Source: Microcoleus sp. FACHB-831 (GTDB lineage Bacteria; Cyanobacteriota; Cyanobacteriia; Cyanobacteriales; FACHB-T130). Taken from it: a stretch of DNA of 64,000 nucleotides. The stretch spans positions 62,001-126,000 of the forward strand of contig NZ_JACJON010000036.1 of NCBI RefSeq assembly GCF_014695585.1. Direction: 5' to 3'. A model generated the notes under the pieces. That model was not told the origin of the DNA. It saw only the letters and a list, made by a program, of their open reading frames with translations, and searched no databases. The translations under genes and the position numbers were made by a program. Below, piece after piece: positions 1 to 64,000 of the stretch (position 1 is its first letter; the number at the start of each line of letters is the position of its first letter).

Positions 1-1619
1 TTGGCCTTGCAGAGGTTGAGTTCCAAGTCTTGAGGACGGTTGTTTTCGCCCACAATCATCCCCCTGTAAATCTTCGTACCAGGGGTAATAAAGAATACAC
101 CCCGGTCTTCAGCATTTTGGAGTGCGTAGTAGGTAGCGACTCCCTCTTCAAAGGAAATCAACACACCGTTGCGACGCGCTGAAATATCTCCGCTGAGGGG
201 GCGATAGTCGAGGAAGCTGTGGTTCATAATCCCGTCGCCCCTTGTCAGTCGCATGAATTCACCCCGGAATCCCACCAAGCCACGCGCCGGAATTACAAAT
301 TCTAACTGGGTGCGACCGTTGCTGCCAATTAGCATATCCTGCATTTCGCCTTTGCGCTGCCCCAAACGTTCGATACAGCTACCTGCTGCATCTTGGGGAA
401 CATCGAGTACCAAGCACTCGAAGGGTTCGCAGGGTTGACCGCTGACTTCGCGGTAGATAACTTGTGGCTGAGATACCTGAAACTCATAGCCTTCGCGGCG
501 CATGTTTTCAATTAGGATACCCAGGTGCAATTCACCGCGTCCTGAGACGAGGAATTTATCGGGGGAGTCGGTTTCTTCGACGCGCAAGGCGACGTTGGTT
601 TCTAGTTCGCGGAACAAGCGATCGCGCACTTGTCTGGAAGTAACCAATGTCCCTTCCTGTCCGCAAAATGGCGAATCGTTGACGCTGAAGGTCATCTGCA
701 AAGTGGGTTCATCCACTTTAATCAGCGGCAATGCTTGGGGTTCATCTGGACAAGTAATCGTCTCGCCAATGTTGGCATCAGCAAAGCCCGCTACTGCCAC
801 AATATTCCCCGCCGAAGCTTCTTGCAACTCAATGCGCTTCAGGCCTTCAAAGCCCATCAACTTACTAACTTTGGTCTTAACAATCGCGCCGCTTTCAGTC
901 ACCAAAGCAGCTTGTTGCCCAGCTTTGATAGTGCCGTTGTGGATTCTACCAATTACAATCCGCCCCACGTACTCAGAATAATCCAAGGTTGTGACTTGCA
1001 GTTGCAGCGGCTTGTTGGGGTCGCCGACTGGTGGTGGTACGTGGCGGAGAATTGCCTCAAACAGAGGCTGCATATCTGTCGCCTCACCCTCCAATTCTGC
1101 TTTAGCATAACCTGCTAAACCGGAGGCAAATAAATAGGGAAAGTCGCACTGATCTTCGTCTGCGCCTAGTTCTAGGAACAGATCCAAGACTTTATCTATA
1201 GCCTTGTAGGGTTCTGCTTGGGGACGGTCGATTTTATTGACGACTACGATAGGACGCAATCCCTTTTCTAGGGCTTTTTTCAGCACAAATCGCGTCTGAG
1301 GCATGGGGCCTTCGTTGGCATCTACAATTAGCAGACAGCCATCAACCATGCCCAACACCCGTTCGACTTCGCCGCCAAAATCGGCGTGTCCGGGGGTATC
1401 TACAATATTTACCAGCGTTTCTTTGTAGCGAACGGCTGTGTTTTTAGACAGAATTGTAATGCCCCGCTCCCGCTCAATGGCGTTGGAGTCCATAACGCAA
1501 TCTGGAACTTCTTCCCCTTCGCGGAAGATGCCGGATTGTTTGAGAAGGGCATCAACGAGGGTGGTTTTACCGTGATCGACGTGGGCAATAATCGCAACGT
1601 TGCGGATCGGGAGGGACAT
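1..1619 (-). CDS. typA: Ribosome-associated GTPase TypA/BipA (3' end cut by window)
   Basis: Translational GTPase of the EF-G/LepA superfamily that binds the ribosome and supports ribosome assembly and stress adaptation. All G motifs are visible: AHVDHGKT (residues 12-19), RGIT (52-55), DTPGHADF (74-81) and NKID (128-131). They are followed by EF-Tu-like domain 2, an EF-G-like domain and the TypA-specific start of the C-terminal domain ([18 protein letters not shown]). About 539 residues are in the window against roughly 600 for the family, so the C-terminus lies beyond base 1. The start [10 protein letters not shown] is the usual one. Many short ORFs lie antisense to it and are shadows. Family assignment is secure. 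Confidence 0.97.
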
Positions 1620-1920
1620 AAAGACTGAGGTCTGAGTTTTTATACTGGGTGGGGGGATTCAATAACAGAATTTTTGCCAGAGTCTTAAGTCTGTAAAGAA
1701 TCCTTAATAATTTTAGCTTATTATCAACGCTCTTGGGGCAGATAACGATCGCGATCGCATGCTAAAAAATAAATTTTAGCTTTGCTAGCAACTAGCATCA
1801 TGTCTACGAAAAATTCACCATAGTAGTTCGCGTTCTTTTATGGTGGCGGAATTGCTACTCTTGGGCTGAGAATCTTAAGCTATAAAATTCAGCAGTCTGG
1901 GATGCTTAATGCTGCTGAGT
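1620..1920. other. Intergenic region upstream of typA
   Basis: About 300 bases of AT-rich non-coding DNA between typA (leftward) and the 3' end of the next leftward gene. It carries two overlapping HIP1-type GCGATCGC sites near 1749 and should hold the typA promoter. I could not pick a convincing -35/-10 pair. No other gene is visible. Confidence 0.5.
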
Positions 1921-2361
1921 TTAAAAATGTGCAAATGCGTATTTCTCGGCTGCATAAAAGCTAGCTAGTCTTTGTAGGCATGTGTTGGATAGCCCAAATT
2001 TGATCGCCGTTACCAGTCCTTTCCATCTGTACATTTCTTCTATGGTGCGCGATCGCCTAAACATCAAAGCATAGAACCCTACCCAAAATTCTGGCGCTTT
2101 GTGTCCGTTCTGTTTCCAGCGCTTGCGCCACGCAACCATATCTTTACCTTTGGGGGGCGCTACTTCTAATATTGGTGGAATGTCGGCGTAGCTGACAAAT
2201 GTAGTTAGTCCTTCTGCTACAACTAACAGCACGTAACGCCAGAAGCGTATTTCCCGAATCTGTTCTATCTTTACCTTCAGGTGTAAAGCGATCGCGTCAG
2301 CTGTAACAAACCTCGACAGTTCGGGCAGTACTTCCGATTCATAGATAAATTTTGGTAACAT
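1921..2361 (-). CDS. Uncharacterised 146-aa protein, divergent partner of an Xre-like gene
   Basis: I do not recognise the family. The protein is 146 residues, basic and aromatic-rich (WRKRWKQNGHKAPEFWVGFYALMFRR in pieces around 75-105), with one short hydrophobic stretch near 43-51 (YVLLVVAEG) but no clear signal peptide. It is transcribed away from the small Xre-like gene at 2482, sharing a 120-bp divergent intergenic region. The first ~20 codons and this intergenic region recur 430 bp downstream as a decayed copy, which supports the ATG at 2361 as a genuine start and treats the two divergent genes as one mobile or duplicated unit. It could be a toxin-like or DNA-interacting partner of the regulator, but this is inference only. 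Confidence 0.6.
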   Translation of the reverse strand: MLPKFIYESEVLPELSRFVTADAIALHLKVKIEQIREIRFWRYVLLVVAEGLTTFVSYADIPPILEVAPPKGKDMVAWRKRWKQNGHKAPEFWVGFYALMFRRSRTIEEMYRWKGLVTAIKFGLSNTCLQRLASFYAAEKYAFAHF

Positions 2362-2370
2362 AGTAGGTGC

Positions 2371-2446
2371 ATCCCACTTTATGGGACTTTTTGTTTTACT
2401 AAGCGATCGCCCTACAGTTTTCCACGCCGTTGGGCGATCGCTTTTT
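2371..2446 (+). promoter_or_regulatory. Leader with two hairpins, each followed by a T-run, before the Xre-like gene
   Basis: The first stem is TCCCA/TGGGA followed by CTTTTTG. The second is a perfect 12-bp stem AAGCGATCGCCC (2401-2412) with GGGCGATCGCTT (2432-2443), followed by TTTAA. The second stem is built from two HIP1 octamers. Copy B keeps the first hairpin intact and a degraded second one (left arm AAGCGTTCGTCC). No rightward gene precedes them, so they lie in the shared leader or promoter of the divergent pair and could attenuate the Xre-like transcript. That role is inference. Confidence 0.5.
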
Positions 2447-2481
2447 AACTTATATACTAGATTAGTTGTTATATCAACTGT

Positions 2482-2703
2482 ATGTCAAGAGGCGGATTGG
2501 TCAGGTTGCGAATTAAAGAGTTTGCCGCTAAAGAGGGGTGGACGCTTAAGGAAGTTTCCGATCGTTCAGGAGTCCCCTACGGCACGGTGAAAACTTACGC
2601 AGTTTCTTCGGGAATGGCGATGGCTGATGTTAGTGCATTATGCAAGTTGGCTCGTGCGTTTGATGTATTAATTGAAGACTTGGTTGAAGTTATTAGGGAG
2701 TAA
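2482..2703 (+). CDS. Small Xre/Cro-type HTH regulator, copy A
   Basis: A 73-residue protein that is almost entirely one Cro/C1-type helix-turn-helix domain. It shows the helix pattern LRIKEFAAKEGWTLKEVSDRSGVPYGTVKTY, then AMADVSALCKLARAFDVLIEDLVEV. Such single-domain proteins usually act as DNA-binding repressors or antitoxins. It is divergent from the 1921-2361 gene and closely similar to copy B at 2911-3132 (both start MSR, both have EFAAKEGWTLKE and the same length). Start ATG is unambiguous because the homology between copies begins there. Confidence 0.8.
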   Translation: MSRGGLVRLRIKEFAAKEGWTLKEVSDRSGVPYGTVKTYAVSSGMAMADVSALCKLARAFDVLIEDLVEVIRE

Positions 2704-2725
2704 CAGCATGCATAATGGCGATCGC

Positions 2726-2791
2726 TCAGGTAGTTAGGAAAATCGCCAGCTCCCGCAGTACCCTTGATTGATAGATAAATTTTGGTAACAT
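2726..2791 (-). pseudogene. 5' fragment of the 146-aa gene (copy B relic)
   Basis: Read leftward from the ATG at 2791, it gives MLPKFIYQSRVL followed by nine more residues and a TGA at 2726. The intact gene begins MLPKFIYESEVLPEL. The reading frame matches for about 20 codons and then ends, so only the first part of the divergent partner gene was carried in, or retained after, the tandem duplication. Confidence 0.75.
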
Positions 2792-2910
2792 AGTAGGTGC
2801 ATCCCACTTTATGGGACTTTTGTTTTACTAAGCGTTCGTCCACTGGTCTGCTAAACTGAAGGGCGATCGCTTTTCAATATCTAAAATATTTTAGTTTAAA
2901 TTTAAACTCT

Positions 2911-3132
2911 ATGTCAAGATCGGAATTAGTAAAATTGCGGATTAGAGAGTTTGCCGCTAAAGAAGGCTGGACGCTAAAGGAGCTTTCAGAACGTTCCGGG
3001 GTGTCGTACAGCACGATAAAAACTTATGCAGTTTCACAGGGAATGGTGATGGCTGACTTAGCAGCGCTACGCAAGTTAGCTCGCACGTTTGATGTGTTAA
3101 TTGAAGATTTGTTAGAAGCGGTGGAAGAGTAG
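2911..3132 (+). CDS. Small Xre/Cro-type HTH regulator, copy B
   Basis: A 73-residue paralog of the 2482-2703 product, also a lone Cro/C1-type HTH (LRIREFAAKEGWTLKELSERSGVSYSTIKTY in pieces, then LAALRKLARTFDVLIEDLLEAVEE). It retains every structural position of copy A, so it looks functional, while its divergent neighbour is reduced to a fragment. Both copies share the leader. Differences cluster in the recognition helix (PYGTVK versus SYSTIK), which might allow distinct operators; this is inference. Confidence 0.8.
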   Translation: MSRSELVKLRIREFAAKEGWTLKELSERSGVSYSTIKTYAVSQGMVMADLAALRKLARTFDVLIEDLLEAVEE

Positions 3133-3224
3133 AAATTAGTCGGCGATCGCGCCTGAAGCGGGGAGTATTTCAGACTGTATAAAAATTCAGTTAAGCATCA
3201 GGAATTATTGTACTGAATGCAAGT

Positions 3225-3473
3225 ATGTCGCACGCTAAAATTATTACCGAACTTACTCCCGAACAAGAAGCGTTGATTCCAGTTTATCGGGAAAAATGGA
3301 GAGAGATGGCTATCGCCTATCGCTTCGCTACCGCCCTCTCTACAGAACCAATAGCTCGTCAAAAAGCCAAAGAAGCATTAATTTTAGTTATTTTTCAGGC
3401 TATAACCAAAATAAACTTAAGCCTCTTTAGAAACAAGTATTATGACATTGAATCCAAGCATAGAAGAAATTAA
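3225..3473 (+). pseudogene. Truncated relic of a DUF6745-type protein N-terminus
   Basis: The first ~35 residues (ITELTPEQEALIPVYREKW, then ALSTEPIARQKAKEA) match the very characteristic opening of a large cyanobacterial family I recall as DUF6745, whose members run to several hundred residues. Here the conserved part is interrupted by an insertion of about nine residues (MAIAYRFAT) and breaks off after about 50 residues into unrelated hydrophobic sequence, ending at 82 aa. I read it as a decayed gene remnant in this accessory patch. The end overlaps the next ORF by 32 bases. The exact DUF number is from memory. Confidence 0.55.
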
Positions 3474-3630
3474 AGCCGCCATCTTCTATCTGGCAGTCTC
3501 GGAAATTGTTGCGCTAATGGCAGATATTGAAGAAAGAGTTGAGACAGCTAGAATGATGCAACTAGCAGAGACAGGATTTCAGGAGTGGAACGATCGCGAG
3601 GAAGATATCTACAATTTAAAACTTGCTTGA
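3442..3630 (+). CDS. Small antitoxin-like conserved protein
   Basis: A 62-residue acidic protein of a type common in cyanobacteria: NPSIEEIKAAIFYL followed by a helix (IVALMADIEERVETARMMQLAE) and the ending FQEWNDREEDIYNLKLA. Similar small proteins often stand just upstream of MazF/PemK- or PIN-type toxins and are presumed antitoxins. No toxin follows here; only a 26-codon ORF does. It is either an orphan antitoxin or the surviving half of a decayed module. The family link is from memory and the function is inferred. Confidence 0.5.
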   Translation: MTLNPSIEEIKAAIFYLAVSEIVALMADIEERVETARMMQLAETGFQEWNDREEDIYNLKLA

Positions 3631-3634
3631 GGGG

Positions 3635-3715
3635 ATGGACATCAATAAGATTTTAGTAGCGATGTCGGAGATAATTGTGCCCTCAGCAGCGATCGCCGCT
3701 GAGATTTGGGGCTAA
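3635..3715 (+). CDS. 26-codon ORF, possible relic
   Basis: It begins ATG four bases after the stop of the preceding small ORF and reads MDINKILVAMSEIIVPSAAI, ending EIWG. The tight spacing resembles an operon partner, but the length is too short for any toxin family I know. It may be the N-terminal stub of a lost partner or chance. Confidence 0.2.
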   Translation: MDINKILVAMSEIIVPSAAIAAEIWG

Positions 3716-3796
3716 AATGCGATCGCGCTGGGCATACCCAAGTTGCTTCCTTCAGACTGTGGCACAATTAACGCTAGCCTCTCAAATTCGCGAACA

Positions 3797-5185
3797 ATGG
3801 CTTGGGAAACTGGGCAAAATTTACACGGTGGTAGGTACATCATTGAAACGCCTCTAGGCGTTGGTGGTGTTGGCATCACCTATCTAGCCAGGGATAGAAA
3901 AGGCAATCGAGTTGTCATCAAGACACTGAAAGACGAAGTGCTGGACAATCCAGAAATGTCATCGTTTCGGGAGAAATTTCAGCAAGATTTCCGAGATGAG
4001 GCGTTACGTCTAGCCTTGTGCAGACACCCCCATATCGTGCAGATTGACAACGCATTCCATGTAGGCTCGCTACCCTGCATGGCGATGGAATATATTGAAG
4101 GCGAAGATTTATGGAAGCGCGTTAACAAGTTGGGCGTGCTGACAGAATTAGAAGCATTACACTACATACATCAGATTGGCGAAGCGCTGACAATAGTACA
4201 CGATAAAGGCTTGCTGCATCGAGATGTCAAACCGCACAACATCCTGGTGCGATTGGATAAATCAGAAGCAGTTTTGATTGATTTTGGTATTGCACGGGAG
4301 TTTATTCCGGATCTTACCCAGCTTCACACCCAAGCACTAACGCACGGCTTTGCACCCATCGAACAGTATGCAGAAGAAGCGAAGCGGGGAGAATATACAG
4401 ATGTGTATGCGCTAGCAGCAACACTGTATCATTTGCTAACAAGAAAAGTGCCGACTCCTGCATTTGCGAGAGCTGCTAAAGTTCAGCTTGATGCACCGAA
4501 TAAAATCAATCCTAATATTAGCGATCGCGTAAATCAGGCAATTCTCAAAGGCATGGAGTTTGAAGCCGAGAATCGCCCTCAGTCAGTACAAGAATGGTTG
4601 CAATTATTAGAATTAGAAGCAAGCAGCCTTGAAGAAGAAGGCGATACTTTACCTCTACCAACTATTGAACCACCACCAACGACGCAAATTACTTGTTTCC
4701 CCCCAACAGTTGTCACTAAAAAAGTTAACGCTGACGATCTTAATTCAGAGGTAGGGATAGATTACTCTACACTGCAAGATTTACTAGCAGCTGGCAAGTG
4801 GGAAGAAGCAGATTTAGAAACTGCTGCTGTCATGCTGAAAGTAGCCAGGAGGGAAAAAGCAGGCTGGCTAGATTGCGAACACATGGAGAATTTTCCTGCT
4901 GAAGATTTAAGCACGATCGATCGCTTGTGGGTGAAATATAGCAACGGACGCTATGGCTTTAGCGTACAAAAATGCATCTATGAAGCGTGTGGAAAAGATT
5001 ATGTTTTATTTGGCGATCGCGTCGGCTGGCGATTTAAAGGAAATTGGCTGTGGTGGAACGAGCTAACTTTCACATCTTATGCTCCCCCAGGACATCTTCC
5101 CGGTTGGCGGGTTGGCGGTTCCGGAGGTGTTTGGGGATGCTTTGTTACTGGTAGCGGTTTTCTACTTTCGCGACAAGATTTATAG
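3797..5185 (+). CDS. Serine/threonine protein kinase with C-terminal GUN4 domain
   Basis: Cytosolic Hanks-type kinase. From the ATG at 3797 the order is: glycine-rich loop LGVGGVGITYLA (20-31), catalytic Lys in VVIK (42), HRDVKPHN (141-148), DFG (162-164) and a C-lobe to about 275. An acidic/proline linker follows, then a GUN4 domain from about 325 (YSTLQDLLAAGKWEEAD to FTSYAPPGHLPGW). GUN4 binds porphyrins and activates Mg-chelatase in photosynthetic organisms, so the fusion suggests tetrapyrrole-linked signalling. The loop has Val where the family usually has Phe (GGFGITY). An 18-codon upstream extension exists from 3743, but MAWETGQ matches the family start. Confidence 0.9.
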   Translation: MAWETGQNLHGGRYIIETPLGVGGVGITYLARDRKGNRVVIKTLKDEVLDNPEMSSFREKFQQDFRDEALRLALCRHPHIVQIDNAFHVGSLPCMAMEYIEGEDLWKRVNKLGVLTELEALHYIHQIGEALTIVHDKGLLHRDVKPHNILVRLDKSEAVLIDFGIAREFIPDLTQLHTQALTHGFAPIEQYAEEAKRGEYTDVYALAATLYHLLTRKVPTPAFARAAKVQLDAPNKINPNISDRVNQAILKGMEFEAENRPQSVQEWLQLLELEASSLEEEGDTLPLPTIEPPPTTQITCFPPTVVTKKVNADDLNSEVGIDYSTLQDLLAAGKWEEADLETAAVMLKVARREKAGWLDCEHMENFPAEDLSTIDRLWVKYSNGRYGFSVQKCIYEACGKDYVLFGDRVGWRFKGNWLWWNELTFTSYAPPGHLPGWRVGGSGGVWGCFVTGSGFLLSRQDL

Positions 5186-5277
5186 GTTTTTGGTAATAGG
5201 TAATAGAGATTGCTCCGCTATTGTTAGCAACACTTCGCGATTAATAATTACCCGGTTTCCATCCCTGATTTCCTATT

Positions 5278-5850
5278 ATGCTGACACAACGGTTTACTGA
5301 AGCGCTTACTTATGCAACCGAACTACACGCGAAGCAAATTCGTAAGGGTTCGGGAGTTCCTTATATATCTCATTTGTTAGGAGTGGCTAGTATAGCGCTG
5401 GAACATGGAGCAAATGAAGATGAGGCGATCGCTGCTCTACTTCATGATGCCATTGAAGACCAAGGCGGTGCAGCAACAAGAGAAGAAATTTGCCGCAGAT
5501 TTGGCGATGTAGTGACAGAAATTGTCGATGGCTGCACCGATACGGACATTACACCAAAACCACCTTGGCGACAGCGCAAAGAAACTTATATCGCACACAT
5601 TCCGACTGCTTCAGCTTCAGTACGTCTTGTTTCGTGTGCCGATAAATTGCACAACGCCCGTTCAATTCTTAATGATTATCGTATCTTGGGCGATTCACTT
5701 TGGGAACGCTTCAAAGGAGGGAAAGAAGGAACGCTTTGGTATTATCGCGCTATGGTAGAGGCATTTCGCATAGCGGGTTCTACGCCTCTAGTTGAAGAAT
5801 TAGAGCGGGTGGTGGTAGAAGTAGAAAAATTAAGCAGCGATCGCCATTAA
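5278..5850 (+). CDS. HD-domain phosphohydrolase, RelA/SpoT hydrolase-like
   Basis: A 190-residue stand-alone HD domain. Metal-binding residues are visible: H32 in YISH, HDAIED (56-61) and the later ADKLHN. The opening ALTYATELHAKQIRKGSG-VPYISHLLGVA pattern is that of (p)ppGpp hydrolase/MESH1-like proteins, which remove the 3'-pyrophosphate from the alarmone. There is no synthetase or TGS domain, so this is a small alarmone hydrolase or a related nucleotide phosphohydrolase. It stands 92 bp after the kinase gene and converges on the next gene across a strong hairpin. Confidence 0.8.
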   Translation: MLTQRFTEALTYATELHAKQIRKGSGVPYISHLLGVASIALEHGANEDEAIAALLHDAIEDQGGAATREEICRRFGDVVTEIVDGCTDTDITPKPPWRQRKETYIAHIPTASASVRLVSCADKLHNARSILNDYRILGDSLWERFKGGKEGTLWYYRAMVEAFRIAGSTPLVEELERVVVEVEKLSSDRH

Positions 5851-5869
5851 TAACTAACAAATAAAGATT

Positions 5870-5905
5870 GTAGTGTCATTAATGCTTAAAACATAATGAC
5901 ACTAC
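5870..5905. terminator. Bidirectional hairpin between convergent genes
   Basis: A perfect 12-bp stem, GTAGTGTCATTA (5870-5881) with TAATGACACTAC (5894-5905), lies between the rightward HD gene and the leftward 5917-6330 gene. There is no long T-run on either side, but position and symmetry suit a shared terminator. Confidence 0.55.
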
Positions 5906-5916
5906 CGCTAGGGATA

Positions 5917-6330
5917 CTATTCCCTGCGATCGCTATAATCTTCAGACGACGTAGGATCTAATTCCCAGCGGCTATCGTCACGCTGTTCTAAGATTTCATT
6001 GGTGCGAAGAAAGGCGCGATCGTCCATTTCCAACCCCACAGCTTTTTCCAATTCTTCAGTTACGTTTTGATCGGGAGTCGCAACGGTTCCACCAACTGCT
6101 TCATCCCCAACCGCATCTGCTTGTTCCCAAGCTGCATCAAGATCGCCGCCAGTAAGTGAAGGACTGGTGGATGTGTATAGCTCCAATTCATCCCGCAACA
6201 TCTTGGAATCCCGATTATTTTGCGGCGCTTTAGGGACACCAGTTTCAACAGCAGTATTTTCCTGCGGCGGAGCCTCCTGGTTAAGTTCGTCGGCTTGCTT
6301 TTTAGTTTGTTGATCTGGTTTAGCGGCCAT
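5917..6330 (-). CDS. DUF6335-like acidic cyanobacterial protein
   Basis: A 137-residue hydrophilic acidic protein. Its first half is low-complexity and Gln/Lys/Glu-rich. The second half has the conserved-looking block SPSLTGGDLDAAWEQADAVG, then DEAVGGTVATPDQN, EKAVGLEMDDRAFLRT and ILEQRDDSRWELDP. I recall this block from a cyanobacterial family numbered DUF6335, of unknown function and often near stress genes. It is the first gene of the stress block, on the opposite strand from the rest. No membrane segment or signal peptide. The DUF number is from memory. Confidence 0.65.
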   Translation of the reverse strand: MAAKPDQQTKKQADELNQEAPPQENTAVETGVPKAPQNNRDSKMLRDELELYTSTSPSLTGGDLDAAWEQADAVGDEAVGGTVATPDQNVTEELEKAVGLEMDDRAFLRTNEILEQRDDSRWELDPTSSEDYSDRRE

Positions 6331-6837
6331 AATGGTTAATCCCTATTAGTATTTCCACATATGCAAAGTATCTAATTGGGAAGTAATGAGAAATCCTCAA
6401 ATAGGTGGAAAAGGCTGGGGTTATTCAAGCAATTTTCTCATTTAATCAGGCATTATTAATTGCGACTTTATTTTACTTCACTATTTTTAATCTTCTTATA
6501 GCCTTTAGAGTGAATTACAGCTATAACTTTGGAGGTAAGTATAGCTATCAATATCTCTGTCTGTGGGTGAAAGCAGACCCTTGGAGCGAATGCATAGTCT
6601 TATGTTAAGAGGCTATTTGTGCGTCTGCTAGTGATTGCCAAATATTGCGCGATACACAAAAAAGCAGGCATCAACAGCAGCGATCGCGCCTTAAGTCTGT
6701 AAAGGTTCGTTTACAGCTAACCCCTGTGTCAACTATTTGGACACCAAGCCGTTTCCTAATGGGGTTTGATGACGAAGCAGGTAGATTGTTGCGTGTTTGT
6801 AGAACCAATGCAGGCCGTTTTAGGAGGGACAGATAGA
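6331..6837. other. Intergenic region, no gene recognised
   Basis: About 500 bases between the divergent DUF6335-like and DUF2267 genes. A 67-codon rightward ORF at 6405-6608 (hydrophobic, no family, no ribosome site) looks like chance. The region must hold promoters for both genes. One HIP1 site lies near 6681. Nothing else stands out. Confidence 0.4.
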
Positions 6838-7206
6838 TTGAAATACGATCAGTTCATAAAACACGTTCGGACAGTTGCCCAGCGGACTTATCGTGAGGAG
6901 GCGGAGTGCGCCACGATAGCCACCTTGGAAACAATTAGAGACCGCATAGTTGGAGACGAAGCCAAAGACTTAGCTTCACAACTGCTAGCAGAACTGAAAC
7001 AGTATTTGCACGGACGAGAGGGCGAAAACGGTAAATTCTTTTCTCTCGAAGAGTTAGTTAAGCGCGTAAGTGAGAAAGAAAAAATTCATATTCCGGCTGT
7101 ATTCAGAGTTCTGCAACAAGCAATTACGCCAGGGAAGTTTGTCGATTTTAAGGCTAATTTTTCAGAGGATTACGCCGATATGTTCGCAGCTTTGAGCAAA
7201 GTTTAA
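6838..7206 (+). CDS. DUF2267 family protein (TTG start)
   Basis: A helical protein of about 122 residues. The family signature is clear: LKYDQFIKHVRTVAQ, then REEAECATIATLETIRDRI, GDEAKDLASQLLAELKQYL and FSLEELVKRVSEKE. DUF2267 proteins are small, soluble and of unknown role, and are frequently found beside stress genes. I chose the TTG at 6838 because a strong AGGAGG stands 10 bases upstream and family members begin MKYD. The longer ATG at 6766 would add 24 non-conserved residues. Confidence 0.85.
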   Translation: MKYDQFIKHVRTVAQRTYREEAECATIATLETIRDRIVGDEAKDLASQLLAELKQYLHGREGENGKFFSLEELVKRVSEKEKIHIPAVFRVLQQAITPGKFVDFKANFSEDYADMFAALSKV

Positions 7207-7256
7207 AGCTGAATAGGAAAAACATATTTTAAAAAAGTTGATTAAGAGGAAAAATA

Positions 7257-8348
7257 ATGGCACAATCTAACAATCAAGACACAAAAAAAAGAGTAGCCAT
7301 TCTCATCGAGAACGGCGTTGAAGATGATGAGTTTCAAGTACCTTATAAAGGGCTACAAATGGCCGGAATTGAGGTAGTTGTACTCGGTTCTCGCACGAAT
7401 GAAAACTATGCGGGCAAACAGGGCAAAGTGGCAATGAAAGCCGATGGCACGACAACAGAAGCGATCGCTTCTGATTTCGATGCTGTTATTATCCCAGGTG
7501 GCTATGCTCCAGACATGATGCGGACTAACCCAAATACAGTGCGTTTCGTACAAGAAGCAATGGAGCAAGGAAAAATCGTTGCTGCTGTTTGTCACGGCCC
7601 GCAAGTTTTAATTGAAGGCGATTTGCTAAGGGGCAAACAAGCCACAGGATTTATATCAATTCGCAAGGACATTATAAATGCTGGCGCTAACTATATAGAT
7701 GAGCCATTAGTAGTTGATGGCAACCTGATAACTTCCCGTCAGCCTGGAGATTTAGCAATTTTCACTACAGCAATTCTCAGCCGTCTCGGTTATGGTGGGA
7801 AAGAAGTTGAAATGCCCCATGAGAGCGATGTTAGTGCTGAATGGTGGAAGCTAGCTAATACTTGGGGTGGGTCAACAAAGGGGGACATTGTTAAAGGTTT
7901 AAACACTGCACTTGCTGGTGAAAGATATTCGCGAGAAGCATTTACCAGCTATGCTGAAAAAACAACAGATGCGGAGTTGAAATCTTTTCTCCAAGACATG
8001 ATTACCAACAAAGAGCAGCACATCCTCAAGTTGGAATCGCGGCTTAACTCTTTAGGCGAACAACCATCCATACCCGCCCAAAATGCTGATAAATATGCCA
8101 AGCTAAAAAATTCGCTACAGGGAACTGATGAAACATTCCTAATGCGTAGCACGCTAGGCGATTTACAGACGGGTATTGTAGACGTGAATAACCTGCGGAA
8201 TAAATTCACAGATCCAGTAGCGACTGCAATTTTCAGTGAGATTGAAATCGATCTGTGCAAGTACGAACAGTGTCTAGCGCACCTTTATAAGGCGCGGTTA
8301 GGAGCAAAACCTGCCAAACCAACATCTGCTCCTGCTGTGAAAATGTAA
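7257..8348 (+). CDS. PfpI/DJ-1 family protein fused to a ferritin-like helical domain
   Basis: The N-terminal ~190 residues form a class-I glutamine amidotransferase-like fold of the PfpI/YhbO type. The nucleophile elbow AAVCHGP has Cys112-His113, and VIIPGGYAPD precedes it. Such proteins act as deglycases, chaperones or proteases under carbonyl or heat stress. A ~150-residue C-terminal helical region follows (GLNTALAGERYSREAFTSYAEK, then DMITNKEQHILKLESRLN) resembling DUF2383/ferritin-like four-helix bundles. A Pro/Ala tail ends it. An AAGAGGA ribosome site precedes the ATG. The fused bundle is unusual for PfpI proteins, which are usually about 170-190 aa. Confidence 0.88.
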   Translation: MAQSNNQDTKKRVAILIENGVEDDEFQVPYKGLQMAGIEVVVLGSRTNENYAGKQGKVAMKADGTTTEAIASDFDAVIIPGGYAPDMMRTNPNTVRFVQEAMEQGKIVAAVCHGPQVLIEGDLLRGKQATGFISIRKDIINAGANYIDEPLVVDGNLITSRQPGDLAIFTTAILSRLGYGGKEVEMPHESDVSAEWWKLANTWGGSTKGDIVKGLNTALAGERYSREAFTSYAEKTTDAELKSFLQDMITNKEQHILKLESRLNSLGEQPSIPAQNADKYAKLKNSLQGTDETFLMRSTLGDLQTGIVDVNNLRNKFTDPVATAIFSEIEIDLCKYEQCLAHLYKARLGAKPAKPTSAPAVKM

Positions 8349-8353
8349 GTTTG

Positions 8354-8374
8354 TAGCCCGGTATTACCGGGCTA
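8354..8374. repeat. Palindromic interspersed repeat (TAGCCCGGT/ACCGGGCTA)
   Basis: A short perfect stem lies between the PfpI and SDR genes. A related one, with GTAGCCCGGCA/TGCCGGGCTAC arms, stands at 12725-12747 after the second ADH gene. This looks like one repeat family placed at gene ends, and each copy may stabilise or end transcripts. Confidence 0.6.
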
Positions 8375-8392
8375 ATAATATGAGGTTTAAAG

Positions 8393-9268
8393 ATGAGTAG
8401 AAGATTGGAAGGAAAAGTTGCCATTATCACTGGTGCTGGCACGGGAATTGGAGAAGCGATCGCGCACAAATTTGCTAAAGAAGGCGCTACTGTTATTGTC
8501 AGCGGTCTGCCCGACGATCCCATAAATAAGGTAGCAGAAGCGATTAAGCAATATGGCGGCCATGCTATGGCTTACGGGGGTGATGTGTCAGAAGAAACAC
8601 ACGCTCAAGCTTGTATAAAAGTTGCCATTGACTACTTTGGACGGCTGGACATCTTAGTAAATAATGCGGGTGTTTTCCTGGCGACTGCGGAAACTCAGGA
8701 CTATCCGATAGACGTATTCGATCAAACAATTCGGATGAACATCCGTTCTGCGTTTTTGATGACCAAATACGCCCTGCCTTACCTGCAACAAACACGCGGT
8801 AATATTGTTTCTGCTGGCTCAGAAGCTGGTTTTAACGGACTTTCTCAGAACTCACCCTACGGCGGAACAAAAGGCTGGATGCATTCCTTTATGAAAGGAG
8901 TTGCTGTCGAGCAAGCAAAATATGGTATCCGCGCTAACTGCGTTTGTCCCGGTCCAATTGATACCGCTTGGACGCATAAAGAAACGGGGCCAATGGATTC
9001 CAAAATGGAGAAAATGCTGATTAATGCTACTCCAATGGCGCGACGCGGTACGCCGGAAGAAATGGCAAATGTTTATGCATTTATTGCCTCCGATGAAGCT
9101 AGTTATGTCACTGGTGCATTGTGGCTAGCTGATGGAGGTGTTACGGTTGCTAAAGGAGCAGTAGGCGAAGAAACACCGCAGAATCTCCGTAATGAACCGC
9201 AGGGGGAATTGCGTCTAGATCATGCTCAGGAAGGGTTAGAGAACAAAGATTTTCAAACAATTCGCTAA
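8393..9268 (+). CDS. Short-chain dehydrogenase/reductase (SDR)
   Basis: A 291-residue classical SDR: TGAGTGIG nucleotide-binding motif at 13-20, NNAG at 90-93, catalytic Ser near 143 and Tyr156/Lys160 in SPYGGTKG. The C-terminus carries DEASYVTGALWLADGG, as in glucose or 3-ketoacyl-type dehydrogenases, plus a hydrophilic tail. The substrate cannot be told from sequence. It lies 44 bp after the PfpI-like gene in the same direction and is probably part of the same stress-response transcription unit. Confidence 0.9.
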   Translation: MSRRLEGKVAIITGAGTGIGEAIAHKFAKEGATVIVSGLPDDPINKVAEAIKQYGGHAMAYGGDVSEETHAQACIKVAIDYFGRLDILVNNAGVFLATAETQDYPIDVFDQTIRMNIRSAFLMTKYALPYLQQTRGNIVSAGSEAGFNGLSQNSPYGGTKGWMHSFMKGVAVEQAKYGIRANCVCPGPIDTAWTHKETGPMDSKMEKMLINATPMARRGTPEEMANVYAFIASDEASYVTGALWLADGGVTVAKGAVGEETPQNLRNEPQGELRLDHAQEGLENKDFQTIR

Positions 9269-9361
9269 GGCGAAATTAGCCTAAAACTGCCTATTAACGC
9301 GATCGCTTGTTGGTCAGAGTTGGGATTAATAAAAATCTACTTTGCCGAACAGCGCCAATCA

Positions 9362-9393
9362 TACAAATCCAAAATTCAGAATCCAAAATCGAT
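9362..9393 (+). repeat. Heptamer-type AATCCAAA repeat forming the leader of the SRPBCC gene
   Basis: Degenerate copies of a CCAAAAT-like heptamer run right up to the ATG at 9394, with the junction AAAATCGATATG. The same junction style appears before the ADH gene at 10281 and the ADH relic at 12770. This resembles the short tandem heptanucleotide (STRR) repeats of cyanobacteria. No Shine-Dalgarno is visible between repeat and start. Confidence 0.65.
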
Positions 9394-10122
9394 ATGACAT
9401 CAACACCACAGGATAAAAGTAGCAATCAACCCAGTCAAAGCGGAAGTAGCAATGTCAGCGATGCCGAACGTTGGGCGTCGTTAATTGGTGGCGGCGCAAT
9501 GGTGCTTTATGGTTTATCTCGCGGCTCTCTTCGTGGTGCTTTAACCGCGCTTGCAGGCGGAGGTTTAGCATATCACGGTGCGACTGGAGAAAAAAGTTTA
9601 CCTGAAACTATAAAGGGCACAATACAGGACAAAGCGGGCATGAACCAAAGTATCAAAGTTGAAAAAACATTAACGATTAACAAGTCGCCAGAAGAACTTT
9701 ATAACTTCTGGCACGACTTTGAGAACTTGCCCACATTTATGAAGCATCTCAAATCGGTGAAAGTTTACGATCAGAAGCGATCGCACTGGGTTGCAACTGC
9801 GCCGATGGGTGCTAGCGTCGAGTGGGATGCTGACATCATTAACGACCAACCAAACAAATTGATTGCGTGGGCTTCAGTTGAAGGCGCAGATGTTGATAAC
9901 TCAGGTTTTGTGCGCTTTACACCAGCACCCGCAGATCGCGGTACTGAAGTAAAAGTTGTCATCGAATATAACCCCCCTGGCGGTGCAGTAACAGCAGCGA
10001 TCGCCAAACTCTTCGGCGAAGAACCAGAACAGCAACTTGGAGACGATCTGCGCCGCTTCAAAATGCTCATGGAAGCTGGGGAAATTGCCACAACAGAAGG
10101 GCAACCCTCCGGTCGAAAGTAA
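9394..10122 (+). CDS. SRPBCC/START-like ligand-binding protein
   Basis: From the ATG at 9394 the protein has 242 residues. The N-terminal part (DAERWASLIGGGAMVLYGLSRG, then GALTALAGGGLAYHGATG) is a short glycine-rich hydrophobic segment like that of the DUF2892/YgaP-type membrane tail. Residues from about 90 form a SRPBCC cyclase/dehydrase domain: VEKTLTINKSPEELYNFWHDFENLPTFMKHLKSVKV and later GTEVKVVIEYNPPGG. Proteins of this layout are common in stress-induced clusters; the ligand is unknown. An upstream in-frame extension to 9307 lies in the repeat leader and is unlikely to be translated. Confidence 0.82.
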   Translation: MTSTPQDKSSNQPSQSGSSNVSDAERWASLIGGGAMVLYGLSRGSLRGALTALAGGGLAYHGATGEKSLPETIKGTIQDKAGMNQSIKVEKTLTINKSPEELYNFWHDFENLPTFMKHLKSVKVYDQKRSHWVATAPMGASVEWDADIINDQPNKLIAWASVEGADVDNSGFVRFTPAPADRGTEVKVVIEYNPPGGAVTAAIAKLFGEEPEQQLGDDLRRFKMLMEAGEIATTEGQPSGRK

Positions 10123-10174
10123 CAATTCCATTTCGCTTTAAGTTAGTAACAGATCCGCTTTAAACCCCCTCTCG

Positions 10175-10195
10175 TTCCCAGGCGCAGCCTGGGAA
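10175..10195. repeat. Palindromic interspersed repeat TTCCCAGGC/GCCTGGGAA
   Basis: A perfect 9-bp stem with a GCA loop lies in the gap between the SRPBCC and first ADH genes. It resembles the abundant cgttcccaggc..gcctgggaatg interspersed repeat of cyanobacteria. No T-run follows. Confidence 0.6.
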
Positions 10196-10245
10196 TGTTG
10201 AGTGTTGGGGGAGCGTTATCTGGCGGCTTAAAGCAAAAACTTTAT

Positions 10246-10280
10246 AATCCAAAATCCAAAATCTAAAATACAAAATCGAG
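10246..10280 (+). repeat. Heptamer repeat leader before the first ADH gene
   Basis: Four to five units of a CAAAATC/TAAAATA-type heptamer (AATCCAAA..CCAAAATCT..) end in CAAAATCGAG directly before ATG at 10281. The repeat occupies the usual place of the ribosome-binding site. Confidence 0.7.
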
Positions 10281-11450
10281 ATGAAAGCAGTTTGCTGGCA
10301 CGGCGCTAACGATGTGAGGGTAGAAACGGTTCCAGATCCGAAAATACTCAACCCCCGCGATGCCATTCTTAAAATTACATCAACGGCAATTTGTGGTTCT
10401 GACTTACATATTTACGGCGGCTACATCCCTACAACGCAGCCTGGTGATATTATCGGTCACGAATTCATGGGGGAAATTGTCGAAGTTGGTAGCAAAGTAA
10501 AGAATTTACAAGTAGGCGATCGCGTAGTAGTTCCTTCCACAATCGGCTGCGGTCATTGCAACTACTGCTCCCGCGCTATGTGGTCGCTGTGCGATAACGC
10601 TAACCCCAACGCTTTCATACAAGAAGCATTGTTCGGGTTTCCTACATCAGCAATTTACGGTTACTCTCACGCATTCGGCGGTTATGCAGGCGCTCAAGCT
10701 GAATATGTGCGCGTACCTTTTGCCGATGTTGGTGTTGTCAAAGTCCCCAAAGACTTGCCCGACGAAAAGCTTTTATTCATCTCCGATGCCATCCCCACTG
10801 GTTACATGGGCGCGGAATTATGCGATATTCAACCAGGCGATACCGTAGCAGTTTGGGGCTGCGGTGCGGTCGGTCAATTTGCGATGATTAGCGCCTATAT
10901 GATGGGTGCTGAAAAAGTTATAGCAATCGATCGCTTCCCAGAACGTCTGCAATTAGCTAAGGAATTTGCTAAAGCCGAAGTTATTAACTACGAAGAAGTT
11001 GATGCAGGCGAAGCGCTTAAAGAAATGACGGGCGGAAGAGGGCCAGATGCGTGTATTGATGCAGTCGGTTTAGAAGCGCACGGCGTTGGTTTGGAAGATA
11101 TGTATGACCAAACAAAGCAGAAATTGCGCTTAGAAACAGACCGTCCCCACGTACTGCGGCAAATGATGGTTGCTTGTCGCAAAGGTGGCACGCTTTCTAT
11201 CATGGGCGTTTACAGCGGCTTTGTTGACAAAATGCCTTTTGGTGCAGCCTTTAATAAAGGGTTGACATTCAGAATGGGTCAAATGCACGGGCAGAAATAT
11301 ATGCACAAGTTGCTGGATTTAGTTTTGGATGGAAAACTCGATCCCTCGCAGGTTGTTACTCATCAATTACCCTTAGAAGAAGCCGCGCACGGGTACAAAA
11401 TTTTTCAACAAAAACAAGATAAATGCATCAAAGTTGTACTCAAACCATGA
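10281..11450 (+). CDS. Zinc-dependent alcohol dehydrogenase, glutathione-dependent formaldehyde dehydrogenase-like (copy 1)
   Basis: A 389-residue medium-chain dehydrogenase. Catalytic zinc ligands are Cys38 and the His60-Glu61 pair in GHEFMGE. The structural zinc lobe has Cys90, 93, 96 and 104. The NAD-binding loop is [11 protein letters not shown]. The length and the inserted segment ([28 protein letters not shown]) fit the glutathione-independent/dependent formaldehyde dehydrogenase branch. The likely role is aldehyde detoxification in the cytosol. It is followed 86 bp later by a close paralog. Start supported by the paralog alignment ([17 protein letters not shown] versus [17 protein letters not shown]). 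Confidence 0.92.
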
Positions 11451-11536
11451 TGCATTTTAGATTTTGCCCTTGAGGAGAAACTCCGCAGGGGCTGTTTTGG
11501 ACGGAATTAGCAACTAAACTTAAGGAGAACAATTTA

Positions 11537-12706
11537 ATGAGAGCACTTTGCTGGCATGGGGCGAATGATGTACGGGTTGATACAGTACCAGATCCAAAAA
11601 TACTCAACCCCCGCGATGCAATTATCAAAATTACTTCAACGGCAATTTGTGGCTCGGATTTGCATATTTACGATGGCTTCATCCCCTCAATGCAATCAGG
11701 CGATATCCTCGGCCATGAATTCATGGGTGAAGTTGTTGAATTAGGCAGTTCAGTTAAGAATGTAAAAGTGGGCGATCGCGTTGTCGTTCCCTTCACAATT
11801 TCTTGCGGTAGTTGCTTCTTCTGCAATCGCGATTTATGGTCGCTATGCGATAACTCCAACCCCAACGGTTGGATGGCTGAAAAACTTTACGGTCATTCAC
11901 CATCAGGGTTGTTTGGTTACTCCCACTTGTTCGGCGGTTACGCAGGCGGTCAAGCAGAATATGCCCGCGTACCATTTGCAGATGTCGGTTTGTTCAAAAT
12001 TCCAGATGGATTGACAGACGATCAAGTATTGTTTCTAACTGACATTTTTCCCACCGGATATATGGCAGCAGAAAACTGCAATATTAAACCCGGCGATACA
12101 GTAGCAGTTTGGGGTTGCGGGCCAGTAGGACAGTTCGCTATTAAGAGTGCATTCATGCTAGGCGCACACCGCGTTATTGCTATCGATCGCATTCCCGAAC
12201 GCTTGCAAATGGCTAAGGAACAATGCGGCGCGGAAGTCCTCAACTATGAAGAAATTGAGGTTGGTGAAGCACTCAAAGAAATGACTGGCGGACGCGGGCC
12301 AGATTCTTGTCTTGATGCAGTCGGAATGGAAGCGCACGGCACGGATGCTATGGCGTTTTACGACAAGGTAAAGCAAGCAGTGCGTTTAGAAACAGACAGA
12401 CCTACAGCATTGCGGCAATTAATGGTTGCTTGTGGTAAAGGCGGTCATGTATCTTTAGCGGGTGTTTATGGTGGCTTCCTGGATAAGATTCCTATGGGTG
12501 CAGCTTTTAATAAAGGCTTGACATTCAAGATGGGACAAACGCACGTTCATCGATACTTGCAACCGTTACTCGATCGCATTCAAAACGGTGAAATCGATCC
12601 TTCCTTTGTGATTACTCACAAACTCAGCTTGGAAGAAGCACCGCACGGTTACGAGATTTTTAAGAACAAAAAGGAAAACTGCATTAAGGTTGTTCTTAAA
12701 CCCTAA
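11537..12706 (+). CDS. Zinc-dependent alcohol dehydrogenase, paralogous copy 2
   Basis: A 389-residue protein co-linear with the preceding gene along its whole length and clearly its tandem duplicate. It keeps Cys38, GHEFMGE, the Cys-rich structural lobe ([16 protein letters not shown]) and [11 protein letters not shown]. Differences in the substrate region ([23 protein letters not shown]) suggest altered specificity. Unlike copy 1 it has a standard ribosome site, TAAGGAGAAC, before its ATG, so the leaders differ even though the coding parts are homologous. Confidence 0.92.
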
Positions 12707-12724
12707 AGTTAACCTATCAACAAG

Positions 12725-12747
12725 GTAGCCCGGCAGTGCCGGGCTAC
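12725..12747. terminator. Perfect hairpin GTAGCCCGGCA/TGCCGGGCTAC after ADH copy 2
   Basis: A stem of about 10-11 bp, 18 bases after the ADH stop, belongs to the same repeat family as 8354-8374. It has no T-run, so it may be a processing or weak termination signal. Confidence 0.45.
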
Positions 12748-12769
12748 TATTACAAAATGCCAAATCGAT

Positions 12770-13033
12770 ATGAAAGCAGTTTGCTGGTTTGGCAATAACG
12801 GGTGATACGGGGAAACGGTTCCCGATCCAATATGTCTATAATGGCTTCGTTCCCATAACGAAACCTGTTGACATTATCGGTCAAGATTTCATAAGGAAAG
12901 TGGTCGAACTTGGTTGCAAAGTGAGTATGTATATCACTCACTCCCTAAGTCTAGAATACGTGCTGCAAGCCTACGAGATGTTTAAGCACAAACAAAACGA
13001 CTGCATCAAGGTTGATACTGAAACGGTCAACTA
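12770..13033 (+). pseudogene. Decayed, internally deleted third zinc-ADH copy
   Basis: It opens MKAVCWFGNNG, then hits TGA, then GETVPDP, matching the intact [20 protein letters not shown]. Further on, after a frameshift, YNGFVPITKPVDIIGQDFI and KVVELGCKV match the region around the catalytic His-Glu pair. The sequence then jumps straight to the extreme C-terminus (THSLSLEYVLQAYEMFKHKQND, CIKV). About 280 codons of the middle are missing. The leader CAAATCGATATGA matches those of the intact genes. It is a clear remnant of a third tandem copy. Confidence 0.88.
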
Positions 13034-13093
13034 TTTTCGATTGAATTTGCAATCTAAAAGTTGACCTACTAATAAATGCAAAAGGAGACAAAT

Positions 13094-13435
13094 ATGGCTG
13101 ATACAACTGTAATGAAAGTAGATTCTAACCATTCTCCCAAGGGTGAATTGGGTCAGAAGTATCTCGCGTCAGGGAAAACTGTTTCCATGCGCCTTTGGGA
13201 AGACGAGGAACCAGACGAACCTAAAGAACCAGCAGCGCGGGATTATGAAACTGTTGGTTACGTTATCAAAGGTCGTGCCGAGTTGCACAGTGAGGGTCAA
13301 GTAATTTTGCTAGAACCTGGCAACTCTTGGACAGTACCAAAAGGCGCATCTCACACATACAAAATCCTGGAAACTTTTACGGCAGTTGAGGCAACATCTC
13401 CACCCGCCCAAGTTCACGGACGCGACGAGAATTAA
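13094..13435 (+). CDS. Small cupin-domain protein
   Basis: A 113-residue single-cupin protein. The barrel is visible as ARDYETVGYVIKGRAELHSEG, then VILLEPGNSWTVPKGASHTYKILETFTAVEATSPPAQ. The metal-ligand His set is only partly present (Glu/His in GRAELH and ASHTY). It probably binds a small metabolite or metal; the substrate is unknown. AAAGGAGAC precedes the ATG at 13094, which is preferred over the in-frame ATG at 13076 that would overlap the ribosome site. It closes the ADH group and ends at a strong terminator. Confidence 0.85.
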   Translation: MADTTVMKVDSNHSPKGELGQKYLASGKTVSMRLWEDEEPDEPKEPAARDYETVGYVIKGRAELHSEGQVILLEPGNSWTVPKGASHTYKILETFTAVEATSPPAQVHGRDEN

Positions 13436-13474
13436 GCTGCCGTTTTCAAACTAGGCTGTAAGCAATAATACTTG

Positions 13475-13510
13475 AAAACCCCGTTTTATTAAATAAAACG
13501 GGGTTTTTTA
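13475..13510 (+). terminator. Strong intrinsic terminator after the cupin gene
   Basis: A stem AACCCCGTTTTATT/AATAAAACGGGGTT is followed by TTTTA. It ends the rightward block that begins at 6838. Confidence 0.9.
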
Positions 13511-13751
13511 TTAGGGCGATCGCGGCAGCTATATCTAGAATCTAAAAATTTACTATTTCATCAGCAAATAGATACCGTTCCCTAAGTCAATAGGCACAAA
13601 ATATAGGTTGAAAGCACTCCTACTACAGGCTGAGGTATGTTCTTGATTTAAACAGTTAGCTAGGAAGAGGATGAAGATTACTCAAATGAAAAAAAAAGAT
13701 TTGCTACATTTGAGAACTTCAGAAAACCAAATTTAATTTAAGGAAATTTCA
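13511..13751. other. Upstream region of the manganese catalase gene
   Basis: Together with the terminator this makes a gap of about 316 bases. It holds one HIP1 site near 13516 and AT-rich sequence. A TAAGGAAATTTC ribosome site stands just before the catalase ATG. No further gene seen. Confidence 0.5.
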
Positions 13752-14678
13752 ATGTTTTATCACAAAAAGCCACTGCAATACTTTACTCCCCCGGAGAGTC
13801 CCGATCCAGTCTACGCCAAAAAAATTCAAGAACTCATCGGCGGTACTTTTGGTGAAATGACCGTAATGATGCAGTACTTATTTCAGGGTTGGAACTGTCG
13901 CGGCCCTGCCAAGTATAAGGATATGCTGCTTGATGTAGGTACTGAAGAAATCGGGCATATCGAAATGCTGGCGACAATGATTGCCCATTTGCTCGATAAA
14001 GCGCCGATAAAAATGCAAGAAGATGGCGCTAAAGATCCGATTGTTGGTGCAGTAATGGGTGGCTCAAATCCGCGAGATGTGATTGCAGCGGCGATGAACC
14101 CACAGCACGCAATTGTATCTGGTTTAGGTGCTACTGCTAGCGATAGCGTTGGCTATCCTTGGAACGGTCGTTTCATCGTCGCCAGCGGCAATTTGTTGGC
14201 AGATTTCCGTTCTAATCTGCATGCTGAATCGCAGGGAAGATTGCAAGCAGTGCGAATGTATGAAATGTCAAACGATCCTGGGGTGAAAGATACCCTCAGT
14301 TTTATGATCGCCCGCGACACCATGCACCAAAATTTGTGGTTAGCTGCCATTGAAGATCTGCAAGATTCAGGACTAGAAGACACTCCAGTTCCATCTTCCT
14401 TCCCACAAGAATTGGAGAAGCAGGAGTTTTCTTATCAGTTCTGGAATCACTCTGAGGGAACTGATAGTGCCGAAGGTCGTTGGGCTAAGGGCAAATCGAT
14501 AGATGGTAAGGGTGAGTTTGAGTATGTGGCGAATCCCCAACCGTTAGGGCCAGAACCACAACCACCGCAGCCAGATCCGCGCTTGCACGGCACGGCTAAA
14601 ACCCCGCAACCTCCTACCACTGATAAACCGAATTTAATCGAGCGCATCGGTGATATGCTTACTGGCGACAATGAGTAA
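13752..14678 (+). CDS. Manganese (non-haem) catalase
   Basis: A 308-residue protein that dismutates hydrogen peroxide at a dimanganese centre in a ferritin-like bundle. Ligands fall at the positions known for the Lactiplantibacillus enzyme: Glu35 (FGEMTVMMQY), Glu66 and His69 (TEEIGHIEM). Then come Glu159 (NLHAESQGR) and His192 (RDTMHQNLW). The C-terminal third is a Pro/Gly-rich extension ending in an acidic tail (LIERIGDMLTGDNE). It has its own promoter region and terminator, and completes the oxidative/desiccation stress block. Confidence 0.95.
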   Translation: MFYHKKPLQYFTPPESPDPVYAKKIQELIGGTFGEMTVMMQYLFQGWNCRGPAKYKDMLLDVGTEEIGHIEMLATMIAHLLDKAPIKMQEDGAKDPIVGAVMGGSNPRDVIAAAMNPQHAIVSGLGATASDSVGYPWNGRFIVASGNLLADFRSNLHAESQGRLQAVRMYEMSNDPGVKDTLSFMIARDTMHQNLWLAAIEDLQDSGLEDTPVPSSFPQELEKQEFSYQFWNHSEGTDSAEGRWAKGKSIDGKGEFEYVANPQPLGPEPQPPQPDPRLHGTAKTPQPPTTDKPNLIERIGDMLTGDNE

Positions 14679-14716
14679 AGTTGCCTGTCATAAAGCCTGA
14701 GCAAGATTAATATATC

Positions 14717-14750
14717 AAACCGACTGCAATGCAGTCGGTTTGTCATTTTT
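14717..14750 (+). terminator. Intrinsic terminator of the catalase gene
   Basis: A perfect 11-bp stem AAACCGACTGC/GCAGTCGGTTT is followed by TGTCATTTTT, starting 39 bases after the stop. Confidence 0.85.
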
Positions 14751-15118
14751 ACTATCGCGATCGCAGGAAATTTAAGCTTTTCCAGATTTAATTAATCTAT
14801 AGGCACTGGCCAAAAAATTTAAGGGTAGCTTTTCTTTATTTTGCTTTTAGATCCTTCGCTGCTATGGACGCTTTGCGCTTTTAACGTAGCTTTAGTGCGA
14901 TCGCTCTCTTAAAGCTACAAAATCTCAAGTTTTATTCAAATATTCCAGCTTAGAGAAAAAGTTAGAATTTTTTTGGTTTCCTCTGCGTTCCTTGGGAATT
15001 TTTACGCAGTAAAATTACTCATTGGCTGAATTACTCAAAATTTCAGTCCCGGGATAGGTGAATAGAAACCTTAATAGCTGGGACTGTAAGAAAAGTGCTT
15101 AAAGACTAATCAACAACC
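14751..15118. other. Intergenic region before the hybrid kinase gene
   Basis: About 370 bases with two HIP1 sites and a fragment of the common cyanobacterial "cctctgcgttcc" interspersed sequence near 14980. No coding sequence recognised. The promoter of the 15119 gene should lie here. Confidence 0.4.
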
Positions 15119-16858
15119 ATGTCCCAGAGCTGTCCGGAGCTGAGATTCGATAGAGACGCTCCCAGAATGGAAGATAAGACAAAAAGTGAACTCATCGATG
15201 AATTAGTGGCATTGCGCCAACGTGTTGCCTCATTGGAAAAACTAGAAATCCAATATCAGCAATCAGAGCAGGCTTTGCGAGGAAGCGAAGAACGCTTCCT
15301 CTTGTTGCTGGAAAACGTTAAGGACTACGCAATTTTCTTCCTCGACCCGGAGGGAACTATTATTCGCTGGGGCGCAGGCGCAGAAGAAATTTTAGGCTAT
15401 CAGGAAGCAGAAATTCTGGGCAAATCTGGCTCAATTATTTTTACACCTGAAGACATAGAGCGCGGCGATGACCGCAAAGAACGAATAAAGGCACTTACAG
15501 AAGGTCGGGCTGAGAACGAACGCTGGCACGTCCGTAAAGACGGCAGACGTTTCTGGGGTAGTGGTATTGTCACCGCATTGCGAGATGAGAGCGGACAACT
15601 GCAAGGCTTGACGAAAATCATGCGCGACTTGACCAGTCGCAAACTAGCTGAAGACGAACGCGCCCAGTTTCTAGCGAGCGAACAGGAAGCACGCGCCCAG
15701 GCTGAGTCAGCAAACCGGATGAAAGACGAGTTTCTGGCAACGCTCTCTCACGAACTGCGATCGCCCCTGAATGCGATGCTGGGGTGGACGAGTCTTCTCC
15801 GCACTCGAAAATTTGACGCAGCTACTACGGCTCGTGCTATCGAAACCATCGAACGAAATGCACGCGCACAAGCACAGCTAATTGAGGATCTTCTCGATGT
15901 CTCGCGGATTATTAGAGGTCAACTCCGCCTAAAAGTTCGCTCAACGGAACTGCTGCCAGTTATTGAATCAGCTATAGATACTGTACGTCCAGCGGCTGAT
16001 GCCAAAAGCATTCAACTACAGTCACTTATTGACCCCACAGTAGGTTCAGTTTTAGGAGATCCAGACCGCTTGCAACAGGTAGTATGGAACCTACTGACAA
16101 ACGCGATCAAGTTCACGCCCAAGGGCGGAAGCGTTCAAGTCTGCCTGCAACACAATAACTCTCAAGTTGAAATTATAGTCAGCGATACGGGTCAGGGGAT
16201 TAAGGCTGACTTTCTACCTTATGTCTTCGACCGCTTTCGCCAAGCTGATAACTCGGTTAGCAGATCTTACAGCGGACTTGGACTCGGATTAGCGATCGTG
16301 CGCCACTTGGTTGAACTGCACGGAGGAGCTGTTCGTGTCGAGAGTCCGGGTGAAGCACAGGGGTCAACGTTTATCGTGAGTTTGCCGCTGATGGCTGTCC
16401 GTTTGCCCGTAAGCGATGCCGAGAATCTACCATCAGCTGGGGGAGAAGTCCCATTCAGCTGCGGAACAGGACTTAATGGTTTGCGTATACTTGTTGTTGA
16501 TGACGATGCTGACACGCGCGAGATTCTGGTGAGGATACTGGAAACGTGCGGAGCCGAAGTGATGGCTGTAAGTTCAGCACCGGAAGCGATCGCAGCACTC
16601 GAAGAGTTGAAGCCGGATGTACTCGTCAGCGATATCGGTTTGCCACAGCAAGATGGCTATGCTCTAATTCGCAGCGTAAGGCTGCTAGAAACGGAACAAG
16701 GAAAAATTCCTGCTGTAGCGCTGACAGCGTATGCCAGAGGAGAAGACCGCGAAGCAGCTCTTTCAGCAGGTTTCCAATCCCATTTAGCTAAACCAGTTGA
16801 GCCTAGTGAGTTGGTTGCGGTTGTAATATCTGTTGCAAGACGCAATAGAAATATCTAA
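15119..16858 (+). CDS. Hybrid sensor histidine kinase (coiled coil-PAS-HisKA-HATPase-REC)
   Basis: A 579-residue cytosolic two-component kinase. The order is: coiled coil (LIDELVALRQRVASLEKLE), one PAS domain (about 60-175, with WHVRKDGRRFWGSG and the PAC-like LTKIMRDLTSRK), and HisKA with phospho-His in LSHELRSPLNAML. The HATPase has N-box NLLTNAIKFT and G-boxes SDTGQGI and SGLGLGLAIV. A C-terminal receiver begins LRILVVDDDADTRE, with acceptor Asp in DVLVSDIGLP. The start could instead be the ATG at 15167 (MEDKTKSE). It converges on a close paralog. Confidence 0.92.
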   Translation: MSQSCPELRFDRDAPRMEDKTKSELIDELVALRQRVASLEKLEIQYQQSEQALRGSEERFLLLLENVKDYAIFFLDPEGTIIRWGAGAEEILGYQEAEILGKSGSIIFTPEDIERGDDRKERIKALTEGRAENERWHVRKDGRRFWGSGIVTALRDESGQLQGLTKIMRDLTSRKLAEDERAQFLASEQEARAQAESANRMKDEFLATLSHELRSPLNAMLGWTSLLRTRKFDAATTARAIETIERNARAQAQLIEDLLDVSRIIRGQLRLKVRSTELLPVIESAIDTVRPAADAKSIQLQSLIDPTVGSVLGDPDRLQQVVWNLLTNAIKFTPKGGSVQVCLQHNNSQVEIIVSDTGQGIKADFLPYVFDRFRQADNSVSRSYSGLGLGLAIVRHLVELHGGAVRVESPGEAQGSTFIVSLPLMAVRLPVSDAENLPSAGGEVPFSCGTGLNGLRILVVDDDADTREILVRILETCGAEVMAVSSAPEAIAALEELKPDVLVSDIGLPQQDGYALIRSVRLLETEQGKIPAVALTAYARGEDREAALSAGFQSHLAKPVEPSELVAVVISVARRNRNI

Positions 16859-16966
16859 ATTTATAGCCATCAGGGTAGCATTTTTGACCCTCACCTTAAG
16901 AAGAGAGAAATGGATTTTACACCTGAATTAAGCAACGCCGTAAAATTTTCCCAATCCAAAATCGTC

Positions 16967-18964
16967 TTAGCTCCTGAAGTTGCGTCCAGCAAGGCTAGCA
17001 ACTACTATTGCTAACTCGCTGGGATCGACTGGCTTAGGAATGTGTATTTGAAAGCCTGCTGAGAGTGCAGCAGTTCGATCCTCAGCTCTAGCATATGCCG
17101 TCAGCGCCGCAGCCGGAATTCTCCCTCCGCGCTCCGGCGATCGCGCTCTCACTTTACGCATCAGCGAGTAGCCATCTTCTCCTGGCATTCCAATATCGCT
17201 CACCAATACATCTGGCTTAAATAGTTCAAGTGTTGTAATTGCCTCGATAGCAGATGCAACTGCTGTAACTTCAGCGCCGCACTCTTGCAGCACTAAACTG
17301 AGATATTCACGACTATCAACCTCATCATCAACAATTAACACCCGCAAGCCCTCAAGGGGAGGATAATTATCAATTGCGATCGCGCCTTCTGCTGTTTGGG
17401 ACATCTCTTTCGAGTCCCTTCCTTTAGTCGGTATAGACATCAGCGGTAGCTTTACGGTAAAAGTTGCCCCCAACTCTTCTCCCGGACTATCTGCAAAAAC
17501 AGTACCGCCATGCAGTTCTACCAGATGACGCACGATTGCTAAACCAAGCCCAAGACCACCGTGCTTTCTAGTAGTTGAGGCATCAGCTTGGCGGAAGTAA
17601 TCAAAAACATAAGGTAGAAAATCAGCTCTTATGCCTTTACCCGAATCGTTAACTTGGATTTGAGCATGAGAATTATCGCGTGAAAGTCTAATGACTACAA
17701 CACCACCATTAGTTGTGAACTTGATCGCATTTGAGAGCAGATTCCATACTACTTGTTGCAAGCGGTTGCGATCGCCCGAAACTAGCCCAACTGTGGAATC
17801 AACCAAACACTTAATTTCAATTGACTTAGCTTCAGCCGCCAGACGCACCGTGTCAATTGCTGCCTCAATAGTCGATACTAAGTTGACAGGACTTACATTA
17901 AGGCTGATTTTTCCCTGAATGATCCGCGAGACATCCAAAAGATCGTCAATTAACTGTATCTGCACCTTAGCATTGCGCTCGATTACCTCAATTGCCTTCG
18001 CCGTAGTTGCTGGGTCAAACTTTCGGCTTCGGAGTAATTGAGTCCAACCAAGAATGGGATTGAGGGGCGATCGCAACTCGTGAGAAAGAACTGCTAAAAA
18101 CTCATCCTTAATCCTATTTGCCCCAGCTAATTCATCAGCCTGTTGCCTTAGCCTATTTTCTAATTGCTTGCGCTCGGTTAAGTCTAAGACAAAACTAACG
18201 CCATGCTCAACAGATCCCTCAAACATCACGCCCCCCAACAGCACTGGGATGCGATTGCCATCTTTGCAGATATATTCTTTTTCTAGGGGAGGAGCCGAAC
18301 CACGCTGCTTCATCTGGGCGAGCGACTGTTCGCTCCATTGCCGCTGTTCAATTGGGGTCATTTCTTTCCAGTTCAATTTCCCAGCCTGCAACTCTTCTTG
18401 CGTGTAGCCCACCATCCGCAAAAAGGCATCGTTGGCATCGGTAATTTGACCGCTGACATCCCAGAAAATGCAGCCAATTATATTAGATTCAACCAAGCGT
18501 CTAAACCGCGATTCGCTCTCTTTTAAAGATGCTATTAATCGAGTTGTTTCCGCTTCAGCCTGTTTGCGCTCTCTGCGTTCCTTAGCTTCGCGCAACGCCC
18601 GATGTACTGATGGCACAAGTCGATCTAGCCCTTGTTTTAGCACGTAGTCTGTAGCACCGCTTTTTAAAGTTTCGATCGCCAGTACCTCGCCTAAAGCACC
18701 AGAAACGAAAATAAACGGCACTTCTGGGCAAGTATTGCGGGCGATTTCCAGCGCAGAAAAACCATTGAACGAGGGCAGAGAAACATCTGAAAGAATTAGG
18801 TCAAACGAGTGTTGTTCTAGTGCTATCAGAAAGTCAGCGCGTGTTTCTACTCGCACCAACTCGCAGTTTATATCTCCAGCCGCCAAATTTGCCCCGATGA
18901 GTTCTGCATCTAGGAAGCTATCTTCGACCAGGAGAATACGCAGGACTTTCACTACATTTCCCAC
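16967..18964 (-). CDS. Hybrid histidine kinase (REC-PAS-HisKA-HATPase-REC), paralog of the facing gene
   Basis: A 665-residue protein. An N-terminal receiver (LRILLVEDSFLDAELI, acceptor in FDLILSDVSLP) is followed by a linker helix, a PAS domain (FRRLVESNIIGCIFWDVSG) with PAC, HisKA (LSHELRSPLNPIL), HATPase (NLLSNAIKFT, NDSGKGI, GGLGLGLAIV) and a second receiver (LRVLIVDDEVDSREY, DVLVSDIGMP). From HisKA to the end it aligns without gaps worth mentioning to the gene facing it. It follows an Rcp1-like regulator gene by 10 bases on the same strand and is probably co-transcribed with it. The N-terminal REC suggests the upstream kinase feeds it. Confidence 0.92.
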   Translation of the reverse strand: MGNVVKVLRILLVEDSFLDAELIGANLAAGDINCELVRVETRADFLIALEQHSFDLILSDVSLPSFNGFSALEIARNTCPEVPFIFVSGALGEVLAIETLKSGATDYVLKQGLDRLVPSVHRALREAKERRERKQAEAETTRLIASLKESESRFRRLVESNIIGCIFWDVSGQITDANDAFLRMVGYTQEELQAGKLNWKEMTPIEQRQWSEQSLAQMKQRGSAPPLEKEYICKDGNRIPVLLGGVMFEGSVEHGVSFVLDLTERKQLENRLRQQADELAGANRIKDEFLAVLSHELRSPLNPILGWTQLLRSRKFDPATTAKAIEVIERNAKVQIQLIDDLLDVSRIIQGKISLNVSPVNLVSTIEAAIDTVRLAAEAKSIEIKCLVDSTVGLVSGDRNRLQQVVWNLLSNAIKFTTNGGVVVIRLSRDNSHAQIQVNDSGKGIRADFLPYVFDYFRQADASTTRKHGGLGLGLAIVRHLVELHGGTVFADSPGEELGATFTVKLPLMSIPTKGRDSKEMSQTAEGAIAIDNYPPLEGLRVLIVDDEVDSREYLSLVLQECGAEVTAVASAIEAITTLELFKPDVLVSDIGMPGEDGYSLMRKVRARSPERGGRIPAAALTAYARAEDRTAALSAGFQIHIPKPVDPSELAIVVASLAGRNFRS

Positions 18965-18974
18965 CTTTTATTTA

Positions 18975-19442
18975 CTAGATATTGCGTGCGGAGGGCAAAG
19001 ATCCAATCGGCGGCTGATTTACGACAGCCCAGAAAAGCCCTATTTCTTTGATAGAGTTAACAAATTCTTGGAAATGTACTGGCTTTACCACATAGGCATT
19101 CACGCCTAAATTGTAGCTACTAATGAGATCTTGCTCCTCCCGTGAAGAAGTCAGCATTACAACTGGGACTGGCTTCATGGCTGGATCGGATTTCAATTGT
19201 GCCAGAACTTCCAAACCATCAACTTTGGGTAATTTCAAATCTAGCAGTACTACGACAGGATTTCCTGCCATCCGCAGCTTAAACATTCCGCGTCGATAGA
19301 GATAATCTAGCGCTTCCTCGCCATCGCGCACTACTACAACTTCGTTAGCGAGATGGTTTTCTGCGAGCGCTGCTAGGGTTAACTCCACATCGTTAGGGCT
19401 ATCTTCCACCAGTAAAATTCGTTTCAATTCCTGCATTCTCAT
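18975..19442 (-). CDS. Stand-alone response regulator, Rcp1-like
   Basis: A 155-residue single receiver. ILLVEDSPNDVELTLAAL gives the acidic pocket, VVLLDLKLPKVDGLEVL the phospho-acceptor Asp, and VMLTSSREEQDL plus AYVVKPVHF the conserved Thr/Ser and Lys. The inserted LDYLYRRGMF is typical of the Rcp1 class paired with phytochrome-type kinases. It sits between a phytochrome-class kinase (upstream, 19552-21735) and a REC-starting hybrid kinase (downstream), giving a plausible phosphorelay: kinase to this regulator to the hybrid. Confidence 0.92.
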   Translation of the reverse strand: MRMQELKRILLVEDSPNDVELTLAALAENHLANEVVVVRDGEEALDYLYRRGMFKLRMAGNPVVVLLDLKLPKVDGLEVLAQLKSDPAMKPVPVVMLTSSREEQDLISSYNLGVNAYVVKPVHFQEFVNSIKEIGLFWAVVNQPPIGSLPSARNI

Positions 19443-19551
19443 TTCTTTTGGCAGTTCGATTTAATGTTGTAAGAAAATTAAGATTAACATTCGTATCGAT
19501 CGCAGTTGCTAATTTAAATTCTTATCAAGGATTGAAGGTCAATTTTTGCAT

Positions 19552-21735
19552 TCAATCCTCCTTTTCCAACATTTTTGGCAGGGAAAAGTAGAAGGTGGCG
19601 CCGCCCTCTACCGCTCCCTCTGCCCAGGTTCGACCCCCATGACGAGTGATAATTCGCCGGACGTTGGCTAGCCCGATGCCAGTACCCTCGAACTGTCGAG
19701 CGCTGTGCAAGCGTTGAAATACGCCAAATAGTTTGTGTGCGTAACGCATATCAAATCCTACGCCGTTATCGCGGATGAAGAAAGCGACTTCAGATTCATC
19801 AACAGTGCTGCCAATTTTAATTTCGGCGATCGCGCGCGTCCGCGTGTATTTGAGGGCATTTGCTATCAAATTTTGCAGTACTAGGCGTAACATGGCAAGG
19901 TCGCCTCTTACTTCTGGCAATTTTTCTATTTGCCATACAATAGTGCGCCCGTCGCTGTCTAGCTCAATATTCCTTTTCACTTCTTGCACCAGTTGATCCA
20001 TATTTACATTTGTGCAAGACATTTCAGCGCGACCCATTCGGGAAAAAGCTAATAAGTCATCTATCAAAATTCCTGCTTGTTTAGTTGTTTCTGCGATGGT
20101 ATTCAAATAACGGTTACTGGTTTCATCTAAAGTTGTTGTTAACGCCACCCGTTTTAGGAGTAAGTCCACGAACCCGCTAATATGGCGCAGAGGGGCACGC
20201 AGGTCGTGGGAGACAGAGTAGGAGAATGATTCAAGTTCTTTGTTGACTGCTTCTAACTGTGCTGTGCGCTCTTTAACTCGTTGTTCAAGGCTCTCGTTGA
20301 GTTGAAGGATTTGTTGTTCGGCTGCTTTGCGATCGCTGATGTCGCTGACTAAGCCTACATATCCCTCGATTTCCCCTTGGCTTCCCACTTGAGGAACGTA
20401 TGTGGCACTTATGTAGCGCGTGCCACCATCTCTATAGGGTACTTTGCTTTCAAAAGTTATTTGCTGTCCTGATAATACTGCTTCGATATACGGGCGAATG
20501 CCTTCATAAGCAGTTTCGCCCAAAACCTCACGAACGTGCTTTCCCTCTACCTCTTTTGCGGAATGCCCGAACCATTGTGAGTAGGCTTTGTTATTAAAAC
20601 GATAGCGCTGTTGGGAATCGATCGAGGCAATTAGGACGGGTAAGGCGTCGGCGATCGTCCGGAGTTCATTTTCTTTTTTTTGCAGATCGTCTTCAAGCCG
20701 CTTGCGTTCTGTAATATCAATTGCCACGCCTGCGATAAGTCGGCGTCCAGATGCTTGTTGGAGGGGGAACTTGAATGACATCCAATAGCGATCGCCATCT
20801 GCCTCCGGAGAAGTCTCCAGCAGCTCTAATGTTTTACCTGCCGCCAGAACAGCCGCATCGTTATCATGTAACTTTTTGGCCACCTCTGCTGGAAATAAGT
20901 CGAAATCGGTCTTTCCTACCCAATCAGCTAGCTTTCTATTAAAAATACGTTCAACTAATTTGTTGACATAGACGTAGCGCCCCTGTTCATCCTTGATAAA
21001 AGCTGTTGTGGGGCTGTTGCTCATAAAACTCTCGAACAGTTCTTGACTCTCTCGCAATGCTTCCTCGGCTTGCTTGCGTTGAGTCACATCCATAATCATC
21101 GCCAGCGTACCGCTGAACTCACCCGTTTCGCTAAGGATGGCATTGGTAGAGACACTTGCCCACAGAGTCGAGCCATCCTTGCGACGGAATCTGTCCGCCT
21201 GTTCATCCATAAACTCGAAAACAGAGCGGTTAAGTATTTCCTCTACGCTGTAGCCCAGCATTTCCGCCATCCGCTGATTAACGTAGTCTATTCTTCCTTC
21301 AGTATTTGTTGCCCAGATGCCTTCGCACGCAGTATCGACAAGGCGCCGATAGCGTTTCTCGCTTGCCTTTAGCTTCAGCATGCTTGCCTCAAACCTCCTA
21401 TTTGCAGCGCGTAGCGCCTCGCATAGCGCACTGAAAAGTATGCCCTGAACCAGAAAGAGCAGCAGCCGCACAGCGTCGCTCAGATCGATAGCTAGGGAAT
21501 AGAGTGGCTCTATAAAAAAGTATGTGCTGACTATGGCAGACAAGAAGGTGGCTAGCAGTCCCGGCCCCCTACCCCCACACCAGGCGCTCACCATTACAGC
21601 GCCAAAAAATAGTAGAAAAGGCGTCTTTGTCATGGCAAACCAGGGGTCTAGCAGCAGCATCAGCAGCAGTGATAGCACAACAGCTAATACTGCGACACCA
21701 TAGCGCTGTAGCTGGGAGCGTGTTAATTTCAACAT
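19552..21735 (-). CDS. Membrane histidine kinase with KdpD-like (DUF4118) input and multiple PAS domains
   Basis: A 727-residue protein. N-terminal transmembrane helices of the KdpD/DUF4118 type (about 10-110: VAVLAVVLSLLLMLLLDPW, FLLFFGAVMVSAWCGG) are followed by three PAS/PAC domains (about 125-480), a coiled coil, and a phytochrome-class kinase core: YSVSHDLRAPLRHI (phospho-His), NLIANALKYT, RDNGVGFDMRYAHKLFGVFQRLH and GTGIGLANV. That core type usually partners Rcp1 regulators, one of which follows 109 bp downstream on the same strand. The stimulus is unknown. Confidence 0.92.
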   Translation of the reverse strand: MLKLTRSQLQRYGVAVLAVVLSLLLMLLLDPWFAMTKTPFLLFFGAVMVSAWCGGRGPGLLATFLSAIVSTYFFIEPLYSLAIDLSDAVRLLLFLVQGILFSALCEALRAANRRFEASMLKLKASEKRYRRLVDTACEGIWATNTEGRIDYVNQRMAEMLGYSVEEILNRSVFEFMDEQADRFRRKDGSTLWASVSTNAILSETGEFSGTLAMIMDVTQRKQAEEALRESQELFESFMSNSPTTAFIKDEQGRYVYVNKLVERIFNRKLADWVGKTDFDLFPAEVAKKLHDNDAAVLAAGKTLELLETSPEADGDRYWMSFKFPLQQASGRRLIAGVAIDITERKRLEDDLQKKENELRTIADALPVLIASIDSQQRYRFNNKAYSQWFGHSAKEVEGKHVREVLGETAYEGIRPYIEAVLSGQQITFESKVPYRDGGTRYISATYVPQVGSQGEIEGYVGLVSDISDRKAAEQQILQLNESLEQRVKERTAQLEAVNKELESFSYSVSHDLRAPLRHISGFVDLLLKRVALTTTLDETSNRYLNTIAETTKQAGILIDDLLAFSRMGRAEMSCTNVNMDQLVQEVKRNIELDSDGRTIVWQIEKLPEVRGDLAMLRLVLQNLIANALKYTRTRAIAEIKIGSTVDESEVAFFIRDNGVGFDMRYAHKLFGVFQRLHSARQFEGTGIGLANVRRIITRHGGRTWAEGAVEGGATFYFSLPKMLEKED

Positions 21736-21976
21736 GAAACTTGCTTAATCAGGGAAATCGACCCACCTTTACAAAGACTTTTTTACCTTAAGGCTGATGA
21801 CAATTTTTTTGCATTTACCCTAAGACTTATTTAATATGAAAGTGGGGTAAACCTCTAGGCTGAAAGATGTTAGACTGCTTAGAGCGCGATCGCATTACGA
21901 ATAAGCCTATTACACCCCAGTAGGCGGTTGAATATATATTTCATGGTTCTCATAAATTGAGGTAGTTGTAGGTGCT

Positions 21977-22198
21977 ATGCTCAACAAGCATGACGAATTA
22001 TTACTAAAATATCTAAAACTTCAACCACTTTGGCTCCTATGGATATATGTAGTATTAGGAGTAGTTGCAGCAATTGCTGGATTCGTTTTTGAGAGCGGCA
22101 ATCTTTCAAAAGCTGTTTGCCTTGGAGGTGGTTTTCTCATTGCTCTAGGAGCAGAGAAGTTGGTGACACGCAAAATTAGAAATCTGCACTTTCTCTAA
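21977..22198 (+). CDS. Small two-helix membrane protein
   Basis: A 73-residue protein with two transmembrane helices (about 17-38, LWLLWIYVVLGVVAAIAGFVF in part, and 46-61, KAVCLGGGFLIALGAEKLV), a basic cytoplasmic tail, and no recognised family. It stands alone between the kinase cluster and the methyltransferase gene. No strong ribosome site is seen, but base composition and helix pattern look coding. Confidence 0.5.
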   Translation: MLNKHDELLLKYLKLQPLWLLWIYVVLGVVAAIAGFVFESGNLSKAVCLGGGFLIALGAEKLVTRKIRNLHFL

Positions 22199-22355
22199 TT
22201 AAAAAAAGTTACTAATATCTATAATTTTTAATAAACATTCTAAGTAAATTGCTCTTTAAGTGCGCGTATTTGGGCAACATACAACTAGCTTTATTTATTT
22301 ACGCCCACATACTTACCCTTTAAATTATTTAGACCATTAGGCAGTATTTGAGTGT

Positions 22356-23084
22356 ATGACTCAAGGCTACGAAGAAGATCTGGCGTACATTCACGATGTT
22401 GGATTTGGAGATTTTTCCAAGAAATCCGCGCCTGGTTTACTTGAAATATTGCGCCAGAAAGGTATACAAAAGGGTCTAGTTATCGATATAGGCTGTGGTA
22501 GCGGGATATGGGCCAACGCTCTTACCGAAGCTGGTTATGATGTTTTGGGGATAGATATATCTGACGCAATGCTAGATTTAGCAAGAATAAAAGCGCCAAA
22601 GGCAAATCTACAAAAAGCATCTTTTGTTAAATTCAATTTTCCCAAATGCGATGCTGTAACCTCACTAGGAGAATGCTTAAATTATCAATTTGATGAACAC
22701 GATAAATCCGAGCTAAAAGATATATTCGCCCGAATATACCAAGCATTAAGACCAGGCGGTATATTTATTTTTGATATCGCTCAACCAGGCTATGTAAGCG
22801 GAATCCATGCCCAAAAAAATTATTATGAAGGGGAAGACTGGGTAATTTTTCTTGAAAAACAAGAGGATACCAAAGAAAATAAATTAATTCGCAAAATCTC
22901 AATGTTTCGCAAAATTGGCGAGTTTTATAGAAAAAGCGAAGAAACCCACAGAGTCCAATTATATAAGAGTACTGAAGTTGCAAAAGAACTCCGTGAAGTT
23001 GGCTTTCGAGTAAGAATTATTCGCGGATATGGAGAATTAAAATTAAGAAAGGCTGTAGCTGGTTTTATAGCAACCAAAGCATAA
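22356..23084 (+). CDS. Class I SAM-dependent methyltransferase
   Basis: A 242-residue protein with a Rossmann-type SAM site: motif I VIDIGCGSGIWANAL (about 43-57), motif II acidic residue in VLGIDISDAM, and motif IV-like CDAVTSLGECLNY, where ubiquinone/SAM methyltransferases have similar loops. The C-terminal half is antiparallel strands (IFIFDIAQPGY, VREIRIIRGYGEL). The substrate is unknown. It is a lone gene, with AT-rich flanks and fewer HIP1 sites than its neighbours, which could indicate later acquisition. Confidence 0.85.
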   Translation: MTQGYEEDLAYIHDVGFGDFSKKSAPGLLEILRQKGIQKGLVIDIGCGSGIWANALTEAGYDVLGIDISDAMLDLARIKAPKANLQKASFVKFNFPKCDAVTSLGECLNYQFDEHDKSELKDIFARIYQALRPGGIFIFDIAQPGYVSGIHAQKNYYEGEDWVIFLEKQEDTKENKLIRKISMFRKIGEFYRKSEETHRVQLYKSTEVAKELREVGFRVRIIRGYGELKLRKAVAGFIATKA

Positions 23085-23500
23085 AGGAGATTTTACAGGT
23101 AGTTTCCCTATCTCTGTCCACCAGAATATCTTAAGAGAAGTTTCCTGATAAATAAGGGCAATTTTATGGCGCTATCTTAAGGCATGGTTATTTTAATTGC
23201 CAAAAAAAATATTTTATTTATGATGTATTATCTTAATCCTTAATAGCGATTCATACAGCCGCACGCAGCCACTATAAATACGGTGGGGATATCTGTAGTG
23301 TGATTACAACTACTCCCCTTTGCACAATATGCTTTCCCGCCTTGTCTGTTTTCCAAGGTGTTGACCGTAGTTGCTGTAGCTAGCCGCGCTTTTATTAGCA
23401 TAAAATTATAAAATTCGGGCGGTTCCCCCCCAAGACAGACGATATAGAGCGTTTTTACCTTTAAAGTTCGTTCTGGTAATCGATCGCTCATCGAGGCATC
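23085..23500. other. Intergenic region, no gene recognised
   Basis: About 415 bases between the methyltransferase and cytochrome genes. An 83-codon leftward ORF at 23240-23491 has a Cys-rich odd composition and no family resemblance; I regard it as chance. Promoter of the cytochrome gene expected here. Confidence 0.35.
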
Positions 23501-25531
23501 ATGGTATCGACGAAGGTGTTGCCCAAAGTATTGCGCCCACTCCTCATACTTAGTTTAGTTATCTTATTCATAGGCTTTTTAGCCTTCCAAATTGAAATAG
23601 CATTTCCCGCAACACCCAGCGTCTATAACACTTACACGCCTTTAACCAAACCTGCGCCATCAGGGATTGGATCTTATGACGTACTGGGTAAGGTTGTTGA
23701 TAAAGAGGAAGCAGCAAACTTATTGCAAACTGAGGAAGGACGCAAGCAACTTTCTCCTGAAAGTGGGGCTGTTGCTGTTACTGAAGAATTAATAAACCTC
23801 GGTCGCAAGAGTTTTTACTCAGAAACCTTTAAAGATCAAGTTTTCCAAACAGAGGTAGTTGGTGCGTTGAATGGGCCAATCAACCTCGTGACAATGACAA
23901 AAGCGATCGCGCGTCTTGGAGGCAAGCATACAACAAATTTGCAAATTCCTATTGATAAAGATGTCACTATAGGCGGTAAAACTTTTACAGCAGGTACGTT
24001 ACTCAACACCGGGATGGACGTTCCCTCTGGTTCGATTATTCCCTTGGGAATGCGTACCAGCATCGAAAAAGGTAAAGTGCGAGTTGGCATTACCTGCGCC
24101 TTGTGTCATGCAACAGTAGATAACAACACGGGTCGAGTTATTGAAGGTGCGCCTAACATCGATGTCGATACTGGTTTACTATTAGCATTTGCCACCAACT
24201 CAGCAGCACTATTCCGCCAGACTGGAGTTAATCCTACAACATTGCCACCAGGCGATCGCTCCTACATCAACGCCAACGGTGAAACAGCGCATCTCCCCAA
24301 CGCCAAAACTGTAGAAGATGCCGTCGATGCCGATTTATTATCTTGGCCTCCCGGTAGCTTTGATTCGACGGGCAACATGGTCAACAATCCCTCGCAAAAT
24401 CCGCCCTCCTATACTCACGAAACTTGGCCTTATGGATGGAGTGGAAATGCTGCTATCGGCTGGTTTCACGGATTGACTACCCTCAATAGCAACGTTCACG
24501 GAACCAACTCAGACGCTACAACTGGGGCTGATTCCAGCGAACCGCTGCTGGGTATCGATAAAGAAACTTATTTGGGCGTAATTTTGCAAAATTCTGCAAA
24601 TAAATCCTTCCGCTTGCCCCAAGGCGCAAGGCCATCAAAATTCTTTGACAAGATCGATCCCACGCCAGGGTATCCGGGGATGAATGAGGTGATCCCTATG
24701 CCTGGTTTTCCCAAAGGTTCGCCCTTTATCCTCGATGGGTTGATGGCTTCCTCACCAGGGTTCGACGTAGGCGAACAACTCAATGGAATGTCTGCGTGGC
24801 AAAACACCCTCGCACCACCACCCGTGCAAACTGCAAGTAGCGAGACACTCAAACGCGGTGCAGCAATTTTCACGCGGGCGAGTTGCGTTGAGTGTCATAG
24901 CGGGCGCTACTTCACCAACCATGAGGTAATTCCGGCTAATAAAATCGGTACTCAGCGATCGCGCGGTCCGGCGCAGTCTCCTTTCCCGCGCATCTTTACT
25001 TCGCCGGAGACTTATCCGAGTAACGTTGCAGTACCTTTACCGCCAAATCCCCCAACATTACCAGTGCCAACCGATCTTGTACCGCAGCAATCGCTAGAAT
25101 TAGCCTTTGCTATCAACAACCCTGCTGGCGGCTATAAAGTACCTACCTTACTTGGGCTTGCCGTTACCGCACCTTATCTCCACGATGGAGGTGTGGCAGC
25201 TAGTGCTAGTGCGCTGAAGCCAGGTAAAAAGGGCTTTTTCGTTGGCGATCGCACCCAAATGGGTATGGCAGGCACGCTGATGAAAAACATTCAACCCGAC
25301 CCCAGCGCGAGTCTGCGAGTGTTGTTAGATCGCAACTTGCGTAAGGCGGCGATCGCAGCTAATCGCGCTAATCCCGATTTACAACAATCAAATGTAGATG
25401 GCAGCGGACACAACTATTGGGTAGACAAGAAAGCGGGTTTCACTACTCAAGAACAAACCGATCTAATTCAATATCTTCTGTCGTTGGATGACGACCCGGA
25501 AGTGCTACCTAATGTAGCCTTAAAAGATTAG
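23501..25531 (+). CDS. Di-haem cytochrome c, cytochrome c peroxidase-like
   Basis: A 676-residue exported protein. One N-terminal transmembrane helix (LLILSLVILFIGFLAFQI, about 13-30) anchors it or serves as a signal. Two CxxCH haem sites are present: CALCH near 200 and CVECH near 465, about 265 residues apart. The later YLHDGG motif is typical of bacterial di-haem peroxidases and related MauG-type oxidases. It is much longer than classical CcpA (about 330), with an expanded N-terminal half. The likely role is peroxide reduction or electron transfer on the periplasmic or thylakoid lumen side. It ends 17 bases before a repeat-type hairpin. Confidence 0.85.
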   Translation: MVSTKVLPKVLRPLLILSLVILFIGFLAFQIEIAFPATPSVYNTYTPLTKPAPSGIGSYDVLGKVVDKEEAANLLQTEEGRKQLSPESGAVAVTEELINLGRKSFYSETFKDQVFQTEVVGALNGPINLVTMTKAIARLGGKHTTNLQIPIDKDVTIGGKTFTAGTLLNTGMDVPSGSIIPLGMRTSIEKGKVRVGITCALCHATVDNNTGRVIEGAPNIDVDTGLLLAFATNSAALFRQTGVNPTTLPPGDRSYINANGETAHLPNAKTVEDAVDADLLSWPPGSFDSTGNMVNNPSQNPPSYTHETWPYGWSGNAAIGWFHGLTTLNSNVHGTNSDATTGADSSEPLLGIDKETYLGVILQNSANKSFRLPQGARPSKFFDKIDPTPGYPGMNEVIPMPGFPKGSPFILDGLMASSPGFDVGEQLNGMSAWQNTLAPPPVQTASSETLKRGAAIFTRASCVECHSGRYFTNHEVIPANKIGTQRSRGPAQSPFPRIFTSPETYPSNVAVPLPPNPPTLPVPTDLVPQQSLELAFAINNPAGGYKVPTLLGLAVTAPYLHDGGVAASASALKPGKKGFFVGDRTQMGMAGTLMKNIQPDPSASLRVLLDRNLRKAAIAANRANPDLQQSNVDGSGHNYWVDKKAGFTTQEQTDLIQYLLSLDDDPEVLPNVALKD

Positions 25532-25535
25532 TTGA

Positions 25536-25566
25536 GTAGGTGGGGAATGCCCCACCTTACTTTTAG
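25536..25566 (+). terminator. Hairpin GGTGGGG/CCCCACC followed by T-rich tract
   Basis: Stem GGTGGGG (25539-25545) with CCCCACC (25550-25556), AATG loop, then TTACTTTTAG. It is sister to the hairpin at 47753 with the same AATG loop and belongs to an interspersed repeat used at gene ends. Confidence 0.7.
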
Positions 25567-25584
25567 TTATTAGGAGATTTCACA

Positions 25585-26247
25585 ATGGCATTGCAAGCAG
25601 TAATTCTCGATGTTGATGGTACCCTTATCCTCAGTAATGATGCTCACGCTCAAGCTTGGGTGGAGGCATTTGCAACTTATGGCTATGATGTGCCTTTCGA
25701 TAAAGTCCGACCCCTCATCGGTATGGGTGGCGATAAAGTTATACCAAAGATGGTGCCAGGACTTAATAAGGAAGAAGGTGATGGAAAAGCTATTTCCCAA
25801 AAGCGCAAAGAACTGATGATCGAAAAATTTGCGCCTACGCTACCTTCTGCTAATGGAACGAGGGAACTTGTGTTGCATATGAAGGAGCAAGGATTGCGGC
25901 TAGTTATTGCTACTTCGGCTACATCTGAAGAACTTTCCCTCTTGCTTAAAGCAGGAAAAGTTGACGATTTGCTAGATGAAGCGACAACATCAAGCGATGC
26001 GAAAGACTCTAAGCCATCACCCGATATTGTGCAAGCTGCATTGAAAAAAATAAATATGGAGCCGAACCAAGCTTTGATGATTGGCGATACTCCTTACGAT
26101 ATTGAGTCTGCTAATAAAGCTGGAGTTAATGTTATTGCAGTACGCTGCGGCGGGTTCGATGATACTCAGTTAAAGGATGCGATCGCTATCTATGACGATC
26201 CAGGCGATTTATTAGCACGCTACGACGATTCCCCATTAGCTAAATAG
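25585..26247 (+). CDS. HAD-superfamily phosphatase, phosphoglycolate phosphatase-like
   Basis: A 220-residue HAD hydrolase with a helical cap. Motif I is DVDGT with nucleophile Asp9 and acid Asp11; motif II is VIATSAT; motif III Lys is in DSKPSPDI; motif IV is MIGDTPYDIESANKAG. The cap (HAQAWVEAFATYGYDVPFDKVRPLIGMGG) fits the beta-phosphoglucomutase/phosphoglycolate phosphatase group. Substrate uncertain. It has a strong ATTAGGAG ribosome site 10 bases upstream and its own terminator. Confidence 0.9.
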   Translation: MALQAVILDVDGTLILSNDAHAQAWVEAFATYGYDVPFDKVRPLIGMGGDKVIPKMVPGLNKEEGDGKAISQKRKELMIEKFAPTLPSANGTRELVLHMKEQGLRLVIATSATSEELSLLLKAGKVDDLLDEATTSSDAKDSKPSPDIVQAALKKINMEPNQALMIGDTPYDIESANKAGVNVIAVRCGGFDDTQLKDAIAIYDDPGDLLARYDDSPLAK

Positions 26248-26344
26248 AAGAACTTTGCAATTGCGATCGCCCGATAGTTGAATAACTTTAATTGTAATCC
26301 TAGATACCAACTACGCTGGCGTTCTCACGAAGCTGATTTTGGTA

Positions 26345-26394
26345 GTGGTTGCTTACGTCGTCACATCTCGATGACATAAGCAACCACATTTTTG
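26345..26394 (+). terminator. Intrinsic terminator downstream of the HAD gene
   Basis: An 11-bp stem GTGGTTGCTTA (26345-26355) with TAAGCAACCAC (26377-26387), extended inward by GTCA/TGAC, is followed by ATTTTTG. Confidence 0.85.
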
Positions 26395-26698
26395 TTATCA
26401 GGAGTTTACTATCTCTTAAGGTTTAATGATTGCGGGGCGATCGCCGATCTTACTACCTGAGAAAAATAAAGTGGGTGGGGGCTAGGAACCTTATAATTTA
26501 TAGCTTTAAGTAATCAAAACAATTTATTAACTTAACCCTGAGTTAATGCTCAGGCTTGATTTCAACGCGCTTCATAAATTTTTGTGATGAAATGCAATGT
26601 TTTAAGTGCAAATCATACAAGTTATGGATGCCGATTGCATACTTTATAAAAGACCGACGAATCTCAACCTAGATTTTATCCAGCACAGGAATTTTTTT
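26395..26698. other. Intergenic region upstream of the Cys-rich gene
   Basis: About 300 bases with one HIP1-like site and a small hairpin CCTGAG/CTCAGG near 26537-26554. No gene or riboswitch recognised. Confidence 0.4.
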
Positions 26699-26881
26699 AT
26701 GGAACCTTTAAATTGCTCAGTTTCAGCCTGTCGGTATTGCCAATATTACAACCCTCTAGGACGACGTGGCGGAACTTGCAACGTTCTCAACGTATCAGTT
26801 CAAGGTGAATGGAAAGCTTGCCGTTTAGCTAGCGGACAGTTTCCACTTTCTTTAAAGACTGCTGAACCTATTGTAGCTTAA
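26699..26881 (+). CDS. Small Cys-rich conserved cyanobacterial protein
   Basis: A 60-residue protein with CSVSACRYCQYY, then GGTCNVLNVSVQGEWKACRLA. Five Cys in the pattern C-x4-C-x2-C-x(n)-C-x(n)-C suggest a metal site. I recall similar short proteins across cyanobacteria, without known function. ATG at 26699 is chosen because conservation starts at MEPLNC; the in-frame extension to 26606 is AT-rich and not protein-like. No strong ribosome site is visible. A HIP1-built terminator follows. Confidence 0.7.
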   Translation: MEPLNCSVSACRYCQYYNPLGRRGGTCNVLNVSVQGEWKACRLASGQFPLSLKTAEPIVA

Positions 26882-26933
26882 GACACAGACAATTAGAAAA
26901 ATATTAAGAAATAGTTTAAACCTAAAAAAATAG

Positions 26934-26976
26934 AGCGATCGCGTAGTTCAAAATAGAGCAAGCGATCGCTTTTTTG
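26934..26976 (+). terminator. Terminator whose stem is made of two HIP1 octamers
   Basis: AGCGATCGC (26934-26942) pairs with GCGATCGCT (26962-26970), followed directly by TTTTTTG. The stem uses the self-complementary HIP1 word twice. Confidence 0.7.
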
Positions 26977-27081
26977 TTACCAAGACATCCTTGGCATTGA
27001 AGTTCGTTTGACTTCTGGATTTAGGAAAAAATTAGGTAAAACTCGTCAACATCCTATCCGGAAAACCAATACCTCTTGGTC

Positions 27082-27726
27082 TTATGGTGACAAACGTTCA
27101 ATTACCCAAGCATCATTTTCAAGCCGCCGATAAAGCAAACGATCGTGCAGCCGACTGGGACGCCCCTGCCAAAACTCAATTGCTGTCGGTATAACCCGAA
27201 AACCTCCCCAGTGCAGCGGTCGAGGGATTTCCTTATTTTCATACTCCTGCTTGAGTTGCTGCAACCGAACTTCTAGCACCTCACGATTGGCGATGACTTG
27301 ACTTTGATTAGACGCCCAAGCACCCAACTGACTTCCAGCAGGACGGCTATGAAAATAAGCATCTGACTCTGCATCAGCCACCTTTTCCACGCGCCCTTCA
27401 ATGCGGACTTGGCGTTCGAGTTCAGCCCACCAAAAGACTAGAGACGCCCAAGGATTTGACGTTAATTCTTGTGCTTTGTAGCTCTCGTAATTAGTGTAGA
27501 AGACAAAACCCCGTTCGTCGAAGTCTTTCAGCAGCACCATCCTAGCCCTTGGCTTACCGTCGTTCGTTGTGGTGGCAACAGTCATAGCATTGGGTTCTGG
27601 CAATTGTGACTTGAGTGCCTGGTTGAACCATTTTTGAAATTGTCCGAACGGATTGGGGTCAACATCAACTTCAATTAGCCCAGATTGGGTATATTCCTTA
27701 CGAAGGTCGGCTACGCTTGTGTCCAT
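27082..27726 (-). CDS. pdxH: Pyridoxamine 5'-phosphate oxidase
   Basis: A 214-residue FMN enzyme making pyridoxal 5'-phosphate in the last step of vitamin B6 synthesis or salvage. Family blocks are clear: NAMTVATTTNDGKPRARMVLLKDFDERGFVFYTNYESYKAQEL, ASLVFWWAELERQVRIEGRV, and the C-terminus EFWQGRPSRLHDR followed by the invariant ending VIERLSP. Length is normal. It is a single gene, divergent from the permease gene at 27865 across a repeat-rich spacer. Confidence 0.97.
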   Translation of the reverse strand: MDTSVADLRKEYTQSGLIEVDVDPNPFGQFQKWFNQALKSQLPEPNAMTVATTTNDGKPRARMVLLKDFDERGFVFYTNYESYKAQELTSNPWASLVFWWAELERQVRIEGRVEKVADAESDAYFHSRPAGSQLGAWASNQSQVIANREVLEVRLQQLKQEYENKEIPRPLHWGGFRVIPTAIEFWQGRPSRLHDRLLYRRLENDAWVIERLSP

Positions 27727-27734
27727 ATGAGAGA

Positions 27735-27810
27735 GTTTAGAGTTTGGACTGTGGACTTTAGACTTTAGACTTTAGACTGTCTATAGTCCACAGTCCAGAG
27801 TCTAAAGGTT
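27735..27810. repeat. Inverted, tandem GACTTTAGACT-type interspersed repeat
   Basis: Several copies of a TTTAGACT-like unit are followed by an inverted copy, so GGACTGTGGACTTTAGAC pairs with GTCTATAGTCCACAGTCC (approximate arms). It lies between the divergent pdxH and permease genes. A related but not identical tract is at 50660-50700. This resembles a known cyanobacterial intergenic repeat style. Confidence 0.7.
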
Positions 27811-27864
27811 TTGAGTCGAGATCGCCCAGTTCCGCCCACAGCCAATGCTATAGGTTTTTTTGTG

Positions 27865-28959
27865 ATGCGCCGATTTCCCAATGTTCAACGCCTCTTGATA
27901 GTGGGTTTTAGCGGCCCAATTATCGCTTTAAATATCTGGCTTTTGTCCCAGGCATTTCGCTATTTTGAGCATCTGATTACTGTCTTAACTATTTCTGCGA
28001 TCCTGGCGTTTCTGCTTAACTACCCGGTGCGGATATTAGAGCGGTTTCGCCTGAAAAGAGATCAGGCTGTAATAATCGTTTTGCTGCTAACTTTAACGCT
28101 TTTGGGATTCTTGGGCGTGACCCTTGTGCCGATTTTGATTGACCAAACGGCGGAGTTGTTAAAGAATATTCCCGATTGGTTGAAAACAAGTAATGAAAAT
28201 TTGAATCAGTGGGAAATTTGGGCACGCGAACGGCGTTTGCCCATCGATTTGAAGGGATTTATTACTCGCATCACCTCTCGTATTGAAAGTCAAGTGCAGG
28301 CTGTGGCTGCACAAGCTGTTGGATTAGCTTTGGGTACGGTGTCTGGATTGGTAAATGTGATTTTCGTCATAGTGCTGGCGTTTTATATGCTGCTGTATGG
28401 CGATCGCATGTGGCAAGGTTTGGTTAGTCTGCTGCCGCCTCAGATCGGTTTACCCTTAAGCGAATCGCTGCGGCTGAATTTTCAGAATTTTTTCCTTTCT
28501 CAACTGCTGCTGGGACTGTTCATGGTGGGAACGCTAACCCCAATTTTTTTGATTTTGAAGGTGCCGTATTCTCTACTGTTTGCCTTGCTGATCGGTCTTG
28601 CCGAACTGATTCCTTTTATCGGCGCTACATTGGGAATTGGATTGGTGACGCTGCTGGTAATGCTTAAAGATTTTTGGTTAGCAGTTCAGGTAGCGAGCGC
28701 AGCAATCTTCATGCAACAGATCAACGATAACTTACTAGCTCCTAAGTTAATTGGCGATTTTACTGGCCTCAACCCCATCTGGATTTTCATCTCCATCTTG
28801 ACAGGAGCGCAGATTGCCGGACTTTTGGGCGTCCTTGTCTCAGTCCCCATCGCTGGCACTATTAAGGACACAATTGACACCATCCGCCGAATGCGCCAGC
28901 ACGCAATTGTCAGAAACGATGTTCTTCCCAGCGATCGCGACAACGGAACGATGCCTTAA
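27865..28959 (+). CDS. AI-2E family (PerM/TqsA-like) membrane permease
   Basis: A 364-residue integral membrane protein from the ATG at 27865. Helices are visible near the start (LLIVGFSGPIIALNIWLL), ITVLTISAILAFLLNYPV, AVIIVLLLTLTLLGFLGVTLVPIL, and the C-terminal set with the family motif LIGLAELIPFIGATLGIG, followed by NLLAPKLIGDFTGLNPIWIF. Substrates of this family are mostly unknown; some members export autoinducer or ions. A longer TTG start at 27811 lies inside the repeat and is unlikely. Confidence 0.9.
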   Translation: MRRFPNVQRLLIVGFSGPIIALNIWLLSQAFRYFEHLITVLTISAILAFLLNYPVRILERFRLKRDQAVIIVLLLTLTLLGFLGVTLVPILIDQTAELLKNIPDWLKTSNENLNQWEIWARERRLPIDLKGFITRITSRIESQVQAVAAQAVGLALGTVSGLVNVIFVIVLAFYMLLYGDRMWQGLVSLLPPQIGLPLSESLRLNFQNFFLSQLLLGLFMVGTLTPIFLILKVPYSLLFALLIGLAELIPFIGATLGIGLVTLLVMLKDFWLAVQVASAAIFMQQINDNLLAPKLIGDFTGLNPIWIFISILTGAQIAGLLGVLVSVPIAGTIKDTIDTIRRMRQHAIVRNDVLPSDRDNGTMP

Positions 28960-29125
28960 GCTGTTGCAGCCTTCTGCTAACTAAAAAATTTATAGTATTT
29001 TATCATAATTGCTATTTTTGGTAAATACAACAAAACGCCAAGATACAGATAAGTAGATAATTTTGCCAGCAATTAGAACTGCCTTGTAAAATTGGCAAGT
29101 GATCTGCATTTGTTGGAGAATTCAT

Positions 29126-29509
29126 ATGATACGAGCGCTTAACTTTTTGATGATCTTCCTTGTTTGTTTAGCCTTAGTGCTATTCAGCTTGCAAAATACT
29201 GAGTCTGCTTCCATTCAACTTTTGCAGGGAGTCCAAGTTCAAGCACCCATATGCATAGAACTGATTGTGGCAATGGGCGTGGGAGCTATTCTGGCATGGT
29301 TTTTCAGTCTATGGACGCGGTTGCAACGGGCTATGATATCAAGAAAGGAAATTCGTGTTGTTCGCCAGAAAGATGAACGGATTCAGGAACTAGAACAAAA
29401 AATTGAACGTTATCAGGCTGAGATTCAAGAGCCACAACAACTGCCGCCTAGTGCTGAAACACAAACCGAAGCGACACCAGCAACAGAGCTATTGGCTAAC
29501 AAAATTTAG
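29126..29509 (+). CDS. LapA-like (DUF1049) membrane protein
   Basis: A 127-residue protein with two transmembrane helices (LNFLMIFLVCLALVLFSLQN and ICIELIVAMGVGAILAWFFSL) separated by the family's ESASIQLLQG strand, then a basic coiled coil (IRVVRQKDERIQELEQKIERYQAE). DUF1049/LapA proteins are small envelope proteins linked to lipopolysaccharide assembly in E. coli. The ATG at 29126 has TTGGAGAA just upstream. It is 15 bases ahead of scpA and likely co-transcribed with it. Confidence 0.85.
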   Translation: MIRALNFLMIFLVCLALVLFSLQNTESASIQLLQGVQVQAPICIELIVAMGVGAILAWFFSLWTRLQRAMISRKEIRVVRQKDERIQELEQKIERYQAEIQEPQQLPPSAETQTEATPATELLANKI

Positions 29510-29524
29510 AATTATTTCAGGCTT

Positions 29525-30328
29525 ATGACGGTTTCTTCGACAGCTCAGGAAGCGATCGCGCTTTTGATTGACACCGCCCAGCGAGGGGAAATTGACCCTT
29601 GGGACGTTCAGGTAATTGAGGTTATCGATCGCTACTTGAGTACGCTGAGTGTAGACACCGGGGGGAGTCAAAGCACTTTTGAAGCAAATCTGTCCCAGTC
29701 CGGACAGGCTTTTCTGTGGGCGTCTATGCTGGTGTTGCTCAAAGCAGACACTCTCTCAAATCAGTCAACGCCAGAAGAGGAGCAAGAACCCATCGATGAA
29801 GACCTTGCGGATGACTTTAGTAGTCAATTTGGCCAGTTGCCTTCAAATCTAGAGCGCCATATACGACGACGCCCAAGCGCAATGCCGCCCCAAAGACGGC
29901 CAGTAACGCTACAGGATTTGATCGAGCAGATCAAACAAATAGCAGACATACTCGAAGAAAAAGTTCCCGCGCCAAAGATTCGCCGTCGCATTACCCAGTC
30001 TTCCACTCAGGCAGCAAGAGCGATCGCCGCCCTAGCTCACCAAGAAAATCTCACCGAAGTAGCAGGACAACTCGAACGCCTGCTAGCCGATCATTGGCCG
30101 CTTCTTCCCCCCGGACAGGATTGGCTGCATCTCGATCAACTGGTAAACTTGTGGGCTAAGACCCCCGCATCTGTTGAGGCAGGGCATCTACCAGAGGCTG
30201 GTTCTCATCGCTCGCAGTCCAACGATCGCGTGGGTGTGTTTTGGGCACTGCTACTACTATCGGCTCAGTCTAAGGTAGAGTTAGCTCAAGAAGAGTTCTA
30301 TCAAGACATCAAGATTCGTGCTTTGTAA
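29525..30328 (+). CDS. scpA: Segregation and condensation protein A
   Basis: A 267-residue kleisin that bridges SMC heads with ScpB for chromosome condensation. The N-terminal ALLIDTAQRGEIDPWDVQVIEVIDRYLS and FLWASMLVLLKADTL are diagnostic. The middle is a variable acidic and Arg-rich linker, and a winged-helix C-terminus follows (FWALLLLSAQSKVELAQEEFYQDIKI). It lies 15 bases after the LapA-like gene. scpB is not in the window. Confidence 0.93.
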   Translation: MTVSSTAQEAIALLIDTAQRGEIDPWDVQVIEVIDRYLSTLSVDTGGSQSTFEANLSQSGQAFLWASMLVLLKADTLSNQSTPEEEQEPIDEDLADDFSSQFGQLPSNLERHIRRRPSAMPPQRRPVTLQDLIEQIKQIADILEEKVPAPKIRRRITQSSTQAARAIAALAHQENLTEVAGQLERLLADHWPLLPPGQDWLHLDQLVNLWAKTPASVEAGHLPEAGSHRSQSNDRVGVFWALLLLSAQSKVELAQEEFYQDIKIRAL

Positions 30329-30510
30329 AGCTGCATTGGGCGAATTTTCCTAGTAGAGCAACTTTGTATATAACAGTCAGAACCACTAGAATATCCACAG
30401 TGCTGGATAGATTTAGCGCTCCTGCTATCAAGCGGTTAGCCTAATCTATCTATTAACTACTAATTGATAACACAAGAGCGAAGTGGCCAAGGGTTGAGGA
30501 ACAAATATTC

Positions 30511-31683
30511 ATGAAAGCCATGATTCTGGCAGCTGGTAAAGGAACCCGCGTTCGTCCTATTACCTTCACTATTCCCAAACCGATGATTCCCATCATGCAA
30601 AAGCCCGTGATGGAGTTCTTACTGGAACTGCTCCGGAGGCATGGGTTTGATCAGATTATGGTCAATGTCAGCCACCTGGCCGATAAAATTGAGAACTATT
30701 TCGGCGATGGGCAGCGGTTTGGCGTAGAAATTGCCTATTCTTTTGAAGGCAGCATTGTTGAAGGCGAAATGGTCGGTAAGGCGCTGGGTTCTGCGGGCGG
30801 TATGCGCCGCATCCAGGACTTCTGGCCCTTTTTTGACGGTACCTTTGTGGTTCTCTGCGGCGACGCCTTAATTGACTTAGACCTAACGGCGGCGGTGAAG
30901 TGGCACAAGGAAAAAGGCTCCATCGCCACGGTGATTATGAAAACCGTGCCCAAAGAAGAAGTGCCTAGTTACGGTGTTGTGGTGACAGACGAAGAAGGCC
31001 GGATTAAGGCTTTCCAAGAAAAACCCTCAGTGGAAGAAGCCCTCAGCACCAGTATCAATACGGGTATTTACATTTTTGAACCAGAAGTTTTGGATTACAT
31101 CCCCTCTGGTGTCGAATATGATATCGGCAGCGAGTTGTTCCCCAAGCTGGTGGAAAATAATGCCCCGTTCTACGGGATTGCGATGGACTTCGAGTGGGTT
31201 GATATTGGCAAGGTGCCAGACTACTGGCGGGCGATTCGCAGCGTACTGCTGGGGGAAGTAAAAAATGTGGCGATTCCTGGGCGCGAAGTTTTTCCTGGCA
31301 TCTACACTGGTCTGAATGTTGCGGTGAATTGGGATAAGGTGGACATCACCGGGCCAGTATATATCGGTGCGATGACGCGCATTGAAGATGGAGCAAAGAT
31401 TGTTGGCCCGAGTATGATTGGGGCTAATTGCTGGGTTTGTAGTGGGGCAAAGGTAGAAAACAGCGTCATTTTTGAGTACTCCCGCTTAGGCGCAGGAGTA
31501 CAGTTGGTGGATAAGTTGGTTTTTGGGCGCTACTGTATTGATAAGACGGGGGCGGCAATTGATGTTCAAGCAGCCGCACTCGATTGGTTAATTACCGATA
31601 CCCGTCAGGTTCTGCCATCTAATGCAGCGCTAGAAAGTCAGACGATAGCAGAACTGCTAGGAAGTGAGGCGATTAAGCAGTAA
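30511..31683 (+). CDS. NDP-sugar nucleotidyltransferase (mannose-1-phosphate guanylyltransferase-like)
   Basis: A 390-residue protein. The N-terminal nucleotidyltransferase fold has MKAMILAAGKGTRVRPIT (signature GxGTRxRP) and IPKPMIPI with the catalytic Lys. VLCGDALIDLDL and INTGIYIFEPEVLDYIP follow, then FEWVDIGKVPDYWRA. A C-terminal left-handed beta-helix (VYIGAMTRIEDGAKIVGPSMIGANCWVCSGAKVENS) completes it. It supplies activated sugars for cell-wall or exopolysaccharide synthesis; GDP-mannose or dTDP-glucose are the likely options. The start has no strong ribosome site. Confidence 0.9.
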   Translation: MKAMILAAGKGTRVRPITFTIPKPMIPIMQKPVMEFLLELLRRHGFDQIMVNVSHLADKIENYFGDGQRFGVEIAYSFEGSIVEGEMVGKALGSAGGMRRIQDFWPFFDGTFVVLCGDALIDLDLTAAVKWHKEKGSIATVIMKTVPKEEVPSYGVVVTDEEGRIKAFQEKPSVEEALSTSINTGIYIFEPEVLDYIPSGVEYDIGSELFPKLVENNAPFYGIAMDFEWVDIGKVPDYWRAIRSVLLGEVKNVAIPGREVFPGIYTGLNVAVNWDKVDITGPVYIGAMTRIEDGAKIVGPSMIGANCWVCSGAKVENSVIFEYSRLGAGVQLVDKLVFGRYCIDKTGAAIDVQAAALDWLITDTRQVLPSNAALESQTIAELLGSEAIKQ

Positions 31684-31701
31684 TTGTTAGCGGTTAATTA
31701 G

Positions 31702-31742
31702 TAATGGGTAGTTGGTAAAAATAAATTACCAACTACCCATTA
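31702..31742. terminator. Perfect 17-bp hairpin between convergent genes
   Basis: TAATGGGTAGTTGGTAA (31702-31718) pairs fully with 31726-31742 around a 7-base AT loop; ATTTATATG follows. It stands between the nucleotidyltransferase and speA, which converge. Its arm is of the TAATGGGTA interspersed repeat type, also seen at 35091. The remaining ~260 bases to speA hold no gene. Confidence 0.75.
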
Positions 31743-32001
31743 TTTATATGCTGCTAATTGGCTTGGGAATATTTGGCGATCGCGGCTATTAAACCAAGAA
31801 TATATTTTTATGCACAAATACTGCTTGTGCTGATTTATAAAAAAGCGCGATCGCCCTACATAATTATGCTTTTAGCCTATTGGCAATAGCAGATTATCAG
31901 CAAAACTCCCTATCCCTCTAGCCAACAAGAATAAACAAAGAAAAGGCGGATGCTTTGACTCATTAAATATTACTGCATCCACCTTCGCAATTCCTTTAGT
32001 G

Positions 32002-34053
32002 CTAGGGAGACAGATAAGTATAACGACCGAGACTGCGCTCGTAGTTTTGCAGCAAAAGTTGGGATTCCTGAATCGTAATCCGCTTGTCTTGCAAAGCTTG
32101 CTCAGTCCGCTGTCGGATACTCTCAACTAAATCTTCAGCGTCGTACTGCACGTAACCAACCACTTCGCTCATCGTGTCACCCTTAACAACGTGTTCGATT
32201 TGGTATCCCTTGGGCGTAAGTTGGATATGCACCGCATTGGCGTCGCCAAACAAATTGTGATTGCTCCCCATAATTTCCTGATAAGCACCGTTGAGGAACA
32301 TCCCTAAATAGTAGGGTTCTCCGGGCTTGAGGGTATGCAACTCTAAAACCGACTTAACATCGCGCAGGTCGATAAACTTGTCGATTTTGCCATCGCTATC
32401 GCAAGTGAGGTCTGCCAAAATTGCCCGCCGCGTGGGTTCTTCATCTAGCCGATGAATGGGCATGATAGGGAATAACTGGTCGATAGCCCAGCAATCCGGC
32501 GCAGATTGGAATACTGACATATTGATGTAGTAAATCGACGCCATGATTTTTTCGAGTTCTTCCAGGTCGTCAGGAACATATTCCTGCTGTCTGATAATGG
32601 CGAGAATTTTCTCACAACACGCCCAGTAAAGCCGTTCTGCTCTGGCTCGTTCTGTAAGTCGCAGTATTCCCAAATTAAAGCGGCTGATGGCTTCTTCTTT
32701 GAACTGAGAAGCGTCGTGGTACAGTTCTTGGAAATTATCGCTGTTGATGGATTCGTAGGTTTCCCAGAGGTAGCGAATAACGGGGGGTTCTCCCTCTTGG
32801 TAGGGGTCGGGACGCCCGGAGGGTACGTCGCTGGTGCCGAGAACGTCAAAAATGAGGACGGATTGATGGGAAGCGATCGCGCGTCCGCTCTCACTAATTA
32901 GCGTCGGTACGGGCAAACGATGTTCGCCACACGCCTCTTTCAACTCTGCCACGATGTCGTTGGCATAGTTCTGCATGTTGTAATTTTTCGAGGCGTAGAA
33001 GTTGGTTTGAGAGCCATCGTAATCCACTCCCAAGCCACCGCCGACATCGATATACTTCATATCAGCTCCCAGTTGAGCTAACTCGACGTAGATCTTGCTG
33101 GCTTCTTGGATAGCGTCTTTGATCACATTGATCGCAGATATTTGAGAGCCGATGTGGAAATGCAACAACTGCAAGGAGTCAAGCAGATCGGCTTCACGCA
33201 AGCGATCGACCGCCTGGATAATTTCTGGAATCGTGAGGCCAAACTTAGCGCGATCGCCGCTAGAAGTTCCCCAGCGTCCCATCCCTTGTGTACTCAGCTT
33301 GGCACGTATGCCCAAAATTGGCTTAATTCCCAGCGTGCGGCTAGCTTCGATCGCCAACTGCACTTCTTCAACCTGCTCTAGCACGATAATCGGCGTATGC
33401 CCCAGGCGCTGGGCTAAAATCGCCGTTTCGATGTATTCCCTGTCCTTATAGCCATTGCAGATTAGCAAAGCTCCTGGAGTATCCAACATCGCCAGAGCAA
33501 TCATCAGTTCAGGCTTAGAGCCAGCTTCCAGACCAAATTGATGGGGTCTGCCAAACCTCACCAAATCTTCAATCAAATGCCGCTGTTGATTGCACTTGAC
33601 TGGAAACACGCCCCGGTAAGCACCAGGATAGTTGTAACGAGCGATCGCCTTATTCATGCAGGCATTCAACCGCTCGATCCGGTCTTCTAAAATATCAGAA
33701 AAACGGATTAACAACGGCAGCCCTAGATTGCGCTGCTTGAGAGAATTGACCAGTTCAAACAGATCCAAACTGCCACCGCGATCGCCTTTGGGCGAAACTG
33801 TGATGTGACCTGCGGCGTTTATCGAAAAATACGGTTCGCCCCAGCCTTGAATCCTATAAAGATTCTCGCTATCCTCAATCATCCAATTTCTGCCTTGTGC
33901 ATCGGTGCGATTAATTCTCGCCAAAGCCATTTGTGGTTTCGCCGCACCGCGCTCCTTACGGGCAAGGGCGCCCGGGCGGGGATTGTTTGACGACTTTTCT
34001 ACCGCAGCTTCATCTGATGGTTCTTCGCTAATCTGCGTTACCTCTACACTCAT
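32002..34053 (-). CDS. speA: Biosynthetic arginine decarboxylase
   Basis: A 683-residue PLP enzyme converting arginine to agmatine for polyamine synthesis. The PLP lysine lies in YRGVFPVKCNQQRHLIEDLVRFG; other family blocks are FGLEAGSKPELMIAL, HFHIGSQISAINVIKDA, YIDVGGGLGVDYDGSQ and ESGRAIASHQSVLIFDVL. Cyanobacterial SpeA proteins carry an N-terminal extension; here the first ~50 residues are acidic and low-complexity. Length is usual. Single gene, converging on the nucleotidyltransferase. Confidence 0.97.
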   Translation of the reverse strand: MSVEVTQISEEPSDEAAVEKSSNNPRPGALARKERGAAKPQMALARINRTDAQGRNWMIEDSENLYRIQGWGEPYFSINAAGHITVSPKGDRGGSLDLFELVNSLKQRNLGLPLLIRFSDILEDRIERLNACMNKAIARYNYPGAYRGVFPVKCNQQRHLIEDLVRFGRPHQFGLEAGSKPELMIALAMLDTPGALLICNGYKDREYIETAILAQRLGHTPIIVLEQVEEVQLAIEASRTLGIKPILGIRAKLSTQGMGRWGTSSGDRAKFGLTIPEIIQAVDRLREADLLDSLQLLHFHIGSQISAINVIKDAIQEASKIYVELAQLGADMKYIDVGGGLGVDYDGSQTNFYASKNYNMQNYANDIVAELKEACGEHRLPVPTLISESGRAIASHQSVLIFDVLGTSDVPSGRPDPYQEGEPPVIRYLWETYESINSDNFQELYHDASQFKEEAISRFNLGILRLTERARAERLYWACCEKILAIIRQQEYVPDDLEELEKIMASIYYINMSVFQSAPDCWAIDQLFPIMPIHRLDEEPTRRAILADLTCDSDGKIDKFIDLRDVKSVLELHTLKPGEPYYLGMFLNGAYQEIMGSNHNLFGDANAVHIQLTPKGYQIEHVVKGDTMSEVVGYVQYDAEDLVESIRQRTEQALQDKRITIQESQLLLQNYERSLGRYTYLSP

Positions 34054-34360
34054 TTTTTATTTCCCCTCGCTATCCCCTACGAAGTGCTAGTGTATCGCAT
34101 TCGGCTAGAAGACTGATTGTTGTAGTGTTGTAGGCTACTGTTTTTTTCTGCTGCCTTATTGTCTCTATTTTTTTAAGGTATTAGCTTATCTCCCTAGATG
34201 GAATCTAAAGTTAAAATGGCAGAAAATTTTTGTCGAATTGCAATCGATGGTTTAATCGTAGTTGACCAAACTTTGATATAAATGCATAACGGTACTTTCG
34301 TTCGGCAAGAGCGGAAACTCAAGTCATACGCCGTCCAAGTAGTCATAGTTGAGGGCATCG
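34054..34360. other. Divergent intergenic region between speA and the 34361 gene
   Basis: About 307 bases, AT-rich, without HIP1 sites or visible hairpins. Promoters for both flanking genes should be here; none could be assigned with confidence. Confidence 0.4.
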
Positions 34361-34975
34361 ATGCTCAACCCGTCTGATAACCGTCCCGCACAGCGCTTAA
34401 ATCTTGATGTTCTCATACAGCTGAGCAACAAGCGCCCGATTGCCTTTTGGGGAGGACTGTGGGCCTCTATAATTCTGGTTGCCGCTATTGCCGCAACAGG
34501 GCTGATTAGTACTGGCCCCCCCGAACTGGAGAAAGCTGAACCCAAACCAACACCAACACCTGTATTCACGCAAGGCTCCAGCCCCGAACCAATTGCGATC
34601 GCTTCTGGCCCAGATGCCGCTAGCGAAGGATTGCCTATGTGGTTGTACGGCGCGATCGCTACAAGCTGTGCAACTGGAACTGTGTTAATCTTAATTGCCC
34701 TACGCCTGAAACCCTCCCGCCGCCGTCGCCAGCCCCTGAAGCGTTCAACTACTGCGCCCGCCGCCGTCCGCAAAAAACGCCCGCCGTCGCCAAAACGTCG
34801 TCCGGTTTCAAGTCGCCCGATGCAAAACCCACCAGTAACAACTTTTTCACCGCAACCCGTTGTTACTATCTTGCCTCCAGAGGAAACTCATCCCCTCGAT
34901 TGGGGTGACGATAGTTTGGCAGACATGATGGACATTCGCAAGCGGCAGTCCTTGTCTTCCCTCATTGATAAATAG
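34361..34975 (+). CDS. Uncharacterised two-TM protein with basic proline-rich region
   Basis: A 204-residue protein. A first transmembrane helix (PIAFWGGLWASIILVAAIAATGLI) is followed by a Pro/Thr/Glu loop (EKAEPKPTPTPVFTQG), a second helix (YGAIATSCATGTVLILIALRL) and a strongly basic Arg/Pro cytoplasmic tail (RRRRQPLKRST), ending with DWGDDSLADMMDIRKRQSLSSLID. I do not recognise a family. ATG at 34361 is preferred to the TTG four codons earlier. Possibly an envelope or division-associated protein, but nothing in the sequence proves this. Confidence 0.6.
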   Translation: MLNPSDNRPAQRLNLDVLIQLSNKRPIAFWGGLWASIILVAAIAATGLISTGPPELEKAEPKPTPTPVFTQGSSPEPIAIASGPDAASEGLPMWLYGAIATSCATGTVLILIALRLKPSRRRRQPLKRSTTAPAAVRKKRPPSPKRRPVSSRPMQNPPVTTFSPQPVVTILPPEETHPLDWGDDSLADMMDIRKRQSLSSLIDK

Positions 34976-35042
34976 TTCATAAGTTCAAGATTGCTGAATT
35001 TAGTTTTTAGCTTGTATGTTGGGAAATCTTGACTTTAAGGAA

Positions 35043-35132
35043 GAGGTAATTTAACTAGAGTTAAATTACCTCGACTAAAAATGACTAATAACCCATTACC
35101 AGCCTTGCCTATAAGGCGAGCAGGTAATGGGT
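35043..35132. terminator. Two tandem hairpins between convergent genes
   Basis: The first is a perfect 13-bp stem GAGGTAATTTAAC/GTTAAATTACCTC (35043-35072). The second has outer arms ACCCATTACC (35091-35100) and GGTAATGGGT (35123-35132) with an inner GCCTT/AAGGC stem. Neither has a long T-run. They separate the rightward 34361 gene from the leftward CHAT gene. Confidence 0.65.
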
Positions 35133-35215
35133 TTAATATGAGCGATCGCGTGCTACATTCAAACACTTACATGAAGATAGCAGCGCGGTTTAAGGCAATT
35201 TAAAAAGGTAATTGC

Positions 35216-37696
35216 CTAGCCTTTTGCTGTTTGGAGCGATCGCCAATCTTTAATCGCTTTTTCTGTCCACAACCAGTTTTTACTAAGCGCATTCGCTTGA
35301 AAATTAACAGGATCGTCAGACATCACCTTTTGGCTCATCTTCTTCGATGCATTTAGCAAAGTCCCCCGCTTTTCCGGCGGCTGTTTTTGAGCCGATTGCT
35401 TTAGGGCCAGTGCTAACCCAGCGTAAGTGTTCAACGCATCTTTTTTAGACAACGCTCCAGCCGTTGAACCTGCTGGCTTATCTTCAACCTTAGACAGCGC
35501 CTCAAACCAAACTTTAATAGCCTGATCGAACTTGCCTTCAGCATAGTAAGCAAAGCCGAGAGCGTTGAGATAACTACCAGTATTGGGTTGCTTTTTATCA
35601 GCAAGTTCCCAGTAACGACGGGCATCATCTATACTGAAATCCTTCGCTCCCGTTTGCACAGACTGCCACGCCAAACGACCCCGGAGAAAGCTAATTTTAG
35701 GGTTATCAAGTTGCTGTTTGGGTACGGCGGCAAGTGCTGCCTCAGCCGGCTTTAGTGCCTCTCTGTTCAGCAGTTCTTCGACAGCTACAACACCCCCGTT
35801 TAAGTCTCCGCGACTAAACTGGTCAACAGCAATTCCTGTAACAGCGTTGGTTTCAGCTTTCTTCAAATTGAGGTTTTTGGAGTTTTCAACCTGACTTTGG
35901 GAAAGCGACGCTGGAAGGTTAGCCCTACGCAATAACTCATCTGGTTGGGGATCGCGGTTTTGCAACAACCAAAAACCCAATAGAGCGATCGCTGCTAAGC
36001 CTAAAGCCCCCAAACCCATAAAAACAACCGGAACACCTTTGAAGCTTCGTTTCCAGCCCTTTTGTGACTTAGAATTCCCCAGCAGGGAGCCAGAAGCTTT
36101 TATTTTTGAATTCTCTAAACCAGGCGTTTCCCCTTTTGGGGTTTGACTTTTTGCGTCTGGAGTTTGTATCGGGGCTTTTAAACTCTGATTTCTAGATTCT
36201 GCCCCAGATGGCAACCGATTTTCTAAGTTAGAAGCCTGCGCTACCGATTGCTCTGTTGCGGCATTCGGCTTAGGCAACTGCCGAAACAAATCTGCAACCA
36301 GCGCCTCTGCATCGTCGTCGCCCTCATCCAAAAAACCTGGCGGTGCGTCATCGTCATAGCCAACCCAGTCATCCTCCGGCAGCAAACCCAAGTCATCATC
36401 ATAATCAAGGAACCTAGATGCAGCTAAAGCGGGCGACTCTTCGGGCACTTCTTCCTCCCAAGCTGCAATAGCTTCACTTGGATCGGGTAAAGCGAGGCGT
36501 TTTGCTAATTCCGCTGGGTCATTACTCCTGGTGAGCAATCCATCAAATTTTGAATCGAGATATAGAACAGGCAAAGCCCAGTACAGATTGTTGGACCCAT
36601 AGGAAGAAATTAACCCCTGCCGCGCCCGACTCAAACTCAAGTCAATGGGATAACCTTCTTTGAGGTTGCGGTAAAACAGCCGGGTGAGAGTCAGCGCTAC
36701 CTCATCGGGAATCCGTTCTGCCATTGCTAAGACGCTGGGAATCCTGCGCTTGACTAATGCTTGTATGAGGTTTTGTTCTCTCCCGGTGTCTGCGTCCGAT
36801 CCCGATGCTGTATAGGCTCCTCGGCATGAATTAAAGACTGCCATTTGGACGCCATTATTAACCAGCAATCCAGCAAGGTCGTCTCCGCTTAACGTCTCAG
36901 TTAATCCGGTTCTGCCGCTAACGAGGTATAAATCGCCGCCGGATACGCCCAGGTTGCTGTGACCTGCGTAGTGGAAAACGTTGTACTGGCCTTGTTCTAG
37001 GGCTTGGGTTAGTTGCTCGCGTCCTGGCTGTTCGAGAAGTTCGAGTTCAATGGTGGGCGAGTTCTGACTAGAATGGCGGCGGAGTTCTTCTTGCAAGTGG
37101 CTGGCTTCTTGTTTGAGTGCCAGAGTTTCTTGATCGGTGGGACCAGCGATCACCATCAAAATTTTTAGCGGTTGATTGCGATCGCCTGATAGGGTTGAGG
37201 TTGGAGTCCTCAATCCTGTTGTCAGTTCGTAGCGAGAAAAAGCTACATCAGTGCCCGTCGCTAGGGGGCGATCGTCTGCGTGCAAGACTTCCCAAGGCAG
37301 GCGGAGCAAGCGCGTGTCTTTTAGTCCCAGTCCCAGACGCAGCCGCAAAACCGAGCGATCGCGCTCTGCTAGGGCTTGAGCTATCAGCCAGCTATCTCGC
37401 AGGCTGTCTTTAAATAAAGCGTCGTGAAGTTCCTGTCCCAGCGCCACTAAATTTGGAGAGGATGAATTTCCCAGCCAGTCTCCATTTCCCCCTCGTGAGG
37501 GCGCAGCTTGCAGCAACTCAGATAAGGGGTCATTCATCAGTTGCCCCGCGATCGCCAACCAATCATCTACAGGCCATCTCACCTGCTCTTGGGCAACGGG
37601 AACCCCCGGTGCGCCCCATTCTCTTCGCACCAGGTATTCGTCTTGCGCCTTTAAAGGAGTTACAGAGATATTAAATTCGTGGGCTACTGGTGACAT
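35216..37696 (-). CDS. CHAT-domain (caspase-like) protein with TM helix and TPR-like tail
   Basis: An 826-residue protein. The CHAT peptidase domain spans about 90-385: LRLPWEVLH, then the dyad His246 in NVFHYAGHSNLG and Cys291 in MAVFNSCRGAY, followed by RIPSVLAMAERIPDEVALTLTRLFYRNL. An acidic linker (about 410-475) and a low-complexity region lead to a transmembrane helix near 560 (VVFMGLGALGLAAIALLGFWLL). The C-terminal ~230 residues are helical, with TPR-like units (TGSYLNALGFAYYAEGKFDQAIKVWFEAL). The layout suggests a cytoplasmic protease domain and an outer repeat domain. Role unknown. Confidence 0.88.
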   Translation of the reverse strand: MSPVAHEFNISVTPLKAQDEYLVRREWGAPGVPVAQEQVRWPVDDWLAIAGQLMNDPLSELLQAAPSRGGNGDWLGNSSSPNLVALGQELHDALFKDSLRDSWLIAQALAERDRSVLRLRLGLGLKDTRLLRLPWEVLHADDRPLATGTDVAFSRYELTTGLRTPTSTLSGDRNQPLKILMVIAGPTDQETLALKQEASHLQEELRRHSSQNSPTIELELLEQPGREQLTQALEQGQYNVFHYAGHSNLGVSGGDLYLVSGRTGLTETLSGDDLAGLLVNNGVQMAVFNSCRGAYTASGSDADTGREQNLIQALVKRRIPSVLAMAERIPDEVALTLTRLFYRNLKEGYPIDLSLSRARQGLISSYGSNNLYWALPVLYLDSKFDGLLTRSNDPAELAKRLALPDPSEAIAAWEEEVPEESPALAASRFLDYDDDLGLLPEDDWVGYDDDAPPGFLDEGDDDAEALVADLFRQLPKPNAATEQSVAQASNLENRLPSGAESRNQSLKAPIQTPDAKSQTPKGETPGLENSKIKASGSLLGNSKSQKGWKRSFKGVPVVFMGLGALGLAAIALLGFWLLQNRDPQPDELLRRANLPASLSQSQVENSKNLNLKKAETNAVTGIAVDQFSRGDLNGGVVAVEELLNREALKPAEAALAAVPKQQLDNPKISFLRGRLAWQSVQTGAKDFSIDDARRYWELADKKQPNTGSYLNALGFAYYAEGKFDQAIKVWFEALSKVEDKPAGSTAGALSKKDALNTYAGLALALKQSAQKQPPEKRGTLLNASKKMSQKVMSDDPVNFQANALSKNWLWTEKAIKDWRSLQTAKG

Positions 37697-37899
37697 GCAC
37701 TCTTTCTTCAGATATAAATTTTATAGAAATTTTGGAAACGGCCTTAGCCTTGAGAAAGAATTGTTCCCTTCTATTTCTAGATTGATACAACTTGCTCAAA
37801 GTTTCCAGTTGGGCTGCATTCAATCTGTATAACTGTCAACGCTAGATTTTCTTAAATATCCTGATAGTACTAACAAAGCTTAAAAAATTTTGATTTTTA

Positions 37900-38047
37900 T
37901 AGCATTCCGCATCGAGTTCGGCGACTAGACGCGAAATTTTCTGGCAAGCTATCCGGATCTTGTCCCTAACTGACGAACAGTAGATTGGTAGATGCACCCT
38001 GATTGACTTCCCCTGGCTCACCGGTTTGAGCCGGGGATTTTTTTATT
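37900..38047 (+). ncRNA. Candidate small RNA ending at an orphan terminator
   Basis: A strong rightward terminator (38010-38047) lies 310 bases beyond the start of the leftward CHAT gene, and no rightward gene precedes it for 3 kb. This implies a short rightward transcript within about 37700-38047. The 5' end given is a guess; TATAGCATT near 37899 is the only -10-like word I noted. No ORF with a ribosome site fits. Low confidence in boundaries, moderate in existence. Confidence 0.3.
38010..38047 (+). terminator. Intrinsic terminator without an obvious gene
   Basis: CCCC-T-GGCTCA (38010-38020) pairs with TGAGCC-GGGG (38027-38036), with one bulged T, then ATTTTTTTATTT. The T-run is on the rightward strand only. 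Confidence 0.85.
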
Positions 38048-38051
38048 TCGG

Positions 38052-38093
38052 ATTTTAGATTTTGGATTCGATTAAAAATCCAAAATCTAAAAT
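38052..38093. repeat. Inverted heptamer-type repeat (ATTTTAGATTTTGGATT)
   Basis: Perfect 17-bp arms, 38052-38068 and 38077-38093, lie just past the 3' end of the leftward gene at 38097. The arm is made of the same CCAAAATCTAAAAT heptamer units found before the SRPBCC and ADH genes, here in inverted form. Confidence 0.8.
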
Positions 38094-38096
38094 AGC

Positions 38097-38327
38097 CTAG
38101 TCTGAACTTACTACATCAAAGGATTTGACTTCCAAAACGGGGCCAATCATGGCGAAAGTCATAACATCCTTACGCACCTCACCTTTGACTTTCACTTTGA
38201 GTCCCGATTTCCGCAACTCAGATGGGGGGTCCTTGAGTTCGTAAGTTTCGCCCGACTCTGCAACCAGTGCCCAAGTGCCTGGGCCGAATCCTTTGCGTTC
38301 GATAGTACCGTCTACGCTGATACTCAT
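38097..38327 (-). CDS. Small OB-fold-like protein overlapping the subtilase gene
   Basis: A 76-residue protein with five predicted strands: ISVDGTIERKGFGPGTWALVAESGETYELKD, then LRKSGLKVKVKGEVRKDVMTFAMIGPVLEVKSFDVV. The pattern resembles small OB-like DUFs (YgiW/DUF5818-type) that bind ligands, but I cannot fix the family. The ATG overlaps the subtilase stop codon as ATGA, a classic translational-coupling arrangement, and fixes the start over the upstream in-frame option at 38375. Confidence 0.7.
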   Translation of the reverse strand: MSISVDGTIERKGFGPGTWALVAESGETYELKDPPSELRKSGLKVKVKGEVRKDVMTFAMIGPVLEVKSFDVVSSD

Positions 38328-40120
38328 GCGGTTTGGTGTTCTCCTTTGCTTGCTAAGTAGGCGATTCCAACACACAGCAAAGCATTGACGATTAGGAAGG
38401 TGCGAGCGATCGCGCCATCACCCAACCACAGCATTGCTGGATCTACAACCGCACTCACTGCTAAACAGGATGCCACACCCACCGCCGATCCAATCGCCAA
38501 CCATTTCCAGCTTTGGTGTCCCAGCAACAGCACTACTAAAATCAAGGGAACCAACACGCTGGCTAAAATCGGATTCAACAGAGTACTTCCCTGAACCGCG
38601 CCACCCAATTCGGGAATAGAACTGCCCATTACTCGGAAGGGCCATTGGGGAAGGTCAAAGATATAAAATCCGCGTAGGAAAAATAAGCCAGAACTACCTG
38701 CAATCAGTCCGGTGTGTAACTGAATTACCCCCATTCCTGCCCAAGGGAAATAATTCCGCAAGAACCAGGCAAGCATATAAGAACCCAACACCATCGCAAT
38801 CTTGGGCAACAGCGCCACAGCACCGCCATCCAGCCAAAAGCGGGGGCTGAGATAGCCGTTATCCCGCAGCCAGCGGAAGAAGTCCTTGAAGGTAATTTGT
38901 CCCCGCAGCGCGAGTTTGACCGCTGCACCTGCATCCAGATGACCCGAACCGAAGTGGTTCAGCGGATCTTCGGCAACAGCCCGTGCTGACTGCTTGAGGA
39001 CGCTTAAAACTTCATCGGGTTCGGTGATTCCAGAGGCTTTCACCAACGCTGCAACACCCGCAACGTGGGGCGCTGCCATACTTGTGCCTTGGTAAGCGGC
39101 AAAGTTGGTGATGATATTGCCCTCGTCATCGTAGCCAATGGTTTCTTGCAGAATCCCACCTAATTGATTCTTGCTGGTGTCTCCACCGGGGGCTGAGATA
39201 TCTACACCTGCACCGTAGCTGGAGTAGAATGCTTTTTCACCCGCAGAATTTAAGGCAGAAACCCCAATAACGCGGGGATATCTGGCTGGGTAGGAGGCTT
39301 CATTTTCGTCGGAGTTGCCTGCGGCTGCTACTATGACAACGCCTTTGCTGTGGGCGTATTCGATTGCTTCTTGCATGAGTTGGCTTTCACCGCCACCACC
39401 CAAGCTCATGTTAATTACGCCAGCACCGTTGTCGGCAGCAAATTTAATTGCTTCTGCAATATCGGAAACTGTACCGCCCCCACTCCCACTCAATACTTTG
39501 AGGGGCATGATACTGGCTTCGTAAGCAACGCCAGCTACACCATAGCCGTTGTTGGTGGCTTGGGCTACTGTACCCGCAACGTGGGTGCCGTGTCCGTTAT
39601 CGTCATCGGCGTTTTCTTTGTTGTTAACGAAGTCGTAGCCTGGGACAAATTTGGTGTCTTTTAAGTCGGGAACGACGCTAACACCTGTGTCGATGACTGC
39701 GACGGTGACGCCTGCGCCTTTAGTTTCGTCCCAAGCTGACTCGACGTTTATGCTACGCAGGTTCCACTGTTTGCTGTAGTCTGGATCGTTGGGAACGCCA
39801 TAGGCGTTGTAGATGTAATTTGGCTCGATGAATTCCGTTTGCTTTGCTATGTCGGACTTTTTCAGGGCGTTGAGTAGTTTGCGATCGCCCTCAACTATAT
39901 ATACGTGGTCTTTTGCTGAAAACTCGCTGTTGAAGATCGGTTCGACGTTGTATTGTCTTGCGATCGCTGCTATTTTCTCGTCTAGCACTGCTGCTGGAAC
40001 ATCGTCGCGGAAGTCCAGCACAATGCTGTCAAATTTGCCCTGAGTTGCCAGTCCCTTGAAGTTAAACAAGGCCCAGCCTAACCCTAATAAAAACAAACAC
40101 GCTATGAAAACCTTTCTCAT
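38324..40120 (-). CDS. S8-family subtilase with C-terminal membrane domain
   Basis: A 598-residue serine protease. A signal or anchor (FIACLFLLGLGWALFNF) is followed by a propeptide-like region (about 30-110) and the catalytic domain with Asp144 (AVIDTG), His177 (NGHGTHVAGT) and Ser347 (GTSMAAPHVAG). After about 420 come four hydrophobic segments (SYMLAWFLRNYF, GSSGLFFLRGFYIF, LASVLVPLILVVLLLG, FLIVNALLCVGIAYLAS). A protease held to the membrane from both ends is unusual for secreted subtilases. It is translationally coupled to the 38097 gene. Confidence 0.92.
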   Translation of the reverse strand: MRKVFIACLFLLGLGWALFNFKGLATQGKFDSIVLDFRDDVPAAVLDEKIAAIARQYNVEPIFNSEFSAKDHVYIVEGDRKLLNALKKSDIAKQTEFIEPNYIYNAYGVPNDPDYSKQWNLRSINVESAWDETKGAGVTVAVIDTGVSVVPDLKDTKFVPGYDFVNNKENADDDNGHGTHVAGTVAQATNNGYGVAGVAYEASIMPLKVLSGSGGGTVSDIAEAIKFAADNGAGVINMSLGGGGESQLMQEAIEYAHSKGVVIVAAAGNSDENEASYPARYPRVIGVSALNSAGEKAFYSSYGAGVDISAPGGDTSKNQLGGILQETIGYDDEGNIITNFAAYQGTSMAAPHVAGVAALVKASGITEPDEVLSVLKQSARAVAEDPLNHFGSGHLDAGAAVKLALRGQITFKDFFRWLRDNGYLSPRFWLDGGAVALLPKIAMVLGSYMLAWFLRNYFPWAGMGVIQLHTGLIAGSSGLFFLRGFYIFDLPQWPFRVMGSSIPELGGAVQGSTLLNPILASVLVPLILVVLLLGHQSWKWLAIGSAVGVASCLAVSAVVDPAMLWLGDGAIARTFLIVNALLCVGIAYLASKGEHQTA

Positions 40121-40285
40121 ACCAACACGTTACCCTTAGTGCCAGTTTATTTATAGTCAATGCTTAAAGCTGACTCGTTTCCGCTTTGAGCTTTGCTATG
40201 ATCCACTACCATAACTCAGAGCTACCTGTATCTGGTAGTAATATTTGATGATAACTAATTTGTTTTTTAGAGTGTAAGTTTTCTA

Positions 40286-40717
40286 ATGGAAAAGGGTCTT
40301 CTCTGGTTACCTCTCCTGGGAGCGTTTATCTGGCTAGCCCAGCAAGGGTGGAACGAGTATCAAAAAGTTGAAGCTTATCGCAACTGGGCTTCTGGGTTCG
40401 AGCGGGCTAAATATGATATCTATGCTGTCCTCGGTCAAAAAGACAGCGATTTGACTTGGGGAAAACCTACGCGCCAAGGGCCAGTAAATTTAGCAACATT
40501 TTCTCTTAAAGAGGTGCAATCGATTCGCTTGCTTGTGGATGAACAGCCAGTTGATATGCAAGCGCCGCCGGACAAAGGTCGTGCTGTTGCTTTGGAATTT
40601 TTACCCTCTAATACCTCGGCTTCCATCAAAATTCCTTTTACAGAAATTCCTCTAGCAGCAGAATGGGGTAAGTTTTTACAAAAGGAATTGCATCAGTTGC
40701 AGTCTGAGCCAAGCTAG
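40286..40717 (+). CDS. Uncharacterised membrane-anchored protein
   Basis: A 143-residue protein with one short N-terminal helix (GLLWLPLLGAFIWLAQQGW) and a soluble beta-rich rest (ATFSLKEVQSIRLLVDEQPV, AVALEFLPSNTSASIKIPFTEIPLAAEWGKFLQKEL). I do not recognise a family. It is divergent from the subtilase gene with a 165-bp spacer. The ending KELHQLQSEPS is short and polar. Probably a small envelope protein. Confidence 0.65.
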   Translation: MEKGLLWLPLLGAFIWLAQQGWNEYQKVEAYRNWASGFERAKYDIYAVLGQKDSDLTWGKPTRQGPVNLATFSLKEVQSIRLLVDEQPVDMQAPPDKGRAVALEFLPSNTSASIKIPFTEIPLAAEWGKFLQKELHQLQSEPS

Positions 40718-41543
40718 TGAAGTTATTAATTTTGTAGATAAAAGCGATCGCCAATAAATTCTCAACTTCAAAGCCCGCGCGATCGCTCTGATCAGGCAAT
40801 TGCTTTTTTTAAGTCTTTCCCAAGCTTATCTATGTTTTTTTTAACGTAGAAGCTATATTCTTACTTGTTATTATTTCTTATATAAACTTTTTTAATAAAG
40901 CTTTTTATCTAGTTATTTAGACGCCAAATAATCTTCTCTTCTGGAAGAGGCGATCGCTAAAGTCGCATGGCGACGCTGTAAAAGTTGAAGAAGAAAATTT
41001 AGTATGCAGGCAATTATAAATATTATTTGAATAATATTCCTGGGAGGTCTGTAAATATTATTGCGGACAGGCACTGTCCAAAAGTCTTGAAACCTATAGG
41101 TTTTCTTGCTTTGTGTTTTAACTTTTTACTTGCTTAGTAGGTGGTTCAAGTAAGCTTATTGCAGTTAACATTTGTAACTTATTGACCAGACACGCTTATT
41201 AAGTGGGCGTTGGAAATAATCCTAAAAATAGTGTGTACCCAGCCCCCTTTTCAAAGCAGAAAACCTGGTTTGCTGTTTTCAGGTTAGTGGCGATCGCCTA
41301 CTTACTCACTTACACGATATTCCCTTGGGATGAACTACCACTATCAGAAACTTCTATCTAGGGCTAGATAAATTTATTGTCAAATTTTAGAAAGATCTAT
41401 ATAAAAGCAAATCCTGTGCTGTTAAGGCCATTCAGCAGTGGCCTTATAATTGTTTGCATTTACTGGCATTGTTGTAGTAGCAGCGCAGGTTCGCAAACGG
41501 CCCCATAACATTTCGTCGTATAGCTCCGCTATCAGGTGATGCA
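40718..41543. other. Long AT-rich intergenic region
   Basis: About 825 bases without a convincing gene. I see two HIP1 sites flanking 40745-40790 that could pair as a terminator stem before CAATTGCTTTTTTT. A small perfect hairpin GGACAG-GCA-CTGTCC is at 41065-41079, and an AACCTG/CAGGTT stem lies near 41270-41286. A small RNA gene could be hidden here; no known Yfr1, Yfr2 or 6S motif was found by eye. Confidence 0.4.
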
Positions 41544-42053
41544 ATGAATCAAGTTTACCCAGAGCGTAGAAGATTAATGCGTATAATGGCACTGGTGCTT
41601 TCAGCGCTGCTATCAGTTCCTTTTTTGACTGCCTGTGGAGGAGGAGAACAAAGTTCTGCACCACCTCCCGTTGACGCTCCTGCTGCTAATACCCGCAGAG
41701 CGTCCAATCCTCCCCCCGCACGGCAACCCCAAGCCAAGAAAGGATTGTCAACAGGCCAGAAAGTTGCAATCACCTTAGCGGGAGCTGCTGCCCTTTACTA
41801 TCTCTACAACCAGCACAAGAACAAGCAAGGTCAAGGGGCGCAGGGCAAATACTACCTCTCTAAGAACGGGCGCGTTTACTACCGGGATGCTCAGGGTAAA
41901 GCTATTTGGGTAACGCCACCAAAAGAAGGAATTCAAGTACCCCCAGAGGAAGCGGAAAGATATCGAGATTTTCAGGGCTATAACAACAGATCCACAGGAA
42001 AAGATTTAACTGAGCTGGGATCGGATGCGGTACCAGCACAAACAGCGCCGTAA
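41544..42053 (+). CDS. Predicted lipoprotein
   Basis: A 169-residue protein with a basic N-terminus (ERRRLMRI), a hydrophobic core (ALVLSALLSVPF) and lipobox LTAC with Cys near 31, hence an exported lipoprotein. The mature part has a Pro/Ala-rich spacer (SAPPPVDAPAANTRRASNPPPARQ), a short hydrophobic helix (KVAITLAGAAALYYLY) and a KNKQGQGAQGKYYLSKNGRVYYRD-type region with WVTPPKEGIQVPPEEAERY. No family recognised. The start may instead be ATG 41577, which shortens the N-region. It is 124 bp ahead of the acidic repeat gene on the same strand. Confidence 0.7.
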   Translation: MNQVYPERRRLMRIMALVLSALLSVPFLTACGGGEQSSAPPPVDAPAANTRRASNPPPARQPQAKKGLSTGQKVAITLAGAAALYYLYNQHKNKQGQGAQGKYYLSKNGRVYYRDAQGKAIWVTPPKEGIQVPPEEAERYRDFQGYNNRSTGKDLTELGSDAVPAQTAP

Positions 42054-42176
42054 CTGTTGTTAAGCTCGACGTTGTACAGATGCGACGATAAAACACAGAA
42101 CAACACAACGGCCATAGAGAATAAATCTTTACCCTCTACACAGCCGTTCCATACCGATTTAGTAAGGAGAACAATC

Positions 42177-42569
42177 ATGGTAGATGGGTTTTTTAAAAAG
42201 GTACAGGATGCCGTCTTTGGCTCCCAAGATGAGGGATACGATCAAAACGCCGAGTACGATCGCGAGGTTCGCCCAGCCAGCGAAGATCCATATGGCGATC
42301 CCGCAGACTTTGGTGAGTTTGGCGACGTTCGCCCAGCCAGCGAAGACCCCTACGGAGATCCCGCAGATGAATATGGGCAGTTTGCTGACATTCGTCCAGC
42401 AAGTGAAGATCCCTACGGAGATCCGGCAGATGAATATGGGCAGTTTGCTGACATTCGTCCAGCAAGTGAAGATCCCTATGGAGATCCGGCAGATGAATAC
42501 GGACAAATTGCGGATATCAGCCCAGCCAGCGAAGATCCATATGGCGATCCGGCAGATGAATACGCCTAG
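42177..42569 (+). CDS. Acidic tandem-repeat protein (RPASEDPYGDPAD units)
   Basis: A 130-residue protein with a 30-residue head (VDGFFKKVQDAVFGSQDEGYD) followed by five near-identical units of 20-21 residues. Each begins V/I-R/S-PASEDPYGDPAD and most continue EYGQFAD. The repeats are conserved also at DNA level with a 60-63-bp period, implying recent expansion. Strongly acidic, without signal peptide or hydrophobic segments. An AAGGAGAAC ribosome site fixes the ATG at 42177. Function unknown; possible metal or protein scaffold role is speculation. A terminator follows at 42658. Confidence 0.8.
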   Translation: MVDGFFKKVQDAVFGSQDEGYDQNAEYDREVRPASEDPYGDPADFGEFGDVRPASEDPYGDPADEYGQFADIRPASEDPYGDPADEYGQFADIRPASEDPYGDPADEYGQIADISPASEDPYGDPADEYA

Positions 42570-42657
42570 TTAAGTTGGTCTACGATTTTGGGCGATCGCT
42601 TTGATCTAGCGGCGAATATGTAGTTGGTTTTAAAGCTGTTAGCAATAAATAGCAAAG

Positions 42658-42693
42658 AAGGCAGTGGCGTTACTCGTCACTGCCTTTTGTTTT
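42658..42693 (+). terminator. Intrinsic terminator after the repeat-protein gene
   Basis: AAGGCAGTGGCG pairs with CGTCACTGCCTT (one mismatch), followed by TTGTTTT. Confidence 0.8.
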
Positions 42694-43308
42694 ATTACCA
42701 TCGCTTCTAAGTGGCGAAACTTGTACCATCAGGCAGGTTCAGTAATTTAGCTATTGCCAAGCATAAAAAAGTCATTTGGGCTGGTCTTAATGCAGTCTTA
42801 AACTCGCTCTACGTTCCGTTTAGGTGTTAGCCTAGCCTATCACTTGCTAATGGGGTTTCTGAGCCAATAGCACCACTGCTTCGCTTCTCGTGTGTTTCCC
42901 TTTGCTCAACCTGACAAGTGTAAAAGCTTTAGCCGAATTGTACGCATATAGGAAGATTTGGACAAATGGTTAAGTGTAAAAATACGCCGATTCTCCCTAA
43001 CCTCATATCTTTCATGGCGTGGCATTTATTTAATTAGTTTTTAAGGAATTTAAAGAGAGCAATTTAGTGTAATAAAAGTTTGTATTTATGGATACTCACT
43101 ACATTAATACGATCCAGAACTTTAGGCGGACGAGTATAAAAAATAAGATAGTTAAATTTTAAATAAGAGCTGCAACAAATTTTTTCCAATTTTGCAAAAA
43201 AAAAGCAATTTCATTACATTTTCAATTTGTTGCTCATCAAAAAAGTTTGTTTTTACCAAGATTCCATAGAATATCGGAATTTATTTCGCATAAAACAAGG
43301 AAATTCCC
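42694..43308. other. Non-coding AT-rich region before the GQLNN repeat gene
   Basis: About 615 bases with no ORF of merit. The last 250 bases are very AT-rich with long A-runs near 43190-43215. AAGGAAATTCCC lies just before the ATG at 43309. A long 5' leader is possible. Confidence 0.4.
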
Positions 43309-43887
43309 ATGAACGTACAAAATCAGAAAAAACTGTCAATCAAAAATTTGGCGATCGCCGCCGGAGTTGCTACGGCTAGCTTGATTTTTAGCGTGCCAGT
43401 ATTAGCTCAAGGTACATCAGGAAGTGGCCAATTAAATAACGGTGGCTCCACAACCAACGGCGGGCAATTAAATAACACTCCCTCGGCTCCTGCGACAACA
43501 GACGATGGGCAAAGGAATACCGGCGGCTCGACCACAGGCGGCGGTCAAAACAATACAGGTGGCTCCACAACCAACGGCGGGCAATTAAATAGCACTCCCT
43601 CGGCTCCTGCGACAACCAACGGCGGGCAATTGAATAACGGCGGAGCGACCACAGGTAGCGACCAAAACAATACAGGTGGCTCCACAAACAACGGCGGGCA
43701 ATTAAATAACAGTCCCTCGGCTCCTGCGACAACAGACGATGGACAAAGGAATACTGGCGGCTCGACCACAGGCAGCTACCAAAACAATACAGGTGGCTCC
43801 ACAACCAACGGCGGGCAATTGAATAACGGCGGCTCGACCACAGGAAATGGTGGCGCTAGCGGCGGCGCTGTAAGAGCGCTCTGGTAA
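43309..43887 (+). CDS. Secreted Asn/Gly/Thr-rich repeat protein
   Basis: A 192-residue exported protein. The signal peptide LAIAAGVATASLIFSVPVLAQG is followed by imperfect units of NGGQLNNTPSAPATT, DDGQRNTGGSTTG and GGQNNTGGSTT. The matching DNA blocks (about 39-120 bp) are near-identical, so the array is recently amplified. Composition is dominated by Gly, Asn, Thr and Ser, as in extracellular matrix or sheath proteins. The end NGGASGGAVRALW is non-repetitive. No known domain. Confidence 0.75.
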   Translation: MNVQNQKKLSIKNLAIAAGVATASLIFSVPVLAQGTSGSGQLNNGGSTTNGGQLNNTPSAPATTDDGQRNTGGSTTGGGQNNTGGSTTNGGQLNSTPSAPATTNGGQLNNGGATTGSDQNNTGGSTNNGGQLNNSPSAPATTDDGQRNTGGSTTGSYQNNTGGSTTNGGQLNNGGSTTGNGGASGGAVRALW

Positions 43888-43895
43888 TTTCCAGA

Positions 43896-43921
43896 CAGTC
43901 TTTCTACCCATAGAAAGACTG
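43896..43921. repeat. Perfect 11-bp hairpin after the repeat gene
   Basis: CAGTCTTTCTA/TAGAAAGACTG with a CCCA loop, nine bases after the stop. It may protect the message 3' end ahead of the terminator. Confidence 0.6.
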
Positions 43922-43929
43922 CCAAACCT

Positions 43930-43962
43930 GTGAAGCTTATTTTATTTATCGCTTCACCTTTT
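43930..43962 (+). terminator. Intrinsic terminator
   Basis: GTGAAGC (43930-43936) pairs with GCTTCAC (43951-43957), followed by CTTTTTA. Confidence 0.7.
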
Positions 43963-44069
43963 TAATATCACTTCCGTTTAAGCACTTGGGTAATAAATAG
44001 TCTCTTTGTACTTAGCAACTCGCGCAGACACTAGCCGAGAAACCCAGGTTGCTTGCGGAAGTGATATAA
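43963..44069. mobile_element. MITE-like element with ~28-bp terminal inverted repeats
   Basis: Left arm starts ATATCACTTCCG (43965-43976) and continues TTTAAGCACTTGGGT; the right arm ends CGGAAGTGATAT (44056-44067), preceded by ACCCAGGTTGCTTG. The outer 12 bp pair perfectly and the inner part imperfectly, enclosing about 50 bases. It has no coding content. Size and symmetry fit a small non-autonomous insertion or a long stem-loop RNA element. Confidence 0.5.
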
Positions 44070-44125
44070 AATTTTTCTAATTTCAGTTTTAATGGAGAAA
44101 TGTTGCATTTAAGCTAATTTTTAAT

Positions 44126-44644
44126 ATGCTAAAAAAATCGCTATTTTTTGCTAGTTTAATATTAATATTTGGCTTATTATCTAGCCCTCAAGTATCATTA
44201 GCTGCTGAAATACTTAGAGAAGTTACTAATAGTGAATCTAATTTTATTAGTCAACCACTCCGTTTAGAGATCAGCCTACGCCGCCGCCGAGTAACCGTTT
44301 ATTCCGAAAACAGGCCAATTAAAAGTTACCCGATTGCAATAGGCCGCGCAGGTTGGAGAACCCCAACTGGTAATTTCCAGGTAATGCAAATGTTGGAGAA
44401 ACCGGGTTGGATCAACCCACTAACGGGGCAGGTTATTCCAGGAGGAACTAAAGAAAATCCTCTAGGGAAATATTGGATTGGATTTTGGACAGATAATACC
44501 AATTGGATTGGTTTTCACGGTACGCCTAATCCTGAGTCAGTAGGGAAAGAAGCATCTCACGGTTGCATTCGGATGTATAACAAGGATGTTGAAGAATTAT
44601 TTTATCAAGTTAGTTTGGGAACGCCAGTAACAGTAGTACCATAG
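44126..44644 (+). CDS. L,D-transpeptidase (YkuD fold)
   Basis: A 172-residue exported enzyme. The signal peptide LFFASLILIFGLLSSPQVSLAAE is followed by a YkuD catalytic domain that starts LRLEISLRRRRVTVYSENRPIKSYPIAIG. The active-site motif is SHGCIRM, with nucleophile Cys147 after His145 and Arg149; His131 in GFHGT is also conserved. It forms 3-3 cross-links in peptidoglycan or attaches proteins to it. No LysM or peptidoglycan-binding domain, so it is the minimal form. Confidence 0.93.
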   Translation: MLKKSLFFASLILIFGLLSSPQVSLAAEILREVTNSESNFISQPLRLEISLRRRRVTVYSENRPIKSYPIAIGRAGWRTPTGNFQVMQMLEKPGWINPLTGQVIPGGTKENPLGKYWIGFWTDNTNWIGFHGTPNPESVGKEASHGCIRMYNKDVEELFYQVSLGTPVTVVP

Positions 44645-44875
44645 CTGTGTTTTATACAAAATATTAACAACTGAGGTGTATAAAATTGCCCAGTTGGCTA
44701 ACAAGCTTTAGTTTTAGCTTCCAGCGGGACATGGCAATAACATAGCGCTAACTGGTACTCATAGGCTTAGTCTAGGGCGCAAAGTATTGCGACAGTACGG
44801 ATTTATTTGGGAATTGAGAATCGCTATATAGAATTTCGCTAGCGGGAATTTTTATCAGCAATTTCGCCCTCTAAA

Positions 44876-46135
44876 TTACCCCAGTTCGCTGAACAAATCA
44901 GCAAGAATAGTATTAGAAAACAAAAATCCATCCGGATCGTTTAACCTAAGCTGCCCAACTGTTGGAAGTTTTTTGGCATCAATATCCAGCACTTCTACTG
45001 ACGGGGTAACTATTTCCACCCAACCTTGTAAGTAGTATGGCTGCAAACAAGCCCAAATGCGTTCCAAAGTTTTTTCGCCGAAATCTTCAGCCAAGGTGGA
45101 CAAACTCAAACCTTCTGCCAAACGCAACCCCAACATTAAGGTTTCTAACAGTACGTCAATTGCAGATATTTGAGGGCAATCCAGCACGCCACCAGCATCA
45201 ATTAATTCTTGCACCCATTCGTAGTATTCTCGCGTTTTGCGGGGGCGGGTGAATCGTTGCCTATTAAGGTAGCTTGCGGCTCCCATTCCAAAGGCATAGT
45301 AAGGATGATTTTCCCAGTAAACTCGATTGTGACGGCACTGATGTCCGGGCTGGGCATAATTAGAAATTTCATAGTGTTCGTAACCGCCAGCGTTGAGGAC
45401 TTGTTTTGCCAGTCGGTACATCTGCGCTGTGGTTTCATCAGTCGGTAGCGGTTTGGCACCGGGTTGATACTGGCGACCGAAGGCGGTGACAGGCTCGATT
45501 TGCAGGTCATAAATTGAGATATGATTGCTAGCGATCGCCACCGCCATTTCTAAAGACTGCTGCCATTGTTCTAATGTTTGATGCGGCAAGCCAGAAATTA
45601 AGTCTAAGCTGAAATGTGCAAAGTCTACTTTGCCAATTAGCTCAACTGCTGCGAATATATCAGGTACAGAGTGCGATCGCCCGCACACTTGCAAAAGTTC
45701 TGGCTGAAAAGCTTGCACCCCCAGACTGATGCGGTTTACTCCGGCATCGCGATAGCCTTTGAGTTGTTCCCAGTCAAAAGTACCTGGGTCCATTTCCATA
45801 GAAATCTCAGCATCGGCGGCAATGCCAAAATGCCGTTCAAGCTTATCAAGTATTTGTCCTAACTGCGTCACCGACAAAAGCGACGGTGTGCCCCCGCCCA
45901 AGAAAACCGTTGCTAACGGTTTCCCAAAAGTTGGGGTAATGTTAATTTCCTGACACAGAACATCGACATAGTTGGCGATCGCTCCAGAGTTGTTACCAGC
46001 CTTGCGATCCCCAACTACAGAGATAGGAAAATCACAGTAATAACATCGACGGCGGCAGAAGGGAATATGGACATAGGCGGAACTGGGAATACCAAAACCT
46101 ATGACTTTTTCATCTTTATTTAAAGGAGCTAACAC
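44876..46135 (-). CDS. hemW: HemW-type radical SAM protein (haem chaperone, coproporphyrinogen oxidase-like)
   Basis: A 419-residue radical SAM protein. The 4Fe-4S site is YVHIPFCRRRCYYCDF (Cys-x3-Cys-x2-Cys), with VFLGGGTPSLLS and GVNRISLGVQAFQ following. The HemW branch is indicated by YLNRQRFTRPRKTREYYEWV and a GHQCRHNRVYWE block. HemW proteins bind and deliver haem rather than oxidise coproporphyrinogen. The start is a GTG at 46135 without a clear ribosome site. Neighbours are unrelated. Confidence 0.9.
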   Translation of the reverse strand: MLAPLNKDEKVIGFGIPSSAYVHIPFCRRRCYYCDFPISVVGDRKAGNNSGAIANYVDVLCQEINITPTFGKPLATVFLGGGTPSLLSVTQLGQILDKLERHFGIAADAEISMEMDPGTFDWEQLKGYRDAGVNRISLGVQAFQPELLQVCGRSHSVPDIFAAVELIGKVDFAHFSLDLISGLPHQTLEQWQQSLEMAVAIASNHISIYDLQIEPVTAFGRQYQPGAKPLPTDETTAQMYRLAKQVLNAGGYEHYEISNYAQPGHQCRHNRVYWENHPYYAFGMGAASYLNRQRFTRPRKTREYYEWVQELIDAGGVLDCPQISAIDVLLETLMLGLRLAEGLSLSTLAEDFGEKTLERIWACLQPYYLQGWVEIVTPSVEVLDIDAKKLPTVGQLRLNDPDGFLFSNTILADLFSELG

Positions 46136-46475
46136 GTAATTTACAACAATACTGGGGCTAGACGATCAATTCTTAATCGGGTGATTAATACTTGTTAATT
46201 TACTAAAATTTTTAGGCGATCAAACTGCTCTAGGGACGCAAAAGCGAGTTCAGGCATTTAGGCGATCGCAAGGCAAAGGCTGATGGATAAAGCACTTTGG
46301 TCTTGAGTTAAGCCGCGATGGCGATCGCTAAATATTAACTTGCTCCTCCGGCGTCGGTTAACCGAAAAGAGCTGACCCACCTAAAAGATATAATGAATGT
46401 GCAAACAGAATCTAGTTTTATTTTTTGTTTGAATTCCTACTTAGGAATTACCACCATTATCAATTGGAGCAAAAA
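46136..46475. other. Divergent intergenic region between hemW and the PIN-TRAM gene
   Basis: About 340 bases with two or three HIP1 sites. It must contain both promoters. No gene recognised; a possible 17-codon extension of the PIN-TRAM gene from 46425 is not favoured. Confidence 0.4.
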
Positions 46476-47555
46476 ATGCTCGATGCCATCATAATTATTT
46501 TACTCATCATAGCAGCGGCAGGTATAGGATTCGACAGCATTGAATTGCTGCCGCAAGATATGCTCGCTAAAGTAACCAATCTGGACGCTTTGCGCTTAGT
46601 CACAGCGGGGTTTGGTGCCCTAATTGGAGGTGCGATTGGCTTAACCGTACAAACAGCCTATCGTCGCCTGGAAGCGCAAGTCCGTCAAATGCCCGTCGAA
46701 GTTATATTAACCCGTTCCATCGGCTTAGTTATTGGCCTTTTAATAGCTAACCTGATGCTGGCTCCAATTTTCTTGCTGCCAGTGCCGATAGACTTTGCCT
46801 TTACTAAGCCCCTAGTTGCTATTCTAGGTAGCGTGATGTTCTCCTACTTGGGTGTCACCCTAGCCGATACGCACGGTCGCTCCTTCTTGAGACTAATAAA
46901 TCCCAACTCTGTTGAGACGATGCTAGTAGCTGAAGGGACGCTCAAACCAGCAATTACCAAAGTTTTAGACACCAGTTGCATCATCGACGGTCGTCTCGAA
47001 CAACTTCTGGACACTGGATTTATCGAGGGTCAAATCCTCGTACCGCAGTTTGTATTACAGGAGTTGCAACAGCTTGCTGATGCCTCCAACGACCAAAAGC
47101 GGGTTCGGGGACGCAGGGGGCTGGATATCCTTAACAGGATAAAGGTTGCTTTCACAGAACGTATTGTCATTCATCCAGACACCTACGATGACGTTCCGAC
47201 AGTTGATGCCAAATTAATTCGTTTCGCGCAAGAAATTAACGCGACCCTGTTGACGAACGACTACAACTTGAGTAAAGTCGCTTCGTTACAAAAGGTGTCG
47301 GTTCTGAATATCAACGATTTAGCGCAGGCGATTCGTCCGATTTATCTGCCTGGTGACAACATTGACCTGAAAATTCTTAAGGAAGGCAAAGAACCAGCTC
47401 AAGGCATCGGTTATCTAGATGATGGCACGATGGTTGTTGTGGAAGAAGGACGCGGCTACGTTGGCGGGGAACTAAGGGTTGTTGTAACCAGTGCCTTGCA
47501 GACTTCAGCAGGACGAATGATTTTCGCCAGACCTCAAGCTTCTGTGGTTGCTTAA
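46476..47555 (+). CDS. Membrane protein with PIN and TRAM domains (YacL-like)
   Basis: A 359-residue protein. Four transmembrane helices occupy the first ~140 residues (AIIIILLIIAAAGIG, LVTAGFGALIGGAIGLTV, SIGLVIGLLIANLMLAPIFLLPV, VAILGSVMFSYLGVTL). A PIN nuclease-like domain follows (VLDTSCIIDGRL, ILVPQFVLQELQQLAD, LLTNDYNLSKVA) with its acidic residues in place, then a TRAM RNA-binding domain at the end (GYLDDGTMVVVEEGRGYVG). This is the YacL/PilT-like layout widespread in bacteria, inferred to act on RNA at the membrane. The ATG at 46476 is preceded by TTGGAGC. Confidence 0.93.
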   Translation: MLDAIIIILLIIAAAGIGFDSIELLPQDMLAKVTNLDALRLVTAGFGALIGGAIGLTVQTAYRRLEAQVRQMPVEVILTRSIGLVIGLLIANLMLAPIFLLPVPIDFAFTKPLVAILGSVMFSYLGVTLADTHGRSFLRLINPNSVETMLVAEGTLKPAITKVLDTSCIIDGRLEQLLDTGFIEGQILVPQFVLQELQQLADASNDQKRVRGRRGLDILNRIKVAFTERIVIHPDTYDDVPTVDAKLIRFAQEINATLLTNDYNLSKVASLQKVSVLNINDLAQAIRPIYLPGDNIDLKILKEGKEPAQGIGYLDDGTMVVVEEGRGYVGGELRVVVTSALQTSAGRMIFARPQASVVA

Positions 47556-47559
47556 GCTA

Positions 47560-47748
47560 ATGCCTCGGCCAATTCGAGTCAAAAACTGCGATCGCTGCGG
47601 GCAAAACGCAGCGATTCTTTATAGGGTGCAGTGCGATGAGTCGGGTGAATGGATTTTTGCGTGCGAGAAGTGTTGGCCTTACTTAAGTCAAAATAATCCT
47701 TTTTATGCCTACGGCGGTACTTGGAAAGCTAGGAAAAAGCGCTCTTAA
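47560..47748 (+). CDS. Small zinc-ribbon protein
   Basis: A 62-residue protein with two CxxC pairs: KNCDRCGQNAAILYRV and FACEKCWPYL, as in a treble-clef or rubredoxin-like zinc ribbon. A basic tail (TWKARKKRS) follows. It starts four bases after the PIN-TRAM stop, so it is co-transcribed with a putative RNA-acting protein. ATG 47560 is preferred to the TTG at 47548, which overlaps the previous gene. Role unknown. Confidence 0.75.
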   Translation: MPRPIRVKNCDRCGQNAAILYRVQCDESGEWIFACEKCWPYLSQNNPFYAYGGTWKARKKRS

Positions 47749-47752
47749 AGAA

Positions 47753-47785
47753 AAATAAAGGTGGGCAATGCCCACCTTTATTTTT
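47753..47785. terminator. Hairpin AAATAAAGGTGGGC/GCCCACCTTTATTT between convergent genes
   Basis: A 14-bp stem with an AAT loop, followed by TTT; symmetrical A/T flanks let it work in both directions. Same repeat family as 25536-25566. Confidence 0.85.
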
Positions 47786-49027
47786 TCATTCCTGCAAAAT
47801 CGTTTTAGAGACAATGCGGGTTTTCTTTTTATCAGCTTCCGAGAGTTCCTGGCCTGATTGTAAGCGCGTGGCGCTGGTTTGCAGGACAGTTGCTGCTCCT
47901 TTGTCTCCCATTTGCAGGGCAGTTTTGGCGGCAGTTTGTAACATTGTGGCAGCACCAGCGCGATCGCCCTGTTGCAATTTAGCCTCAGCCATTTGAGTTT
48001 GCCTATACTTAGCCAATGCCAGGATAGACTGTTGCACGTCTTGATTGGGAGCGGGTTGGTAAGACCTGACAAAGTTTGCCTCGATGGGCAGGAGTTCGGT
48101 GAGTAACCCTTCCTTGCCAATAGCAGGGTGATCGTAGCGCACTTGCACGTTGGCGATCGCTTGTCTACCTTCCGGCAACTGCCCCAGGTACAGGGTAGCC
48201 AAAATCACCCTTTCTACATCCTTCATCAAGTCGCCCAGCCGCACGACTAATTTGCTGCCTTCTTGTTGCACTGGGAGTTCAATCGTGTCCGGTGCTACTT
48301 GAGCGATGGGTTTGAGTTCAGCCAGACGCACCTTGGGCATCAGATCCAGTAGCAAATAAGCATTGGTTAAGGCGACGGACTGAGCGCGGTTGAACAGACG
48401 CCCAAACTCATTTAATGCCTGTTCTGGATGCTCAATGTAAGCTAGAGTTCCGCCTGCTCCATCGGCAATTTTTTCTAAAATGTCCTGGTTCCAGTGTTCG
48501 CCAAATCCCAGAGTATTTAGAGTCAGTTTATACTCAGTCGCAAGTTGAGCTAATTTGAGACATTTTTTGTTGTCACCGTGTTCGTTCTCGCCATCTGTCA
48601 GTAGAAATGCTTGGGATACGGTATCTTTTTTACCCTTAGCCAGTTCTTCAATTGCCAGCTTCATCCCTTCATCGATAGCCGTGCCACCATCAGCGCTTAG
48701 AGAAGCAATCTGGTTTTTCAGTTTGGCGGTATCATTTACGACTTGATTGGGGACGATGACTTTGGCGCGGTGATCGAAGGCGACAACAGAGATGCGATCG
48801 CCAGGGTTAAGACGCTCGATCAGGCTTTGTGCTGCCTGTTTGACAATTTCCATAGGGCGCCCCCTCATCGAGCCGCTGCGATCGAGAATCAGGCACAAGT
48901 TAAGCGGCACGTTCCGTTCTGTATCGCCAGCAAGAGCCGACAGAGAAATCGATAGTTGACGCTGGCTACTTGCTTGAGTGGCATCAACATTGGCATCATT
49001 CAGAGCAGGCTGCAAACCAACTTTCAT
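47786..49027 (-). CDS. von Willebrand factor A domain protein
   Basis: A 413-residue protein. The vWA domain starts about 40 with a complete MIDAS: DRSGSM (Asp49, Ser51, Ser53), the Thr in DGGTAIDEGM and Asp in LLTDGENEHGDN. The C-terminal part is a beta region (VAPDTIELPVQQEGSKLVVRLGDL) and helices ending in ATMLQTAAKTALQM. No signal peptide, so probably cytosolic. Such single-vWA proteins bind Mg-dependent partners; some vWA families belong to conflict or MoxR systems, but no ATPase is next to it here. Confidence 0.9.
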   Translation of the reverse strand: MKVGLQPALNDANVDATQASSQRQLSISLSALAGDTERNVPLNLCLILDRSGSMRGRPMEIVKQAAQSLIERLNPGDRISVVAFDHRAKVIVPNQVVNDTAKLKNQIASLSADGGTAIDEGMKLAIEELAKGKKDTVSQAFLLTDGENEHGDNKKCLKLAQLATEYKLTLNTLGFGEHWNQDILEKIADGAGGTLAYIEHPEQALNEFGRLFNRAQSVALTNAYLLLDLMPKVRLAELKPIAQVAPDTIELPVQQEGSKLVVRLGDLMKDVERVILATLYLGQLPEGRQAIANVQVRYDHPAIGKEGLLTELLPIEANFVRSYQPAPNQDVQQSILALAKYRQTQMAEAKLQQGDRAGAATMLQTAAKTALQMGDKGAATVLQTSATRLQSGQELSEADKKKTRIVSKTILQE

Positions 49028-49239
49028 GGGATAAGACTCCAGTTAAGGCGAGAAGATATACGAATAACCTCACGGCAAAACGCCGCTTCTACGGAAGAAA
49101 ATTTGTAAATTAGCGTACACATACTACTGACAGTAGGCTGCCTTCACAGCCGTCAGTGCAATCGGGTGGTATGCCACAGCCACGTTCAAAGCGCTACTAT
49201 TTTTAAAGATAGCGCCATTATTGCAGCGAACCAAAGGCT

Positions 49240-49899
49240 ATGGACTCACCTATAAAGGCTGTTCAATCTCCCTACTACGGCGATAACTTTTACCGGACAC
49301 CGCCACCAGACTTACCCTCTCTGCTTTTAAAGGAGCGGATTGTCTATCTGGGAATGCCATTGGTGGCAGCGGTAACGGAACTGATAATCGCTGAACTGCT
49401 GTATTTGCAGTACGAAGACCCAGACAAACCGATCAAAATATACATCAATTCCACTGGTACATCGCGTTACGACGGCGAACCGATAGGTTTTGAAACCGAA
49501 GCCTTCGCCATTTGCGACACGATGAACTACATTAAGCCGCCTATCCAGACCATCTGCATCGGTTCGGCGATGGGAATGGCGGCGATGTTGCTCTCCGCTG
49601 GCACTAAAGGCTTTCGCGCCAGTCTCCCCAATGCCACGATTATCCTGCACCAAAGCAAGAGCTATGCTCGCGGTCAGGCGACGGATATTCAAATCCGCGC
49701 TAAAGAAGTGCTGGCAAATAAGGCAACCATGATTGATATCCTGTCGCGCAACACTGGTCAGAATACTGAAAAAATTGCCAAGGATATGGATAGGTTGTTG
49801 TACTTGACACCCCAGCAGGCTAAGGAATACGGCTTAATCGACGTGGTTCTAGAGTCGGCACAAGATTTGCCTACGCCGCTGCCCGCGGGTGTCCTCTAG
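49240..49899 (+). CDS. clpR: ClpR, inactive ClpP-like subunit
   Basis: A 219-residue ClpP homologue forming the mixed ClpP3/R protease core of cyanobacteria. Where active subunits have [11 protein letters not shown], this protein has GSAMGMAAMLL, so the nucleophile Ser is replaced by Gly at about 112. The His is kept (IILHQSK, His137). The opening SPIKAVQSPYYGDNFYRTPPP is specific to ClpR. It is followed 88 bp downstream by clpP, typical of the conserved clpR-clpP3 operon. Confidence 0.95.
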   Translation: MDSPIKAVQSPYYGDNFYRTPPPDLPSLLLKERIVYLGMPLVAAVTELIIAELLYLQYEDPDKPIKIYINSTGTSRYDGEPIGFETEAFAICDTMNYIKPPIQTICIGSAMGMAAMLLSAGTKGFRASLPNATIILHQSKSYARGQATDIQIRAKEVLANKATMIDILSRNTGQNTEKIAKDMDRLLYLTPQQAKEYGLIDVVLESAQDLPTPLPAGVL

Positions 49900-49987
49900 G
49901 GGCTAGTGGTTCCTTTTTTCAAAAGCGATCGCATTTAACGATCGATAATCAACAATCAACTCAAAACTGATTTCGGAGTGCCGTATT

Positions 49988-50581
49988 ATGCCTATTGGCG
50001 TCCCTAAAGTTCCGTATCGGCTACCTGGAGAGCAATATACCCAGTGGATTGATATCTACAATCGCCTCTACCGAGAACGGATTATTTTCCTGGGCAAAGA
50101 CGTTGATGATGAACTGGCTAACCAGATAATTGCCGTCATGCTTTATCTGGATTCTGAAGATCCAGGTAAGGATATTTTTCTCTACATCAACTCTCCTGGT
50201 GGCGTAGTCACGTCGGGCATGGCTATCTATGACACCATGCAGCACATCAAGTCAGACGTTGTGACAATTTGCGTCGGTCTGGCGGCTTCTATGGGTTCAT
50301 TCCTGCTGACAGCTGGGACAAAAGGCAAAAGGCTGGCTTTGCCCCACTCGCGGATTATGATCCACCAACCCTCTGGCGGTACGCGCGGACAAGCTACAGA
50401 TATTGAGATTGAAGCGCGGGAAATTCTGCGGATTCGTCGGCAGCTAAATCAGATTTATGCTGATAAAACTGGTCAGCCGCTAGCGAAAATCGAGAAAGAC
50501 ATGGATCGTGACTTTTTCTTGTCTGCACAAGAGGCGATGGAATACGGGCTAATTGACCGCGTGATTGAAGAACGCCCGTAG
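49988..50581 (+). CDS. clpP: ATP-dependent Clp protease proteolytic subunit (ClpP3-type)
   Basis: A 197-residue protease subunit with intact catalytic triad: Ser101 (LAASMGSF), His126 (IMIHQPSGG) and Asp175 ([13 protein letters not shown]). It pairs with the upstream ClpR in the hetero-oligomeric core that works with ClpC. The [24 protein letters not shown] start is typical of the cyanobacterial ClpP3 branch. An in-frame TTATG with weak ribosome site precedes; length is normal. Confidence 0.96.
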
Positions 50582-50614
50582 AAGTTCGCTTTCCCCCATA
50601 CCAAGCCAATTGGC

Positions 50615-50730
50615 GTATAGACGATGGACTATCGACAGTGGACAATGGGTAAGGGACTGGTCTAGAGTTTATAGTCTGAAGTCCAAAGTCTAAAGTCTGT
50701 AGAGGCTTTGCCTGCAACGTCTCTACAAAT
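50615..50730. repeat. Cluster of interspersed cyanobacterial repeats
   Basis: Three repeat types are stacked between clpP and the J-domain gene. There is a GACTATCGACAGTGGACAATGG-type tract, a TAGTCTGAAGTCCAAAGTCTAAAGTCT tract (compare 27735-27810), and a palindrome TGTAGAGGC/GTCTCTACA at 50698-50727 (the common "gtagagacgttgc" repeat, with a mismatch). Confidence 0.7.
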
Positions 50731-50785
50731 TAGATTGTCCATTATCCAAAATCTGCTGATAGCAGGAAGCTGCGCGATCGCTCTA

Positions 50786-51394
50786 ATGAATCTGGCCGAT
50801 TGCTATCGCTTGTTGGGATTAAGATCGGGATCTTCCGCGACTGAAATCAAAGCGTCTTATCGTCGTCTGGCATTTCAGTATCATCCTGATGTTAACCCTG
50901 GAAACAGGCAAGCCCACGATAAATTTATGGAGCTGACGGAGGCTTACAAGTTCCTCCTCAGCGTGGTAACTGCATCTGGGGCTAGGCAGACATCAAGCCA
51001 GCCCCCAGACGCTGATATTTTGTACGACCCGGCGGTGGCGACTAAGGTGACGCCGAAGCCGCCGCCCGTGCCAAATAGTCCACCGTTATCGCCAAGCGAT
51101 CAAAAGCTAAAGTGGAATTCTTACCAACAGTTGCAGCAACTGCTTAAGTCCCGCAAGTTTGCCCGCGCGATTGCCCTGGCAGAAGGTTTAGCGCAGCGGT
51201 TTCCCCAAGATATGGAAGTGCGTCAGTGGCAGGCGATCGCATATCAACGCTGCGGTCATCAATTGGTAAATGAAAAGCAGTTGGACAAAGCTAGGAATTA
51301 TCTCAAAAAAGCCCTGAAGACCGACCCCCACAACCGTTCTCTCTGGGCTGAGGTAGAACGAGATTTCCGCCGCATTGAACAGATATTTCGCTAA
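50786..51394 (+). CDS. J-domain protein with TPR-like C-terminus
   Basis: A 202-residue DnaJ-like protein. The J domain is at 1-60: NLADCYRLLGLRSGSSATEIKASYRRLAFQYHPDVNPG with the HPD triad at 33-35. A Pro-rich linker follows, then a tail with two or three TPR-type helix pairs (FARAIALAEGLAQRFPQDMEVRQWQAIAYQRCGHQLV, KARNYLKKALKTDPHNRSLWAEV). No zinc or substrate-binding domains of classical DnaJ. It probably recruits DnaK to particular partners. ATG 50786 matches the domain start; the region upstream is repeat DNA. Confidence 0.88.
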   Translation: MNLADCYRLLGLRSGSSATEIKASYRRLAFQYHPDVNPGNRQAHDKFMELTEAYKFLLSVVTASGARQTSSQPPDADILYDPAVATKVTPKPPPVPNSPPLSPSDQKLKWNSYQQLQQLLKSRKFARAIALAEGLAQRFPQDMEVRQWQAIAYQRCGHQLVNEKQLDKARNYLKKALKTDPHNRSLWAEVERDFRRIEQIFR

Positions 51395-51438
51395 TACTGA
51401 GTTAAGTTTTGAGTTTTGAATTAAGAATTCTTCTAACC

Positions 51439-53577
51439 TCATAAGTCATAACTCTCGCACTCGCCAGCCCAAGGAATTGTGACACTAAACGTGCTGCCAA
51501 CTCCCACTTCACTTTCCACATTAATACTGCCGCCATGTAAATCCACGCACTTTTTCACAACCGCTAGCCCTAGCCCCGTTCCCACAACATCACCTACATT
51601 TGTGCCGCGCTGGAAGGCTTGATAAAGCTTTGGCCGATCTTCTAGCGGAATGCCAATACCCTGGTCTTGAACCTGCAAAATAGCTTTTCTCGCTTCACAA
51701 CTAAGGGTGAAATAGATATTGCAGTTAGATGGTGAATATTTAATTGCATTGGCAAGTAAATTTGTGACAATAGACCGTAGCAGCTTTTCATCCAAACAAG
51801 CTTGTTCGCATGGGTTTTTGCTGGTGAAAGTGATACGACTCTTAGTGCGATCGCTCAACTCTATTTCTTCTACTATGTGTTGACAGAAGCTATCTAAATT
51901 CAGCGGTTCTGGATTAAACTCTAACTTGCCTGCTTCTGCTCTAGTCAGCGTCAAAATATCCGTTAAGAGCTGAGTCATAGTTTTTGCCGCTCCTTGAATG
52001 CGATATATATTTTTAAGCGTCTTCTCCTTCGGCCATTCTTTAGTGCAATTTTCTAGCAACTGAGCCGAAATTAAGATTGTGCTTAAAGGGGTGCGGAACT
52101 CATGAGAAGCCATTGAGAAAAAGCGCAGTTTTAGTTCGCTAAGTTCTCTTTCTTTTTCCAAAGTGCGGCGAATTTCTTCCGCCTGCTTCCGTTCGGTGAC
52201 ATCCTCTGTTACTCCAGCCCGTCGATATACTTCCCCAGCAGCATTTTTAATTGGAAAAGCGCGATCGCAAATCCATCGGATTACACCGTCTGGCTTGACA
52301 AGCCTATACTCAATTTCAAACTCTGTTTTAGCGTTCTTTTCCAGATTGACAACCACTCGCTCCCGATCCTCTGGATGGACGACTTCTAAGAAAGATTTAG
52401 GATTTGCATACAAACTCTCGCAACTACGTCCCCAGATTTTTTCATATACAGGATTTACATATAAAACTTCCTTCAGATCGGCATCGCTCATCCAAAATAT
52501 TTCATGAATATTTTCCGCGATTTGGCGAAATTTTTCTTCGCTGGTTCGTAGCGCATCCTGTGCTTGCTTTTCTTCAGTAATATCACAAGCTAAAACCAGC
52601 CTTGCTCTCCGTCCGCCAAAAATTAATTCATGAGAAGTAATTTCGACATCAATAATAGTTCCATCCCGCTTTATATGTCTTTCTATGGCTACTCTCTTAA
52701 CGCCGCGAGGAAGAGTTGAAATAATCTCTAGGAAAGCAGGCACATCTTCTGGAAGATGAATGTCCTTCATCGTCATCGTTAAAAACTCTGCTTGCGAATA
52801 CCCGTAATGTTTTATTGCTAGATCGTTAACAGTAATAAAAGCTAGAGTTTCTAAATCGTAAACCCACAAAGGATGAGGATTAACCTCGAACAAGTTGCGG
52901 TATCGTAGTTCACTCTCCCGCAAATTCTGCTCTACTTTCTCGCGCTTAGTGATTTGTCGGATTAGAAGCCAGTAGACTGCAAAAAGCAGCGCAAAGCTTA
53001 AGCAAGAACCAGTGATATCCATGAGGATCGTCTCTCGGAAACTTTCTTGTGACTCCGCTGCGCGACGTAGCAAGAGCGATCGCTCCTCGCTTTCCATTTG
53101 GGCAATCTCTTTCCAGATTGCATCGTGCAGCATCAACCCTCGATCCGTGAGGGATATTTGAACCGCCGCGTTAGATTTATTCTTTTTGTACAACTCAACA
53201 GACTTTTCTATCAAAGCCACTCTTTCGGCAATTAGCGGTTCAAGGATATCTAGTCTTTGCTGGTGCTTGGCGTTATCAGCCGTGGAGCGCCGGAGTTCCT
53301 GGAATTTTGGATTAATATTTTCAATAGAAGTTTTGTAGGTGTCTAAATATAGCTCTTTTCCCGTAATTATATACCCCCGTCGCGCCCTCTCGGCATCGCG
53401 CACAGTAGTCAATACATCCCTAACTTCTTGCAAAACTTGGTAAGTATATTCGACCTTTTTTTGTCTTTCAAATAGTCTATTCATGTTGTGATACGAAACT
53501 ATGCTAACGATGCTGAGGATTAGCATCGCCAGCCCCAAGCCGCCAGCAACGATTTTTTTTTCGAGGAGCCATTTCAT
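51439..53577 (-). CDS. CHASE3-PAS histidine kinase
   Basis: A 712-residue membrane kinase. TM1 (GGLGLAMLILSIVSIVSYH) is followed by a CHASE3 domain (about 30-185) with TTVRDAERARRGYIITGKELYLDTYK, TM2 near 190 (LSFALLFAVYWLLI), two or more PAS/PAC domains, and HisKA with phospho-His in FFSMASHEFRTPLSTIL. The HATPase carries NLLANAIKYS, VQDQGIGI and GTGLGLAVV. It faces away from the OmpR-type regulator at 53848, so the two may be a divergent cognate pair. Confidence 0.92.
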   Translation of the reverse strand: MKWLLEKKIVAGGLGLAMLILSIVSIVSYHNMNRLFERQKKVEYTYQVLQEVRDVLTTVRDAERARRGYIITGKELYLDTYKTSIENINPKFQELRRSTADNAKHQQRLDILEPLIAERVALIEKSVELYKKNKSNAAVQISLTDRGLMLHDAIWKEIAQMESEERSLLLRRAAESQESFRETILMDITGSCLSFALLFAVYWLLIRQITKREKVEQNLRESELRYRNLFEVNPHPLWVYDLETLAFITVNDLAIKHYGYSQAEFLTMTMKDIHLPEDVPAFLEIISTLPRGVKRVAIERHIKRDGTIIDVEITSHELIFGGRRARLVLACDITEEKQAQDALRTSEEKFRQIAENIHEIFWMSDADLKEVLYVNPVYEKIWGRSCESLYANPKSFLEVVHPEDRERVVVNLEKNAKTEFEIEYRLVKPDGVIRWICDRAFPIKNAAGEVYRRAGVTEDVTERKQAEEIRRTLEKERELSELKLRFFSMASHEFRTPLSTILISAQLLENCTKEWPKEKTLKNIYRIQGAAKTMTQLLTDILTLTRAEAGKLEFNPEPLNLDSFCQHIVEEIELSDRTKSRITFTSKNPCEQACLDEKLLRSIVTNLLANAIKYSPSNCNIYFTLSCEARKAILQVQDQGIGIPLEDRPKLYQAFQRGTNVGDVVGTGLGLAVVKKCVDLHGGSINVESEVGVGSTFSVTIPWAGECESYDL

Positions 53578-53847
53578 CTGGGGTAATCTTTGAATGTTAG
53601 AAAATATTATTATCGTTTGGCTGCAACTTAGATTAGCGTTTTAATAAAACTTGCTAAAAATCCTGGTTAGATTAGCTAGAGTTTAAAAGGAGGTAAAACC
53701 ATTTTTGCCTATGCTCCAATTTGCAAAATTGCACAGATATGCTACACGCGCATTATTAAAAAAGTCCATTAACAACATTATGATCGAGTTTTTTTATGAG
53801 AATGTATCTGGATGTTAGTTGACTGTTCCAATTAGGCCATTGTGACT

Positions 53848-54525
53848 ATGCGGATTATGCTTGTTGAAGATGATGCCTGTCTGGCCGAAGCGCTGGCTGA
53901 AGCGCTCAGCGACCAGCTTTATGTCGTGGATGTGGTTAAAGACGGAGAAGCGGGCTGGGAGTATGCAAAAGCAATAGCCTATGACTTGATTTTGCTCGAT
54001 GTAATGCTTCCCAAGCTGGATGGGGTGAGTCTTTGCCAGCGACTACGCACGCATGGCTATCATTTACCAATTCTTATGCTGACTGCTAGGGACACCAGTA
54101 CGGATAAAGTCTCTGGTTTAGACGCTGGAGCCGATGACTATGTGGTTAAACCGTTTGATTTGCAAGAGTTATTAGCGCGAATCCGTGCTTTGCTGCGTCG
54201 AGGCAGTTGTCCATCTACGCCAATTCTAATGTGGGGGAACCTCACGCTCGATCCCAGTACCTATGAAGTAATGTACGATAAGCAACCCGTTCACGTGACG
54301 CCGAAGGAGTATAGTCTCCTCGAACTGCTGCTCCGCAACGGTCGCAGGGTGTTGAGTCGTTCTGCGATCGTTGAACGTCTCTGGTCTTTGGAGAATCCGC
54401 CAGAAGAAGATACAGTCAAGGCTCACATTAAAAGCCTGCGTCATAAACTCAGAGCTGTAGCTGCTCCTGAAGACCTAATTGAGACTGTTCACGGCTTGGG
54501 GTACAGATTGAAACAACTTGCGTAA
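53848..54525 (+). CDS. OmpR/PhoB-family response regulator
   Basis: A 225-residue regulator. The receiver has IMLVEDDACLAEAL (acidic pocket), LILLDVMLPKLDG (acceptor Asp), and YVVKPFD (Lys). It is followed by a winged-helix DNA-binding domain (VHVTPKEYSLLELLLRNGRRVLSRSAIVERLWS, then TVKAHIKSLRHKL and LIETVHGLGYRL). It is divergent from the CHASE3 kinase with a 270-bp shared promoter region. A GTG start two codons upstream at 53842 is possible. Target genes are unknown. Confidence 0.92.
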   Translation: MRIMLVEDDACLAEALAEALSDQLYVVDVVKDGEAGWEYAKAIAYDLILLDVMLPKLDGVSLCQRLRTHGYHLPILMLTARDTSTDKVSGLDAGADDYVVKPFDLQELLARIRALLRRGSCPSTPILMWGNLTLDPSTYEVMYDKQPVHVTPKEYSLLELLLRNGRRVLSRSAIVERLWSLENPPEEDTVKAHIKSLRHKLRAVAAPEDLIETVHGLGYRLKQLA

Positions 54526-54795
54526 AATATCAAGTTTTCGTGGCTTCTGTGGGTTATCTTTTCCACAACCAGACAAACCCGCTTCAGTGTAATGCGATCG
54601 CCAGTCTTTTAGCTTCTTCCCGATTTCTTCCCGAAATTTTCTCAATTTATTCCCGATTCCTTTCCTAATTTCTATACTTCTATGTTGTAAATTAATAATG
54701 TATAAAAGCCCCGCTAGGTTTTTGATGGTGTAATTTACACAAAAAGAAGTCTAGTCTGCTGACTACCTTGCTTGAAAAGTGAAGATTAAATAAAG

Positions 54796-55212
54796 ATGCA
54801 TAGCGGAAGCAAAATGCATGAAAAAGTTCTCGTTATTGAAGATGCTCCAGACACTTTAACCAGCCTTCTTGACTTGTTAGAGTCTGAGGGTTTCCAAACT
54901 CTAGGCGCTAAAAATGGTTTAATTGGTTTGCAATTAGCCAAAGAACAGATGCCAGATTTGATTGTTTCTGACATAACTATGCCTGAAATGAATGGTTACG
55001 CGGTCTTAGACGCATTGCGGCAAGATCCCAAAACAGCGGAAATTCCTTTCATTTTTATGACAGGAGAAATGACCAATACCGATCGACGCCGAGGTTTGGA
55101 ATTGGGAGCGGATGACTACTTGACTAAGCCAGTTATGCCAAATAAATTGATGGGGGCGATCGCGCTTCAGCTGAAAAACCGCGATCGCAAGTTTAAGTCA
55201 TCAAATTACTGA
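54796..55212 (+). CDS. Single-domain response regulator
   Basis: A 138-residue receiver without output domain: VLVIEDAPDTLTSLLDLLE, DLIVSDITMPEMNGYAVLDAL (acceptor Asp), FIFMTGEMT and YLTKPVM (Lys). It likely relays phosphate to another protein or acts by protein binding. Candidate partners are the hybrid kinases of the window. ATG 54796 or the internal ATG at 54814 are possible starts. The pentapeptide gene follows in the same direction at 90 bp. Confidence 0.88.
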   Translation: MHSGSKMHEKVLVIEDAPDTLTSLLDLLESEGFQTLGAKNGLIGLQLAKEQMPDLIVSDITMPEMNGYAVLDALRQDPKTAEIPFIFMTGEMTNTDRRRGLELGADDYLTKPVMPNKLMGAIALQLKNRDRKFKSSNY

Positions 55213-55301
55213 CTCAAACTGTTAATAAAAATCAGTGCGTGCATTGAAACAAGTACAAAGATACAAATGTTGAAATGCTTAAAAGGAATAGAAGTGAAAT
55301 T

Positions 55302-55994
55302 ATGAAAAATTACTCGCCTCAACAACAAGACTATATTCAGAAAAAAATAATTGAGAAATCCCTAAATGGCGTGGATTTGAGTGACGCTGACTTGAGCGAA
55401 GTGGTATTAAGCGGAGTCGATCTTAGAAAAGCCAACTTAAGTAGAGCCAACCTGAGCCAAGTAGATCTGCGTAAGGCTAATTTAAGAGGAGCCGTACTCA
55501 ATCAGGGAGATTTAAGTGATGCAAATCTATTTCAAGCAAATCTGCGAGAAGCAGATTGCCGCGAGGCGAATTTGTGCAAAGCTAACCTGAGCGATGCTGA
55601 TTTGTCGCAGGCAAATTTATGTGCGGCTTCGTTGTGGAGGACTACATTATCTAGAGCTAATTTATGGGCAACTTCCCTGTGCGAAGCCGATCTGAGCGAA
55701 GCCGATCTGAGCGATGCCAAACTGATGGAGGCGTCGCTTATTGGAGCTAATCTTGTTAGAGCCGATCTAACTGGAGCAAAGCTATGCGGAGCAAGGCTAA
55801 CAGAAGCTAATTTGAGCCAAGTAAACTTGACTGGCGCAGATCTCAAGGGGGCAAATTTAAGCGGTGCAGATTTAACGGGAGCAGATTTGCGCGGGGCAAA
55901 TTTGTGGGGGGCAAATCTGACGGATGCAACGCTTCATAAGACAATAATGCCTGACGGAACAATGCACAGCCACAAACTTGTAGTACCTCTATAG
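55302..55994 (+). CDS. Pentapeptide repeat protein
   Basis: A 230-residue protein made almost wholly of A(D/N)LXX pentapeptides in register (ADLSEVVLSGVDLRKANLSRANLSQVDLRKANL and so on), forming a right-handed quadrilateral beta-helix of about ten coils. Family proteins bind partner proteins or mimic DNA, for example in gyrase protection. A short helix precedes the coils and HSHKLVVPL ends it. The start could instead be ATG 55275. It follows the receiver gene, suggesting a possible functional pair, but this is only positional. Confidence 0.9.
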   Translation: MKNYSPQQQDYIQKKIIEKSLNGVDLSDADLSEVVLSGVDLRKANLSRANLSQVDLRKANLRGAVLNQGDLSDANLFQANLREADCREANLCKANLSDADLSQANLCAASLWRTTLSRANLWATSLCEADLSEADLSDAKLMEASLIGANLVRADLTGAKLCGARLTEANLSQVNLTGADLKGANLSGADLTGADLRGANLWGANLTDATLHKTIMPDGTMHSHKLVVPL

Positions 55995-56015
55995 ACGGGT
56001 ATGGAAAATTGACTT

Positions 56016-56303
56016 ATGGACGCAAGAAAGTCGTATTACGCTTGGTTTATTGATTTGGTTCCAGAGACAGCGGGCTACTCGTTTAAGTGTTGGCTACCTG
56101 AGAGGAACAGCTTAGTGAGCGATCGCACTGTTTATCCTAGTTTTGATGCGGCGCTGATAGCCGCTAAAGAACGCGCAGATCTAGAGGTTGCTAGTTGGGC
56201 ACTATCGCATTTTCTCAATTACGTTCAAGCTAAGGGCACGATCAGCGCAGAAGAACGCGAGTCACTAGCGGCTTCAGTTATGGAAGTAGCTGGTATTGGC
56301 TAA
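56016..56303 (+). CDS. Uncharacterised small protein
   Basis: A 95-residue protein (SYYAWFIDLVPETAGYSFKCWLPERNS, then a helical second half LIAAKERADLEVASWALSHFLNYVQAKG). I do not recognise the family. It lies 21 bases after the pentapeptide gene on the same strand and may share its transcript. No signal peptide or membrane segment. Confidence 0.6.
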   Translation: MDARKSYYAWFIDLVPETAGYSFKCWLPERNSLVSDRTVYPSFDAALIAAKERADLEVASWALSHFLNYVQAKGTISAEERESLAASVMEVAGIG

Positions 56304-56479
56304 CATAATCTAGCCCAGAGTTTGACATATAATTTGCGCTTGACAAGCGCGATCGCGTGTTAACTGTTAACAACACCTGCATAGGAAACATAGGTAACAA
56401 ATAAAAAGGGCGATCGCGCATTATCTTTTCACTTTTCTTTATCCCAATTCCTTAAGTAAAGACCAATAGATACTTGTCG

Positions 56480-56878
56480 TCAGATAAACAGGCTAGGCGA
56501 CACCTTAAAGTAATCGCTAAGCGCCTTGGCTTGTGCCTTACTAATCGATCGCTTGCCATTTACAACTTCAGACACCACGCCACTCGATCCAATAACACCC
56601 ACCAAGTCAGTTTGACGGGTACCACTGGCTTCCAAGAGGTGTTGGAGGATCTCATGAGGCGCCGATTTATCCATCGGATAGTTCTGTGTCTCATACGCTT
56701 CAATCAGCGTCACTAGCAACTTGTGTAAAGCACGCTCTTCGGGAGTTCGGTTTTTCGCAAACGTTAGGCGCTCTGCCACTGCCAGGGCGCGATCGTACTC
56801 CTCTTCTGTCTCAATGACTTGAGGAGCGAATTCAGCTAATAAATTGCGATAAACAGCTTGGTCAAAAGTAAGGGTCAT
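56480..56878 (-). CDS. higA: HigA-type antitoxin (Xre HTH)
   Basis: A 132-residue protein. The N-terminal half is helical (YRNLLAEFAPQVIETEEEYDRALAVAERL). A C-terminal Cro/C1 HTH follows (LLEASGTRQTDLVGVIGSSGVVSEVVNGKRSISKAQAKALSDYF). This is the HigA layout, which neutralises HigB and represses the operon. The ATG at 56878 overlaps the toxin's 3' end by 17 bases; an earlier in-frame ATG at 56908 lies deeper in the toxin gene and is less likely. Confidence 0.9.
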   Translation of the reverse strand: MTLTFDQAVYRNLLAEFAPQVIETEEEYDRALAVAERLTFAKNRTPEERALHKLLVTLIEAYETQNYPMDKSAPHEILQHLLEASGTRQTDLVGVIGSSGVVSEVVNGKRSISKAQAKALSDYFKVSPSLFI

Positions 56879-57161
56879 TCTTCCATTTTCCCTTGTCGTA
56901 TTCAGCATGAGTTAGAAAGTATTTGTAGTAAACTGTTTGGTCTTCGTAGTCCATACCGACAACCAGGCGATAGTCGTTGCCTTTTATAGTGAAGACAGTG
57001 AAACTTCCAACTGCTTCAGCATCGCGGTAAATCTTACGAACGTCCTCCAAACTCTGCCATTCCGCTTTTTTGACAGTTGCATACCAGGCGTCGATTTGCT
57101 TCTTGACATCGGGGTATTCGCCAGCATCAGTGCGGAGGTTCCGAATGTAAATTAGGTGCAT
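56862..57161 (-). CDS. higB: HigB-type mRNA-interferase toxin
   Basis: A 99-residue toxin of the RelE/HigB fold: IYIRNLRTDAGEYPDVKKQIDAWY, then DVRKIYRDAEAVGSFTVFTIKGNDYRLVVGMDY and YYKYFLTHAEYDKGKWKND. The FLTHAEYDKGKW block is characteristic of the HigB family that cleaves ribosome-bound mRNA. The toxin gene precedes the antitoxin gene, as in other HigBA modules, and the overlap supports translational coupling. Lies alone, flanked by non-coding DNA. Confidence 0.92.
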   Translation of the reverse strand: MHLIYIRNLRTDAGEYPDVKKQIDAWYATVKKAEWQSLEDVRKIYRDAEAVGSFTVFTIKGNDYRLVVGMDYEDQTVYYKYFLTHAEYDKGKWKNDPYF

Positions 57162-57764
57162 TTATATTGAATTTTATAAGAAGCAATAAATATATAACTA
57201 TTTTCTTATGCTCTCAAAATGAGAGTATTCTGTCAAAAAGTGATGTCTCCATCTGGAAGTTTCCGAGATCGGGTGCAAGATGAATAGCGAGTGAGTGGTG
57301 CAAGGGCGATCGCTGGGGTTTACATTCGGCAAACAGTTTTAAAGTCTACAAAACTATCCTTATCTCTCTTCGCTTTCAAGACGTGTAGGAGTGTATCGCT
57401 GTAACAATTCTTCTTGTGCAGCAATATTTTCAGCAAAAGCTGGTTGCAGCAGCCATGTCCGAGAGGTGGCGATCGCTACACTACACGCAGACAAGAGTAA
57501 CTGTTTCATGGCTATAACATCTTAAAGAGGGAAATTTCGCACATCTAGGCGGTAATTGCCCTATGGCGCTGGGTTACGCGCGACCGCTCTTAGTTTAGCT
57601 AGGGAACCGGGCGATGTGGCGAAAATCCCGGTGTAACTTTGATGATGGAGCGCGATCCCAACGCCTGGGTTCTTGATACACCTCAAACCTTAGTGCTACT
57701 TAGGAAGCACTGCGCTACAATAGTATTGTTTGCTTTTGTCAAATATAGACTTTAAGAGAGAATC
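57162..57764. other. Intergenic region containing a possible small ORF
   Basis: About 600 bases upstream of the second infC gene. It carries HIP1 sites near 57307 and 57468, a candidate -10 word TACAAT at 57716, and the small leftward ORF listed separately. Promoters of higBA (leftward) and infC (rightward) should lie at its two ends. Confidence 0.4.
57360..57509 (-). CDS. Possible small exported protein of 49 aa
   Basis: Read leftward from ATG at 57509 the ORF starts MKQLLLSACSVAIATS, then WLLQPAFA followed by ENIAAQEELLQRYTPTRLES and stop. The N-terminus has the look of a signal peptide with an AFA-type cleavage site, so it may be a short secreted protein or the stub of a longer lost one. 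No ribosome site is visible. It is too short to be sure. Confidence 0.35.
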   Translation of the reverse strand: MKQLLLSACSVAIATSRTWLLQPAFAENIAAQEELLQRYTPTRLESEER

Positions 57765-58253
57765 ATTATCGCTCCCAAACAACTGATTAACAATCAAATC
57801 AAGTCTGCTCAGGTTCTTTTGATTGACCATGAGAACAACAATCGTGGCTTGATTGATACCCGTGAGGCTCTAGAAATAGCTGAAAATGCAGGACTAGATC
57901 TTGTCATAGTCTCCGAAAGTAAAGATGCTCCCGTAGCTAAAATTTTGAACTACGGCAAGCATCAGTATCAACAGAAAAAACGTCAGCGCCAAAGTTCTCA
58001 ACCAACGGTTAAGGAAGTTCAGCTCCGTCCCAATGTTGGTGAATCTGATTACACCTTACGCATCGAGAGAGCGACCGAGTGGTTGAGTAAGGGTAATTCA
58101 GTTAAGTTTCAGATTCGTTTACGGGGCAGGGAAAATCAACATCGCGATCGCGCTACAGAACTGCTAGACCGTGTTGTAGCTGACCTAGCTAAAGTCGGTA
58201 AAGTTATGTCTTTTGATAAACGGTCGCTAATAGTTCAGGTCATTCCAGCCTAG
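57765..58253 (+). CDS. infC: Second, divergent translation initiation factor IF-3 paralog, likely AUU start
   Basis: About 162 residues with both IF-3 domains. The N-domain is QLINNQIKSAQVLLIDHENN and TREALEIAENAGLDLVIVSESKDAPVAKILNYGKH. The C-domain is VKEVQLRPNVGESDYTLRIERATEWLSKGNSVKF, ending MSFDKRSLIVQVIPA. It differs clearly from the standard cyanobacterial IF-3, which begins with different residues and is longer. No ATG, GTG or TTG exists between the in-frame TAA at 57753 and codon 19. The conserved N-domain begins at ATT 57765, so it likely initiates at AUU as E. coli infC does, which permits feedback control. AAGAGAG is a weak ribosome site. Confidence 0.85.
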   Translation: MIAPKQLINNQIKSAQVLLIDHENNNRGLIDTREALEIAENAGLDLVIVSESKDAPVAKILNYGKHQYQQKKRQRQSSQPTVKEVQLRPNVGESDYTLRIERATEWLSKGNSVKFQIRLRGRENQHRDRATELLDRVVADLAKVGKVMSFDKRSLIVQVIPA

Positions 58254-58256
58254 ATT

Positions 58257-58862
58257 AAGTTTCCAGGAATCTCCCAGGAGGTTCCTGGATGAAAAAATTG
58301 CACCAAAAACTTTGTGTCAAGAATGCCCCACTCTGCATAGACGTTCTGACATATGAGTTAAATATTTCAAAAGCGATCGCTGTGCTTTTTCTCTGTAGAA
58401 TTACAGCTATGTAAATAGCAAGAGGCTTGTGCAATGGCGATCGCTATTCCACGAATTTTGGCAACCCTGGGAGAATGTCGATTTTCAGCCAGTATTGCAG
58501 CATTCAACGGTTGCGCTTCTTTCAACTTCAGCTTTAAAAGGCTAAATCCAGGAGCCGTCCCCGCCGTTAATTCTGCCTGAACTGAACTCAACAAAGGATA
58601 TCGCTACTCTCTTCAACTAAAGAGCGATCGCTTGTTAATTTGTTGAACCGCCAAGACGCCAAGGACGCCAAGTTAAGAGAGGAGAAAGAGGGCGATCTGC
58701 TGCGGTCTGCGAGGGGTGTCACGCGGGTGGACGAGGCTGTTCAAAAGACTTTCCATTTGGCATCGGCATTTTCTGTGGGATATGCTTGTCAAGATCAGCA
58801 TATTTTTCGTCTGTGCGGCTTTCCACTTCAGCTGGGCAACTTTGTTAAAGGCGGTCAAATAA
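58257..58862. other. Intergenic region with hairpin and a repeat
   Basis: About 600 bases. A stem CCAGGAA/TTCCTGG at 58263-58288 follows infC and may end it. Near 58644-58680 is the tandem AACCGCCAAGACGCCAAGGA-type repeat widespread in cyanobacteria. A 75-codon leftward ORF (58367-58594) has no family resemblance and I treat it as chance. Confidence 0.5.
58644..58680. repeat. "CGCCAAGAC GCCAAGGAC" interspersed repeat
   Basis: GAACCGCCAAGACGCCAAGG continues with a second ACGCCAAG unit. Three tandem copies of a 9-bp CGCCAAGAC-like word are seen. The same sequence is recalled from intergenic regions of many cyanobacteria. Confidence 0.65.
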
Positions 58863-59546
58863 ATGAATGAGAGGGATCGAAGAAGTTCATCAAATCACAA
58901 TCAAAACCCTCAAGGGCGGCAGAACCTCGTATTTATTTTTTCCGGGATTATTCTTGTTACTGCAATAACTGCATCTCTAGTTACTTTCGCACTTCTAAAA
59001 CAAGATGAGCTATTCGGTCGAATAAACGCTACTCCATCACCGACTGCTACCCCCACTCCAGCGTCCGCAGCATCGCCGACTCCCACTCCCACTCCAACAG
59101 CCACAGAATCACCGACTCCCACTCCCACTCCAACACCTACTTTAGCGCCACCTTCTTCAGCTTCCTCCCCGGCTCCTGATCCGGGCAACACTATGGGTCA
59201 AGCTCTCAATCTGGGCATCCTCAAGGACACTCGCACCTACAATGATTTTGTGGGGAGTGTTGATGTAGTTGATTATTATCGCTTCCAATTAGACACAACC
59301 AGCAATGTCGCTGTCAACCTCAGCAGCCTGAACGCTTATACTCACGTCGAATTGATTTTAGACCGCAACACTAATGGTCAGGTTGATAATGGTGAGGTTC
59401 TATATCAAAACGCTCGTTCTTCCTCAGCTTCGATCGGTCAGCCGTTGGGGGCAGGCACTTATTTTATCCGGGTGTATCCCGACAGCCGCAACGAGAACAC
59501 TACTTATACCATTGAAGTCGCGGCTACTCCAGTGGGAACCAAGTGA
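58863..59546 (+). CDS. Membrane-anchored PPC-domain protein
   Basis: A 227-residue protein. A short basic cytoplasmic head (NERDRRSSSNHNQNP) leads to one transmembrane helix (LVFIFSGIILVTAITASLVTFALL, about 22-45) and a long Pro/Thr/Ser spacer (TPTPTPTATESPTPTPTPTP). A PPC (bacterial pre-peptidase C-terminal) beta domain follows from about 105: NLGILKDTRTYNDFVGSVDVVDYYRFQL, then GQPLGAGTYFIRVYPDSRNENTTYTIEV. It presents a folded domain outside the membrane. It converges on the CHAT-WD40 operon. Confidence 0.85.
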   Translation: MNERDRRSSSNHNQNPQGRQNLVFIFSGIILVTAITASLVTFALLKQDELFGRINATPSPTATPTPASAASPTPTPTPTATESPTPTPTPTPTLAPPSSASSPAPDPGNTMGQALNLGILKDTRTYNDFVGSVDVVDYYRFQLDTTSNVAVNLSSLNAYTHVELILDRNTNGQVDNGEVLYQNARSSSASIGQPLGAGTYFIRVYPDSRNENTTYTIEVAATPVGTK

Positions 59547-59631
59547 AACGCTTCGGGGAGTGGTTCGTAAAGAACTTAGTGCGATCGCGCTTTTGGTGTT
59601 GTAGTAGATAAAGGAGCGATCGTGCCCAAAG

Positions 59632-61737
59632 TCAGGATGACACGCGCCAAATCTTTACTGTCATGTCCGCACTCCCACTAACTAAAGTTTGTCCATCAGG
59701 GCTAAAAGCGATCGCATAAACCTTGTTTGAATGTCCCAGGGTTTGGAGCATCTGCCCAGTGCGCCATTTCCAAATTCTAATGGTGTTGTCACTACCACCA
59801 CTAGCGAGAGTCTGATTATCGGGGCTAAAGGCCACACACTCAACCCCGCCTGAATGTCCCGTGAGGGTGCGAAGCAGTTCTCCAGTGTCAGAACGCCATA
59901 GCTTAATTTTCTTCTCCTCATCACCACTAGCCAAAATCTCCCCATCCGGGCTGAAGGCAACCGCATTAAAACCACCAACCCAGGTGTTAACCCAGTATTG
60001 AGCCGGATTAAACCAGCCTGAAGATCCATTGAGGGTGCGGATTTCTTGACGTGTCCGCAAATTCCAAATCTTGATTGTATTGTCCTGAGCGCCACTGGCT
60101 AGTAGGGGCCCGTCGGCGCCCGCCCCCCCATCGGGGCTGATGGCGACGCAACTAACCGGATATACAAAATGCCCCCTGAAGTTGTACAGCAGTTGCCCTG
60201 AACCCAAATCCCACAGCTTGATTGTACCGTCCATAGTACCGCTGGCAAGGGTGCGGCCATCGGAGCCACCAATTGCCACTGACAGTACGCTGTCCGAATC
60301 TTGAGCTAGGGCGCGGAGCAATTCCCCGGTGGGCAGACGCCAAACTTTGATCGTCTTGTCCTCACTGCCACTGGCTAGTAGGGGCGGCGAGGTGCCCGCC
60401 CCAGCCTCCTGGCTGAAGGCAAGGGAACGAACTGAGCCTGAATGCCCCGTGAGGGTGTACAGCAGTTCTCCAGTGTCCAGACGCCACAGCTTGATTGTAG
60501 CGTCCGCACTACCGCTGGCAAGGGTCTGGCTATCCGGGCTAATCGCAACTGACATAACTGATTTGGAATGACCTGTGAGGGTGTGTACGCATCTCCAAGT
60601 TCCATCCGCAAGACTAGGGGTTCTATTCTCCCGTCCACCCATTTCTAGCCAACTTAGGGGGACTACAGTCGGGTTCTGCCAGATTGTAGCTAACCCAGCT
60701 GCACCAGGAAATTCATTATCACAGCCTTCATCACCCAATCTCTTTTTGGCGTTTCGCACCGCCAAGTATAAAGACTCCCCACTCGAAAAGGCTGTTAGGA
60801 AATACTTCAAAAACTTTTGGGCAACTCGATCCGGAACAGGTTCCCGCATCACAATCACTTGCGGAATATTCAAATCAGCTAAATCCTCTGCTAATTTCAA
60901 CCCATCACAAGAGTTGAAAATAGCTAACTGCAAACCATGTTCAATTGCTTTTCTTAAGCCATTCTTTAAATTTGTAATTGTCAGCTTCTCTGTTTTATTG
61001 ATAGAAATAATACCGCTTTCGCCTTCCCTAGAACTATGTCCAGCAAAAAATAAAATATCCCAGTCTTGTTCCCACAAGCGATCGCTCACTTCCGGGCGTG
61101 TTGGTTGTGGAAGAAAGAGCGGAGGTATACCAGTCGGCAAGGAATTTAGAAAATTCCGATCTGCCTCAACTTCAATTCCGTCGCTATTGCCCAAAATTGC
61201 CAATAGTCTGACTTCTGTTTTGCTGACCAGTCGTTTTGATATATAAACTTGTTCATAGTTGCATGGAATTAAAGCTATTTCTACCTTTGTATATTTATCA
61301 AACAAATCCCATTCACTCCAAGGCAGTCTCCTGAGCAAGTCGTCTTCAGTTTTAATCAACACCCTAACTTCTTCTTGTCGTTCCCGGCTGTCCCGTAACT
61401 CTTCCCTTAGTCTCTCCCTGATCTCTTGAAACCTACTATGATCAGATTTTTTTAGCCAATCTTTAATGTTTTCTCTAAATTGTTCAAATAATTCGTGACA
61501 TTCATCGCGGAGTCTGCCTACATCCGGTATCCGTCGTCCCGTCCGTTGTCGCTTTGCTTGTTCTCGGAAACACAACTCTAGGTGCAAATACTTTAATTTC
61601 CAACTATCATATAACTCCGGGATATGTGGAGCAGGGGGCAAGTTACCGTTAACTTCTCCGGACGGATACCGCAAATTTACGCTAAAACCATAATTGAAGC
61701 AGCCGTTATTGATATTTAAGAACAATAATTTAGTCAT
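59632..61737 (-). CDS. CHAT caspase-like protease with seven WD40 repeats
   Basis: A 701-residue protein. An N-terminal helical region (about 45-130) rich in Arg/Glu is followed by the CHAT domain (about 170-360) with His234 in ILFFAGHSS and Cys277 in AIFNSCDGL, both catalytic residues in place. IPQVIVMREPVPDRVAQKFLKYF closes the domain. From about 385 there are seven WD40 units ending in IKLW/IKVW/IKIW, enough for a complete propeller. Blades 2 and 4 carry GC-rich insertions (GAGTSPP, GGAGADGP) at the same loop. It is the second gene of a two-gene operon with the DUF1822 protein, 22 bases apart. Confidence 0.9.
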   Translation of the reverse strand: MTKLLFLNINNGCFNYGFSVNLRYPSGEVNGNLPPAPHIPELYDSWKLKYLHLELCFREQAKRQRTGRRIPDVGRLRDECHELFEQFRENIKDWLKKSDHSRFQEIRERLREELRDSRERQEEVRVLIKTEDDLLRRLPWSEWDLFDKYTKVEIALIPCNYEQVYISKRLVSKTEVRLLAILGNSDGIEVEADRNFLNSLPTGIPPLFLPQPTRPEVSDRLWEQDWDILFFAGHSSREGESGIISINKTEKLTITNLKNGLRKAIEHGLQLAIFNSCDGLKLAEDLADLNIPQVIVMREPVPDRVAQKFLKYFLTAFSSGESLYLAVRNAKKRLGDEGCDNEFPGAAGLATIWQNPTVVPLSWLEMGGRENRTPSLADGTWRCVHTLTGHSKSVMSVAISPDSQTLASGSADATIKLWRLDTGELLYTLTGHSGSVRSLAFSQEAGAGTSPPLLASGSEDKTIKVWRLPTGELLRALAQDSDSVLSVAIGGSDGRTLASGTMDGTIKLWDLGSGQLLYNFRGHFVYPVSCVAISPDGGAGADGPLLASGAQDNTIKIWNLRTRQEIRTLNGSSGWFNPAQYWVNTWVGGFNAVAFSPDGEILASGDEEKKIKLWRSDTGELLRTLTGHSGGVECVAFSPDNQTLASGGSDNTIRIWKWRTGQMLQTLGHSNKVYAIAFSPDGQTLVSGSADMTVKIWRVSS

Positions 61738-61759
61738 GGCGGTTTTGACAAATTACTAC

Positions 61760-62815
61760 TCATTCATATGAAAAATATTCGGTAATGCTGTCATCACCTA
61801 AAGAAAGCTGTACCCTGAACTGTTCTCCTGATGAAAAAAATAATTCTTGGATCAGACCCTGAGAGTTTTTAGTGACGGGGATTTCTAAAGGTTCTTCTGA
61901 TTCAATGAATATAGCGATTTTGAGATTTTCAGGCAGATAAGTTTGCTCACCAAGGGGATAAACACCCAGAAATGTACTAATTTCTCCATCTTCAATTTGC
62001 TTCAAATCGAGAATTAAAGCTAATGCGCGATCGCCCACCTGAATCTGTTTAGCTCGTTTAACAGCATTTGACCTAAAAGCTGGACTTCTTGTTCTTATAC
62101 CAAAAATCTCTTCAATTGTCTGCCAGCCAGCCTGAATTGCCTCAACAAAGTTATCCTGAAACCACTCGCCTAAATTCACTGGTGTAGCAGATTGTATTAC
62201 CGACTCCAGTTGCACATCCAAAACGGGTACACCTAATAACTCTGTCAACTCCCCAGTTCTGAACAACTCCTGAATCTGCTCAAATCCTTCTTGAGTACCA
62301 TCAAAGACTAGCACTATACTACCCTCCTCAATTTTTTCTACTCTTAGGGAGGCATTACCCATAATTCGTCTCAGCAGATCGAGAATTGCTTCTAACTGGA
62401 GGTTGTGAATATGAGGGATATCAATCGTCAGTCTCCATTTTGCCCTTACTTCTCCATTTGTGGGTGGATCAAACGGGCTTCTTTTATATCCTAAATTTTC
62501 CAGCAATCTAGGAATATTTGACCATTGTATCCTTACGGCCTCATTTGTTTTACTTTGAATAAGGGTTTCAATATATCGATACAAACCTCTAGATAAATCA
62601 ACATTTATACCCTCCGGGTTGACACCGAGAAGTTTAGCAATTTCCCTGGGCTGCTTATTACAAAGTAATGCACAGAGGCAGTCTGATTCTTTTTGTGAAA
62701 GTGTCTGTTCTCTTTCGCTATTCGTAAAAACTTGCTTGGCCTCGCTCAATTCTTTACAGATTTTTTCTATTTTCCAAGTAGCATTTACTTGTTTGACCAG
62801 TTGATTGATGTTCAT
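61760..62815 (-). CDS. HTH/TRADD-N-like/DUF1822 protein, operon partner of the CHAT protease
   Basis: A 351-residue protein. An N-terminal helix-turn-helix (SQKESDCLCALLCNKQPREIAKLLGVNPEGINVDLSRGLYRYIE) resembles those of effector-associated sensor proteins. Residues about 125-205 (KWRLTIDIPHIHNLQLEAILDLLRRIMGNASLRVEKIEEGSIVLVFDGTQEGFEQIQELFRTGELTELLG, read in pieces) look like the TRADD-N-like adaptor seen in cyanobacterial conflict proteins. The C-terminal part from about 212 (VNLGEWFQDNFVEAIQAGWQTIEEIF to FRVQLSLGDDSITEYF) is DUF1822. It precedes the CHAT-WD40 gene by 22 bases on the same strand, so it is probably its sensor or regulator. Confidence 0.8.
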   Translation of the reverse strand: MNINQLVKQVNATWKIEKICKELSEAKQVFTNSEREQTLSQKESDCLCALLCNKQPREIAKLLGVNPEGINVDLSRGLYRYIETLIQSKTNEAVRIQWSNIPRLLENLGYKRSPFDPPTNGEVRAKWRLTIDIPHIHNLQLEAILDLLRRIMGNASLRVEKIEEGSIVLVFDGTQEGFEQIQELFRTGELTELLGVPVLDVQLESVIQSATPVNLGEWFQDNFVEAIQAGWQTIEEIFGIRTRSPAFRSNAVKRAKQIQVGDRALALILDLKQIEDGEISTFLGVYPLGEQTYLPENLKIAIFIESEEPLEIPVTKNSQGLIQELFFSSGEQFRVQLSLGDDSITEYFSYE

Positions 62816-63010
62816 TTTAATGCTTCCTTAACTAAGGAATTAACACATTTTCCTAAACTACCTAATAATTGCTAATGCTTGTTAGGTAAATATGCCATTA
62901 TACTAAGTTTTGCTAATGCCTTGATATTAACTATTAGTTACATACGAATGAGTGCCTTTGTTAGGTTGTAATTGCATTCACCAAAACCTAAAAAGGAAGC
63001 TTAATCAACC

Positions 63011-63223
63011 ATGATCAGTAATTTGGAAAAATTCGTGTTTACAGTCGTGACATCATTGCTCATGCTAGCTACCTCAAACTTGGGCAATAGCAATAATCAT
63101 AAACCATCAGAGACATCTGCGATCGCCACTTTTAGCACTTTAACTGGACAGATGGCTGAGACTCAAGGCGAACTACCGATCAAAGCTAACGAGAAGTGTG
63201 AGAATGGCAAAACTGTCCCCTAG
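63011..63223 (+). CDS. Small possible exported protein
   Basis: A 70-residue protein with a hydrophobic N-terminal segment (FVFTVVTSLLMLATSNLG), then polar Ser/Thr-rich sequence and a Lys/Glu-rich end (LPIKANEKCENGKTVP). AAAGGAAGC precedes the ATG at an acceptable distance. No family recognised. It lies divergent from the DUF1822/CHAT operon with 195 bases between. Confidence 0.5.
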   Translation: MISNLEKFVFTVVTSLLMLATSNLGNSNNHKPSETSAIATFSTLTGQMAETQGELPIKANEKCENGKTVP

Positions 63224-63323
63224 CAGTTAAGGCTAACTTGCCATTGTTAGTTAAAAGCCGCGATCGCACTCAAGAGGATGTCTAAATTCGGCATCCTCTT
63301 ATTTTATTTATATTTTGACGGTT

Positions 63324-64000
63324 TTAGTTACCTTTCCTCTCGTAGCGATCGCGTTCCATTAGCGCCTTGTTCAGATTTTTCAGTAAGTCTTCCTTCACTT
63401 TATTATCGGTCGTCACTTGCAGACCTTCCTTAAGTACCTCAACAGCTACCCCATAATTTCCTTCTAAAGTCTCCAAGCGTCCCAACTTATTGTAAGCTTT
63501 GCCGAAATTAGACAGTTTGATAGACTTCTCGTATTCAGTACGAGCATCCTGAAGTTTTCCCTGCTTTTCGTAAAGCGAACCCCGATTATAGTGAGCTTTC
63601 CCATAATTCGGGTTTAGTAGTAATGCAGATTTGTAGAAACCCTCTGCTGTACCCAATCGATCTTGCAGATGGTTTTCTACTCCTATATCGTTGAATACAA
63701 CAGCCATTTGAGGCGATGAAAACCATAAGCCAGTAAGCCCCAGCACCATTGATGCTGCAACCCCAATTTTAAGCTTAATCGATTTAATTTTTGTGGTGTG
63801 GGCATCTTGTCTGCCTGACTCTGTTAAGGACAATTCAGTAATTATCCCTATAGCTTTACAATCTGCGATCGCTTCCAAACATTGCCCAATAATTTCTGTA
63901 TTTTGCGGTCTTTGGCCTGGCAATGAAGCCATTAGCAAATCAATTAAATCAGCAAATCTAGGCGAAATTTGAGGAGCATTTTCTCGCCAATTAAACTCCC
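63324..64000 (-). CDS. C-terminal part of a Ser/Thr kinase with TPR repeats (5' end outside window)
   Basis: The frame is open from the right edge. It reads EFNWREN, then APQISPRFADLIDLLMASLPGQRPQNTEII, which matches the end of the Hanks-kinase C-lobe in cyanobacterial kinases (the PxQRPQN motif). A single transmembrane helix follows (IGVAASMVLGLTGLWF), then TPR units (GFYKSALLLNPNYGKAHYNRGSLYEKQGKLQDARTEYEKSIK, LGRLETLEGNYGVAVEVLKEGLQ) and a basic tail. The kinase domain itself is beyond base 64000. Apparent starts inside the window are not real. Confidence 0.85.
   Translation of the reverse strand, partial: EFNWRENAPQISPRFADLIDLLMASLPGQRPQNTEIIGQCLEAIADCKAIGIITELSLTESGRQDAHTTKIKSIKLKIGVAASMVLGLTGLWFSSPQMAVVFNDIGVENHLQDRLGTAEGFYKSALLLNPNYGKAHYNRGSLYEKQGKLQDARTEYEKSIKLSNFGKAYNKLGRLETLEGNYGVAVEVLKEGLQVTTDNKVKEDLLKNLNKALMERDRYERKGN

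Follow-up and report, generated by a model that had tools for sequence, protein, structure and literature searches.

We identified a second gene for translation initiation factor IF-3 in Microcoleus sp. FACHB-831, referred to here as IF3-B, that most likely starts with AUC, and we found a codon of the AUU/AUC/AUA class (AUH; ATH in DNA) with an upstream Shine-Dalgarno (SD)-like sequence conserved in every relative examined. The gene itself, its family membership and its presence as a second copy are established. We consider it reasonably probable that this diverged IF-3 is translated from the AUC at 57768, behind an SD-like sequence, and is gated by IF-3 activity. Coordinates refer to the window, which is the whole 64,000-nucleotide stretch of DNA that was analysed; the genome that holds it comprises 6.42 Mb in 85 contigs.

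The IF3-B coding sequence (57768..58253, plus strand) specifies a protein of 161 amino acids with no cysteine. A Pfam scan placed both IF-3 domains above the curated cut-offs, with IF3_N (PF05198, E 6.9e-24) at 57786..57992 on the plus strand, corresponding to residues 8-76 of the frame counted from 57765, and IF3_C (PF00707, E 1.4e-19) at 58005..58211 on the plus strand, reaching profile position 70 of 86 and having a shorter last loop than that of the main IF-3. These matches assign IF3-B to the IF-3 (infC) family, and the protein scored 146 bits against TIGR00168 (cut-off 60). IF3-B is also predicted to have the IF-3 fold: a modest-confidence AlphaFold2 model (pLDDT 71.2, pTM 0.46), weak in its N-terminal half, was closest to IF-3, with bacterial or mitochondrial IF-3 or IF-3-complex entries making up its top 15 PDB matches. 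The main infC gene of the same genome is located on contig C67 (G000:C67) and IF3-B on C36, and the two proteins are 37% identical over 151 columns. An earlier reading of the window from its letters (the sequence-only reading) had claimed a second IF-3 paralog that differs from the usual cyanobacterial IF-3, and had suggested searching for the main infC elsewhere in the genome. Both claims are borne out, and the gene on C67 answers that reading's own concern that the genome might lack a second infC.

At E <= 1e-50, IF3-B was present in 105 of 388 sampled genomes of the class and in 48 of 160 genera, with the window's genome included. In a sample drawn across the phylum, the match list gave 25 of 386 genomes, again counting the window's, and the main infC was also seen in 24 of these 25. 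Six plasmid records had a best match at 60-80% identity, and the best five listed were from Nostoc. Matches in 32 phage records were all below 60% identity, and a phage origin of IF3-B was rejected. The family is under purifying selection (median dN/dS of 0.046; 30 sequences formed 435 pairs, of which 117 were usable). Other arrangements of IF-3 genes were also observed. One genome (G220) has two IF3-B copies, on contigs C103 and C46, and the main infC was not detected in its assembly, perhaps because of an assembly gap. Two other genomes have a different second IF-3, one of which (L178, G123:C209) groups with the main type and the other (L179, G110:C2) is very divergent.

In the window, the frame is closed upstream by TAA at 57753..57755 (plus strand), which is followed in order by GAG AGA ATC ATT ATC GCT CCC. 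Beyond this stop there is no ATG, GTG or TTG in frame until the TTG at 57819, although there is a CTG at 57783; the sequence-only reading was thus correct in finding none of the three codons between the stop and the conserved N-domain. That reading placed the start at the ATT at 57765..57767 (plus strand), which we judge to lie just upstream of it. The most likely start codon is the ATC at 57768..57770 (plus strand), one codon further on. An SD-like GAGAG at 57756..57760 (plus strand) lies 7 nt ahead of this ATC; it is weak, and most relatives have GAGG, GGAGG or AGGAGG.

We compared 105 loci representing 101 distinct sequences, with the window's counted among them and the others 65-86% identical to it. 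Based on the spacing from start to core, the sequences form two main length classes, one of 32 that contains the window's sequence and is free of gaps, and one of 63 that is one codon longer; six sequences have other lengths. A plain protein alignment pairs the ATC of the longer class with the window's ATT 57765. Because this leaves the start codons of the two classes in separate columns, we counted codons class by class instead, making no use of the SD. In the window's class, the codon at 57768 was ATH in 32/32 sequences (ATC 16, ATT 13, ATA 3), and the codon at 57765 was ATH in only 12/32 (ATT 11, ATC 1), the others being CTT (13), ACT (3), GTC (2), GTT (1) and GCT (1). In the longer class, the start column was ATC in 63/63 sequences and the preceding codon was ATH in 44/63. 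The extra codon of the longer class is placed after the start only by the constant SD distance and the small residue that follows.

Translation from AUU 57765, as the sequence-only reading proposed, is very unlikely given these counts. The plain alignment sets this ATT opposite the ATC of the longer class, and ATT is the commonest codon directly preceding the proposed start (56/101), both of which favor it; by contrast, its SD spacing would be 4 nt in the window and, where relatives have ATT at that position, mostly 5 nt, and CTT is the commonest codon there in the window's own class. Hence, a start of the AUU/AUC/AUA class stands for every relative examined, but the codon is probably AUC 57768 rather than AUU 57765.

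We defined the start by rule as an ATH codon located 6-10 nt downstream of an SD-like match, and all 101 distinct sequences contain one; the SD-like match is three bases long in seven of these, and across relatives the SD is mostly GAGG at 8 nt. The codons chosen were ATC in 84 sequences, ATT in 13 and ATA in 4, after one (L049) had been moved by alignment, and the next residue, which is independent of the rule, was Val (49), Ala (39) or Ser (13) in 101/101. Conservation of ATH alone is no proof of a start, because an internal Ile codon is also ATH and never ATG. Most longer frames are, however, excluded by nearby in-frame stops, which lie exactly five codons upstream in 55/101 sequences and within five codons in 58/101. 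In 70/101 sequences there is no ATG, GTG or TTG from the in-frame stop to the start. The other 31 have a canonical codon upstream in frame, mostly TTG without an SD; in four sequences (L072, L077, L090, L116) such a codon is preceded by an SD-like match, L030 carries an ATG eight codons upstream of the start, and L089 has an ATG two codons upstream, 2 nt past its SD.

With the rule fixed, we fetched 40 more loci as a holdout, seven of which repeated earlier loci. The 33 new loci all conformed to the rule (32 by script, L201 by eye). A divergent group of twenty shares 54-64% identity with the window's protein; here the preceding codon was CTT or CCT in 19/20, and the second residue, read by eye, was Ala (13), Thr (4), Leu (2) or Val (1). 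All loci are related, and the locus counts are therefore not independent events. Overall, the comparisons point to a conserved start codon outside AUG/GUG/UUG in IF3-B, and the AUC would be the start used in vivo. We also observed a second IF3-B subgroup (L183-L200), 58-64% identical to the window's protein, that accompanies the first IF3-B in many genomes of the family coded f27 and mostly has the layout GGAG, 9 nt, then ATC or ATT.

An internal start at TTG 57819..57821 (plus strand), which the sequence-only reading had named as an alternative and which corresponds to some public annotations, would yield a product of 144 amino acids. Of the three Nostoc plasmid regions examined, two have their annotated start at a TTG that aligns with 57819, and the third has it at a different TTG, 36 nt ahead of the match; 66/101 sequences have TTG at this position. 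The other 35, however, have a different Leu codon, and a start here would remove conserved N-domain residues, including N8 and I11, which precede the TTG and are invariant in 32 chosen rows. We regard this start as extremely improbable, and retain AUC 57768.

IF3-B probably has its own promoter. An extended -10-like box, GCGCTACAAT, at 57712..57721 (plus strand) is a putative promoter element that ends 46 nt ahead of the start codon. The motif G[TC]G[TC]TANNNT occurs within 100 nt upstream in 65/101 sequences, ending 42-50 nt ahead of the start in 53; base shuffles gave a mean of 2.5, with the qualification that the motif was picked after the sequences had been inspected. When 32 chosen upstream regions were aligned, the TA of the box did not vary. 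The box at 57712..57721 was not among the predictions of a general sigma-70 scan, and RNAalifold predicted no pair, and hence no conserved structure, in 32 aligned leaders. For a genome that we took to be that of Nodularia (G289), Table 2 of PMC3610870 lists two infC transcription starts just upstream of the main infC, none upstream of IF3-B among the top 50 listed, and a start for rbpA1, which is the downstream neighbor of IF3-B.

We next consider other infC genes. The main cyanobacterial infC genes (n = 38), in which a canonical codon was looked for within 25 codons of the domain, have an ATG, GTG or TTG start in 38/38 cases; two also have an SD-preceded ATT. Their products (L001 and 37 others) share the IF-3 domains with IF3-B, but differ from it in the canonical start, in having no SD match in 37/38 and in having Cys at E. 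coli position 65 in 38/38. Among 19 infC genes of phylum members that do not belong to the class (L159-L177), an ATT, ATA or ATC codon follows an SD in 16, ten of which lack a canonical start; the other three have canonical starts only. These genes resemble IF3-B in family and start, whereas they are single-copy in each of the 19 genomes examined and are at most 49% identical to IF3-B among the matches listed. In fetched records, infC is annotated from ATT in E. coli, from ATA in Falsirhodobacter and from GTG in Anoxybacillus, where an ATT sits closer to the domain. An AUH start is common in infC at large.

As described in the relevant passages of PMC5472188, IF-3 represses non-canonical starts, E. 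coli infC starts with ATT, and in Streptomyces infC starts with ATC and the GTC-started sigR is repressed by IF-3. Since IF-3 represses AUU/AUC/AUA starts, IF-3 activity is predicted to hold down IF3-B translation. A start of this class, a known IF-3 target, is present in every relative examined, so the suggestion of the sequence-only reading that this paralog may sense IF-3 levels is soundly inferred. We propose that IF3-B would be translated from AUC 57768, probably from its own promoter, that IF-3 activity (from the main IF-3, IF3-B or both) would repress this translation, and that IF3-B would consequently be produced whenever ribosomes outstrip the available IF-3 activity. With its canonical start, the main infC would not be subject to this feedback. 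Both the repression by IF-3 and a physiological trigger of this kind are predicted. E. coli infC resembles IF3-B in its AUH start, its IF-3 product and a start class repressed by IF-3, but in E. coli the AUU and the autoregulation are on the main infC, whereas in cyanobacteria the AUH is on the second copy and the main infC is canonical. Streptomyces infC shares the ATC start. Streptomyces sigR, with its GTC, is a further gene under IF-3 control through a non-canonical start (PMC5472188), paralleled by the repression predicted for IF3-B; the difference is that in cyanobacteria the further gene itself encodes IF-3.

The AUC could instead be a retained infC trait that sets a low, self-limited level of IF3-B through autoregulation by IF3-B itself, with no sensing of the main IF-3 and no special trigger. 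The frequency of AUH starts in infC fits this explanation, as does the phylogeny, which leaves the origin of IF3-B compatible with either tree. IF3-B formed one clade in a quick tree of 45 chosen rows (SH-aLRT 100, stem 1.74), and in this first tree it grouped with ten genes from beyond the class (SH-aLRT 94, not starred), with a value of 84.8 in a second tree made without the long branches L175, L177 and L179; however, a tree uniting IF3-B with the main IF-3 in a single clade was not rejected by an AU test (p 0.606) and was the likelier one by 8.2 log units. The two proteins can be expected to share the 30S target, so an IF3-B insulated from the main IF-3 would have to be unusually specific, and IF3-B is strongly unlike the main IF-3 and has been kept under selection. 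For these reasons we think self-limitation unlikely, and favor gating by IF-3 activity.

The rRNA-facing basic residues of E. coli IF-3 are, we assume, R99, K110, R112, R116, R147 and R168. Of 94 distinct IF3-B proteins, 87 retain R99, all 94 retain Y107, R131 and R133, and 91 retain R147 (E. coli numbering); the K110 position is Arg in 93/94. The R116 position is Gln, Glu or Gly in 80/94, R168 falls in a gap, and the R112 position is mostly acidic or Asn, a position at which the main IF-3 has Arg in only 3/38; Trp is present at position 117 in 94/94. IF3-B would be expected to bind 30S. It is possible, although on balance doubtful, that IF3-B is no longer a standard IF-3 and binds 30S or other RNA for subunit storage, or for translation of a few mRNAs, in the cold or other stress. 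The long stem branch, the changes at positions 112 and 116, the invariant Trp117 and the short last loop are consistent with such an altered function, but both domains and several basic residues are retained, and the structure model matches IF-3 best.

Genes for RRM RNA-binding proteins near IF3-B in several lineages also bear on this possibility. E. coli IF-3 promotes translation of cold-shock mRNAs, according to the passage concerned in PMC7873864, and Rbp1, an RRM protein, is needed for cold adaptability in Synechocystis, as given in part of PMC9333190; both count in favor of an altered function. RRM genes lie within 5 kb at 18 of 81 IF3-B loci, with none found at 63/81, some flanks being short, and near 5 of another 24 loci whose flanks extended 1.5 kb, these samples overlapping with the 81 loci and with a set of 17 genomes. 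In that set, an RRM gene lies within 5 kb of IF3-B in 6/17 genomes (G289, G204, G343, G047, G387, G357); for the main infC, the corresponding count was 0/17. Binomial values for this proximity were 1.4e-8 and 2e-16, with kinship ignored and densities rounded. Neighbors are, however, no evidence of function, and the window's own IF3-B has no RRM neighbor: of the nine RRM genes in its genome, a single one shares its contig, ~79 kb away. No gene family was constant around the 81 IF3-B loci; the largest neighbor cluster (27 loci) looked like multi-domain linkage and was set aside.

Cysteine is absent from 99/101 IF3-B proteins, a property that is not unique to IF3-B because 11 of the 19 infC proteins encoded outside the class are cysteine-free too. 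Only the absent cysteine and the nearness of RRM genes in some lineages hint at the stress-specific translation that the sequence-only reading considered possible. A more specific scheme, which we put forward tentatively and think improbable as a whole, is a relay of two IF-3 proteins in many cyanobacteria, in which the canonical-start main IF-3 would hold the AUC-started IF3-B off for as long as the main IF-3 is present and active; otherwise the cysteine-free IF3-B would be derepressed and take over initiation for a stress programme. Examples of a trigger would be a hit on the main IF-3 via its conserved cysteine, or ribosomal subunits outnumbering the main IF-3 in the cold.

Elsewhere in the window we observed a match to NsiR1 (Rfam RF02399, 64.5 bits) at 37986-38045 on the plus strand; a lax threshold revealed no further copy in the 800 bases around it. 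The match lies 290 nt upstream of, and divergent from, a gene for an 826-amino-acid protein (35216-37696, minus strand) that is presumably hetF. NsiR1 is known from heterocyst formers.

Gvozdjak and Samanta, cited in PMC9845219, have reportedly dealt with non-AUG genes on arXiv. Our literature search returned no account of a second cyanobacterial IF-3 or of its start among the matches listed. In the relevant parts of PMC5987646 and PMC8967839, cyanobacterial infC appears only as a marker or as InfC All4623. AUH-started infC is already known; for a second, AUH-started gene in cyanobacteria the matches listed contained no report.

If the proposal is correct, the start codon of IF3-B would act as a sensor between two versions of one initiation factor, and the IF-3-sensitive start would sit on the second gene and not on the main one. 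The start site of all three annotated records examined would also need correction. With the gene in approximately a quarter of the sampled genomes of the class (105/388), these conclusions would bear on a large group of cyanobacteria.
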